This document shows positions 1-41,044 of a stretch of DNA of 41,044 bases, piece by piece. Below the pieces are notes generated by a model. It was not told the origin of the DNA. It made no database searches and worked only from the letters and a program-made list of their open reading frames with translations. The stretch spans positions 1 through 41,044 of IMG/VR virus record IMGVR_UViG_3300048548_000024. One strand, given 5' to 3'. The position numbers and the translations under genes are program-made. This DNA is from a virus. Position 1 is the stretch's first letter, and each line of letters starts with the position of its first letter.

Positions 1-786
1 ATTGGCAAGATGCCTGACTGTGGTCTGCTCAGTGACGACATATACAATGCAGGTAACGGCACAAGTGATGGCATCTACAACATCTTACCAGAGACACAAG
101 AGGGTGAGAATGACCCACTTGACAACTGTATGGATGGCGAGGGTTCACCTGCTGAACAAGAACAGCAAGCGGCAGAGTGGAAAGTCAAGGTTGCTCAAGC
201 GGCACAAGCCGCCAAGATGATGGGCAAGATGAGTGCAGGACTTGAGCGTATGGTTGAGAGTATTCTTCAACCCAAGGTTCACTGGTCTGATGTACTGCAA
301 CGCTTCATTGTCAAGCACAAGACTGATGACCGTTCATTTGCCAGACCTAATCGCAGGTTCATACAGCAAGGTATGTATCTACCTAGTGTGACTGGCGAGG
401 CATTGGGTGAGATGGCGTTTGCTATCGACTGCTCAGGTTCAATCGGACAAGAAGAGATTGACCAGTATGCGGCAGAGATACTCAAGGTTCAACAAGACCA
501 CCACCCTCAGAAACTACACATCATCTACTTCGACTCAGAGGTTTGTCACTATGATGTGTATGAGCAAGGTGAACCACCAGTTATCAAGCCACATGGCGGT
601 GGCGGTACAGCGTTCAGTCCAGTGTTTCAATACATGAGAGATAACGACATCAACCCTGTCGCTTGTGTATTCCTGACAGACCTGTGCTGTAGCGACTTCG
701 GTGACGCACCAGAATACCCTGTGTTGTGGGTATCAACACACGACAACCAAGCACCCTTCGGTGAAATAGTAATGATGGAGATATGA
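1..786 (+). CDS. VWA-domain putative metallopeptidase (DUF2201-like), 5' truncated by window
   Basis: The frame is open to the left edge, so the protein is probably longer than the 258 residues counted from the ATG at 10. The visible part matches the C-terminal half of DUF2201-type proteins: a conserved block with PNRR, then a von Willebrand A-like fold. Its metal site (MIDAS) is visible as DCSGS (DxSxS), the Thr in GGGGTAFSP and the Asp in FLTDLCC, and it ends with the PVLWV...PFGE strand typical of the family. DUF2201 proteins usually carry an N-terminal zinc-peptidase-like domain and work with a MoxR-type AAA+ ATPase; both would lie upstream and are not visible. Residues around 45-60 are Gln/Glu rich. 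It heads the early + strand block and ends one base before the next ATG. The family call is strong; the role in infection is unknown. Confidence 0.8.
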   Translation: MGKMPDCGLLSDDIYNAGNGTSDGIYNILPETQEGENDPLDNCMDGEGSPAEQEQQAAEWKVKVAQAAQAAKMMGKMSAGLERMVESILQPKVHWSDVLQRFIVKHKTDDRSFARPNRRFIQQGMYLPSVTGEALGEMAFAIDCSGSIGQEEIDQYAAEILKVQQDHHPQKLHIIYFDSEVCHYDVYEQGEPPVIKPHGGGGTAFSPVFQYMRDNDINPVACVFLTDLCCSDFGDAPEYPVLWVSTHDNQAPFGEIVMMEI

Positions 787-787
787 T

Positions 788-1465
788 ATGGCTACTGTAA
801 GATTTTCCGATGCTCTCAAGAGCGAGATTCGTAACAACGCAAAGGCAATGTTCAAGCAGAATATTGACAAGGCTAAGGCGGATGTACCTGCACATTGGGC
901 AGACAAGATATACCAAGGGTTCTTCCCTGCCGATGACATTGCTAAGTTCGATGCACTGCCTGCCCATGTGATGGCAGAGAAGCAATCACTGGACTTTGAA
1001 GGGTTCTTCAATGCACCAGAGGATGTATTCCAAACTGCTACACACAAGCAGAAAGCGTATGAATGTTCGACTGTAAGGCTAGAGTTCAGCAAGGATATGC
1101 GTTGGCCTAATGAAATTGAGAAGATGAATACTGGGTTCAAGTTCAACTGGCGTAACTCTAGGGCCGACTACAACGACAGTCGTTGGGCATGGCTTATCCC
1201 TGAGTTCAAAGAGTATGTCCGTAAGATATTTGAACAGGAATCTAAAGAGGCTTCCTTCCTTGAGGGTGTGGATAAACTCATGGAAACATATTCTACGTTA
1301 GCCCCTGCTATCAAGGCGTGGCCTGCACTGTGGGATTTAGTTCCTGATGAAGCCAAGGAACGACATAAGAAAGTAGTCGAGCGAGTTAAGAAAGATGCCA
1401 GTGATGTTGGCGTTGACCTTAACAGTATGACTGCCGCTGTAACATTTTCAAAACTAACACGATAG
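788..1465 (+). CDS. Possible Nmad5-type phage protein (nucleotide-modification-associated domain 5)
   Basis: This is a 225-residue soluble protein starting at an ATG preceded by GGAG and separated by one base from the VWA gene. The N-terminal part is alpha-helical and starts with a segment like other phage proteins of this type (SDALKSEIRNNAKAMF). The C-terminal part holds a short conserved-looking stretch in which a helix ends in IKAWPALWDLVP. That layout, an N-terminal helix followed late by a WP...L(L/V)P element, recalls the Nmad5 family predicted to act with modified phage nucleotides. No catalytic residues can be named. The assignment rests on pattern memory alone, so it is tentative. 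The gene sits between the VWA protein and an unknown gene in a tight early operon. Confidence 0.4.
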   Translation: MATVRFSDALKSEIRNNAKAMFKQNIDKAKADVPAHWADKIYQGFFPADDIAKFDALPAHVMAEKQSLDFEGFFNAPEDVFQTATHKQKAYECSTVRLEFSKDMRWPNEIEKMNTGFKFNWRNSRADYNDSRWAWLIPEFKEYVRKIFEQESKEASFLEGVDKLMETYSTLAPAIKAWPALWDLVPDEAKERHKKVVERVKKDASDVGVDLNSMTAAVTFSKLTR

Positions 1466-1475
1466 GGAGACTTAA

Positions 1476-2369
1476 ATGACTTGGCTAAAACCAGAAGATA
1501 GAACCATTCTAAATCACGAACAAGCAAACTCACTCTGGTCGAGGGTGCGTAACCCTGAGAAGGGTAAGCCTATCACAGGTTGGCTTCGTATGTTCAAGGT
1601 AGGCGATGACTTCCTGTTCAAGATACAAGGTTATGGCTCAACGGACTTATGCCGTTTGTCACCTGACAACAGGTTCACGTTTGTTGCACCGCCCGAGGTG
1701 TTTCAATCTCATGCACAGACTCTAGTGTCCTCACTACATCGTTGGCTACCCTTCACCTGTATGCGTCACCGTAAGGGGCTGTATCGTGTAGCCCACAGTA
1801 AGACTGTGATTGCAGAGATGGAGAAGCGGTACAACGCAGACCCTGAGAAAGACGCAACCTCACATATGCACAACTACTCTATGTACAGGCAGTACAACCC
1901 TGTGATGCGGGAGCAACCCTACTTCTTTGAGGGAATTGAGTTCGACATCGTGGACGGTACATGCCTCAACCCTAGACCTGATGTGAAGATGATTGAGAAG
2001 CCAGACGAACGTAAGCAATGGCGTAGAGCGTTGGCCTCATTCAAGAAAGGTATCAAGGCTCGTGTCAGAGTTCATGCTTTCGATGGCATCATCGACAAGA
2101 TGTGGGCAGAGCGACAAGGGCAGAGCCGTTGGGATTGGCGACAGCCACAGTGGGAGTCAAAGCAGTGGATGGATTTACTTGAGACTTCTATTCGTGAGAA
2201 TGAGTTCTCACAGGAGTTGTTGATGGGCTTGGCTCAGACAACTGACCTCGGCTACTACAAAGCTACCAAGCCAGAAGGTAAGGACATACTCAAGTCTCTC
2301 GACAAGGTATGTAATGACCAGAGTATCGAACTGCGTAGACGGTTCGGTGTGTTCAGTAAGGAGGCTTAG
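1476..2369 (+). CDS. Hypothetical early phage protein, 297 aa
   Basis: The ATG at 1476 has a good ribosome binding site (GGGAG, 6 bases upstream), and the gene sits 10 bases after the preceding stop. The product is hydrophilic, rich in Trp, Arg and Lys (for example WRQPQWESKQW near residue 225), with no signal peptide or membrane segment. I do not recognise a family. The N-terminal 90 residues look beta-rich and the C-terminal 100 residues look helical. The 3' end of the gene supplies the AAGGAGG ribosome binding site of the following HslV-like gene, so the two are expressed together. Because the preceding gene resembles Nmad5, a DNA- or nucleotide-related role is possible but unsupported. 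Confidence 0.6.
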   Translation: MTWLKPEDRTILNHEQANSLWSRVRNPEKGKPITGWLRMFKVGDDFLFKIQGYGSTDLCRLSPDNRFTFVAPPEVFQSHAQTLVSSLHRWLPFTCMRHRKGLYRVAHSKTVIAEMEKRYNADPEKDATSHMHNYSMYRQYNPVMREQPYFFEGIEFDIVDGTCLNPRPDVKMIEKPDERKQWRRALASFKKGIKARVRVHAFDGIIDKMWAERQGQSRWDWRQPQWESKQWMDLLETSIRENEFSQELLMGLAQTTDLGYYKATKPEGKDILKSLDKVCNDQSIELRRRFGVFSKEA

Positions 2370-2372
2370 GGT

Positions 2373-2831
2373 ATGACAGTAATAGCATGGGATGGTAAGA
2401 CTTTATGTACTGACCAACAGGCTAACGATGGCTCTATGAAATGGGAGGCAGAGAAGGCTTGGTACATAACCAACAAGGCGACTGGTAAAATCTGCATAGT
2501 CACAGGGGTTGGTACTCTTGGTTACATCATACAACTACGCGACTGGTTCGCTAGCGGTATGGAAACTGCCTTGGATATAACACCAAACATGGCAGAGTTA
2601 ATCGTCATAGACGATGAGGGGTTGTGTGTATTCTCAGGAGAGAAAACATATTCCCCTGTAAGGTTGAAAGCACCGATGGCTTTCGGGCATGGCAGAGAAT
2701 ATGCAATGGGGGCTATGGCTATGGGGGCTAACGCCTCTGATGCTGTCACTATTGCTAATGAGTATTCTTTACACTGTGGTAAAGGTGTGGCATGCTATAC
2801 TATACACCCAGACGAAAAGGGAGATAACTAA
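2373..2831 (+). CDS. Small Ntn-hydrolase / proteasome-beta (HslV)-like protein
   Basis: The product has 152 residues. It begins Met-Thr-Val-Ile-Ala-Trp-Asp-Gly, followed by LCTDQQA, the pattern of proteasome-type N-terminal nucleophile hydrolases. There, Met removal exposes a catalytic Thr, and an Asp and a Lys complete the site. Thr2, Asp14 and a Lys in the EAEKAW segment (Lys28) are the likely counterparts; the gly-rich VTGVGTLGY strand follows as in HslV. The AMGAMAMGANASDAVTIANEY segment near residues 112-132 matches the family's conserved helix (GSGG..A..A). It is shorter than typical HslV (about 175 residues). No HslU-type unfoldase is seen nearby. The start is set by AAGGAGG inside the preceding gene, 3 bases downstream of whose stop this ATG lies. 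Fold confidence is good; peptidase activity is inferred. Confidence 0.72.
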   Translation: MTVIAWDGKTLCTDQQANDGSMKWEAEKAWYITNKATGKICIVTGVGTLGYIIQLRDWFASGMETALDITPNMAELIVIDDEGLCVFSGEKTYSPVRLKAPMAFGHGREYAMGAMAMGANASDAVTIANEYSLHCGKGVACYTIHPDEKGDN

Positions 2832-2832
2832 A

Positions 2833-3285
2833 ATGGGTAGAAGAAAAATGACTAAGACTGATAAAGTGTGGGCTTACCTAATTAAAAACCCCACGGCTAC
2901 TGCGAAAGAGGTAGCTACTCAGGTAGGTTGCACTACTAAACTTGTGTACACTTTGCGTAAGAAGATTGGCACACCTCAAGAAGTCTTTAATGCAGAGGCC
3001 CAACCTAAACAACGCACTCGTGTCAAGTTGTTGTCACAAGCTAGCGCATTGATTGACGGCGACAGGGAGGAAGAACACGGAGACTTTCAAACTAACGCCG
3101 AGATGATTGCGGCTTACTGGAATACCCACCTACAGATAATAGACTTCATCAAGCCCGAGGATATTCCTGTAATGATGACGCTTCTAAAGTTAGCTAGGTC
3201 ACACCAGAAGCCAGAGCGTATTGACAATTATCGTGATGCGGCAGGTTACATTGCCCTTGCAGGTGAATTGGCAGGGGGTAAGTAG
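2833..3285 (+). CDS. HTH plus DUF6378-like protein
   Basis: The open frame extends left to 2689 inside the previous gene, but the ATG at 2833 follows that gene's stop and has GGGAG upstream, giving 150 residues. Residues 7-55 form a helix-turn-helix-like unit (DKVWAYLIKNPTATAKEVA then a short turn and recognition helix with TTKLVYTLRKK). Residues about 65-148 match the phage family I know as DUF6378: an ALIDGDREEEHGDF segment, then AAYWNTHL, then a PVMMTLLKLAR helix and a DNYRDAAGYIALAGEL end. DUF6378 is reminiscent of all-alpha nucleotide pyrophosphatase (MazG-like) helices, but that link is not proven. It directly precedes the DNA polymerase, consistent with a role in DNA metabolism or regulation. 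Confidence 0.68.
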   Translation: MGRRKMTKTDKVWAYLIKNPTATAKEVATQVGCTTKLVYTLRKKIGTPQEVFNAEAQPKQRTRVKLLSQASALIDGDREEEHGDFQTNAEMIAAYWNTHLQIIDFIKPEDIPVMMTLLKLARSHQKPERIDNYRDAAGYIALAGELAGGK

Positions 3286-3286
3286 T

Positions 3287-5161
3287 ATGGATATCGTAAC
3301 CATTGACTTTGAAACCTACTACGACAGGCAGTTCTCATTATCTAAGATGACAACAGAAGCCTATGTTCGTGACCCTCGCTTTGAGGTGATAGGTGTATGC
3401 GTCAAGGTGAACGATTTTCCTACTGATTGGTACAGTGGTAAAGATGTGGGCAAGTTTCTTAACTCGTTAGACTATTCTGACAAGGCGATACTTGCCCACA
3501 ATGCCGCGTTCGATGGAGCAATCTTGTCATGGTTATATGGTATCAAGCCTAAGTTCTGGTTCGATACTTTATCTATGGCAAGACCTCTACACAACGCCAC
3601 AGTAGGGGGTTCACTGAAAAACCTGACTGCTCACTACGGATTCGGGCAGAAGGGCGATGAAGTATTCAACAACATGGGCCGCCACTTGAAGGACTTCACA
3701 CCAGAAGAGCTTGACAGGTATGCGGCTTACTGCGTCAACGATGTAGAACTGACCTATAAACTGTTCAAAGAATTAAAGAAGGGCTTCCCTGTATCTGAGT
3801 TGATGGTCATTGACCAGACGATACGGATGTACACACAGCCTACGATACAGCTAGATACAGACTTACTCGCTGAACACCTAGAGAAGGTCAAAGCAGACAA
3901 GCAAAAGCTGATACAAGACTTGGCACTGCATGGTCTGAGCGAAGCCAAGGTTAAGAAAGCCTTGATGTCCAACCAGATATTCTCAAAGCTATTATCCACA
4001 GTGGGCGTAGAACCGCCTATGAAAACCAGTCTGCGTACAGGCAAAGAGACATACGCCTTTGCCAAGACTGACAAGGAGTTCACCAGTTTATTAGAACACC
4101 CTGACCCTCGCGTGCAGAACCTAGTAGCGGCTAGACTTGGCACTAAATCTACAATCGAAGAGACACGCACTGAAAACCTTATGAAGGTAGCGGAGCGTGG
4201 CGCATTGCCAATCATGCTTAATTACTATGGCGCACACACAGGCAGATTCTCTGGTGGCGATAAGTTAAACTTACAGAACCTACCACGCAACGGAGCGATA
4301 CGGAGTGCGCTGACTGCACCTATCGGTGAAGTAATGATTGCTTGCGATTCGTCACAGATTGAAGCGCGTATGGTTGCTTACATTGCAGGACAGCAGGACT
4401 TGGTACAAGCGTTCCGTGAAGGGAGGGATGTATATAGTGAGTTCGCCTCTGAGGTATATGGTAAGAAAGTAACTAAGGCTGACAAGATTGAGCGGTTCGT
4501 AGGCAAGACATGTATCCTTGGTCTAGGTTATGGTATGGGGCATGTTAAGTTCCGTAACACGCTAGCACTTGGGCAGGGCGGAATCTCTGTTGACATAGAT
4601 GAGAACGAAGCACAACGTATTGTCAGGTTATACCGCCAGAAGAACCACAAGATTGTTTCTTTGTGGCAGAGGTGCGGTCATGCGCTTACAGGTATGGTGA
4701 ACGGAAGCAGTGGCAACATCACTGAGTTGCTACCATACGACAGCACTGGCATCACACTACCGAACGGCCTACGCATACAATATAATGCGTTGCGCCAGAC
4801 ACCAGATGGCTTTGAGTATATTGCAGACGCACGAACCTACAGGAAACTAGCTAAGTCTAGGGTCATGTCGGGTGAGCAAGTAAGCATAGACTGGACACGC
4901 ATCTATGGAGGTAAGGTTACAGAGAATGTAGTCCAAGCCCTCGCTAGGATTGTTGTGTCTGAGCAGATGGCATCTATCGGACAGTCATATCATGTAGCTT
5001 TCCAAGTACATGACGAAGTAATCATCACCTGCCTGGAAAGCGATAAGCCACACGCACAGGAATTTGTTGAGAGGCAAATGTCGAAGCCGCCGCGCTGGGC
5101 ACAGGACTTACCTGTTGCCTGTGAGTCTGGGGTCGGGTATAACTATGGTGATGCAAAGTAA
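3287..5161 (+). CDS. polA: Family A DNA polymerase with 3'-5' exonuclease domain
   Basis: This is the replicative DNA polymerase, with 624 residues from the ATG at 3287; the longer frame from 3221 lies inside the previous gene, and AGGGGG precedes 3287. Proofreading exonuclease motifs are visible: ExoI DFE (Asp7, Glu9), ExoII AHNAAFDG (Asp76) and ExoIII YCVND (Tyr148, Asp152). Polymerase motifs are also intact: the GRFSGGDKLNLQNLPR segment before motif A, motif A with CDSSQIEAR (Asp354), motif B with KTCILGLGYG, and motif C with QVHDE (His-Asp576-Glu). There is no 5'-3' exonuclease domain, as is usual for phage enzymes. It should act in the cytoplasm with the primase-helicase and ssDNA-binding protein downstream. 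Confidence 0.96.
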   Translation: MDIVTIDFETYYDRQFSLSKMTTEAYVRDPRFEVIGVCVKVNDFPTDWYSGKDVGKFLNSLDYSDKAILAHNAAFDGAILSWLYGIKPKFWFDTLSMARPLHNATVGGSLKNLTAHYGFGQKGDEVFNNMGRHLKDFTPEELDRYAAYCVNDVELTYKLFKELKKGFPVSELMVIDQTIRMYTQPTIQLDTDLLAEHLEKVKADKQKLIQDLALHGLSEAKVKKALMSNQIFSKLLSTVGVEPPMKTSLRTGKETYAFAKTDKEFTSLLEHPDPRVQNLVAARLGTKSTIEETRTENLMKVAERGALPIMLNYYGAHTGRFSGGDKLNLQNLPRNGAIRSALTAPIGEVMIACDSSQIEARMVAYIAGQQDLVQAFREGRDVYSEFASEVYGKKVTKADKIERFVGKTCILGLGYGMGHVKFRNTLALGQGGISVDIDENEAQRIVRLYRQKNHKIVSLWQRCGHALTGMVNGSSGNITELLPYDSTGITLPNGLRIQYNALRQTPDGFEYIADARTYRKLAKSRVMSGEQVSIDWTRIYGGKVTENVVQALARIVVSEQMASIGQSYHVAFQVHDEVIITCLESDKPHAQEFVERQMSKPPRWAQDLPVACESGVGYNYGDAK

Positions 5162-5166
5162 ACTTT

Positions 5167-5196
5167 ACCGTGGGTGGCGAATACCGCCTTCACGGT
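5167..5196 (+). promoter_or_regulatory. Inverted repeat between polA and nuclease gene
   Basis: The arms ACCGTG (5167-5172) and CACGGT (5191-5196) are perfectly complementary. They enclose a second short stem, GGCG/CGCC, around an AATAC loop. The hairpin begins 5 bases after the polymerase stop and ends 20 bases before the ATG at 5216. There is no T tract, so it is more likely an mRNA stability, processing or attenuation element, or a protein-binding site, than a terminator. Confidence 0.5.
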
Positions 5197-5215
5197 ACAA
5201 ACCTATGGAGTTTTG

Positions 5216-5878
5216 ATGCAGTTAGCACATTCATTCTCAGCTATTAAGCTATACGAGAACTGTCCGAAGCGTTACTACCATCAGCGTGTAACGAAAGAGA
5301 TACAAGATAAAGGTGGCGAAGCCAGTAAGTATGGCGAGCGTATCCACGAAGCACTGGAGGCTAGACTCAAAGGTGAGAAACTTACGCCAGAGACAGACAA
5401 GTACGAAGCGTTATGCTTTGCTATTGACAAGCTAGCAGAGAATCCAAAGGCCGAACTGTTTATCGAACACCAAATGACACTGACTGAAAACCTTACAGGA
5501 ACAAGTTGGTTTGCGAAGGACGCATGGTTGAGATCTATACTGGATGTATTGGTTGTGCGTGGAGACCAAGCGATTGTTATGGATTGGAAAACAGGCAAGC
5601 GTAGGCCAGACTTTACACAGTTAGAGATGTTTGCACTGCAAGTATTCAAGCACTTCCCTGATGTCAATGAGGTCACAAGCACTTTTGTGTGGCTGAAAGA
5701 TATGAAGATGGATGCTGAAATCTACAAGCGTAGCGATGCAGACAAGATGTGGGAAGAACTACTCAAGCGTATCAACCGCATCTACCAATCAGCGGAGCAT
5801 GACAACTGGCCTGCTAAGCCAAGTGGTCTATGTCGGTTCTGCCCCGCACAAAACATGTGTGATTATGCACAAATATAA
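5216..5878 (+). CDS. PD-(D/E)XK nuclease, RecB/Cas4-like, with predicted 4Fe-4S cluster
   Basis: A GTG at 5174 gives a longer frame, but the ATG at 5216 has GGAG 5 bases upstream and gives a typical start (LAHSFSAIKLYENCPKRYY), so 220 residues are taken. The nuclease core is visible: a motif I helix around ERIHEAL (His44), Asp110 in SILDV, Asp123-Trp-Lys125 in VMDWKTG, and a downstream QLEMFAL helix (motif QxxxF/Y-like). Four cysteines fit the AddB/Cas4 iron-sulfur pattern: Cys16 near the N-terminus and Cys206-x2-Cys209-x5-Cys215 at the C-terminus. Enzymes of this type are DNA exonucleases that process ends. It lies between the polymerase and a VRR-NUC/SNF2 pair, pointing to recombination or end processing during replication. 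Confidence 0.88.
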   Translation: MQLAHSFSAIKLYENCPKRYYHQRVTKEIQDKGGEASKYGERIHEALEARLKGEKLTPETDKYEALCFAIDKLAENPKAELFIEHQMTLTENLTGTSWFAKDAWLRSILDVLVVRGDQAIVMDWKTGKRRPDFTQLEMFALQVFKHFPDVNEVTSTFVWLKDMKMDAEIYKRSDADKMWEELLKRINRIYQSAEHDNWPAKPSGLCRFCPAQNMCDYAQI

Positions 5879-5899
5879 CTTGACAGGTATGTATACTTA

Positions 5900-6202
5900 A
5901 TGTCTAATACACCAGAAGGAAAAATTAAGCGCAAACTTGACAAGGTTCTTAAACAAGAAGGTGTCTGGTTCTTTAACCCTCAAGCAGGGCCATTCGGTAG
6001 AGCAGGTATCCCCGACAAGATTGCATGTATAGGAGGTAAGTTTGTGGGAATAGAGTGTAAGGCAGATAAAACAAAGAAGCCTACGCCCCTACAGATAAAA
6101 GCTATGAAGGAGATTGAGATGGCAGGAGGCAAATGCTTTCTTGTATATGACGACACCACGATTGAAGAGGTGCGTGACTATATTAAGGAGTGGCTAGGAT
6201 GA
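5900..6202 (+). CDS. VRR-NUC domain endonuclease
   Basis: The product has 100 residues and is almost entirely one VRR-NUC (PD-(D/E)XK superfamily) domain. The GIPD element (Asp39), IECK (Glu52, Lys54) and the PLQ element (Gln65) mark the active site. Phage stand-alone VRR-NUC proteins are found beside SNF2 helicases and act as structure-specific or flap nucleases; the biochemical target here is inferred. The ATG at 5900 is preceded only by a weak AGG, so its translation may be modest or coupled. The gene overlaps the helicase start by four bases (ATGA type), so helicase and nuclease are probably made together. Confidence 0.92.
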   Translation: MSNTPEGKIKRKLDKVLKQEGVWFFNPQAGPFGRAGIPDKIACIGGKFVGIECKADKTKKPTPLQIKAMKEIEMAGGKCFLVYDDTTIEEVRDYIKEWLG

Positions 6203-7749
6203 TAGTGGTCGAGCAAGCAAAGGCTCTAGCACTTAACCTGACAAATCCAAACAGGGTGCTAGACACAATACCAACTGCCAAGGTTCTCAACTTCAAAGGT
6301 AAGGACTTGGTTGTTACACCGCATCGACAGGATGAGGTTAAGGTTCTGCGTAACTTGGGTATACAAGCCCCTGCGCCTATCCTGTATTACTACGATTGGG
6401 TAGGTCAGTTTACACCATATGAACACCAGAAGATGACTGCGGCCTTTCTAACTATGAACTCTAAGGCTCTGGTGCTTAACGAGATTGGCACTGGTAAAAC
6501 TCAGTCAGCTCTCTGGGCGGCAGACTACCTTATGAAAACAGGTTCTGTTAAGAAGGTACTGATTGTGTCCCCGTTGTCTACGCTTGAACGTGTATGGGGC
6601 GATGGCATATTCATGGGCTTCCCTAACCGCAAGCATATAACTCTGCATGGTACTGCGGCTAAGCGGAAGAAGCTAATGGGTGTAGATGCAGACTTCTTTA
6701 TTATAAACCACGATGGCTTCCCCATCATAGCCGAGCAAGCTATTGATATGTTCGACTTGGTTATAGTTGATGAAGCCGCTGTGTATCGTAACCCATCGAC
6801 AAACAGATTTAAGATACTGCGTAAGTGGATGGCGAAGAACACAGCAACACGTTTGTGGATGATGACAGGTACACCTACGCCGAATGACCCGACAGATGCT
6901 TGGGCGTTAGCTAAGTTGGTTGACAGTCCACATTGCACCAAGACATTCACTGCTTTTAGAGAGCAAGTGATGATGAAAATTGGTCAGTGGAAATGGATAC
7001 CAAGACCAGAGTCAGTGGATACTGTCAAACATATTCTACAACCTGCTGTTAGGTACACCAGAGATGAGTGCTTTGACCTACCAGATACAGTGTTTCAGAC
7101 GCGCAAGGTCGAGATGACCAAAGAGCAGAAGCAACACTATCAGAAGATGCTACGTCATTTCGTTACAGAGATGGCGGAGGAAGGAACTATCACCGCTGTG
7201 AATGAAGCGGTCAAGTTACAGAAACTTGTTCAGATAGCATGTGGTGTGGCCTATGGGGATGATGGTCGCAACATAGAATTGGATTGTTCCCCAAGAGTTA
7301 ACATTGTGAAGGAGGTAATAGATGAAGTAGGCGGTAAGGTAATTGTGTTCGTACCACTAACAGGAACACTACGCATGTTGGAGCGAGAGTTAAGCAAGGA
7401 CTGGACTGTTGGCGTTGTAAACGGAGAAGTATCCGCTAAGAAGCGCAACGAGATATTCCAGAACTTCCAGAACTCTAAAGACCCGCATGTATTAATCGCT
7501 CACCCTGCGACTATGGCTCATGGACTAACCTTAACATCTGCATCGACAGTGATTTGGTATGGGCCAGTAACAAGCAACGAACAATACGTTCAGGCGAATG
7601 GTCGTATAGAGCGAATAGGTAAAAAACATGTATCGAATGTCGTGCATATCGAAGCTACCGAAGTTGAGTATCGGATGTATGAGCGGCTCAAGAATAAGCA
7701 GAAGCTACAAGGCATACTGCTTGATTTGATACAGCAAGAAACGAGGTGA
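6199..7749 (+). CDS. SNF2-family DEAD/DEAH-type helicase
   Basis: The ATG at 6199 is chosen over the GTG at 6190 because AAGGAG lies 8 bases upstream; it overlaps the end of the VRR-NUC gene. The 516-residue protein shows superfamily 2 motifs in order: a Q-motif-like TPYEHQ, motif I NEIGTGKT (Lys100), motif II DEAA (Asp191-Glu192), motif III MTGTP, and motif VI QANGRIERIG. These define a SNF2 translocase core as used by many phages for replication or recombination rather than chromatin. The coupled VRR-NUC nuclease suggests a helicase-nuclease pair working on branched DNA or replication forks. Confidence 0.94.
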   Translation: MIVVEQAKALALNLTNPNRVLDTIPTAKVLNFKGKDLVVTPHRQDEVKVLRNLGIQAPAPILYYYDWVGQFTPYEHQKMTAAFLTMNSKALVLNEIGTGKTQSALWAADYLMKTGSVKKVLIVSPLSTLERVWGDGIFMGFPNRKHITLHGTAAKRKKLMGVDADFFIINHDGFPIIAEQAIDMFDLVIVDEAAVYRNPSTNRFKILRKWMAKNTATRLWMMTGTPTPNDPTDAWALAKLVDSPHCTKTFTAFREQVMMKIGQWKWIPRPESVDTVKHILQPAVRYTRDECFDLPDTVFQTRKVEMTKEQKQHYQKMLRHFVTEMAEEGTITAVNEAVKLQKLVQIACGVAYGDDGRNIELDCSPRVNIVKEVIDEVGGKVIVFVPLTGTLRMLERELSKDWTVGVVNGEVSAKKRNEIFQNFQNSKDPHVLIAHPATMAHGLTLTSASTVIWYGPVTSNEQYVQANGRIERIGKKHVSNVVHIEATEVEYRMYERLKNKQKLQGILLDLIQQETR

Positions 7750-7753
7750 CGAT

Positions 7754-8158
7754 ATGAGTCTCAATGTAGACCAAGTGATTGAAGCGTACCTCAAGTATCG
7801 CAATCAGAAGGAGGCTCTTGAAGCTGAGATTAAGGATCAGGTCAAGGAACTCAAAGACAAGATGTCGAAACTTGAAGCGTGGATTAAGACGAAGGCTGAT
7901 AATGATGGTGTTACGTCATTCAAGACGAACCACGGTACTGCTTTTGTAACAACCAATGACTACGCGAATGTAGCCGATTGGGATGCTGTCTTATCTTTCA
8001 TTAAAGAGAATGACGCATACGACATGCTAGAGAAACGGATAAGCAAGAACGCTGTCCGAGGCTATATAGATCAGCATAAAGCTGTACCGTCAGGCGTGAA
8101 TTACGGAACACGCATTGATGTAAACGTCCGTAAACCTGCAACTAAAATTGAAGACTAG
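7754..8158 (+). CDS. Conserved replication-module protein with N-terminal coiled coil
   Basis: The product has 134 residues. Residues about 10-50 are highly charged heptad-like helix (EALEAEIKDQVKELKDKMSK), then a compact domain with a TNHGTAFVTT strand and the WDAVLSFIKENDAYDML helix. I recognise the arrangement as a phage replication-module protein of unknown function that commonly sits beside an ssDNA-binding protein, but I cannot name a family with certainty. The long coiled coil recalls Gam-type nuclease inhibitors; the C-terminal half does not clearly fit that. It begins 5 bases after the helicase stop and ends 10 bases before the next start. Confidence 0.65.
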   Translation: MSLNVDQVIEAYLKYRNQKEALEAEIKDQVKELKDKMSKLEAWIKTKADNDGVTSFKTNHGTAFVTTNDYANVADWDAVLSFIKENDAYDMLEKRISKNAVRGYIDQHKAVPSGVNYGTRIDVNVRKPATKIED

Positions 8159-8167
8159 GAGAAAATT

Positions 8168-9136
8168 ATGAACGATATTATCCCAACCAATATCCAAGTA
8201 CCCGCGCACTTGGCTGATAAAATTGGTAAACCTTCTGCACTAGCAGACTCTTTGATGGGTGGCATGGCTAATGAAGGAGGTGACGCATACCCACGAATCT
8301 CAATCAAAGGCTCACGCTTTCGTATTGTCGAGGGTAAGAATGAGACTGTGCTTGACAGCAACGTACTAGAAGCTGTGATTGTAGGGGCTAACCCCAAGCT
8401 ATCGAAGACATGGTACGAGAAAGCATGGACACCAGATGCAGAGTCAACTGCTCCAGACTGTTTCTCACTTGATGGCATTAGCCCACATACTGACAGTAGT
8501 AATTCGCAGAATGATTTGTGTGCTTCATGCCCACAAAACGCATGGGGTTCTAAGGTGACACCCCAAGGGCAACAGATTAAAGCCTGTGCTGACCAAAAGC
8601 GATTAGCTATCGTAGCGGCTGATGACCCCGATGGTTCAATTTACTTACTACAAGTTACACCTGCGGCGCTGAAAGGACTCAACTCATACCAGAAGGAGTT
8701 GTCAGTAAGAGGCATCGCCCCTGAGATTGTGCGTACTAAAGTATCATTTGATACCAGTGCTTCCTTCCCGAAACTACAGTTTGGATTTGGTGGCTTCAAC
8801 GATGAGCATACACAACAAGCTGTGGATAAGCTGTTTGGAACTGATGAGGTCAAGACTATCACAGGAGAACTTGCTCCTGCTAGTAAGCCTGCTGAAGTGC
8901 CGGTTATAGAGAAGAAGCCTGAGCCTGTAGTCACTGCGCCTACACCAGAGCCAGTCGCACCTGAGCCTGTGGATAAACCTGCTCCTGTAAAAGGATTTGG
9001 TGCAAAGAAAGTCGAAGAGCCTACACCTGCCCCTAAGGTAGTTGAAGAACCTAAGGCCGCACCAGTGGCTAATGGACAGGCTGATGATTTAGCCGCTGAG
9101 ATTGCGGCTCTTGTGGGGGATGTAGCTGATGACTAA
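8168..9136 (+). CDS. Probable ssDNA-binding protein with zinc site and acidic tail
   Basis: The product has 322 residues, with AGGAG before the ATG. Residues 40-220 form a mixed beta domain containing four cysteines (Cys98, Cys118, Cys121, Cys140), suitable for zinc binding as in phage gp32-like proteins. Residues 240-300 are a Pro/Ala/Glu/Val linker with repeated PEPV, PAPK-type units, ending in a short acidic amphipathic tail (EIAALVGDVADD). A globular domain, a flexible Pro-rich linker and an acidic C-terminus is the plan of single-strand binding proteins, whose tail recruits polymerase and helicase. The position in the replication module supports this. No sequence family was recognised with certainty, so the function is inference from architecture. 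Confidence 0.6.
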   Translation: MNDIIPTNIQVPAHLADKIGKPSALADSLMGGMANEGGDAYPRISIKGSRFRIVEGKNETVLDSNVLEAVIVGANPKLSKTWYEKAWTPDAESTAPDCFSLDGISPHTDSSNSQNDLCASCPQNAWGSKVTPQGQQIKACADQKRLAIVAADDPDGSIYLLQVTPAALKGLNSYQKELSVRGIAPEIVRTKVSFDTSASFPKLQFGFGGFNDEHTQQAVDKLFGTDEVKTITGELAPASKPAEVPVIEKKPEPVVTAPTPEPVAPEPVDKPAPVKGFGAKKVEEPTPAPKVVEEPKAAPVANGQADDLAAEIAALVGDVADD

Positions 9137-9413
9137 TATTCCGCCACTCAACTTCACGAAAGTAGAAGCGTTGCGGAAACATATGCTACTGACTACAGGC
9201 AACATGGCTGAGTTACTTGGCGTATCACGGATGACTTACTATGGATGGGTACAGGGCAAAGCCATCCGTAAAAAGAACGATGAGAAAGTTCGTGATACAC
9301 TTAGGGAATTACTTACAGTCATGTCTGATGGGTGGCCTCAACCAGAGGTTATTGCCATAGAGCAGAAACAACGTTTCCAAAGGCTTCTTGAGATTTTAGG
9401 TAAACAAGACTAA
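9129..9413 (+). CDS. Small helix-turn-helix DNA-binding protein
   Basis: The product has 94 residues and its start overlaps the end of the preceding gene by 8 bases. Residues 17-45 form a clear Cro/XRE-type helix-turn-helix: NMAELLGVSRMTYYGWVQGK, with the usual turn Gly-Val-Ser and a recognition helix followed by Trp. The rest is basic or helical. It may be a transcriptional regulator acting within the phage or a replication-origin-binding factor. It is followed immediately by a strong hairpin, marking the end of a transcription sub-unit. No operator repeats were identified nearby. Confidence 0.72.
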   Translation: MTNIPPLNFTKVEALRKHMLLTTGNMAELLGVSRMTYYGWVQGKAIRKKNDEKVRDTLRELLTVMSDGWPQPEVIAIEQKQRFQRLLEILGKQD

Positions 9414-9420
9414 GGTAGAA

Positions 9421-9443
9421 GGGAGGGGGCTAAGCCCCCTTCC
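9421..9443 (+). terminator. Strong G/C hairpin after HTH gene (terminator- or attenuator-like)
   Basis: A ten-base-pair stem, GGGAGGGGGC pairing with GCCCCCTTCC (one G-T pair), encloses a three-base TAA loop. It lies 8 bases after the HTH gene stop and 21 bases before the primase-helicase ATG. There is no T tract after it, so it could reduce rather than abolish read-through, or protect the 3' end of the upstream message. A closely related element is found at 38603-38618. Confidence 0.6.
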
Positions 9444-9464
9444 GTAACTGTGAAGGTAACAACA

Positions 9465-12323
9465 ATGGACACGCTGAGTTTTTTACAGCGGGTTCTACCG
9501 TCTGAAGGATACTATGTAACGACACTGATAAGCCCAGATAACAAAGTACAACAGGGCTTTTTTGATACGGTAGAAGAACTCGCTAAAGCCTGTATAAGGC
9601 TATCATCGTCACAGCCAGACAAGAATGTCTATTTCGCTGTGTCGGCTTTCAATACCAAGGGTAATAGAAAGCAAGATAATGTTCGTGCAACTAAGCTAGT
9701 TGCTGTCGATGTGGATTGCGGAGAGGGCAAACCGTTCCCCACATGGAAGGAAGGACTAACTGCACTAGGTAAGTTTGTCGCTGAGATGCGCTTACCTAAA
9801 CCACTAATCATTCATTCGGGCAATGGCCTACACGCCTATTGGGTTCTTGATGCAGAGTTAGAGCCAGAGGAATGGAAGCCTCTAGCCGAAGCATTGAAGG
9901 AAGCCTGTGTAGCAAAAGGCTTTGAGGTTGACCCTGCTGTACCTGCTGACAGCGCAAGAGTCTTGCGTCCTGTTGGTACTATAAACACCAAGGGTGGTAA
10001 CGAAGTTAAGATGCTTGTAGATGCTGAGCCAGTAAGCGTTCAGACATTGCGGGATTGTCTAAGTTATTACTTCAAGCCCTCAGCTGCAGCCAGTATAGAT
10101 CGCACTCGTGAGAGCACGTTGCTGGATAATCTAGCAGTCAAGCAAGATTTCCCACCTGCTGTCGGCTCTGTAGTAGCAAGTAAGTGTAAGCAGATTGAAT
10201 GGGCTATAGCTAACCAAGGGGATGTAGATGAGCCACTATGGTATGACATCATTGGTGTAGCGGCACATTGTATCGACCCAGAATCTACAGCAAAGGAGTG
10301 GAGCAATCAGCATCCGTCGTATGATGAGAAGACTACCTTACACAAACTTGCTCACTGGAGGCAGTCCACAACAGGGCCAACAACATGTGCGAAGTTTGAA
10401 GCAGACCGCCCTAATGGGTGCAGAGGCTGTAAGTTCAAAGGCAAAATCGGTTCGCCTGCCAGACTTGGGGTGCAGTATCAAGAGGTGGCTGTTCCACAGA
10501 AGGCGTTAGATAGTGTTGCTAATGCTATCCCTATGCCTAAACCATTCAAGCGTACAGTGGATGGCATCAAAGTTACTATAGACGATACCGATATAGATGT
10601 ATGCAAGTTCGACATATACCCAGTTGGGTATGGACTAGACCACTCGCTAGGCTATGAGACTGTGAGGTTTCATTGGAATAGACCACACATGGGGTGGCAA
10701 GAGATTTCGCTAAGACAGGCGTATCTAGCAGAGGGCAGTCGTGAGTTCGCTACAGCGATAGCAGACCAAGGTATTGTCCTATATAACAAAAGGCAAACGG
10801 AGTATTTTCAACTTATGATGCGGTCATATATGGAAGAGCTTAGACAAATCCGTGCCATGACCAACCTCTACTCAACTATGGGATGGAAAGAAAAGAACAC
10901 GGCATTTGTTATAGGCGACACACTAATTAAGCGAGACGCTAATGGTGCAGTCGAAGAAGAAAACATTAATCTATCAGCAGGAGTACAGCGTCAAGGCAAC
11001 GAGTTGTACCCAGTAAAGGGAACGCTAGAATCTTGGGCTACCCTTACATCTATAATGGAGAAGGCTGACCTCAAGGCGCACATGTTTGCGTTAGGCGTAG
11101 GCTTCTCAGCACCACTATATAATTTCACTGGCCTCAAAGGTCTGACTATATCCCTGTATGGTGCAACAGGTGGAGGTAAAACACTGGCGCAGTATTGGGC
11201 GCAGTCTATATATGGCGACCCCGACAAGCTACACTTTGCGGCTAAGTACACACAGAACAGCCTGTTCTCACGACTTGGTACATACGCTAACCTTCCGTTA
11301 ACCATCGACGAAGTTACCATGATGCAAGACAAAGAAGTCGGTGACTTCTGCTATTGGGTATCTCAAGGCAGGGATAAGGCTAGGCTCAACCGTAACGCAG
11401 AAGAGCGTGACTCTAAGACTTGGGCTACACCTGTCATGGTGTCCACTAACAAATCTCTACAGAGTAAACTGATTGCATCAGGACTAGACACAGACGCTCA
11501 GATGGCTCGTATGTTAGAGGTGACAGTACCGCAGAGTGCTATCTTCACAAGGAACTCAGAAGCAGGGCGTAAGATATACGAAGCAATCCACGCTAACTAT
11601 GGTCACGCAGGTAGGCTGTATATAAAGAACCTAGTAGAGATGGGCGAGGACGGTATCAATGCGGCGATAGCAGAGGCTACCAATACATTCCACAGTAAAT
11701 ACAAAGCTAGATTCAGCGGTGAAGAACGGTATTGGGAACAGTCTATCATCTTAGCAGACCTAGGTTTGAAACTGGCAAATGACTGGGGCTTGATAAAGTT
11801 CGACTACCGCCAAGCAACCGAGTGGGTACTGGCACAGATTGGTGCTATCCGTAGGACTGTACAGGAAAACCAAGTGGACTCATTCGATCTTATCGCAGAG
11901 TACATGGCTGATAGTGCAGACGCACAGGTTACTGTAATGCACACCTCAGGTCAGAAACCACAGCCAGATTATAGCCGTATACCAAGGGGCGATGTAAGAG
12001 TTCGCCTTGATGTATTCCGTAAGTCTGCGGCTGATCCGTTTGACAAGGGTACTATGATGGTTGACCGCACTCACTTCCGCAAATGGTTGTCAGTGCGAGG
12101 AGCTGACTACAAGTCATTCAAACAGGAACTTGCTGAGGAGAACGTAGTAGCCACACCCAAGTCAGAGAAAGCATCCCTTGGTAAGGACACGCCAATTAAA
12201 CTGGCGCAGTCTTATGTGATTGGATTTAATCTGACACATCCACGTTTCCAGAGTTTGTTAGAAAGTGCAGATGTAGCGGCAGATGACTTAGCTTACGGTC
12301 AGCTTCAAGTTATCAAAGACTAA
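9465..12323 (+). CDS. PrimPol primase - DUF927 helicase fusion
   Basis: The ATG at 9465 (AAGG upstream) is preferred to a GTG at 9450, giving 952 residues. The N-terminal 210 residues resemble the RepB-like archaeo-eukaryotic primase: VDVDC (Asp82, Asp84), then SGNGLHAYWVL, then DSARVLRPVGTINTK. A Cys-containing middle section (CAKFEADRPNGCRGCKFKG, near residues 305-330) could bind zinc. From about residue 365 the protein matches DUF927 with a P-loop ATPase: GATGGGKT (Lys572), LPLTIDE (Walker B), and a sensor/arginine-finger region with ARMLEV. It should prime and unwind DNA in one polypeptide. It is last in the early block and its TAA overlaps the opposite block's TAG. Confidence 0.88.
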   Translation: MDTLSFLQRVLPSEGYYVTTLISPDNKVQQGFFDTVEELAKACIRLSSSQPDKNVYFAVSAFNTKGNRKQDNVRATKLVAVDVDCGEGKPFPTWKEGLTALGKFVAEMRLPKPLIIHSGNGLHAYWVLDAELEPEEWKPLAEALKEACVAKGFEVDPAVPADSARVLRPVGTINTKGGNEVKMLVDAEPVSVQTLRDCLSYYFKPSAAASIDRTRESTLLDNLAVKQDFPPAVGSVVASKCKQIEWAIANQGDVDEPLWYDIIGVAAHCIDPESTAKEWSNQHPSYDEKTTLHKLAHWRQSTTGPTTCAKFEADRPNGCRGCKFKGKIGSPARLGVQYQEVAVPQKALDSVANAIPMPKPFKRTVDGIKVTIDDTDIDVCKFDIYPVGYGLDHSLGYETVRFHWNRPHMGWQEISLRQAYLAEGSREFATAIADQGIVLYNKRQTEYFQLMMRSYMEELRQIRAMTNLYSTMGWKEKNTAFVIGDTLIKRDANGAVEEENINLSAGVQRQGNELYPVKGTLESWATLTSIMEKADLKAHMFALGVGFSAPLYNFTGLKGLTISLYGATGGGKTLAQYWAQSIYGDPDKLHFAAKYTQNSLFSRLGTYANLPLTIDEVTMMQDKEVGDFCYWVSQGRDKARLNRNAEERDSKTWATPVMVSTNKSLQSKLIASGLDTDAQMARMLEVTVPQSAIFTRNSEAGRKIYEAIHANYGHAGRLYIKNLVEMGEDGINAAIAEATNTFHSKYKARFSGEERYWEQSIILADLGLKLANDWGLIKFDYRQATEWVLAQIGAIRRTVQENQVDSFDLIAEYMADSADAQVTVMHTSGQKPQPDYSRIPRGDVRVRLDVFRKSAADPFDKGTMMVDRTHFRKWLSVRGADYKSFKQELAEENVVATPKSEKASLGKDTPIKLAQSYVIGFNLTHPRFQSLLESADVAADDLAYGQLQVIKD

Positions 12324-15300
12324 AAGCCTTCATCATTTAGTCCGTATATTTCCATAAGTATTTGCAGGTCAGAACGTATATTGGTAGGCGCAGTCTTCAA
12401 GTACCTCTGGCCTGTAGGCATCTTGGCAGACTTAGCAGACCGCTTTGCTCTAGACCTAAAGTCTTTGAACTCAAACGCAGTGTTAGCGTGGATATCATTC
12501 CAGTCCATGACCATCATCTCAATGTCTAGCATACGGTCTAGATCATCCTCAACAGACGCTTTTACATAGGCCGCAGTGTAGTCAGCCCGAAGTGCCTTGA
12601 TATAGTCAGCCTTGTACTTACCCAATCTTACGATGTCGTTCTCTCTTGTGGCTACAGCAGGATAGAAACCTGCCGCCCTAAAGAGTATCTGCCCCCAACT
12701 AGCGGAAGGGTCTATGACTTTGCCTTGCGAGTTTGTCACTACGCCAGAATCATAATAAGTAGATGCGTCTACTATGCCGCGCATGGCGGCTATTGGTGAT
12801 TCGCGGAATGCTTCAGTTAGCGTCAGTGTCTGGTCTCTAAGACCGACTGCACCTGCACCATACTTAGTTAGGTTTCCTGCTGTAACAAACGCACCTTCAA
12901 CACCAGACCAAATAGGCCCGAAGAAGTTCTCAAGCTCTCGACCTGTATCAGCGCCAGCCCTACCCGCACCAGTCAACGGAAGCATATCCCCAAAGCCTAG
13001 TCGGGTTGAGAATGTACCTGCCGCAATCTGGTCTAGCCCGCCTCGCATGATGAACTTTGCAGAGCCTGGGGCTAGGTCTTCAAACAGCGTGATAAGAGAT
13101 TCCTCTACGCCCGCCGATGTGATGCCAAACTTCTGCATGAGTGTGTCAATCAAATCAGCTAGGTCATCTGCGAATGGTAGACCTTTAAGTCCGGACATAA
13201 GCACAAGCATACCGATAAAGTACAGTCTACCTTGAGGACTCAGACCTTTTAGCATCTGAATTGTGATGATAGAGAACTGCTTATAGATAAACAGATACTG
13301 ACCCACGTTGCCACGCGCCATCTCTGGGCGGTTAAACATGCCGTATTCACCCTGCGAAGTATTCACAGCAGTACGAGCAAACGCAGTGGCCTCTGCCCTA
13401 AACTCTGTTAGTAGTTCATTCTTCTGCTCAGTTGTTAGACTGTCGAAGTTAGGTGTGCCAGCAATAGCCCGCTTCATATGCAGACGATAGCCCGCCAAAG
13501 CCGTGGCTCTACGGTTGAGTTGCTCTGTGTATGAGAACATACCCATCCACAGTTTGATTGCGCCTTGTAGCTTGTTGCTATTGATTCCACCCCTTGCTGT
13601 ACCAACTAGAGCGTTAGCTTGTGCCGCTTGTAGAACACCTTCTGATGTGGCGTCTGCTAGGAACAATGCCTCATCCTCAGTTATCTTATGTTTCTTCCGC
13701 AGAGCTTCATTACTCGCTAGTCTATTGACATATACAGCGTCTGCTAGTTTACGATCACCCATGTTACGAGCGGCAATCTGCATTTCCATAGTGGCGTTAC
13801 TGATTCCGAACCCGCCTCCAAACCCTCTAGCCTCGTTGTAAGTGCCGAGGTAAGGAATAGAGTGTGTAGCCATAGAGACAAGGTTGATACCAGCAGTGGC
13901 GATTGAGCCACCAAGCTGAGCAACAACAGTCCACATCTTCAAACGAGAGCCAGTTTCACCTGACAGTAAGTCCTCAGTCGAGTCGTTGATGTTCGCACTG
14001 TCAGCATACCATTGCTGTAGTCCGAGTGCTGTGCCTCTGTAGTCTTCACCTCTACCTAGGTTCTTCATAGCCTTGCCAGACACACGGTTAGTAGCCTGTG
14101 GCATACCATCACCTGCCATATACTGATACATATAGGCATAGCGGTCATAATCATTTTGGGCTTTACGCATCTGCTCTGGTGTTAGGTCAGTGCGCTCTGT
14201 CTGAGCGTACAAGTCTTGCATTTGCTTTGAGTTACCACGCCATAAGCTGTCGTCCAACATGATGTTGTTTAGACGGTGGCGGTAGAAAGCCTGCCCTGCA
14301 ATGTGCCCCTGCGTCTCAAGATATTCTGATGTGCTACGTACAACGTCTTGATCCCAACCTTTAACACCCGCTCTCTGGATGCTCCTACGAGCACGTTGAG
14401 TCTGGGCAGTCAAAGCCTCCACAATACGTTCACGTTCTTCTGGGTTTATGTTTACATCTAAACGAGCAAGTGTATTCGTGAAGTCAGTCAGACTAAACTG
14501 CTGACCTAAGACTGAACCTTTACGGGTTGTCTCGGTCACTGCTCGGAAGGTTACGGCTCGCTCTGCACCTGACTCATCTGTAAGAGTAAACTCGGTGTCG
14601 CCAAACTCTGTATTTAGATTGTCAGCTATCTCGCGGGCATCCTTACGGCTACCAGCTTGGTAGTACGGCATGACTGTGCGCCACACATCATCCAACTTGA
14701 CTACTTCGCCGTTAGCGTCAAACGCCACAACCCTAATCTGCTGGTTGCCACGGCGTGTGAACGGTACATACGATGTCATTATCGTACGCTTAGCATTAAA
14801 CTGTGCGTTCTGTGCCTGTACATCGAGAAGATACAAGTTACCAATCGCAGATGTTACGCGGTTAGCTTGGCTCTTTGAGTAGTTCTTAGCAGACAGTGAG
14901 TCCAATCCATCAATAATATCTTGGAACTCTGGGCCTTGGAACTTAGCAGCGTCCTCTCTACCCTGCTTAAAGTCCTGCACCTTACCTTTCTGAAACAGTG
15001 CGCGGTTAAATTCTCTTAGGAACGTACGGGCATTGGTTACTGACTCGCTCTTGTATTGGAAGCTACCGCCTTCCTGTCTCGCACCTTCTTGATACAGACG
15101 AACGTACTGCTCCATGACCTTACGCATGACCATAGAGTCTATATCTGACATACCGTAAGATTTTTTGAATTGGTTAATAGTAGCGTCACGTTGGGCTATA
15201 GCCCCTTCGATAGTAGAGCGAACCACATCAAGAGCAGACTGGTCTACTGCTGTTCTTTGTTCAGTGTAGATTTTCCATACGCGGTCTGTGATTGTGAAGT

Positions 15301-18300
15301 CAGGTGTCCACGTATCTTCTGTAAATACTTTTTGTTCTTGGTCGCCAAGTGTTACGCGTAATCCATTTTGGAAGTCCTCGCGTGTTAGCTTTCCTGCTTC
15401 TTGTGCGGCTGTGAAGTTAACGCTGTTGATGCCTATGGTTCCGTTGTCGTCAATAACAAGATCACCCACATCACGGATCTCTCCGTCAGTAACAGTATTC
15501 TGCTTGTGCAATGCGCCATATGCTAGCAGCTGACCTGCTTGTAGTAGCTCAGCTTCTGTTGGCCCACCTTCTTTTCCGCCGCCGTCTGCTGTGTACGAGA
15601 ACGCAGAGTGGGAGAACGCAGTCATACCTTCGTAGTTAGACAGGAAGCGTCTTGCTCTACTTGAACGAGATTGGAATATATTAAACACCTGCTGGAGGCC
15701 ATCGCTTCTGGTAGCCATGTTGTCCAGAGACTGTACGTTTTCAGCTAGCTTACCAAGGAACACACCGACATCACGGATGTTCTCTATATCCTTTGCGTTC
15801 TTAAGCATGTTCTTCAGAGCGTTCATGCCGCCGTACTGACCGCCACGTTGTACGTAAGCGTGCGATGCCATAGCTCGTGAGGCTGCGTCTGCAGTATCTT
15901 CTACAAGTGAGTAGCGTCCCAACGTGTTGTCAGACTGTAAGCTCTTAAGGTTATTCCCTAGCTCCTGCATGCTTACTAGACCGCTACCACCCTGCAACAA
16001 GTTTCTGCGTGATTGTCTAATCATGTACCTGGCCAGGTCATCTTCAAAGGTTGCACCCATAGCTTCTAGGGCATCCTTGATTGCGTACCACATTCGTTTG
16101 ATAAGGCTAGAATCTAGGTCGGCTGCTTTGTCAGCCATTGTTTCTTCGATGGCTTCTAGCTTGTTCATACCCATCTCAACGCGGCGGTCAACCATTGCGC
16201 GGACGGAAGAATCACCTCGGTAGATTTCTTCTAGGACTGTATTAAGTTGTGGTTCAGCCATGAAAGCACGGAAGCCAAAGTGGCCCATAGTCTCGTGCGC
16301 TATAACAAACTGTGCCTGCTGTTCTGTTTTAATGTTGTCACTAAACAAAATGATTTCATCGCCCACAGAGAATCCTGCTGCAGGGGTAAACTCAAAGTCA
16401 CCATCAGGGCGTGAGTTATTTGCACGCTCAAACAGTTCTGGGTTAGCAGCTTTAAGCTCTGCTTGATCTTTATAGACAAATACCTTTGGCTTAATCTTTA
16501 GACTAGAGATAGCTTTCTTAGCGATAGCCTGCACGCGCAACTTTGGAAGAGGGTCAGTGATAGGCTGGCTGTTGTCCGCTCTGTAGAAGCTACCTCGTTT
16601 ATCGTCTGCTGCCTTGGCTGCGTCAGCCATAGTAGAGGAGTCTTCAGACCTAGACTGTGACACGTTAGCTGCTGGTGCTGGGTTAGCCATAGCTTTATAT
16701 GGAGCACCTGTAATTGTTATGCCGTTCTTTGGGTCAGCAATTTTATCTACTAGGCCACGGCGTGTAGCGTACTCAAACCACGGTTGTGTGGAAGAACGCG
16801 TTTCTGTTTCGTATGTGGCGAACTTAACAAAGGTCTCGTCTAGTATTTTCTTTTGGCCTTCGGAGAAAGTCTCAGGGGCTGTAAATGTTTTATCCACAAA
16901 AGCTTTAGCCGCTGTCCTTGCGGCTCTGTAGTCCGTGGCCTCTGCGTTTGTACCACTAGGAGCGGCAGACCAATATGCGTAATCCAGTAGAGACACAGCA
17001 AGCCCGCGTAGTTCACCGGAGTCTTGCTCTGATTCAAACTCAGATACCAACTCTTGTACAAGTGCTGCTTCGCTGTCTGGGTCTACGACAGGTTGCCTTT
17101 GTACGCTATCTTCCTGTACACTTTGTTCGGCCCCAGATCCCCGAACGGCTGCTTCTGTTTCCGCAGGGCTGCTTGCTGCCTTGCGATTCTCCGCTTCTCT
17201 GAGACGCTCTTGAGAGCGATTTGTTGCGGCAGCTGCGCGTTCTCTGGCGTTGCTGACTGGAACTTCTTCGCTACTTTCGGTAGGTTGGCTTCCATCCACT
17301 CTTTCTGGGCTTTGCTCCTGTACATTCTGCTGCTCCTGTACTTGCTGCTGGAGCTTATTAATCTCTTGTTGCTCCTGCACCTGCTGTTGAAGCCTGTTGA
17401 TCTCTTGCTGTTGCGCAACGACGGTCTCTTCAGCAGGGGTTGTCTGAATAAGTTCTGGTGTGGCTGGCACTGTAGTACCGGCACCCTTGAGGGCAGCAAC
17501 TGACGGCTCGCCACGTTGTGTAAATAGAATACCTTGCCCTGCTGCACGCGCTTCCGCTGGGGTCATTGGGCTTGCTGCTTCTTCAGCTGCCTTCTGAGCC
17601 TCACGCTCCTGCTTGCGGAGTAGACGATTCTGTTTGGTGATTTCTTTTTGTTCCGCCTTAGTTATCTTTGGCAGCTTAACTTGGCCACGGAACAAGTCTA
17701 ACTGGCGAGGCGGAGTAACTGGAACTGGTACGGTAGGGAGACCCGCAACCGGAGCAGGCGGTGGAGAAACTTCCGCCTGCTGCCTGCCTAATTGCTCCGC
17801 CTCATAAGCCGCGATTTCGTTCTGCGACTGCTGTAAGGCAAGCGCGTTCTCGACTTCGCGGTTATTCTGTTCAATCCGTGCGTCTTCCATTGCTCGCATC
17901 TCAGCCTCTTGCTGGGCTTGCTGTGCTTGCTGTTGTGCTTGCTGTTCTTGTTCTTGCTGGCGTGCAACTGCTTCTTGCATACGCTGCTGTAATAGGTTTG
18001 GTTGTGCCTGCGGCTGCTGTGTTGCAGCTTGTTGAATAGCCTCACTTACGTTCTCTACGGGAACTGGAGGTGCTGGCGGCACTGGGGGTGTAGGTGGGGT
18101 ATATGCAGGCCCATCAAGAGCAAACAAATCACCTTGGTCTGGTTGCACTCCGCCCGTACGATCAGACAGGGGCTGTCCTGCCTCCATAGCTCTGTCTAAG
18201 CGGTTAGCTTCAGCTATCTCACGCTGCCTAATTTCGTTTTGTACTGCTTGTTCTTGTTCTGCAGGGTTTACTGGTGTAGGGGGCTGGTTAGCAACACCCG

Positions 18301-19843
18301 CTACCTCTTGCCTAATAGCCTCGTCTTGTTGGGCTTGACCAAGGTCAGTAATAACTTCCTGTCTTAGGGCTTCATCCTGTGCCCGCAATGCCGCAATATT
18401 TGGGTCAAGCTCAGGCGCAGTACCAAGTCCAGTGCCTTCTTCAAATAGCTCCTGTTGTACTGGGCCTTCACCCTGCTGTGTTCCTTGCTCCTGCTCAGTA
18501 GGCGCACCCTGTAGGATGTCAGCTTCTTTATTAGACTTAAGGTTAGCGATACCACCGATAGGCGCACCAATAGCAAAGCCTGCGGCAAATGAATTGATTA
18601 GGCGTGATAGAGTTTCATCTGATTCGTACTCACGACCAGTGTAGGCGCTCGTAGCACCCATAATAATAGATTCTTGGGTTGCTTCAGTGGCCCCCTCTAG
18701 TGTGCCGCCCACACCAGCACCTGTTGCACCGCGACGTAAGCGGCTACCTTTAGAGCCTCTGGCTATGTTGCCAAATATCTTAGCACCTACGATAAACTCA
18801 GGGATTGTATCTAGTAGTGCATACGGAACAGCTGCGCTAAGCGCAGTCATCTTGGCTCCAAAGTCGCTAGGGTCTACACCGCTTTCGAGAAGCTCTGAGT
18901 AAACATCTGATGAAGCGATGCCAAAGTTGTTTGCGTAACCTAACGTAACTGCTCCCGCAATGCCTGATGCACGCTTAAGAACTTTACCTTGGTCAGTCTT
19001 CATAAAGGCTTTAGCTGCTGCTTTACCTTTAACTTTTTCTTTAGCGTAGGCTTCAGCTGCTTCCTTGACAGCTTGCTTAAATGCTGACTTACCTGTAATA
19101 CCAGCAATAGTACCGCCGACTGAGCCTAATCCTGGCCCTGCTGTGGCGGAACCTGCAACGAAACCGATAGCACCTGCAGCGATAGTCTCAAGAAGCATCG
19201 GGCCTTGTGCGCCAAGGACACCAACAAACCAGTCAACTGGGCCGATGTCTGCGTCACCCATACCAATATCGGTAAACTCTGTGTAGAATGGTGAGTTCTT
19301 GCGTATGTCTTCTTCCGCACGCTCCATGACCCCAAGGCCATACTCTTCTGCGCCAACAAGTACAGAGCCAGCGCCAAATAGGGAGCGTAGCTGTGCCATA
19401 CCAGTGTCAAAGTTCTCAGCGAATCTGCGGGAAAGCGTAGGGTCTTTAATAGATTTGATATACTTGCCGTATTCCTGCGGTGTAACTTGCTGCCAGCTAC
19501 CAGTAGGGGGAGCTTGGCGTGGGCCATCTAGGAATTGCTCAGACTTAAGAGCATTGTCAGCGTCGTCTAAGTCAAACAGCGAGCCATTCACAAACATCTT
19601 GTTCTGCTGTGGGTCAAACAGAACATTAGGGCCAGTAGGAGCAGGGCGTTTTACCTCAGGCATAGAGAACTGAGACATACCTTTAGCGTACTCAGCATCA
19701 ATCTCTCTGCCGATAGCTTCTTTTTGACCTAGAAGATTACCCATCCCTATATTAGGAGCAGGATCATATGGATTGCCTAGCGGCTCTATGTCCATAGCTG
19801 CAAGGGTAGGGCTACCAAATGCTTTAAGTCCCGCCTTAGCCAT
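12320..19843 (-). CDS. Giant polyvalent internal virion protein (PLxRFG-type) with zincin-like motif
   Basis: The product has 2507 residues, with GAGG before the ATG, and is the last gene of the late block. It contains hydrophobic, glycine-zipper-like segments (about 203-250, 292-312, 330-360 and 410-440). A very Gln/Glu-rich coiled-coil and Pro-rich section follows (about 445-900, with a tandem EINRLQQQVQEQQ-type unit near 807-842). An HETMGH motif (His1183, Glu1184, His1188) in a FVIAHETMGHFGFRAF context looks like the zincin-like domain of polyvalent phage proteins. More hydrophobic stretches lie near 1965-1998 and 2203-2222, with a helical C-terminal domain. Such proteins are thought to be packaged in the capsid and ejected with the DNA. 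No RNA polymerase motifs were seen. The class is fairly sure; protease activity is inferred. Confidence 0.82.
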   Translation of the reverse strand: MAKAGLKAFGSPTLAAMDIEPLGNPYDPAPNIGMGNLLGQKEAIGREIDAEYAKGMSQFSMPEVKRPAPTGPNVLFDPQQNKMFVNGSLFDLDDADNALKSEQFLDGPRQAPPTGSWQQVTPQEYGKYIKSIKDPTLSRRFAENFDTGMAQLRSLFGAGSVLVGAEEYGLGVMERAEEDIRKNSPFYTEFTDIGMGDADIGPVDWFVGVLGAQGPMLLETIAAGAIGFVAGSATAGPGLGSVGGTIAGITGKSAFKQAVKEAAEAYAKEKVKGKAAAKAFMKTDQGKVLKRASGIAGAVTLGYANNFGIASSDVYSELLESGVDPSDFGAKMTALSAAVPYALLDTIPEFIVGAKIFGNIARGSKGSRLRRGATGAGVGGTLEGATEATQESIIMGATSAYTGREYESDETLSRLINSFAAGFAIGAPIGGIANLKSNKEADILQGAPTEQEQGTQQGEGPVQQELFEEGTGLGTAPELDPNIAALRAQDEALRQEVITDLGQAQQDEAIRQEVAGVANQPPTPVNPAEQEQAVQNEIRQREIAEANRLDRAMEAGQPLSDRTGGVQPDQGDLFALDGPAYTPPTPPVPPAPPVPVENVSEAIQQAATQQPQAQPNLLQQRMQEAVARQQEQEQQAQQQAQQAQQEAEMRAMEDARIEQNNREVENALALQQSQNEIAAYEAEQLGRQQAEVSPPPAPVAGLPTVPVPVTPPRQLDLFRGQVKLPKITKAEQKEITKQNRLLRKQEREAQKAAEEAASPMTPAEARAAGQGILFTQRGEPSVAALKGAGTTVPATPELIQTTPAEETVVAQQQEINRLQQQVQEQQEINKLQQQVQEQQNVQEQSPERVDGSQPTESSEEVPVSNARERAAAATNRSQERLREAENRKAASSPAETEAAVRGSGAEQSVQEDSVQRQPVVDPDSEAALVQELVSEFESEQDSGELRGLAVSLLDYAYWSAAPSGTNAEATDYRAARTAAKAFVDKTFTAPETFSEGQKKILDETFVKFATYETETRSSTQPWFEYATRRGLVDKIADPKNGITITGAPYKAMANPAPAANVSQSRSEDSSTMADAAKAADDKRGSFYRADNSQPITDPLPKLRVQAIAKKAISSLKIKPKVFVYKDQAELKAANPELFERANNSRPDGDFEFTPAAGFSVGDEIILFSDNIKTEQQAQFVIAHETMGHFGFRAFMAEPQLNTVLEEIYRGDSSVRAMVDRRVEMGMNKLEAIEETMADKAADLDSSLIKRMWYAIKDALEAMGATFEDDLARYMIRQSRRNLLQGGSGLVSMQELGNNLKSLQSDNTLGRYSLVEDTADAASRAMASHAYVQRGGQYGGMNALKNMLKNAKDIENIRDVGVFLGKLAENVQSLDNMATRSDGLQQVFNIFQSRSSRARRFLSNYEGMTAFSHSAFSYTADGGGKEGGPTEAELLQAGQLLAYGALHKQNTVTDGEIRDVGDLVIDDNGTIGINSVNFTAAQEAGKLTREDFQNGLRVTLGDQEQKVFTEDTWTPDFTITDRVWKIYTEQRTAVDQSALDVVRSTIEGAIAQRDATINQFKKSYGMSDIDSMVMRKVMEQYVRLYQEGARQEGGSFQYKSESVTNARTFLREFNRALFQKGKVQDFKQGREDAAKFQGPEFQDIIDGLDSLSAKNYSKSQANRVTSAIGNLYLLDVQAQNAQFNAKRTIMTSYVPFTRRGNQQIRVVAFDANGEVVKLDDVWRTVMPYYQAGSRKDAREIADNLNTEFGDTEFTLTDESGAERAVTFRAVTETTRKGSVLGQQFSLTDFTNTLARLDVNINPEERERIVEALTAQTQRARRSIQRAGVKGWDQDVVRSTSEYLETQGHIAGQAFYRHRLNNIMLDDSLWRGNSKQMQDLYAQTERTDLTPEQMRKAQNDYDRYAYMYQYMAGDGMPQATNRVSGKAMKNLGRGEDYRGTALGLQQWYADSANINDSTEDLLSGETGSRLKMWTVVAQLGGSIATAGINLVSMATHSIPYLGTYNEARGFGGGFGISNATMEMQIAARNMGDRKLADAVYVNRLASNEALRKKHKITEDEALFLADATSEGVLQAAQANALVGTARGGINSNKLQGAIKLWMGMFSYTEQLNRRATALAGYRLHMKRAIAGTPNFDSLTTEQKNELLTEFRAEATAFARTAVNTSQGEYGMFNRPEMARGNVGQYLFIYKQFSIITIQMLKGLSPQGRLYFIGMLVLMSGLKGLPFADDLADLIDTLMQKFGITSAGVEESLITLFEDLAPGSAKFIMRGGLDQIAAGTFSTRLGFGDMLPLTGAGRAGADTGRELENFFGPIWSGVEGAFVTAGNLTKYGAGAVGLRDQTLTLTEAFRESPIAAMRGIVDASTYYDSGVVTNSQGKVIDPSASWGQILFRAAGFYPAVATRENDIVRLGKYKADYIKALRADYTAAYVKASVEDDLDRMLDIEMMVMDWNDIHANTAFEFKDFRSRAKRSAKSAKMPTGQRYLKTAPTNIRSDLQILMEIYGLNDEGF

Positions 19844-19851
19844 TACCTACC

Positions 19852-22362
19852 TCACTTTGCTGCGGCTTTGAAGTCATCCGCTGTTGCCCCGCCTGCGTTT
19901 AACGCCTGAGCTTGCCCAGGGCTAAGAGGGGTCAACTTTGGCCTCCGTACTTTTTCGCCGTTTATTGTTTCCTCTACAGCTTCTGGCTGGAGTAGGAAGT
20001 ATTGTCCATTATCATAGATTAAAGCGAAGCCATCGCCAAGGGCTTTGAACTCACCCTTACGTTGTTTAAGCTCTTCAAGATATGCTGCACCTGCATTATC
20101 AAGGTTCTTAAGTTTAAGATCCCCCAGCAGTTTGTCACGTTGTTTAGTAAGCTCAGCCTCAAGATCAACGCCTTTTTCAAACAAGTATGTCTGACGCTCT
20201 ATTTGTATTTTAGTCTGGCTTTCACGATATGCTTGGCTGTAGGTACGCTGTAGTTTATCAGATAGCTCAGCCATAGTGTATGTCTGCTGACGATTTCCAT
20301 TAACCATAAGGTCATACTTGCCGTCTGAACGTGGCACGATCTGAATATCCAAGCCAGAGAACGCTGATAGAACTGCGCCTGCACGAGCGGTGGAGCCAAA
20401 GGATAAATCCTGTAGGGCTTGCGCACCCTGTACTAGAAGCATCTTGTTATCGAACTCTTGCATAGCCACTTTGGCTTGGTTCTGAGCGTCTAGGCCGCTG
20501 TTGCGTAGGTCGTTAGACTGTTTAATAAGTCCGTCAGCTAGACCGCTGTATCTTTCAAACGTAGCAATCTGGCCGTTAGCCAGTGCAATATCTGCAAACC
20601 TGTCGTACTCAGCTGCTTTTGCATTGTTAGCATTGATCTGTTCGTTCAGAGTTTGCAGCTGGCGATTAAGGTTATCGACTCCTAGCTTCCTACCATTAAG
20701 CAGGTTCTGCATTTCGATCCCGATGTTAGGCGGATTCTGCAGGAACTTAACAATCTCCTGCTCAGGCTCTTTTACCTCAGTAGTAGCAATAGATTCTTTT
20801 TTAGTACCATCTGTATTGGTTACTGTCTGTGTTTGTGTTTGTGTCTGCACACTAGGCATACCAACCGTATTGCCTTGTGTCGTAGTGCTAGTGCCAGTTA
20901 ATGCTGCATCAGCTTCAGTTACAATCTGAGCGTCTGTTGGCATGTTGGGTTGGCCTACAGTATTACCCTGTGTCGTAGTAGAAGCCCCAGCGAGTGCACC
21001 GCCTTGCGGGTAGTAATAATCAGCCACTTGCCCCATGTAGCCCCGCATACCTAAGAACGCAGAGTTATATTGAGTAACTGTAGCTAAGGTGTTTGGGCCT
21101 GAAAACTTTTTAACGTCTGAGATATCGTTGACGCCGATGTATTTCCCATAACCATCAAAATATGCAGCAGCTTGAAACTTTTTATCTACGCCCTTTAGGC
21201 CAATCATCTTAAAATACAGCAGGCCAGCAGCAATTTGGTCGTTAGTATCGGTTAGGTTAGCGTGGTTTTTAGGTAGGTTTGCAGCAGCTGAAGTCATGCG
21301 TGACCACTGCTCATCACTCACCCCTGAGTTTGCAGGGTTAGCGCCTTTGAAGTACGCCTTAACATCCTTAAAGGCTAAGTTTTGTATCTGCAGAGGCCCA
21401 CGAGTAGATGAGCGGCTGTCGAATTTTACGTTGCCGAAGTTGGATTCAATAGCTAGCAGTGCTAAAGCTTCACCTTGGTCAATACCAAACTGGCGAGCTA
21501 ACGCAGTAGTAGAGTTAGTAATACCATTCTGAAATTTGTTGTTCTTAATAGACTTTAGTGCATTAGCGATATACTTGTTATCTACTGTAGCAGCAGCTAG
21601 ATCGTCCGCAGCACTATTAGTTCGGGGAACAATCTCAGTGTTTGTAATACCTCGACTACGGCCTTTAGTAAACGCGTCAGTTAGTGGGTAATTCGGCATA
21701 CCCATTCGGTTAGTAAGAACGTAGCTGTCACCTATCTTCTTGATGTCATACTCAACACCATTGTGGATAACTACCTTGCCGCCGTTCTTATCTAGAACTT
21801 TCCACGGAAATCCCTGCACATGCAGGTCAGTTTTATCTGCATCTGAGATGTCATTTTCAGAGACCACGCCGTCTGGAAACAAATTAGACAGGTCAGGGTC
21901 TTGGAACTCAGGCTTAGGAATCTGGTTATTAGGAATATTTTCGTTATCGTTAGGGTTAATAACAGTTTTGCCGCTGTCAAACTCAGGGACAACAGGTGCT
22001 TTCGGCTCTATATATGGATCTTCTAGGGGCGGCTTCCCCTCTTGGTCTGTTACTTTATCCGCTTCATCTATACCTTGCGCCACACCACCTTCTTGATCGA
22101 CAGGATCGACAGGTGGTACAGGAATATTACGCAGGCCAGGTTGTTGTAGGTTGTCAAACGCAAACGCATCATTGGGGTTAAAGGGGGCAACTTGCCGCAC
22201 AGCCGCAGGGTCTGCAGGCTTAGCAGAGTTCATCATGTCTTTGGTAAACTGGTTCTTACGCTGCAGTGCTTGTAGTCTACTAGCAGACGTTACCGCTCCT
22301 TCGTAGTCCTCCGCCGACTGCATCCCCAGTGCGCCACCTATAAAATTTCCGAGCAATGCCAT
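19852..22362 (-). CDS. Internal virion protein with lytic transglycosylase domain
   Basis: The product has 836 residues, GGAG 9 bases before the ATG. The first 180 residues are Pro/Asp-rich and probably disordered. A soluble lytic transglycosylase fold lies at about 280-430, with LALLAIESNFG (catalytic Glu306), then the RSSTRGPLQIQN segment and the AAGLLYFK helix. The middle carries a repeated STTTQGNTVG unit and a QTQTQTQT run; the C-terminal 300 residues are helical coiled coil. Like T7 gp16-type proteins it should open peptidoglycan during DNA ejection. The gene stands between the glycine-zipper internal protein and the giant protein, consistent with one internal core assembly. Confidence 0.86.
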   Translation of the reverse strand: MALLGNFIGGALGMQSAEDYEGAVTSASRLQALQRKNQFTKDMMNSAKPADPAAVRQVAPFNPNDAFAFDNLQQPGLRNIPVPPVDPVDQEGGVAQGIDEADKVTDQEGKPPLEDPYIEPKAPVVPEFDSGKTVINPNDNENIPNNQIPKPEFQDPDLSNLFPDGVVSENDISDADKTDLHVQGFPWKVLDKNGGKVVIHNGVEYDIKKIGDSYVLTNRMGMPNYPLTDAFTKGRSRGITNTEIVPRTNSAADDLAAATVDNKYIANALKSIKNNKFQNGITNSTTALARQFGIDQGEALALLAIESNFGNVKFDSRSSTRGPLQIQNLAFKDVKAYFKGANPANSGVSDEQWSRMTSAAANLPKNHANLTDTNDQIAAGLLYFKMIGLKGVDKKFQAAAYFDGYGKYIGVNDISDVKKFSGPNTLATVTQYNSAFLGMRGYMGQVADYYYPQGGALAGASTTTQGNTVGQPNMPTDAQIVTEADAALTGTSTTTQGNTVGMPSVQTQTQTQTVTNTDGTKKESIATTEVKEPEQEIVKFLQNPPNIGIEMQNLLNGRKLGVDNLNRQLQTLNEQINANNAKAAEYDRFADIALANGQIATFERYSGLADGLIKQSNDLRNSGLDAQNQAKVAMQEFDNKMLLVQGAQALQDLSFGSTARAGAVLSAFSGLDIQIVPRSDGKYDLMVNGNRQQTYTMAELSDKLQRTYSQAYRESQTKIQIERQTYLFEKGVDLEAELTKQRDKLLGDLKLKNLDNAGAAYLEELKQRKGEFKALGDGFALIYDNGQYFLLQPEAVEETINGEKVRRPKLTPLSPGQAQALNAGGATADDFKAAAK

Positions 22363-22374
22363 TCGGTTTACTCC

Positions 22375-23823
22375 TTATGCGTAATTATCAGCTTTAAGCT
22401 CAACTGGGCCGTTGATACCTTGGAAAGTGTTTGTATTAACCCCAGCCTTCTTTTTCTTTTTTGCTTTGTTGCTGTTCCAATAGCTATCTGCGCCGTAGCC
22501 AGTGCCCGATGTGGTATTGAACCCAGCAAACAAGTCAGAGATATTTTTACCCGCACCTTGTGAAGCTTGGATAGCTGCGTCTTCAGCTTTCTGAGTATCC
22601 TGAGACAAACTCTGAAGTGCGTTAGTGTACGTAGCAAAGTTTGCAGAGTTAGGAATCGCTGATAGCCCAGCTTGTGTCACTTGGTTCTGAGCAGTTAGAC
22701 CCTTCTGGAATCCTTCGTCGTAGCGAGAGCTAACATTACGCGCTGAGTCTAGGCTCATACGGCGCTTTTCTGCTTCGCTGATGTCACGGCCACCGCTCTG
22801 CAATGAAGCTTTACGGTACTGCTCACGCAGCTTACGTTGTTGGTCAATGGCTTCTTTGTTAGCCGCTTGGAACGCCATGTATGTAGGATCGTACTGCTCT
22901 GCTTGCTGTAAGAAACCCTTAGCCGCATCCATCTGGGCGTTAAACGCAGCCTCATCGCGTTCTTTAAGCTCTGCGAGTTCAGTTTTACGCATCTCAAGTA
23001 GCTCACGCTGTTCTGGTGGCATCTCTGGATCAGGTGCCATTGCCGCACCAAGTAGTTGAGCACCGGCCTGCATTGTCAAACTAGCCAAGGAAGCAGGGTC
23101 TGTGACCTTACTGACAAGCGCTGAGCCTGCGTCTTTCATGTATGCACCTGACTTAGCCGCAAACGTAGCGTCAGGGCCAAGTTGTTCCATCGCTGTTTTT
23201 GCAGTTCCAGTTGTTGTATTATTAGATAGTTTAGCGGCTGCGTCGCTTACACCTTCAGGATTTCTAAGGCTAGCATTCTGCAGTGTGGCTTCGCCTGTTG
23301 TAGCGTCTGCTAGTGTACCACCGGTTGCGTCACTGGTTAGCGTATTGCCTGCATCTGTAGTATTTAACCCAGCTTCTGTTCCGGTCTGACCAAAGGTGGT
23401 GCCGAAAGTGTTATTAGCTGTCGCTTGAATGCCTGTGTCTGCCACGTTACCAAGACCCGCTCCGGTACTTTGTGCAACACCGTAACCACCGATACCGCCG
23501 CCGATTGCGCCCATAATCGCGCCTGACTTAACATCGCCGCCCATAACTTTAGCTGAGATAGCTCCGAGTCCTGCACCGACAACAGCCGAAGTCACCGCCG
23601 CTCCCACAGTAGTGGCAGCAAAAGCCGATATAGCAGAAATACCTGCTGAGGCTACAAGCGAGCTTGCAATAGCAGGTGCTGCGATTGGGATAGCAACTGC
23701 AACAACGACAGCTAGGACTTTCTTAACCCCGCCGCCGTGCTCAGTTGGTTGAATACGTCTTATGATAGTTCCGTTAGTGGGCCTAAGTGCAACCACCATC
23801 GGGTTTATTGTGATAGCTGTCAT
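22375..23823 (-). CDS. Internal virion protein with hydrophobic glycine-zipper region
   Basis: The product has 482 residues, GGAGG before the ATG. Residues 30-115 are Ala/Gly-rich and hydrophobic (ASSLVASAGISAISAFAAT, then GAIMGAIGGGIGGYG), a glycine-zipper type of membrane-inserting segment. Residues 115-230 are Thr/Ala/Asn-rich and low complexity. Residues 260-400 form a charged coiled coil (LLEMRKTELAELKERDEA, EKRRMSLDSARNVSSRYD). The C-terminus has a lysine run. The composition and position beside the transglycosylase and giant genes suggest an ejected core protein comparable in role to T7 gp14/gp15, but no sequence homology to those was recognised. It starts one base after the end of the GNAT-like gene. 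Confidence 0.7.
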   Translation of the reverse strand: MTAITINPMVVALRPTNGTIIRRIQPTEHGGGVKKVLAVVVAVAIPIAAPAIASSLVASAGISAISAFAATTVGAAVTSAVVGAGLGAISAKVMGGDVKSGAIMGAIGGGIGGYGVAQSTGAGLGNVADTGIQATANNTFGTTFGQTGTEAGLNTTDAGNTLTSDATGGTLADATTGEATLQNASLRNPEGVSDAAAKLSNNTTTGTAKTAMEQLGPDATFAAKSGAYMKDAGSALVSKVTDPASLASLTMQAGAQLLGAAMAPDPEMPPEQRELLEMRKTELAELKERDEAAFNAQMDAAKGFLQQAEQYDPTYMAFQAANKEAIDQQRKLREQYRKASLQSGGRDISEAEKRRMSLDSARNVSSRYDEGFQKGLTAQNQVTQAGLSAIPNSANFATYTNALQSLSQDTQKAEDAAIQASQGAGKNISDLFAGFNTTSGTGYGADSYWNSNKAKKKKKAGVNTNTFQGINGPVELKADNYA

Positions 23824-23824
23824 T

Positions 23825-24313
23825 TTAGACCTCCATTAAATCTTGTTTTAGTTGGACATATTTACGCTCAAAGCCAACAGTTGAAAGAATACGCTCCATT
23901 CCAGGGGCTACCGAGCACTCAATCTGTGTAACACCACAGATACGCGCCCATCCACAGACATCAGCCCAGAACTTCTTAATAAGGTGCCGAAGGTCTTTAC
24001 CTCCCATAGCCACAACATTCATAGCTGTGTACTGTGGGTAATATACTAACTGTAGAACCAAAATTAATTTTACGTCTGGTAATTCAGTGTCGTCATTTTT
24101 TACTGCTATGGCATACATCTGGCCTTGCATGACGCTTGTATAAAGATCGTCTATAGTGCACTCACCGTGCATACCTTCTAGGCAACGATCTAAATGCGGC
24201 ACACATTGTGCCCAATATTTATCCACTAACTCTTGAGTAGAAAGCAAAATAGCCTCATACTTTTTAGGCACGAGGTTCTCTGATTCTGGCTGTTCTACTA
24301 CTTGTAAGGTCAT
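23825..24313 (-). CDS. GNAT-like phage protein (probably divergent acetyltransferase fold)
   Basis: The product has 162 residues and starts with ATGA overlap to the preceding gene's stop. The layout fits a GCN5-related acetyltransferase: an N-terminal helix with EGMHGECTIDDLYTSV, the strands MYAIAV and LILVLQLVYY, a VVAMGG strand-turn in place of the usual acetyl-CoA pyrophosphate-binding loop, a long helix, and the terminal GMERILSTVGFERKYVQLKQDL pattern (Gly-Phe near the end) found in phage GNAT proteins. The canonical Q/RxxGxG/A acetyl-CoA loop is only partly preserved, so it may be structural. Lying among internal virion genes, it may be a virion protein rather than a host-modifying enzyme. 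Confidence 0.55.
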   Translation of the reverse strand: MTLQVVEQPESENLVPKKYEAILLSTQELVDKYWAQCVPHLDRCLEGMHGECTIDDLYTSVMQGQMYAIAVKNDDTELPDVKLILVLQLVYYPQYTAMNVVAMGGKDLRHLIKKFWADVCGWARICGVTQIECSVAPGMERILSTVGFERKYVQLKQDLMEV

Positions 24314-25200
24314 GCTACGTCCGTCTTCCCATCTTTACCAATTAGTTTGTCGAAAAATTCAGTGCCTTTTTTAGCTACGATATCTTTAGGAATAACGTAC
24401 TCGCCGCCTTCCACTTCAATTTCGCCGCCATTCTTCATCTTTACTCGTACTCCGCCATTGTCGTGGGATGGGCCGTTAACCATACCGCCAAACTCCATCT
24501 CTTGCATCGGAGGTTGTTGCATTGGCATCTGCTGCGCTGGCATCTGTTGCCCTGTAGATTCAATCTGTACGTCTGCCGCCATAGCCTTGGCTGCTGTAAC
24601 AAGCGCGATAACTAGCCCTTGATCGTATTCCATTGGCAGATCATTTGGCCCTGCTAACCCACGATCAATAGCAAACTGTCTAAGCTGCGGGTACATAGCT
24701 GGGTTTTGCATAGCCACTTGAGCTAGCTGTGTTGCCATCTGAATCTCTTGCTGCGAAATTTCACCTGACTGGATACCAGCTTCAATAGCCGCACGAATAC
24801 GCGCTACTACCTCAGGGTTCTTACTAAGCATGTCATTAACTTGCATGTCAGCCATTTGAGGATTAGGCATACCGCCTTGTGGCTGCTGAGGCTGTAGACC
24901 TGCTTGTTGTGGAGCCATACCCTGCATACCTGCGTTTGGTGGAACCATACCGCCTTGCTCGAATGTAGATGGTTGCATACGAAAATCTAATACGGGGTAC
25001 TGAGGATTACCACCTTGGACACCTGTAGGGATATTTCCTACTGCCGCTTGGTTAACCCCAGGGGTAGGCGCTTGAATTAGTTGCTGTATACTTGGCGGTA
25101 AGTCCATAGATACAGTTGTTGGAATTGCTGCTGGTGTTGCTCCGCCAGCGACAGGAGTAGGTGCCATCGCTGCGGGTGTTGTATTTGGGGTCATAGCCAT
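24310..25200 (-). CDS. Pro/Gln/Met-rich virion protein with C-terminal phage repeat motif
   Basis: The product has 296 residues. The first 110 residues are Pro/Ala/Gly/Gln-rich and likely disordered. Residues 115-210 are helical (MLSKNPEVVARIRAAIEAG, AIDRGLAG...LPMEYDQGLV), followed by a second Met/Gln/Pro-rich stretch. The C-terminal 55 residues carry the motif GGMVNGPSHDNGG, then EIEVEGGEYVIPKDIV and KGTEFFDKLIG, which I know as a recurrent tail in structural proteins of marine phages (glycine-lined GGExVI elements). The function is unknown. It is read between a small virion protein and the GNAT-like gene, with overlaps at one end and a six-base gap at the other. Confidence 0.65.
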   Translation of the reverse strand: MAMTPNTTPAAMAPTPVAGGATPAAIPTTVSMDLPPSIQQLIQAPTPGVNQAAVGNIPTGVQGGNPQYPVLDFRMQPSTFEQGGMVPPNAGMQGMAPQQAGLQPQQPQGGMPNPQMADMQVNDMLSKNPEVVARIRAAIEAGIQSGEISQQEIQMATQLAQVAMQNPAMYPQLRQFAIDRGLAGPNDLPMEYDQGLVIALVTAAKAMAADVQIESTGQQMPAQQMPMQQPPMQEMEFGGMVNGPSHDNGGVRVKMKNGGEIEVEGGEYVIPKDIVAKKGTEFFDKLIGKDGKTDVA

Positions 25201-25206
25201 GTCACA

Positions 25207-25554
25207 TCATCCTTTAAGCTGTCTTATTAAAGCATTTAACACTGTCCTGTTAAACGCTACATCATTTGCTAAAGTTTGCACATCTGTTAATAGCAAACCA
25301 TAGTCCGTAAGTCCAGCAACCTCTTGGCCGCTGATTGTAAAGCCTGTACCCTTTGCGGATACCTGCCTCATATTCTGATCGGGTTGTTCAAGTAAAGTTA
25401 TCTGGCCTCTAGTAACTGCTTTACTAGCTAGGTCAGCTTCACCGCGCAGGCCAGTAAGTAACTCCACGTTTTCCTTTACAGTGGTGATAAGTACACTCTG
25501 CCAGTCTGTGATTCCCCCTTGGGGAACTGCGGGTATTGCTGTAAACCTTGCCAT
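25207..25554 (-). CDS. Small conserved virion protein, 115 aa
   Basis: The product has 115 residues and its ATG overlaps the previous gene's stop (TAATG). No membrane segments or catalytic residues are seen. It contains an ITDWQSVLITTVKENVELLTG helix near the N-terminus and a VQTLANDVAFNRTVLNALIRQLK helix at the C-terminus, with a short beta section (TGFTISGQEVAG) between. Sitting directly after the large tail protein and before internal virion genes, it is probably a tail or neck assembly component. I do not recognise the family, so this is inference from position. Confidence 0.6.
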   Translation of the reverse strand: MARFTAIPAVPQGGITDWQSVLITTVKENVELLTGLRGEADLASKAVTRGQITLLEQPDQNMRQVSAKGTGFTISGQEVAGLTDYGLLLTDVQTLANDVAFNRTVLNALIRQLKG

Positions 25555-27929
25555 TATGATGTCCTCAATCCGTAGGGTGTCTCTCCAAAGTGTATAGCTC
25601 TTACACGAGCGGAACCTGACACGCCCACTTCAAATGTATCCGATCTGTAGCCAGTTGGCAATCTGAATATGTCAGAAGTTTGTATAGACCCTTGGAAGAC
25701 AAGCTGTTTATCTACCCAAAGTCTAAACGTTACAGGCTGAGTCCCCGTGTTAGCTTTCTGGTACTGTGTTTGTGGGTCGCCGTTTATGACGTATGTGTTA
25801 ATTGAACCGCCAATAGTAAAAGTAACGCCGCCACTCTGGTAGTTAGTAGGCCCGTTAAGTGTGCCTAACTGCTGACTTCTATTCCAGATAGTTTGGTTAA
25901 AGTTTGCTAGCCCTAAGTTGTAGGCAATAATATTAGCAGCCTCCTGCGCAGATGTATCATAGTCAGCAATTACCCTAAACGCACCTAGGTTAAGGTAGTC
26001 TTTGGTGACAATGGTTTTGGACTTCCACTCCATAGGTGAGAGGACTTCCCCAGTATTATCCCACTCATATATCTCACCGTCATTACCATGAGTGTAGTAC
26101 ATGATGCCGGATTCAGGGTCTGTAAAGGCTGCGCTAAACCGGTATTGAATCTGTACAAAAAACCCACCGACTTTATCATCGCGCTCAAATATAAATGACT
26201 TGGTGCTGTGAGACCCAAAGTATTTCCCGTTATAAAAATGACCAACAATAGTAGACGGGTCTAGTGATGCGTTCCAAGTATCCCAGTCGTGAACAAACTG
26301 AGTTATAAGTTGGACACCGCCCCCACTAGGACTCCATGTAGCAAGGCCTCCATGTGTAGACCACACAACCCCATAACCCATATTAACAACAGACTGTTTG
26401 GACAAACAGGGGTATGGCGTGTCAATACGTGCTGACACCATTGTTGCTGGGTCGTTGCCAGATACTGAGTGCGGGAAGTCTTCTGTGAGTACAATTACAT
26501 AACCTGCAACAGACTCAATAGCTACAATGTCGGAATCAAATGTTATCCTGTATTTTTCTGGCCACGCATGCGGCGTATCAGGGAATGAAAAACACAGCTG
26601 ATTACCAAAAAACCCAACTAGAATATTGTTGTGTGAGGTTATAAGCCCCTGCATATTATCAGGTGGTGGGTCATACTCTTCTGATGGAATAATAGTTTCT
26701 AAGCTGGATACATTAAAATCATCTGTAAAGTTAAAGTCAGCGTCACCCCAGTACCTAGCAGCATTATCAAGACTTTCAGATACATCATGGTACACAGTAC
26801 CCGCAGAAGCATTGGTCGTTCCAACATCAGTAGCAGTCTGTGCGTAACTAAATGTGTAGTCATCAGCAATCGCAGTAACTACACCGTCTGTAATGTTAAA
26901 CGACGCAGTGGAACAATCTTTAATCTTAAACCTGTCGCCAACAATAAAGTTGTGTGGAAAATTTGTTGCTATTGTAGATACGTTACTAGCTCTCGCCACA
27001 GTGGCAATACTGATAGGGAACCATAACGTTGCTAATAAAAAGAAGTCCGTGGCAGCTGCAGAAGCTACGCTTCGGTACAACCTAATACCACGGACAAAGT
27101 TATCCCCCGACGGTTTAGCCGAGGGCAGGGAGGAGACAGTTACTGTTTGGCCTTCTTTGATGTATAGTTCGTTAGATACATTGGACGGTATGGATTCTTC
27201 ATCCCACGGAGTGACAAACGTAAAAATATAAGTTCTAATTTGTGTGTTGCCTGCAAGGTCTGCTCTACCTGTGTTATTAGATGTCTTACTGACTTGATCG
27301 CCGGAGCTAAAATACTGAAACTCTGTAGCGCTTGTTACAGTAATCTCTACGTTCTTGGCGTTAAACCCTTTAGCCTCATCAGAAGTACCAAAGTCACGTA
27401 TAGTTACAATGTTGCCTGTACGTAAGTTGTGGGCGGTATTACAGAAAAAAGTGGCTGTATTGCCTGAGTCGCGCTCGTAGTGAGTAGAGTTAACAACAGT
27501 AAAAGATGCTGCTGTCACGCTAGGTGTAGTGGTAGGGAGCGGTATCCCTAAATCGTAATATCCATTAGCAACTGGGTATGGTTCGCTGCCAGCTGTGGCT
27601 AACGCATAGTCAGATACTTTAGGCTTTCCGTCACCTGTGTAATAGAACCTCTGCGCGTTGTCTGCGCTATCTGACGCAACAGCAATGTCAACATCAGTAG
27701 CCCAAGACAGCCACACAAGCGCATTGGAGGTGGGGTCACGCAACGCATGAAGGGTTTTAGCTTCAACGTTACGTTCTGTATTATCCACTTCTTTAGGCGT
27801 GTGGTAAGGTAGCAAGTCGCCAGAGTAAAGCTTTACGTTAAAGGCTTCTTGGGCCACGCCGTCAGGTAGCAACTCCGAAGATATCTTCGGTGCTTCGCCT
27901 AGAAACTTTGTAAGCTTTACTGACGCCAT
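25554..27929 (-). CDS. Large tail protein, beta-propeller-like (tail tubular/hub type)
   Basis: The product has 791 residues; its ATG overlaps the endolysin's stop. It begins SVKLTKFLGEAPKISSELLPDG, then a strand with VNVKLYSGDLLP-type residues, a start typical of phage tail proteins of the T7 gp12/P22 gp10-like class in marine podoviruses. The body is beta-rich with repeated short strands (FWSPISIATVARAS, VTAIADDYTFSY), and residues around 415-620 contain blade-like units (NILVGFFGNQLCFSFPD, IESVAGYVIVLTED, MGYGVVWSTHGGLATWS, NGKYFGSHS). The C-terminus ends in a beta domain. This fits a propeller forming the tail nozzle. The exact family is inferred. Confidence 0.65.
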   Translation of the reverse strand: MASVKLTKFLGEAPKISSELLPDGVAQEAFNVKLYSGDLLPYHTPKEVDNTERNVEAKTLHALRDPTSNALVWLSWATDVDIAVASDSADNAQRFYYTGDGKPKVSDYALATAGSEPYPVANGYYDLGIPLPTTTPSVTAASFTVVNSTHYERDSGNTATFFCNTAHNLRTGNIVTIRDFGTSDEAKGFNAKNVEITVTSATEFQYFSSGDQVSKTSNNTGRADLAGNTQIRTYIFTFVTPWDEESIPSNVSNELYIKEGQTVTVSSLPSAKPSGDNFVRGIRLYRSVASAAATDFFLLATLWFPISIATVARASNVSTIATNFPHNFIVGDRFKIKDCSTASFNITDGVVTAIADDYTFSYAQTATDVGTTNASAGTVYHDVSESLDNAARYWGDADFNFTDDFNVSSLETIIPSEEYDPPPDNMQGLITSHNNILVGFFGNQLCFSFPDTPHAWPEKYRITFDSDIVAIESVAGYVIVLTEDFPHSVSGNDPATMVSARIDTPYPCLSKQSVVNMGYGVVWSTHGGLATWSPSGGGVQLITQFVHDWDTWNASLDPSTIVGHFYNGKYFGSHSTKSFIFERDDKVGGFFVQIQYRFSAAFTDPESGIMYYTHGNDGEIYEWDNTGEVLSPMEWKSKTIVTKDYLNLGAFRVIADYDTSAQEAANIIAYNLGLANFNQTIWNRSQQLGTLNGPTNYQSGGVTFTIGGSINTYVINGDPQTQYQKANTGTQPVTFRLWVDKQLVFQGSIQTSDIFRLPTGYRSDTFEVGVSGSARVRAIHFGETPYGLRTS

Positions 27930-28444
27930 TAGTTCACCATTTTTAACGCAGCTTCAAGCGTCTCATTATTTCTGCGAGTCCAGCCTTTACCGAAGCTATC
28001 AAATGTAGAGAGGGACTCATAGAAACTTTGCCTGATATTCTTGTAATTTTCAAGTGTATTCTCAATCCCGTGATGTTCGACATATTCATTAAGAGCGCGT
28101 AAAGTATTGGGGCCAATACCCCCATCTACCTCTGTGCCAATCATTTCTTGTAGTTTCTTAGCCGCTCTCCCAGGCCCAGAATTTACACTCCAGTCAAAAA
28201 CAGCGAGGTCAAGTCCCGCAGGTATGTGTTGGCATTTTGCTCTCAGCCAGTAGTTCTTCTCGTATATTGGAGCAACATCTTCTGGTGTAAGCTCCTTCAT
28301 ATCCTTAGTGCCGCCCCACTCTTCGTAGACACGTTTAGTTACACCAAGGTTTGTTTCGCCACCTGGATCTCGGGGGTGGTTTACCCAGCCGCCTTCGTGG
28401 TGCAATATAAGCTCTAAGCAGTGCTGAAAGTTATCTTTACTCAT
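27929..28444 (-). CDS. GH108 endolysin with peptidoglycan-binding segment
   Basis: The product has 171 residues; ATGA overlap with the holin stop. The N-terminal part matches glycoside hydrolase family 108: LILHHEGGWVNHPRDPGGETNLGVT, with the catalytic Glu17. The DLAVFDWSVNSGPGRAAKKLQ segment and DGGIGPNTLRAL follow, the second conserved block of this lysozyme family. No signal peptide is seen, so release depends on the holin translated just before it. It cuts the glycan strands of host peptidoglycan at lysis. Together with the holin gene it forms the lysis pair embedded in the late operon. Confidence 0.93.
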   Translation of the reverse strand: MSKDNFQHCLELILHHEGGWVNHPRDPGGETNLGVTKRVYEEWGGTKDMKELTPEDVAPIYEKNYWLRAKCQHIPAGLDLAVFDWSVNSGPGRAAKKLQEMIGTEVDGGIGPNTLRALNEYVEHHGIENTLENYKNIRQSFYESLSTFDSFGKGWTRRNNETLEAALKMVN

Positions 28445-28836
28445 TTTGTTAAGCCCTTTGCCTTTTCATAGCTACGCATCCCGCCTAGTCCTAATAATCC
28501 TAATAATACAGTCATTAAGCTGTCCATATCAAACTGAGGGTAGGCTACTGGCTCAACTCCCATATAGGCAGTTACTACATCCATAGTCGGAAAGACTAAA
28601 AAGTGAGCGAATAGAGCCAAGCTACAGCACCAGCCAACACTTGGTCGCCAGCCCGCCACAAATATATTCCGTGACTTTGCCTCTTCTGCATTGATAGCCA
28701 ACTGACCCTTGGCAAGCTCTTGAGCGTGACGTTCAGCCATTGTAGCTATTTCGTGAGCCAGCTTGTTCTTCTGGTCTTTGTCCTCGACAAATTTGCCGAT
28801 TAAATCAGTAGCTGGGCCGATTAGTGCTTGTAACAT
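28441..28836 (-). CDS. Three-TM holin of gene-transfer-agent type
   Basis: The product has 131 residues, GGAGAGG before the ATG. Residues 1-55 are amphipathic and charged (KFVEDKDQKNKLAHEIATMAERHAQELAKG), followed by the family signature NIFVAGWRPSVGW and membrane segments at about 67-87 and 105-120 (MDSLMTVLLGLLGLGGMRSY). This is the layout of the GTA_holin_3TM family, in which a charged N-terminus precedes the FxAGWRP element. It permeabilises the inner membrane to release the endolysin. This family is frequent in phages and gene-transfer agents of alphaproteobacteria, which gives a hint of host range. Confidence 0.93.
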   Translation of the reverse strand: MLQALIGPATDLIGKFVEDKDQKNKLAHEIATMAERHAQELAKGQLAINAEEAKSRNIFVAGWRPSVGWCCSLALFAHFLVFPTMDVVTAYMGVEPVAYPQFDMDSLMTVLLGLLGLGGMRSYEKAKGLTK

Positions 28837-28855
28837 TAGTATACCTCTCCTATCA

Positions 28856-29077
28856 TTAGTCTAACAGCTTCGCCACTTGCGGCTTACCATCTGGGCCGGT
28901 TTCAAACTCTACTTCGCGTTTTTCGCATGAGTACCTAGTACCTTTAGAGTCCTTCCATCCTAGCCGTTCAATCTTACGCTTTACACTTAAACACTCAGAA
29001 ATACCATCTCTGTGAGTATATTCTACTGCTTCGCCGCCCATGTACAGAATAAGAACTATAGTTAAAACACCCATCAT
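28856..29077 (-). CDS. Small membrane/exported protein, 73 aa
   Basis: The product has 73 residues and starts with ATGATG overlapping the previous gene's stop codon. Residues 1-14 (MMGVLTIVLILYMG) are hydrophobic, suggesting a signal or anchor. The remainder is hydrophilic and charged, with two cysteines (near 29 and 50) and a KREVEFETGPDGKPQVAKLL end. It is placed next to the holin and is probably an accessory lysis or envelope protein, but it lacks a lipobox, so a spanin role is not supported. The ATGA overlap suggests translational coupling to the preceding coiled-coil gene. Confidence 0.6.
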   Translation of the reverse strand: MMGVLTIVLILYMGGEAVEYTHRDGISECLSVKRKIERLGWKDSKGTRYSCEKREVEFETGPDGKPQVAKLLD

Positions 29078-29472
29078 TCACCGCCGTTCCTTAGTTTTTC
29101 TAGGTTCTCTTCTAGATTACTAATGCGCTTTTCGTAGAACTCCAGTGTTAATTTTTGCTGTTGGTCATATGGAGCGCGGCCTTCTTCTATTTCGGTAGTT
29201 AGTTTTTCTAGCTCCGAAGCTATATGTTCTATCAACATAAACTGTTCAGAATCAGCTGGTAGACTACCCATCTCTCCGCGAGGCCACTTAATCCGGAACT
29301 CTGTGTTATGTTCCAGATCAGACTTCATCATAGTAATGTTTGTTTCAATTTGGTTTAGCCGCTCTATGATCCCAAAATAAGCCCAAGTAGCAACAGACGC
29401 AGCAACAACCATCGAAAGAATATTTCGAAGTGGTAGAGCTACTTCTGTGTTCTCGCTTATTTTAGCTGCCAT
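29074..29472 (-). CDS. Single-TM coiled-coil protein, possible i-spanin-like lysis factor
   Basis: The product has 132 residues: an N-terminal cytoplasmic segment, a TM helix at about 14-36 (LRNILSMVVAASVATWAYFG), then a long periplasmic region with IERLNQIETNITMMKSDLEH and LTLEFYEKRISNLEENLEKLR coiled coils. The middle motif KWPRGEMGSLPADSEQF is one I have seen in marine-phage proteins of unknown function. N-in TM with periplasmic coiled coil is the plan of an inner-membrane spanin, and the gene is close to the holin, but no lipoprotein partner (o-spanin) is found. It could equally be a virion protein. Confidence 0.62.
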   Translation of the reverse strand: MAAKISENTEVALPLRNILSMVVAASVATWAYFGIIERLNQIETNITMMKSDLEHNTEFRIKWPRGEMGSLPADSEQFMLIEHIASELEKLTTEIEEGRAPYDQQQKLTLEFYEKRISNLEENLEKLRNGGE

Positions 29473-29479
29473 ACTCCAA

Positions 29480-29794
29480 TCACTTCCTGCTCATCCACGC
29501 GGTTGTACCCATGTATGCACCGACGATACCTGCGCCTGAGATATAGAATAAATTACTTATGTCGGATAAAGCTGTAACTCTGTCTAACGGTATAAAAAAC
29601 ATAGACAGTGTAAAAGCACCCATTGAGATTAGCGTATAGCGAGCCATACGTAGTTGGGCTAAATGTTTGCGGAGGTTATCTTCTGTTTCACGAATCTCTT
29701 TAGCTCGTGCCATTTCTTCATCAGAAACAACGCCGTCGTCATTCATATCATATGCGTCGTATTTGCTTTGATCTTCTAGTTTCTTAGCTGCCAT
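29480..29794 (-). CDS. EF-hand membrane protein, 104 aa
   Basis: The frame extends to 29851, but ATG at 29794 follows GGAGGAGCGTAGT and begins MAAKKLEDQSKYDAYD, so 104 residues are taken. A canonical 12-residue EF-hand calcium loop is visible: Asp16, Asn18, Asp20, Val22, Ser24 and Glu27, with Gly21. Two hydrophobic helices follow (about 50-70 and 78-98: YTLISMGAFTLSMFFIPL and ISGAGIVGAYMGTTAW). A single phage EF-hand on a membrane protein is unusual; calcium binding would be inferred. It is one base after the preceding gene's stop, and is probably translated together with it. Confidence 0.68.
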   Translation of the reverse strand: MAAKKLEDQSKYDAYDMNDDGVVSDEEMARAKEIRETEDNLRKHLAQLRMARYTLISMGAFTLSMFFIPLDRVTALSDISNLFYISGAGIVGAYMGTTAWMSRK

Positions 29795-29795
29795 A

Positions 29796-30245
29796 CTACG
29801 CTCCTCCTGCTGCGCGATTCCGCTGGTACAGCCACCAGACAAAAATCCCAAGAGCTGCTATTCCGATAATAAAACACACAACTAAAACAGAAACTTCTAT
29901 CCACCACTGTATCTTTTTCTTGTTCGCCTCTTCTGCTTCTCTGCGGGCTTTACGCGCTTCTACTTGGAACCGCACCCAATCTTGCCAAAGTCCGGGCCTA
30001 CCACAGTATATCATTATCTGCTTCAGCTCGTCTTCTTGCTCTTTAACGCGCTCTAAGGCCATAAACTCTTCGAAGTCTGTTGACTGATGAGCGGCCTTTT
30101 TCTTATTTACTTTTTTCTGTAGGGCTTCTTTTGCCCCTACAATTTCACCTATTTTACCTGCGTATTGGCTTAGCTCTCTCCCATTGGAGACAGCATTTTT
30201 TATGACTGCAAACGCTGCGTTAGCGGCAGCAAGTTCTGCTAACAT
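29796..30245 (-). CDS. Marine-phage type protein with one C-terminal TM, 149 aa
   Basis: The product has 149 residues. The N-terminal part (AELAAANAAFAVIKNAV) is helical, followed by basic coiled coil, then the segment RPGLWQDWVRFQVEARKARR that I recognise from phage small structural proteins. A TM helix lies at about 113-138 (IEVSVLVVCFIIGIAALGIFVWWLY), ending with a basic tail. It is therefore an inner-membrane-anchored or membrane-inserting protein. The function is not known; sitting among small membrane proteins between tail fibres and lysis genes it may help in late envelope events or in virion assembly. No catalytic motifs are seen. Confidence 0.65.
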   Translation of the reverse strand: MLAELAAANAAFAVIKNAVSNGRELSQYAGKIGEIVGAKEALQKKVNKKKAAHQSTDFEEFMALERVKEQEDELKQIMIYCGRPGLWQDWVRFQVEARKARREAEEANKKKIQWWIEVSVLVVCFIIGIAALGIFVWWLYQRNRAAGGA

Positions 30246-30251
30246 CAGCCA

Positions 30252-30437
30252 CTACTTTGTACCACTGGGTTTCTTCATTATGTTATACCCCATCTGCGTA
30301 GCTAACTTTTTTAGGGCAGCAGCAGACATTTGAGGAGTAACGGGGGTCTTGCCGCCTGAGCCATACTTTTTTATTTTGCCGCCACTACCATAAGAAGCCA
30401 TAGGTTTTTTCTTATCAGTTTTCTTTTTGTTCATCAT
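30252..30437 (-). CDS. Very small basic Lys/Gly-rich protein, 61 aa
   Basis: The product has 61 residues and starts with ATGATG overlapping the previous gene's TGA, with AGGAGG upstream. It is strongly basic: MMNKKKTDKKKPMASYG, then repeated SGGKIKKYGSGGK units, then a helical segment (SAAALKKLATQMGYNIM). The repeated YGSGGK unit suggests a flexible, nucleic-acid- or protein-binding tail. No function is recognised. The good ribosome site and ATGA coupling support that it is a real gene. Confidence 0.55.
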   Translation of the reverse strand: MMNKKKTDKKKPMASYGSGGKIKKYGSGGKTPVTPQMSAAALKKLATQMGYNIMKKPSGTK

Positions 30438-30622
30438 GCTGAACCTCCTATTAAAATTGCGCTGAGGATAGACCCCATGCCAACTATTATTGCACCTGCT
30501 GCAACAATTAAAATCCGCTCAAGACGGTCAACCCTAGTTATAAAGGTCTGATACCTTTCGGCACAGACCGCTTCGTGGGTTAGTATTTCTTGCTGTAGCT
30601 CAGCTACCGTCATCTTCGCCAC
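30434..30622 (-). CDS. Small single-TM protein, 62 aa
   Basis: The product has 62 residues. The frame starts with a GTG at 30622 (GGAGG 6 bases upstream); an ATG at 30613 is a possible alternative. Residues 1-35 are amphipathic and contain QQEILTHEAVCAERYQTFITRVDRLER, followed by a TM helix at about 37-58 (ILIVAAGAIIVGMGSILSAIL). Small proteins with this heptad-plus-TM plan are common in phage late operons (hemolysin XhlA-like in plan). A holin-accessory role is possible but unproven. Confidence 0.55.
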   Translation of the reverse strand: MAKMTVAELQQEILTHEAVCAERYQTFITRVDRLERILIVAAGAIIVGMGSILSAILIGGSA

Positions 30623-30779
30623 TCTTAGCCTCCGTTACAGCTTTAGTTTGGTCGTCTATCTTTACCTCTACTTCTTCCGGCAAATCCGGTTCCTCTACAA
30701 GAACGCAACCCTCAGGCACTTTGTCTGCTGTTCTAGCAAACGTACCGTTAGGAAACATATATAGAGGAGTAGGTTTCAT
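30600..30779 (-). CDS. Small acidic protein, 59 aa
   Basis: The frame extends to 30812, but the ATG at 30779 overlaps the previous stop (TAATG) and gives MKPTPLYMFPNGTFARTADKV, 59 residues. The N-terminal 30 residues form a short beta domain (a PNGTFARTADKVPEGCVLV segment), then an acidic, low-complexity C-terminal part (EEPDLPEEVEVK, AKSGEDDGS). It overlaps the following gene's start region. No family is recognised with confidence. It lies between the fibre genes and small membrane proteins. Confidence 0.5.
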   Translation of the reverse strand: MKPTPLYMFPNGTFARTADKVPEGCVLVEEPDLPEEVEVKIDDQTKAVTEAKSGEDDGS

Positions 30780-30961
30780 TACTCTTGCAACTCCGCAAGT
30801 TTTGCGTTCCACTCAGCTTCGGTAGGTTTAGGCCCGCCAGCTTCTGCTGCGTCCCACACTTTTAGGTTTTCGTACTCATACCCACCGGCTAGCACCCACC
30901 CGTCGCCGGTAGGGCTAAGCGCACGAGCTACTAAAACTCCAATAGGTGCTTCAATATTCAC
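30779..30961 (-). CDS. Small tail-associated protein, 60 aa
   Basis: Reading from the GTG at 30961, which overlaps the stop of the fibre gene (GTGA) and has GAGGAG 9 bases upstream, gives 60 residues; a longer frame to 30985 is less likely. The end PKPTEAEWNAKLAELQ resembles the C-terminus of small phage tail-accessory proteins of the XkdW type (a TEAEWxAK element). The gene follows the fibre gene and may be an assembly chaperone. This is inference from position and end pattern only. Confidence 0.5.
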   Translation of the reverse strand: MNIEAPIGVLVARALSPTGDGWVLAGGYEYENLKVWDAAEAGGPKPTEAEWNAKLAELQE

Positions 30962-31995
30962 GCTATGTACTCCTCTACAACCCATGTCGCATTTTTATTA
31001 TAGCTACTCTGGTAATTAATCCAATAAACTGTATCGCCGGTGCTCCATCTATACCCTTCAAAATAGAAGTGGAGGTTGCCTGTGTATGCCAATATGTTTG
31101 CAGTTTCAGTGCTAGTTTGGGCTAAGCCACCACCGTGAGCAGTATCGTAATAGATAGGGATATTCGCGGTAGTGCTACCACCGTAACCATCCATACCCCA
31201 ACCATGAGTCATGCCATCTGGAAGCAGCCCAACAGTAAAATAATTAGCGCCCGCGTTGAATGTAGCAGGTGTGTTAGATAAACACATTTGCACTCTTATA
31301 CCGCAACCTGAGCCTCCGGTATCATTATACATAGGGAAGCAACCGCGGATACGAAGATGTGTATCATTACGCCTTTTGTTATATGTACGTATATTTCCGT
31401 TGGTGGCCGGAGCATAAGCATCTTTGTTTGTGCCGTTAATTGAAATTGTTTCCCAAGCTGTTGTTGTTTGTACCGTTGAAGCACTGCTACCGTACCCTGA
31501 ATTAAACGATCTGGAACTTACAATAAGCCCTGACGATCCGTCTACATCCGCAGGAAGTGTTACAGTCTTACTTGATAAATCTAAAGTATTTGCTAGTTTT
31601 GCATCGGTTACTACAGTATTATCAATAGTATAAGTAGCCCCAGAATTGCTAACAGTAATATCGCCATAGTCTGCATCTGCAACAGCTGATTCAGCTTGAA
31701 TAGCTTCAAACAGAGCGGCTACGGGGCGTAGCTCAATACGGTCTCCAATGGCGAAAGCTGTTGCTGTAGTGTCATCTTGCGCACGAATAACAGTCATAGA
31801 GTCCGTGGAACGCGCAGTTACCTTTACAATCTCTAGATTATTAGAAGTATCCACGAGAGTAGCAAAAAAATACTCGCCAGAACCAAGAGTAGGAAATCGG
31901 GTACCCTGCCCCGAATCAACGGTAATAGTAGTGTCAGTAGTATTAATACCAGCTGCAAGTGTACCGAAAGCATTATTTGAAACTTTTACACCCAT
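30958..31995 (-). CDS. Tail fibre protein B, shares N-terminal domain with the larger fibre
   Basis: The product has 345 residues and its start overlaps the preceding stop (TAATG). Residues 1-100 are clearly paralogous to the first 100 residues of the gene at 32359-33927: NNAFGTL, GQG(T/A)RFPTL, SGEYF(F/Y)ATL, DTSNNLE, then TARSTD and AFAIGDR(I/V)EL are shared. This domain probably anchors fibres to the tail. The remainder is a beta-rich unit with a different C-terminus (residues 165-345) rich in aromatic and Gly residues (DGMTHGWGMDGYGG), likely the receptor-contacting head. The gene is tightly coupled to neighbours on both sides. Confidence 0.8.
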   Translation of the reverse strand: MGVKVSNNAFGTLAAGINTTDTTITVDSGQGTRFPTLGSGEYFFATLVDTSNNLEIVKVTARSTDSMTVIRAQDDTTATAFAIGDRIELRPVAALFEAIQAESAVADADYGDITVSNSGATYTIDNTVVTDAKLANTLDLSSKTVTLPADVDGSSGLIVSSRSFNSGYGSSASTVQTTTAWETISINGTNKDAYAPATNGNIRTYNKRRNDTHLRIRGCFPMYNDTGGSGCGIRVQMCLSNTPATFNAGANYFTVGLLPDGMTHGWGMDGYGGSTTANIPIYYDTAHGGGLAQTSTETANILAYTGNLHFYFEGYRWSTGDTVYWINYQSSYNKNATWVVEEYIA

Positions 31996-32348
31996 TAGTG
32001 ATCCCCCTCAATAAGTACCCAACCCACCGAGTTTTCGTCCCAGTAATAATCACCATCGCCATCTGGTCTTGCAGTAGGTGCTTCCCATAAGTAAGTTGAA
32101 CTATTTAGCACCCAACTAGGAAAAGGTTGTGGCGCGTAAAAAGCATCTGCAACAGCGTCGTATGTAAAACCAACGCCAGCAAAATTTTTGCGTATCGGGC
32201 GATCCTCTGGATGCTGCCCACCGACGGTATTATATGATGTCTGGATCCACTCTCCGGCAGAACTATCTACAAAGGTGTCAAAAAATTCTTCTTCCGCAAC
32301 AATAACTTTAGTTACAATTCCGTTAACTACTTTTGCGTAATGTGCCAT
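31995..32348 (-). CDS. Tail-fibre-associated YWDE protein
   Basis: The product has 117 residues, GGGAGGGC before the ATG. It has the marks of a small family common in cyanophages and other marine phages: MAHYAKVVNGIVTKVIVAEE at the start, then WIQTSYN, IRKNFAGVGFTYDAVADAFY, QPFPSWVL and a YYWDENSVGW end. Conserved acidic and aromatic residues suggest a small beta domain. Known members occur beside tail fibre genes as here. The biochemical role is not known; an accessory tip or chaperone role is likely. Confidence 0.75.
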   Translation of the reverse strand: MAHYAKVVNGIVTKVIVAEEEFFDTFVDSSAGEWIQTSYNTVGGQHPEDRPIRKNFAGVGFTYDAVADAFYAPQPFPSWVLNSSTYLWEAPTARPDGDGDYYWDENSVGWVLIEGDH

Positions 32349-32358
32349 GTTGCCCTCC

Positions 32359-33927
32359 CTATGCTAACTGATACCGTATGACTACAATACCTGAGCCGCC
32401 ATTGCCGCCTTTAAAAGTTCCGCTTCCAGGGCCACTGCCGCCGCCGCCAACTGTAACAGTAGTAGAGCCAGGTGAAACAGAAACGCTAGTTAAAGCTCGC
32501 ATACCGCCAGCTCCTCCGCCGCCGCCTGATCCAGATCCAGCTCCTCCGCCGCCGCCAGAACCTTTATTGGTGTCGCCGTTTTGGGCATTAGAACTACCAT
32601 CGCCGCCATTGCCGCCGCCTCCAGTGCCGCCTTGGCCATCGCCGCTGTTTGTGCCACCACCGCCACCGCCTGCGTAAGTAACATTTGAACCTGTTCTAAA
32701 ATCGTTAGCTAGACCGTTTCCGCCGTTACCTGCTTTGCTACCTGAAATCTGTGTTTGTCCAACTGCTCCAGCACCGCCGCCGCCGCCGCCGAGGTCTCCA
32801 GCTGTGTGCCCTGAACCGCCGCCGCCATTGTTTCCTTGTCCTGATGTCCCTGAGCCGCCAGGTGAGTCACCATTTTGGTCATCACCGCCGCCGCCTCCGC
32901 CTGAGCCGCCGTTATTTCCTGATTGAGCTGTGTCACTGTCGTTAGACCCGCCGCCACCGCCGCCGCCAATCGAGGTGTTCGACCCAAAACTACTATCATC
33001 CCCGTTTCCCCCTCTACCTGTGCTACCGGCTCTACCGCCGCCACCGCCTCCAGCGACAATCAAAATGTCAGAGCTAAGTGCCGAACTGTTAGAATCTACA
33101 ACAAAAGAGCCAGAAGAAGTAAAGCTATGTACTCGGTAAGAACCATATGTTGTTATTGTACCGCCTGTAGGTTGAGCTAAAGCAGTTTTAGACACAGATC
33201 CAGATGAAGTACCGTCTGAGTTAGTAGCACTAATGGATACAACATTACCAGCTGTAACATTACTAAACACCGAAGAAGGCACTGTTACTGTAGCTGCTGT
33301 ATCTGAAGTAGGCGTGACTGTTACGTTTTCGTCGATAGAGTCTGACGACTGAGTAAAATTAACGACTAAGTTAGCCGTCTGAAAACCTTTGCCAGTTAGA
33401 GTTAGTGTAGTAGCAGCCCCAGCATATAAGTTACCTGAAACACTATTTAATATAGCAATTATAGAAGAAATTTTTAACCAAGATGTACCATTAGAATAAT
33501 ACACAACGTCATCGTCAGTGTCATATCTAATATGACCCTCAGTAGCACTTGCTGTAGGTTGTTGTGCTGTAGTACCTTTTGGTAGCCCAAAAGACCCAGT
33601 GGACGAAGAACCTTTATCGTATGGATTAGCCGCGTCATCTAGCCCTTGAGCTGTAACACGAAGCTCAACCCTGTCTCCAATCGCAAACGCCCGAGCTGCC
33701 GTGCTCTCTTGCGCCCGAGTAATCGTTAGTACGTCTGTTGATCTAGCAGTACACTTTACAACTTCAAGATTGTTGCTTGTGTCGATAAGTGTGGCGTAAA
33801 AATATTCACCACTAGCAAGAGTAGGGAAACGAGCGCCTTGCCCACTAGACAAGGTAATGCTAGTAGCAGAGTTATTTATACCTGCGTTCAGTGTACCAAA
33901 GGCATTGTTTGCAAATTTGACGCTCAT
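32359..33927 (-). CDS. Tail fibre with IPT/TIG domain and glycine-rich receptor-binding C-terminus
   Basis: The product has 522 residues. Residues 1-100 are the anchoring domain shared with the fibre at 30958-31995. A short section with GTTAQQPTASATEGHIRYDTDDD follows, a typical fibre linker. Residues about 160-250 form an IPT/TIG-like beta sandwich (ATTLTLTGKGFQTANLVVNF ... ATVTVPSSVF). From about residue 290 to the end there are very long Gly-rich stretches (GGGGGGSNDSD, GGNGGDGSSN), a pattern used by poly-glycine receptor-binding tips such as in T-even adhesins. This is probably the adhesin that determines host choice. Local base composition is extreme (repeated GCC triplets on the + strand). 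Confidence 0.82.
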   Translation of the reverse strand: MSVKFANNAFGTLNAGINNSATSITLSSGQGARFPTLASGEYFYATLIDTSNNLEVVKCTARSTDVLTITRAQESTAARAFAIGDRVELRVTAQGLDDAANPYDKGSSSTGSFGLPKGTTAQQPTASATEGHIRYDTDDDVVYYSNGTSWLKISSIIAILNSVSGNLYAGAATTLTLTGKGFQTANLVVNFTQSSDSIDENVTVTPTSDTAATVTVPSSVFSNVTAGNVVSISATNSDGTSSGSVSKTALAQPTGGTITTYGSYRVHSFTSSGSFVVDSNSSALSSDILIVAGGGGGGRAGSTGRGGNGDDSSFGSNTSIGGGGGGGSNDSDTAQSGNNGGSGGGGGGDDQNGDSPGGSGTSGQGNNGGGGSGHTAGDLGGGGGGAGAVGQTQISGSKAGNGGNGLANDFRTGSNVTYAGGGGGGTNSGDGQGGTGGGGNGGDGSSNAQNGDTNKGSGGGGGAGSGSGGGGGAGGMRALTSVSVSPGSTTVTVGGGGSGPGSGTFKGGNGGSGIVVIRYQLA

Positions 33928-33938
33928 TTGTTAGCCCC

Positions 33939-34379
33939 TTAGTTTACAGTAACAGTCCAAGTAATACCTAGAGTGTCAGCTGCTCCTTTGTTGATAACAG
34001 AAAACACTGTGCGGCACAACATATCGCCACTTGAGCTGGCGTTAAACAAGCCTGCCTCTGTGATAGCGCCGGTACCCGTACCAGCCCCAAACGTAGCAAC
34101 ATATGCTACTGCGTTAGCTGTGACTGTCGTAGACGTAAGTGCTACGCGTCCTGCCTCAGTACCCAGTGCAGTATTATTAGCTGCCGCTGCAGTGCTACCT
34201 GTGCCAATAGCCATATGAGACAAAGCAGCATCAGTAGTATCTTTAAGCCGCGAGGCGATAAGATTTTTACCGGCGGTAACAACTAAATTAGGTATAATGG
34301 TTTCTTGAGTTACATTTCCGTTAGGATTTGTGACCGTGATCTTCAACTCACCGGTCACTTTGATAGAATCTTGAATCAT
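33939..34379 (-). CDS. Tail fibre/collar-type protein, 146 aa
   Basis: The product has 146 residues, AGGAG before the ATG. It has an N-terminal IKVTGELKITVTNPNGNV, then ETIIPNLVVTAGKNLIASRL, the MAIGTGSTAAA segment and a C-terminal ITEAGLFNASSSGDMLCRT...TWTVTVN block. This recurring marine-phage pattern (IP..VVTxGKNxIASRL; ITEAGxFN) belongs to small tail-fibre-like proteins of beta character. No active site is expected. It stands between the stalk protein and the large fibre and probably forms part of the tail tip or fibre connector. Confidence 0.7.
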   Translation of the reverse strand: MIQDSIKVTGELKITVTNPNGNVTQETIIPNLVVTAGKNLIASRLKDTTDAALSHMAIGTGSTAAAANNTALGTEAGRVALTSTTVTANAVAYVATFGAGTGTGAITEAGLFNASSSGDMLCRTVFSVINKGAADTLGITWTVTVN

Positions 34380-34392
34380 GGTCAGCTCCTAT

Positions 34393-35820
34393 TTACAAGA
34401 TTGTTCTAGCACCTACCGTACTGTTGCCAGCATTGATAGGCGTTTGGTTGAAGTAGTATCCGCCCAAAGCTCGGTCATCTTCATCAACATCAGTATAATG
34501 AAAGTTGACAAGAAGTCCAGCTGAACTTGCATCGGGTAAAGTTATACGGTCTGAAGCAAGCATAGCAGTGTTAAAAGGTTCAGCTGCCCCTATAACGCCC
34601 GTATTAGGTACGTAGTAAGCAACACCTGATATTGTATATGAATAAGGCTCCTCAAGAAATCCTCTATACCCATCAGATACAGATACAAAATCTGGGTACA
34701 TGTATTCAGAATCGCCGAGTGTTAATATTGTGGCCACGCTTTCTGTAGCTGTAACAGCGTCTGATTGTGGTGGGCGTATGTCATGTACTATAGCCTCAGC
34801 TGCAGTTACTGCGTCCGCCGCAGGAATACTAGGCTCAAGTTTAATACCCTCCACAGCAGTAAAAGAATCAGTTAGTACACTATTAGGCTCTAAAGCTATA
34901 GCTTCTACTACAGAGGTCGCATCGTTATCAGCTAGCTCCCCTACCGCAATTTCCTTAACGTCCGTCTCAGTGGCCGTAGTGGCGTCCGCAAGCCCTTTAT
35001 TAAAATCAAAGTCGTCAATAACGTCCGTAGCTGTAACTGGGTCTGGGTCTACGTCAGCATCAGATAAGTCAAAGTCTACGCTAGATGTAAAAGTTTTTAT
35101 GTTCGACTGCACCGCGTTGACAGCATCTGAAGTAGGTAGTGTAACTTCATTTGCTATAGCTTCTGTTACCGACACAGCATCGGTCAATACTTTACCTACT
35201 TCAAAATCATCAATAGCCTCAGTAATAGCCACTGTATCTGATTTAGCTGGCTGTATTTGCCTAGTCGAAACTTCCGCCGCAGTTACTGCATCAGTCTTGG
35301 GTATATTAGGTTGGTTAGAGATAGCCTCAGTAATAGATACATCGTCGTTATCAGCCAGTTCTGCAACTGTTACTTCTTTAGCGTCAGCCTCAGTAATACT
35401 TACAGGTTCAAAATCTACCGCAGGGGTAGACGGATCAAAATCAACTATATCATCAAAACTTATGACAATCTGTGCGTCGGTAACAGTAACCGTTTCTGCA
35501 AACACTGGCTGCGCATCAAACACAGGGTCTGCGTCAGTAGGTAGCGCAACATCATCGGGTTCTTCTTTGAGTACATCTAGCGCTTTTGTTAGCTGAGCAG
35601 CAAACCCTCCCGCTGCGTCTTCGCCATCTCCCATAAACACAGCCTCAGAGACAAGATTAGTTTGCTCTAATACTAATGGGCGTGCTGCTGGGCTAAATAT
35701 TATAGTGGCGGGATTAACTTTAGCTTCTATATAACTAGGGCGTGCTACTGCAACGCTAATATCGCTTACAACAGCGGCAGCGCCAATAGATAATACAGTT
35801 ACACTAAGCCCTATCTTCAT
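34393..35820 (-). CDS. Repetitive stalk protein with ~18-residue repeats
   Basis: The product has 475 residues and overlaps the stop of the BppU-like gene (ATGA). A hydrophobic N-terminus (MKIGLSVTVLSIGAAAVV) could be a signal-like anchor. Residues 140-362 contain about 12 copies of a D-[AST]-x-[ST]-x-T-E-[AS]-[IVD] motif, spaced about 18-20 residues apart (starts near 141, 160, 177, 195, 214, 232, 260, 279, 300, 318, 336, 354). A larger duplication is also visible: KEVTVAELADND (149-160) recurs as KEIAVGELADND (289-300), about 140 residues apart. The C-terminal 110 residues are a separate beta-rich domain. Such periodicity suggests a fibrous stalk or a cell-surface-interacting repeat; the role is inferred. 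Confidence 0.7.
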   Translation of the reverse strand: MKIGLSVTVLSIGAAAVVSDISVAVARPSYIEAKVNPATIIFSPAARPLVLEQTNLVSEAVFMGDGEDAAGGFAAQLTKALDVLKEEPDDVALPTDADPVFDAQPVFAETVTVTDAQIVISFDDIVDFDPSTPAVDFEPVSITEADAKEVTVAELADNDDVSITEAISNQPNIPKTDAVTAAEVSTRQIQPAKSDTVAITEAIDDFEVGKVLTDAVSVTEAIANEVTLPTSDAVNAVQSNIKTFTSSVDFDLSDADVDPDPVTATDVIDDFDFNKGLADATTATETDVKEIAVGELADNDATSVVEAIALEPNSVLTDSFTAVEGIKLEPSIPAADAVTAAEAIVHDIRPPQSDAVTATESVATILTLGDSEYMYPDFVSVSDGYRGFLEEPYSYTISGVAYYVPNTGVIGAAEPFNTAMLASDRITLPDASSAGLLVNFHYTDVDEDDRALGGYYFNQTPINAGNSTVGARTIL

Positions 35821-36158
35821 ATGAGATTATCTCTAACCCTGAAACTCAGTGTTTCATAAACAGTCTGTGTGCCAGCGCCCGATGTTGATACAACAACCTC
35901 GCCCTCATACTGACCGGCATCTAAGTTAGTAAGAACGCCGCCGGAAAAATCAAATTGTACTTTGCCGTCTGTACCTGTGTTAACTAGGCTACAGTTAATC
36001 GTGCTAAGTAAAGTGCTAGTGTTAGCTTTGCGGAAACGAACAGATACACTCACAGACGACGGTGATAAGTCATACGGGCTATCAGTAGACTCATCAGTAA
36101 GCGTGAGGATAATTACTGGTTTAGAGTCACCTTTAACAAGTCTAATTGTATCTGCCAT
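35817..36158 (-). CDS. BppU N-terminal-like domain protein, 113 aa
   Basis: The product has 113 residues, GAGGTG before the ATG. It resembles the N-terminal domain of baseplate upper proteins (BppU_N): IRLVKGDSKPVIILTLTDES near the start, then a YDLSPSSVSVSVRFRKA segment, GKVQFDFSGGVL and DAGQYEGEVVVSTSGAGTQ, ending YETLSFRVR. This immunoglobulin-like fold usually tethers receptor-binding proteins to the tail. In this podovirus-like context it is likely to attach the following stalk protein or fibres, with which it overlaps by four bases. There are no membrane or catalytic elements. Confidence 0.78.
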   Translation of the reverse strand: MADTIRLVKGDSKPVIILTLTDESTDSPYDLSPSSVSVSVRFRKANTSTLLSTINCSLVNTGTDGKVQFDFSGGVLTNLDAGQYEGEVVVSTSGAGTQTVYETLSFRVRDNLI

Positions 36159-36166
36159 ATTTCACC

Positions 36167-36820
36167 TCACGCAAATCTTTGGTTCTGTACACGCATAGAG
36201 CCTCTGCCTGTACCTAAGTTAGCTCTAGCCCTGCGCTCTGATAGTTTGTAAGCAAACTGTTTTGCGTGGTATGACGCTAGCTCTCTATCACTCCATGTGC
36301 GATCTGGTAACACCAAAAGATGCTGCAACGCCCCGTGCATAATTACATTTTCTAAATCATCTAATGGTGTCTGATCCATCTCGTAGGCTGTGCGTAGGGG
36401 CTTAAGAGCTACAATCATACGTACATCATAAACAACATTAGCGTCCGGTATTGGTGCTACAGCAAAATGATCTGGGTCTATAGATGTTATATATCTAGGA
36501 GTAGAGTGCTCATCTGACGACACATACGGCCACTTGGGGTATATATCGTGCAGCTGCTCTAAAGAAATTGGGGTTAATTTTTCCCCATTTACTGTAGCAG
36601 TTAAGATAGCATGTACCTCAGAAAAATCTGGTGGGTCATACGCATAATCATGCCCGCCTGGGTTAAGTCGTATCTGAGGTTGCTCATAGCGCCACGCTAG
36701 GGTGCGCTCACACGCCTCTATGGCTGCATCTCGTACATACTGCTCTACAACTACGTTAGGGGCACCAGGGACGCTTGGAGCGAGCCTAGTGACGATTTCT
36801 CTAAAAGCACGGTTTGGCAT
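36167..36820 (-). CDS. Head-tail adaptor/neck protein, 217 aa
   Basis: The product has 217 residues with TAATG overlap to the previous gene. It has the pattern of a phage neck or tail-adaptor protein: an N-terminal helix (REIVTRLAPSVPGAPNVVVEQYVRDAAIEACERTLAWRYE), a strand with PQIRLNPGGHDYAYDPP, a central beta section (PLEQLHDIYPKWP-type) and C-terminal helices (HGALQHLLVLPDRTWSDRELASYHAKQF). This is similar in plan to T7 gp11-like adaptors. It probably caps the portal together with the gene at 36820. Family assignment is by pattern; role is supported by position after the capsid genes. Confidence 0.65.
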   Translation of the reverse strand: MPNRAFREIVTRLAPSVPGAPNVVVEQYVRDAAIEACERTLAWRYEQPQIRLNPGGHDYAYDPPDFSEVHAILTATVNGEKLTPISLEQLHDIYPKWPYVSSDEHSTPRYITSIDPDHFAVAPIPDANVVYDVRMIVALKPLRTAYEMDQTPLDDLENVIMHGALQHLLVLPDRTWSDRELASYHAKQFAYKLSERRARANLGTGRGSMRVQNQRFA

Positions 36821-37464
36821 TATACAACATCCTCCCTCTCAAGTCCGCCACTCTCAGGATCAGTAATCGCACGAGACTGTGCGGCAACACCTAAGGCCTG
36901 AGTAAAGGATTGCTGGAACAACTGTGCACGTTGAGAGTTTACATGCTCGTTATCAACAGACTCTGCTATAAACACTGTAGCATCAATCACCACAGGGAAA
37001 TAGGCATCCGGTAGTAAAGCAACAGTTTGAGTGCCTGTATATACAGCAGGGGTCTTAGAATACTCCCCGATTAATATCTGATTATCGGGGGCTTTAGGGT
37101 ATATAAAAAATTTATTTGGGTTACGGACATGCCGCATAAAGTTTACAGTAGCTCCTGCTGGGTCATTCATCCATGTTGGGTATGCTTGATCCAGAGCTTC
37201 ACGGTTTGTTTCAATAATCCCAGCCCCGTCTTTTACAGAGTAGATTTCGATCAAACGTATAGAATCAGCTGGGGCTGATTGCACAACAGAATTAAACGTA
37301 CAGGGTATTTCTTCGATGGAAGCAAAAAGATCAGGGCGCAATACAGCTATACGTTTTAGGGCTTGGTTAGCGAAGCCCAACAATACATCATCACTATAAC
37401 GATACGGTATATTCGTATCCTGTATGATGCGCCTAACCTCTGTGATTACATCATCTAAGATCAT
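36820..37464 (-). CDS. Head-tail adaptor protein, DUF6682-like
   Basis: The product has 214 residues and begins with ATGA overlap. MILDDVITEVRRIIQDTNIPYRYSDDVLLGFANQALKRIAVLRPDLF matches the start of DUF6682 phage adaptor proteins (a helix carrying YSDDxLLxFANQALxxIA). The middle is beta-rich (IRLIEIYSVKD, FFIYPKAPDNQI, IGEYSKTPAVY) and the C-terminus helical (IDATVFIAESVDN). This family is generally placed between capsid and tail genes and forms the portal-tail connector; a neighbouring gene at 36167 has a related layout. No enzymatic motifs are present. Confidence 0.75.
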   Translation of the reverse strand: MILDDVITEVRRIIQDTNIPYRYSDDVLLGFANQALKRIAVLRPDLFASIEEIPCTFNSVVQSAPADSIRLIEIYSVKDGAGIIETNREALDQAYPTWMNDPAGATVNFMRHVRNPNKFFIYPKAPDNQILIGEYSKTPAVYTGTQTVALLPDAYFPVVIDATVFIAESVDNEHVNSQRAQLFQQSFTQALGVAAQSRAITDPESGGLEREDVV

Positions 37465-37772
37465 TCTTTAGCCCACGCTTCGTTTTCTGGTGTGTCTGGA
37501 TCATCAGACATAAAATGCCCGTTATCATCACGCGCACGAACCAATCCTCTAGTCGCTTCATCTGCAAGCTCTGGCGGAGTAGTATCTGGCTCCTCAGGCA
37601 CTTCAGTTTCCAAAGATACTTTAGACTTGCGCCCTTTTTGTTTCTTTGGGATAAATTTCTCTGGGAACGCCTGTTCCTCAGTGACTTCAACAGTCTTAGG
37701 GTTATCAGCTAAGATTTCATCCCACTCGTAAATTTCACCGTCAGTTATATTTTTAAGCCATCGTCCACTCAT
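37461..37772 (-). CDS. Small charged protein, 103 aa
   Basis: The product has 103 residues, AAGGAG before the ATG. The N-terminal WLKNITDGEIYEWDEILADNP unit (a short beta hairpin-like element found in several phage proteins) is followed by a Lys-rich stretch (PKKQKGRKSKV) and an acidic, Pro/Thr-rich C-terminus (PEEPDTTPPELADEATRG). It looks largely disordered. Positioned between the tiny basic proteins and the DUF6682-like adaptor, it may be a minor virion protein. No family is recognised with confidence. Its stop overlaps the start of the adaptor gene, so the two are coupled. Confidence 0.6.
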   Translation of the reverse strand: MSGRWLKNITDGEIYEWDEILADNPKTVEVTEEQAFPEKFIPKKQKGRKSKVSLETEVPEEPDTTPPELADEATRGLVRARDDNGHFMSDDPDTPENEAWAKE

Positions 37773-37782
37773 AATAGTCTCC

Positions 37783-38043
37783 TTACGCTTTCCAGTTAAC
37801 TCGTTTAGACGAGCCTTTTTTCTTCATTGCGGCCTTCGCTGCTGCAGTTTTACACTGCGCCATAGTCGGGCGGCACGCAGGGTATCCCCTCTTACTATCA
37901 CTTTTTGACCCACTTCGTCCACAAGGTTTACCTGTCTTGCAGTCAACCCAGCCTTTGCCGTTGTTCTGGCCAAACCATTTTCGTAGGGATGCACCCTTCT
38001 TACTTTTTCTTACTGCCACTTTTATTACCCCAGTTTGCGGCAC
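37783..38043 (-). CDS. DUF5872-like small basic protein
   Basis: The product has 86 residues from a GTG at 38043 (AGGA 6 bases upstream); a second GTG at 38019 would give 78 residues, beginning VAVRKSKKGASLRKW, which may be the truer start. The LRKWFGQ, GWVDCKTGKPCGR and KRGYPACRPT elements with paired cysteines match the family I know as DUF5872, small zinc-binding-looking phage proteins. A Lys-rich C-terminus (AAMKKKGSSKRVNWKA) follows. The gene overlaps the end of its upstream neighbour by 44 bases. Function is unknown; the neighbours are also tiny and basic. Confidence 0.7.
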   Translation of the reverse strand: MPQTGVIKVAVRKSKKGASLRKWFGQNNGKGWVDCKTGKPCGRSGSKSDSKRGYPACRPTMAQCKTAAAKAAMKKKGSSKRVNWKA

Positions 38044-38161
38044 CTACTTTCCTACATTTAGCCAAAGCGCCCGATGCGTACGCGCTGGGCCAAACTGAAT
38101 AGCGGGCCTTTACTTTATAATAACAAGCGTCTTTTTTAGCTTTTGCTTTTGGAGCTGCCAT
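38000..38161 (-). CDS. DUF6321-like tiny basic protein, 53 aa
   Basis: Short gene read on the minus strand from ATG at 38161 to TAA ending at 38000. The protein has 53 residues and includes KKDACYYKVKARYSVWPSAY and ASGALAKCRKVGAANWGNK. The CYYKVKxRYxVWPSAYASGALxKCRKVGA pattern, with two cysteines and repeated basic residues, is one I associate with small marine-phage proteins (DUF6321, from memory). It starts 4 bases after the preceding gene's stop and ends inside the next gene. It is too short for easy automatic detection. Role unknown. Confidence 0.75.
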   Translation of the reverse strand: MAAPKAKAKKDACYYKVKARYSVWPSAYASGALAKCRKVGAANWGNKSGSKKK

Positions 38162-38165
38162 TTTA

Positions 38166-38411
38166 TCACCACTTCTTACAAGACCAGTAACGAGCGGTCA
38201 TTTTCGAGGGGGGTCTGCTATCACACCCATGCCTCGCACGAAAATTCTTACGCCGTCCTGGCTGATCTTTTTTAATAGTCATATTAGCATCGCCGAAGCG
38301 AATAATTTTTTCTTTACCGTTTTGGCACGCTTTAACCACAAACTTTTTACCGCCAGAAACTTGACGTTTCGGTTTGTTGCAGGCCATCTTGGACTTATCA
38401 ATTTTTGCCAT
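38166..38411 (-). CDS. Small Cys/Lys-rich protein with FRARHGC motif, 81 aa
   Basis: The product has 81 residues. It is basic, with cysteines at about 11, 29, 63 and 77; QPGRRKNFRARHGCDSRPPSK and TARYWSCKKW close the protein. The KxFRARHxC element followed by ARYWSCK is a pattern found in small cyanophage and related marine-phage proteins. Four cysteines suggest a zinc-binding fold. The start codon overlaps the stop of the upstream 56-residue gene (TAATG). A nucleic-acid-binding or capsid-associated role is possible; nothing more can be read from the sequence. The weak spacing to the next gene supports cotranslation. Confidence 0.72.
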   Translation of the reverse strand: MAKIDKSKMACNKPKRQVSGGKKFVVKACQNGKEKIIRFGDANMTIKKDQPGRRKNFRARHGCDSRPPSKMTARYWSCKKW

Positions 38412-38581
38412 TATGCTTTAGCCTTTTTCTGTGCCGTAGCGCTTAATTCTTTTAGATGAAATAAACGTTTACTGTTTTTGCCATGTGTTTTCCCAGAATG
38501 TAGCTGGCCATTAGGCATCTTATGTGAATCGCCTTTATACTCAGTCCCATCACGAAAATAGTGTTTCATATTTTTAGCCAC
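38411..38581 (-). CDS. Tiny basic phage protein, 56 aa
   Basis: Short gene read on the minus strand from GTG at 38581 to TAA ending at 38411, with AGGAGG 6 bases upstream. The 56-residue product, rich in His, Lys and Gly, contains HYFRDGTEYKGDSHKMPNG and LHSGKTHGKNSKRLFHLKEL. The DGTExKGxxHKMPxGxLHSGxxH pattern is one I recognise from small proteins in marine-phage structural regions. It is too short for standard ORF calling, but the family-like pattern, the good ribosome binding site and TAATG coupling to the next gene support it. Function unknown. Confidence 0.75.
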   Translation of the reverse strand: MAKNMKHYFRDGTEYKGDSHKMPNGQLHSGKTHGKNSKRLFHLKELSATAQKKAKA

Positions 38582-38602
38582 ATGTACCTCCTAGGTAGAG
38601 GA

Positions 38603-38618
38603 GGGGGCCGAAGCCCCC
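38603..38618 (-). terminator. UUCG-tetraloop hairpin downstream of capsid genes
   Basis: On the minus strand the sequence GGGGGC-TTCG-GCCCCC folds into a perfect six-base-pair stem closed by the very stable C(UUCG)G tetraloop. It lies 13 bases after the stop of the 151-residue head protein and shortly before the ribosome binding site of the next gene. There is no T tract, so it is more likely to limit read-through or protect the abundant capsid message than to terminate fully. Its + strand flank, GGTAGAGGAGGGGGC, resembles the hairpin at 9421. Confidence 0.65.
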
Positions 38619-38631
38619 AACTCACTTTAGT

Positions 38632-39087
38632 TTATGAACAATCAACCATAACAGCTGTAAGTTTCATAACTGCTGTATCAGCGGCGTTGACTGTAACAAC
38701 GTCGATTGTATCAGCAGCAGTGTAATACTTACCCTGCTCAAAGGCGTCAGTTCCGGCGACAGAGATATATGCTGCAGTAGCATTACCATTTACGCCGTCA
38801 AGGTAGCCATCTGGGTTATCGCCATCACCAACATCAAGTGTAAGTGTTCCGCCCTCAGCAGTAGTAACCTCAAGCGCCACATGTGTAACCAAGGTTTTTG
38901 CTGGAACTTTAATAACTTCCAAGATGTCAGCTGCACCCAATGCAGTCAAACCAGCTGCGGCGCGAGCCGTAGTGATTGCTGCAAAGTCCAGATCTACAGT
39001 TATGGATGAAACTCGGTTAATACCTGCAGCTACGTGCGCGGCACCAGTACCTAAGTTATATCCTTTACCATCGTTATAAGTAGCCAT
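38632..39087 (-). CDS. Head decoration/structural protein candidate, 151 aa
   Basis: The ATG at 39087 is preferred (AGGAGGGCTTGATA precedes it) over the TTG two codons upstream. The product has 151 residues with a beta-rich sequence full of Thr/Ala/Val/Gly and regular TVDLDFAAITTARAAAG and LTLDVGDGDNPDGYLDG segments, ending with a strand AVMKLTAVMVDCS. This is a familiar layout of small proteins encoded directly after marine-phage major capsid proteins, believed to decorate or stabilise the head. It follows the capsid gene by 15 bases. Exact function is inferred from position. There are no membrane segments or catalytic residues. Confidence 0.7.
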   Translation of the reverse strand: MATYNDGKGYNLGTGAAHVAAGINRVSSITVDLDFAAITTARAAAGLTALGAADILEVIKVPAKTLVTHVALEVTTAEGGTLTLDVGDGDNPDGYLDGVNGNATAAYISVAGTDAFEQGKYYTAADTIDVVTVNAADTAVMKLTAVMVDCS

Positions 39088-39102
39088 TATCAAGCCCTCC
39101 TA

Positions 39103-40011
39103 TTAAAGCGTTACGATAGCAGTTGAGAGCGCTTCAGGCTTCACCACTTTGTAACCATATACTTGCAGGCCACGAATGATGTTACCAAAAGTTGTCTCAG
39201 ACCGGATGGTTTCCATGTTTGTCATCTGTGATGCAAACGTAAAGCCCATCTTATGACCACCAAGTACGCTAAACTCACCGCCTGAAGTTTTCTTCAGATT
39301 GTGAGACACGTAAAGGGTGAAACGATCAATCATGCCGAGGCGACCATTCCGTAGAGGGGATGATCCATCGCCAGTGATAGATGCGTCTTTAAGGTCAGAC
39401 TGCTTGATATAGCCAGCCATCTTGGCAGGGATAACCATGAAGCGATCCTGCTCAGGAGCATTAGCTTCGTCAAGTACGGTACCCATGTTGATGATGGTAT
39501 CAATGACGTTAGAGCTTGTGATAGCAACAGGAGTACCTGCTACACCCAAGTTGATGTCGCCAGAGATGCGGCCAGCTGATGAGCCTTTGTTGTTTGCGCC
39601 AACGTCAGGCAACAGGTCTGTCAGAACACGCTCGTCGATCTTGATCTTCATACGCTCAGAAGCGTCTTTAGACCACTGATCCATCAATGCGATGTCAGAC
39701 TGAACCTGATCAACATCGTCTTCAACACAAGCGAAGTATTCGCCTTTGTCAATTACGAGCTGCAGCTTCGCTTTGTCAGGGTTTTCGACTGCAAGAGTCT
39801 GGCCCTTAACGTAGGTTTTGATGGTGATCTCTGGAGTTGTACGGATATTAACCGTGTCACCCATGTTACGGATTTCACCTTCGTAGTCAGTGTTAGAGAT
39901 TGCGGATAGGACAGTCGCATCGTAGAAGTTCTCGATGAGCTTGCCCGACCAAATCTCGGGGATAAAGTTGCCCGTGTAGTCCGGACGACCTGAAGATACT
40001 GCAAAAGCCAT
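39103..40011 (-). CDS. Major capsid protein
   Basis: The product has 302 residues with AGGAGG before the ATG. It starts with YTGNFIPEIWSGKLIENFYDATVL, typical of phage capsid subunits with an N-terminal arm, then contains INIRTTPEITIKTYVKGQ-like strands, FACVEDDVDQVQSD, a long helix, and a C-terminal DRFMVIPAKMAGYIKQ / GFTFASQMTNMETIRS pattern ending in a GYKVVKPEAL strand. These are HK97-fold major-capsid features similar to marine podovirus capsid proteins. It assembles the icosahedral head on the scaffold encoded just upstream; 16 bases separate the genes, and its strong start site is suited to high expression. Confidence 0.9.
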   Translation of the reverse strand: MAFAVSSGRPDYTGNFIPEIWSGKLIENFYDATVLSAISNTDYEGEIRNMGDTVNIRTTPEITIKTYVKGQTLAVENPDKAKLQLVIDKGEYFACVEDDVDQVQSDIALMDQWSKDASERMKIKIDERVLTDLLPDVGANNKGSSAGRISGDINLGVAGTPVAITSSNVIDTIINMGTVLDEANAPEQDRFMVIPAKMAGYIKQSDLKDASITGDGSSPLRNGRLGMIDRFTLYVSHNLKKTSGGEFSVLGGHKMGFTFASQMTNMETIRSETTFGNIIRGLQVYGYKVVKPEALSTAIVTL

Positions 40012-40027
40012 GTTAGCCTCCTATAAG

Positions 40028-41035
40028 TTATGCAGTGACAATTCGACCTTCTCTCTGTGCTGAGAAAATGTCGCGTTCTATTCGGCCACGTTCTTCTTCC
40101 CGACCTTTGTACTTACCTTTACGTACAGCATCAAAGAAACCTTCGATATCTGCTGGTGAGTATGTTTGGCCTTCAGATGGCATAGTATTAGTCCCTGAAC
40201 GACCTCGCCCTGGGGATACTTGCTTCTCTAATTGGTCAGAAGGAACCTTCCGATTGGTTTGAGCAACTGGGGTACCGTTGGCCTCCTGCCATGACCTAAA
40301 GAACTGCGCCACACGATTAGAATCTAGATTCTGCTGAGCATCTTCTAGATATGTCTGGCGAGAAATACCTGTAAGTGGGTCAACATCTAACAGCCAAGAT
40401 TGAAAATCTCCGTTGTTATTGATGTCCTGCCATTCAGGTATGATAGTGGAAAGCCTAGCCCAAAACGTCTGAGTTGCTGATTCGGCCTGTGCGTGCGAGA
40501 TTTGATTCATCTGCGGTACCACGCTGGTCTGCATCTGCATTACCTGTTGCTCTAACTGAGACACACGATTATTGGCTTGCGCCACTTCTTCTCGTGCTGC
40601 ACGCCGCATAACATCAATAGAATCGCCGTACTCCTGAACATCTTTATCTGTAATCAACGGATCACTAGACTCGGGCTGTGCAGCAGGTTGGTTATTCAAT
40701 GAGCTAAGTAGCTGCTCCATTTGAGTAACACGGGATGATAACTCTCGGTTCTCCGCTTTCATACGAGGAACTTCTGCATTATACATACCCTGCAGTGTTT
40801 TGTACTTTTGTTCCCAAGAATCCTTGGTTTGGTTGTCTGATTCACCGTGCTCTTTGGCTACAGACTGAGGTGCTTGTTCTTCTACACTGTCGGCTACAAC
40901 TTCCTGTACAGGCTGCCCACCGTCGTTAGCTGCGGCCTCGGGTGCATCACCCTGTGCCTCAACCTCTCCGTTAAGTTCCTTGTATAGTTCTTGTACTGCC
41001 TCAGATTGCATTTGAACTTGCTTTGGTATTGCCAT
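40028..41035 (-). CDS. Capsid scaffolding protein
   Basis: The product has 335 residues and lies immediately upstream of the major capsid gene. Residues 1-70 are acidic and disordered (Gln/Glu/Ala-rich). Residues about 75-185 are coiled coil (KTLQGMYNAEVPRMKAENREL and ARVSQLEQQVMQMQT-type helices), as expected for internal scaffolds, followed by WARLSTIIPEWQDINNNG and LLDVDPLTGISRQ. The C-terminus is basic and charged (AVRKGKYKGREEERGRIERDIF), suitable for binding the inner coat surface. It is probably absent from mature heads. The ATG is 9 bases from the window edge, so upstream signals are not visible. No protease motif is seen. Confidence 0.85.
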   Translation of the reverse strand: MAIPKQVQMQSEAVQELYKELNGEVEAQGDAPEAAANDGGQPVQEVVADSVEEQAPQSVAKEHGESDNQTKDSWEQKYKTLQGMYNAEVPRMKAENRELSSRVTQMEQLLSSLNNQPAAQPESSDPLITDKDVQEYGDSIDVMRRAAREEVAQANNRVSQLEQQVMQMQTSVVPQMNQISHAQAESATQTFWARLSTIIPEWQDINNNGDFQSWLLDVDPLTGISRQTYLEDAQQNLDSNRVAQFFRSWQEANGTPVAQTNRKVPSDQLEKQVSPGRGRSGTNTMPSEGQTYSPADIEGFFDAVRKGKYKGREEERGRIERDIFSAQREGRIVTA

Positions 41036-41044
41036 GTTGGACGC

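Follow-up and report, generated by a model that had tools for sequence, protein, structure and literature searches.

The 41,044-nucleotide stretch of viral DNA analysed here (IMG/VR record IMGVR_UViG_3300048548_000024, positions 1 to 41,044; hereafter the window) carries a small gene whose product resembles the N-terminal-threonine hydrolases of the proteasome and of HslV, which raises the question of what kind of enzyme it encodes and whether it works with any of the genes beside it. The gene is called PPH below, after the family in which we place it, and the features of its locus are collected in Table 1.

Table 1. Features of the PPH locus, with positions counted in the window
Feature	Position	Strand	Basis
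DUF2201 metallopeptidase-like/VWA protein, C-terminal part	10..786	+	PF09967 (3.7e-24), PF13203 (8.2e-19), MIDAS DCSGS
Conserved 297-aa protein, directly upstream of PPH	1476..2369	+	no family match
Shine-Dalgarno-like taaggagg of the PPH gene	2357..2364	+	sequence
In-frame TAG, the upstream gene's stop, blocking N-terminal extension of PPH	2367..2369	+	sequence
PPH gene, predicted 152-aa proteasome/HslV-like N-terminal-Thr hydrolase	2373..2831	+	phrog_1040, profile matches, AlphaFold2, HslV overlay
Thr2 codon, predicted N-terminal nucleophile (Thr1 once Met is gone)	2376..2378	+	Thr/Ser in 51/51; model residue 2 on HslV residue 1
Asp14 codon, counterpart of HslV/proteasome Asp17	2412..2414	+	invariant; aligned to HslV D17
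Lys28 codon, counterpart of HslV/proteasome Lys33	2454..2456	+	invariant; aligned to HslV K33
HTH + DUF6378 protein, directly downstream of PPH	2842..3285	+	PF19905 (2e-24)

Start site and conservation of the PPH gene

The source record encodes a major head protein and an internal virion protein, which identifies it as a tailed phage. The PPH reading frame opens with ATG and its 152 residues include Thr2, Asp14 and Lys28, the layout that a first-pass annotation of the DNA had read as proteasome-beta-like. Immediately 5' of the start the DNA reads taaggagg-cttag-ggt-ATG, with a TAG two codons before the ATG, and because this stop is in frame and no start codon lies between it and the ATG, Met-Thr is the sole possible N-terminus of the protein and there is no propeptide. 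Host methionine aminopeptidase normally exposes threonine when it is the second residue.

IMG/VR holds at least 80 relatives of PPH. Of 51 distinct intact relatives, 41 have Thr at residue 2 and the other 10 have Ser, and Asp14 and Lys28 show no variation across 32 aligned relatives with identities down to 22%; the second residue is varied, unlike in PPH, in the neighbouring gene families of the same loci. Pairwise dN/dS had a median of 0.23 (77 pairs with dS under 2), indicating purifying selection, and together with the conservation of Thr/Ser2, Asp14 and Lys28 this shows that the gene is maintained for its protein and for its catalytic positions. A further motif, GxG..YAxGAxAMGA, is conserved apart from a single copy (L078:9929-10387 and L114:14941-15399, one contig), in which the internal block bearing it is missing and the frame is open. 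Another copy, at L167:7960-8413, is split between two frames, apparently by a frameshift. A genome scan for host copies with PPH returned five weak bacterial loci at 27-32% identity.

Family placement and predicted fold

Over its full length the PPH protein matched PHROG 1040 ("peptidase HslV family"; E = 2.6e-25). The PHROG 1040 and HslV models match the same nine control genomes, and the former, at 277 positions, is longer than PPH, which suggests that it mixes several phage proteasome-like groups. In single-sequence scans the window protein alone had no Pfam or NCBIfam match, phmmer against the PDB gave nothing convincing, and PADLOC left it unmatched; the Pfam proteasome family was matched by 3 of 14 relatives. 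Since single-sequence searches were weak, a profile of the relatives was needed for a match in the PDB, and the 32-relative profile retrieved BPH (Beta-proteobacteria proteasome homolog, 5ovs/5ovt/5ovu; 1.6e-7), HslV (6.3e-7) and proteasome beta-8 (2.8e-6), with the conserved Asp aligned on HslV Asp17 and the conserved Lys on HslV Lys33.

An AlphaFold2 model built on the relatives' alignment was confident (pLDDT 90.9, pTM 0.85), and its best Foldseek matches were BPH, the archaeal 20S proteasome and HslV (E = 2e-8 to 2e-7). In the monomer comparison with HslV that the first-pass annotation had proposed, VIA-align placed model residues 2..147 on residues 1..174 of the E. coli HslV chain 4g4e (Z 16.4, rmsd 2.9, 139 aligned), so that the phage threonine overlies HslV Thr1; the counterparts of Asp17 and Lys33 come from the profile alignment. 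Helices H1 (49-60), H3 (108-116) and H4 (121-131) are present in the model and H2 is absent, the segment between 49-60 and the strand at 74-80 being free of helix, so that the model has a single helix in the region where HslV has two.

The proteasome-beta-like reading is thus borne out by the family profile, the PDB profile match, the fold and the invariant catalytic residues, and the label "HslV-like" holds for the fold but not for HslV proper. PPH shares with HslV the fold over 139 residues, a threonine straight after the methionine and the correspondences D14=D17, K28=K33 and G45=G45, but it is about 20 residues shorter, lacks H2, has no phage HslU and falls under the equivalog cut-off: TIGR03692 (157.75 bits) had no match to the PPH protein or anywhere in the window, and two of the relatives score 15-20 bits, far below the threshold. 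Because the equivalog model failed and H2 is missing, HslV is too narrow a name, and both features fit PPH. BPH, the best profile and Foldseek match, likewise functions without a known unfoldase, although PPH is shorter and has neither H2 nor the longer pore loop.

The PPH family was described by Fuchs, Alva and Lupas in 2021 (PMC8665760) as a phage and host proteasome homolog of about 140 residues without H2 or propeptide. The absence of H2, the size and the phage origin match that description, and the window gene is therefore a new member of this already described family. It shares with the published PPH the length of about 140-150 residues, occurrence in tailed phages, the beta core, the catalytic Thr/Ser-Asp-Lys, H1 without H2, retained H3/H4, and the lack of a propeptide and of an identified AAA+ partner. 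Among the papers searched, none published later reports functional work on PPH by name. We consider it likely that the gene encodes, in a marine tailed-phage lineage, a PPH-family proteasome homolog acting as an orphan, probably ring-forming N-terminal-Thr amidohydrolase or peptidase.

Peptidase activity is not certain, because connectase, a member of the published family with a proteasome-like fold, is a monomeric ligase, and the authors of the family expected new quaternary structures among the new homologs (PMC8665760). PPH could accordingly be a substrate-specific amidohydrolase or a connectase-like protein ligase rather than a compartment protease, in line with its small size and its lack of a detectable unfoldase and of a propeptide. 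We hold this to be unlikely, though worth keeping in mind, as the model is devoid of the helical insertion between S3 and S4 that gives connectase its specificity, and the closest folds are those of the ring proteases BPH and HslV.

Neighbouring genes and the search for an unfoldase

Models of HslU, AAA_2 and HslV found no match within the window, so the earlier remark that no HslU lies nearby was correct. Across 24 PPH phage records no HslU scored above the cut-off (one 12.5-bit fragment was seen), and no ClpP was found in 22 PPH records. The VWA/metallopeptidase gene is the third upstream of PPH, as had been noted; it is truncated by the window start and its metalloprotease half falls outside, and the HECMH metalloprotease-like motif is intact in all 62 full-length DUF2201-VWA relatives. 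PHROG 1314 labels this protein "HNH endonuclease", a name that looks wrong. PPH had also been placed between nucleotide-metabolism genes, which is right for the downstream side (HTH/DUF6378 and PolA) but does not extend to the upstream neighbour, a protein that matches no family. That 297-aa protein is conserved in the lineage whether PPH is present or not; folded as a possible partner of PPH (AlphaFold2 pLDDT 87.3, pTM 0.71), it had no fold match in the PDB (best Foldseek E 0.58, best VIA-align Z 3.1). PHROG 474 and 1167 call the HTH/DUF6378 protein "phosphofructokinase", probably a propagated misannotation. Elsewhere in the window, positions 12320-19843 on the minus strand encode a 2507-aa protein matched, over its C-terminal 500 residues, by PHROGs of unknown function only.

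Relatives whose sequence reaches further upstream show the order MoxR-like AAA+ (phrog_1297) / 283 aa / DUF2201-VWA / Nmad5-like / 297 aa / PPH / HTH-DUF6378 / PolA, and from the AAA+ to PPH it is kept in all PPH loci of the lineage with enough upstream sequence. Several GenBank entries name the AAA+ homologs MoxR-like ATPase; the protein had no phmmer match in the PDB. Because this gene order resembled the missing unfoldase, we tested the pairing of PPH with the AAA+. The lineage's AAA+ was present, at 227-252 bits, in 10/10 of the lineage's records among 26 PPH records tested, and nothing exceeded 28 bits in the 16 distant ones. Conversely, among 38 loci anchored on the AAA+ and with 7 kb or more of sequence downstream, VWA was present in 38/38 and PPH was absent from 12. 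A further 461 phage records contain homologs of the AAA+, and many of these are N4-like; for PPH the corresponding number is 3. In a 45-protein AAA+ tree, 2 changes were enough to account for the presence of PPH, which together with the co-occurrence counts indicates co-inheritance in one clade rather than obligate pairing. Membership of PPH in the MoxR-AAA+/VWA module is not obligatory: the module occurs without PPH and PPH without it, so the suggested joint turnover system with the VWA/metallopeptidase is not supported. In the PPH-less clade (L137-L149, L153, L154) other small genes, including Cys-rich zinc-ribbon-like and HTH-like ones, lie between the 297-aa gene and PolA.

These counts bear on the idea that PPH supplies the peptidase to an ATP-dependent machine, with the MoxR-type AAA+ about 5 kb upstream as its unfoldase and the VWA protein as adaptor. 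The constant gene order and the strong AAA+ matches in all ten lineage records speak for it, but the 12 AAA+/VWA loci lacking PPH, the 16 distant PPH records lacking a comparable AAA+, the far wider distribution of the AAA+ and the missing H2 on the ATPase-facing side make it improbable; moreover, MoxR proteins usually act as chaperones together with VWA proteins (PMC9976466). A recruitment confined to the marine lineage, in which PPH would have become the proteolytic ring of a phage MoxR-AAA+/VWA machine, is quite improbable; if true, it would make PPH with MoxR-AAA+/VWA the first ATP-dependent proteasome of a virus to come with an unfoldase of its own.

Predicted mechanism and meaning

For the orphan hydrolase that we favour, host methionine aminopeptidase would strip Met1 and free the threonine as N-terminal nucleophile, with D14 and K28, which become Asp13 and Lys27 once Met1 is gone, predicted to complete the proteasome triad and Gly45 expected at the position of the HslV oxyanion-hole glycine. 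By analogy with HslV and BPH, the active site would probably be completed when identical subunits assemble into a ring by way of the H3/H4 face, which PPH retains. Without H2 the docking face for HslU would be reduced, and because this ATPase-facing helix is missing and no HslU is encoded, PPH is most likely independent of a dedicated phage unfoldase. As for target and timing, PPH would likely act during infection, cutting peptides, unfolded segments, proteins that are small or unfolded, or a single specific protein produced at that stage. That PPH is instead a proteasome fold that has lost or is losing its catalysis and is retained for binding only, as the isolated degenerate copies (one split by a frameshift, one lacking the internal block) might suggest, is highly improbable, since all intact relatives retain Thr/Ser2, Asp14 and Lys28 and dN/dS is near 0.2.

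The 2021 description did not identify an AAA+ partner for the homologs it introduced and reported no suggestive gene context for PPH (PMC8665760), whereas here the gene occupies, in one phage lineage, a fixed operon position 3' of the MoxR-AAA+/VWA pair, a linkage not common to the distant PPH phages. The comparison also disposes of an attractive false lead, the linkage to the VWA/metallopeptidase being no evidence of a joint protease. Collectively, the stable position in one marine lineage, the intact catalytic residues and the purifying selection make PPH look like a working enzyme of infection rather than a stray gene.
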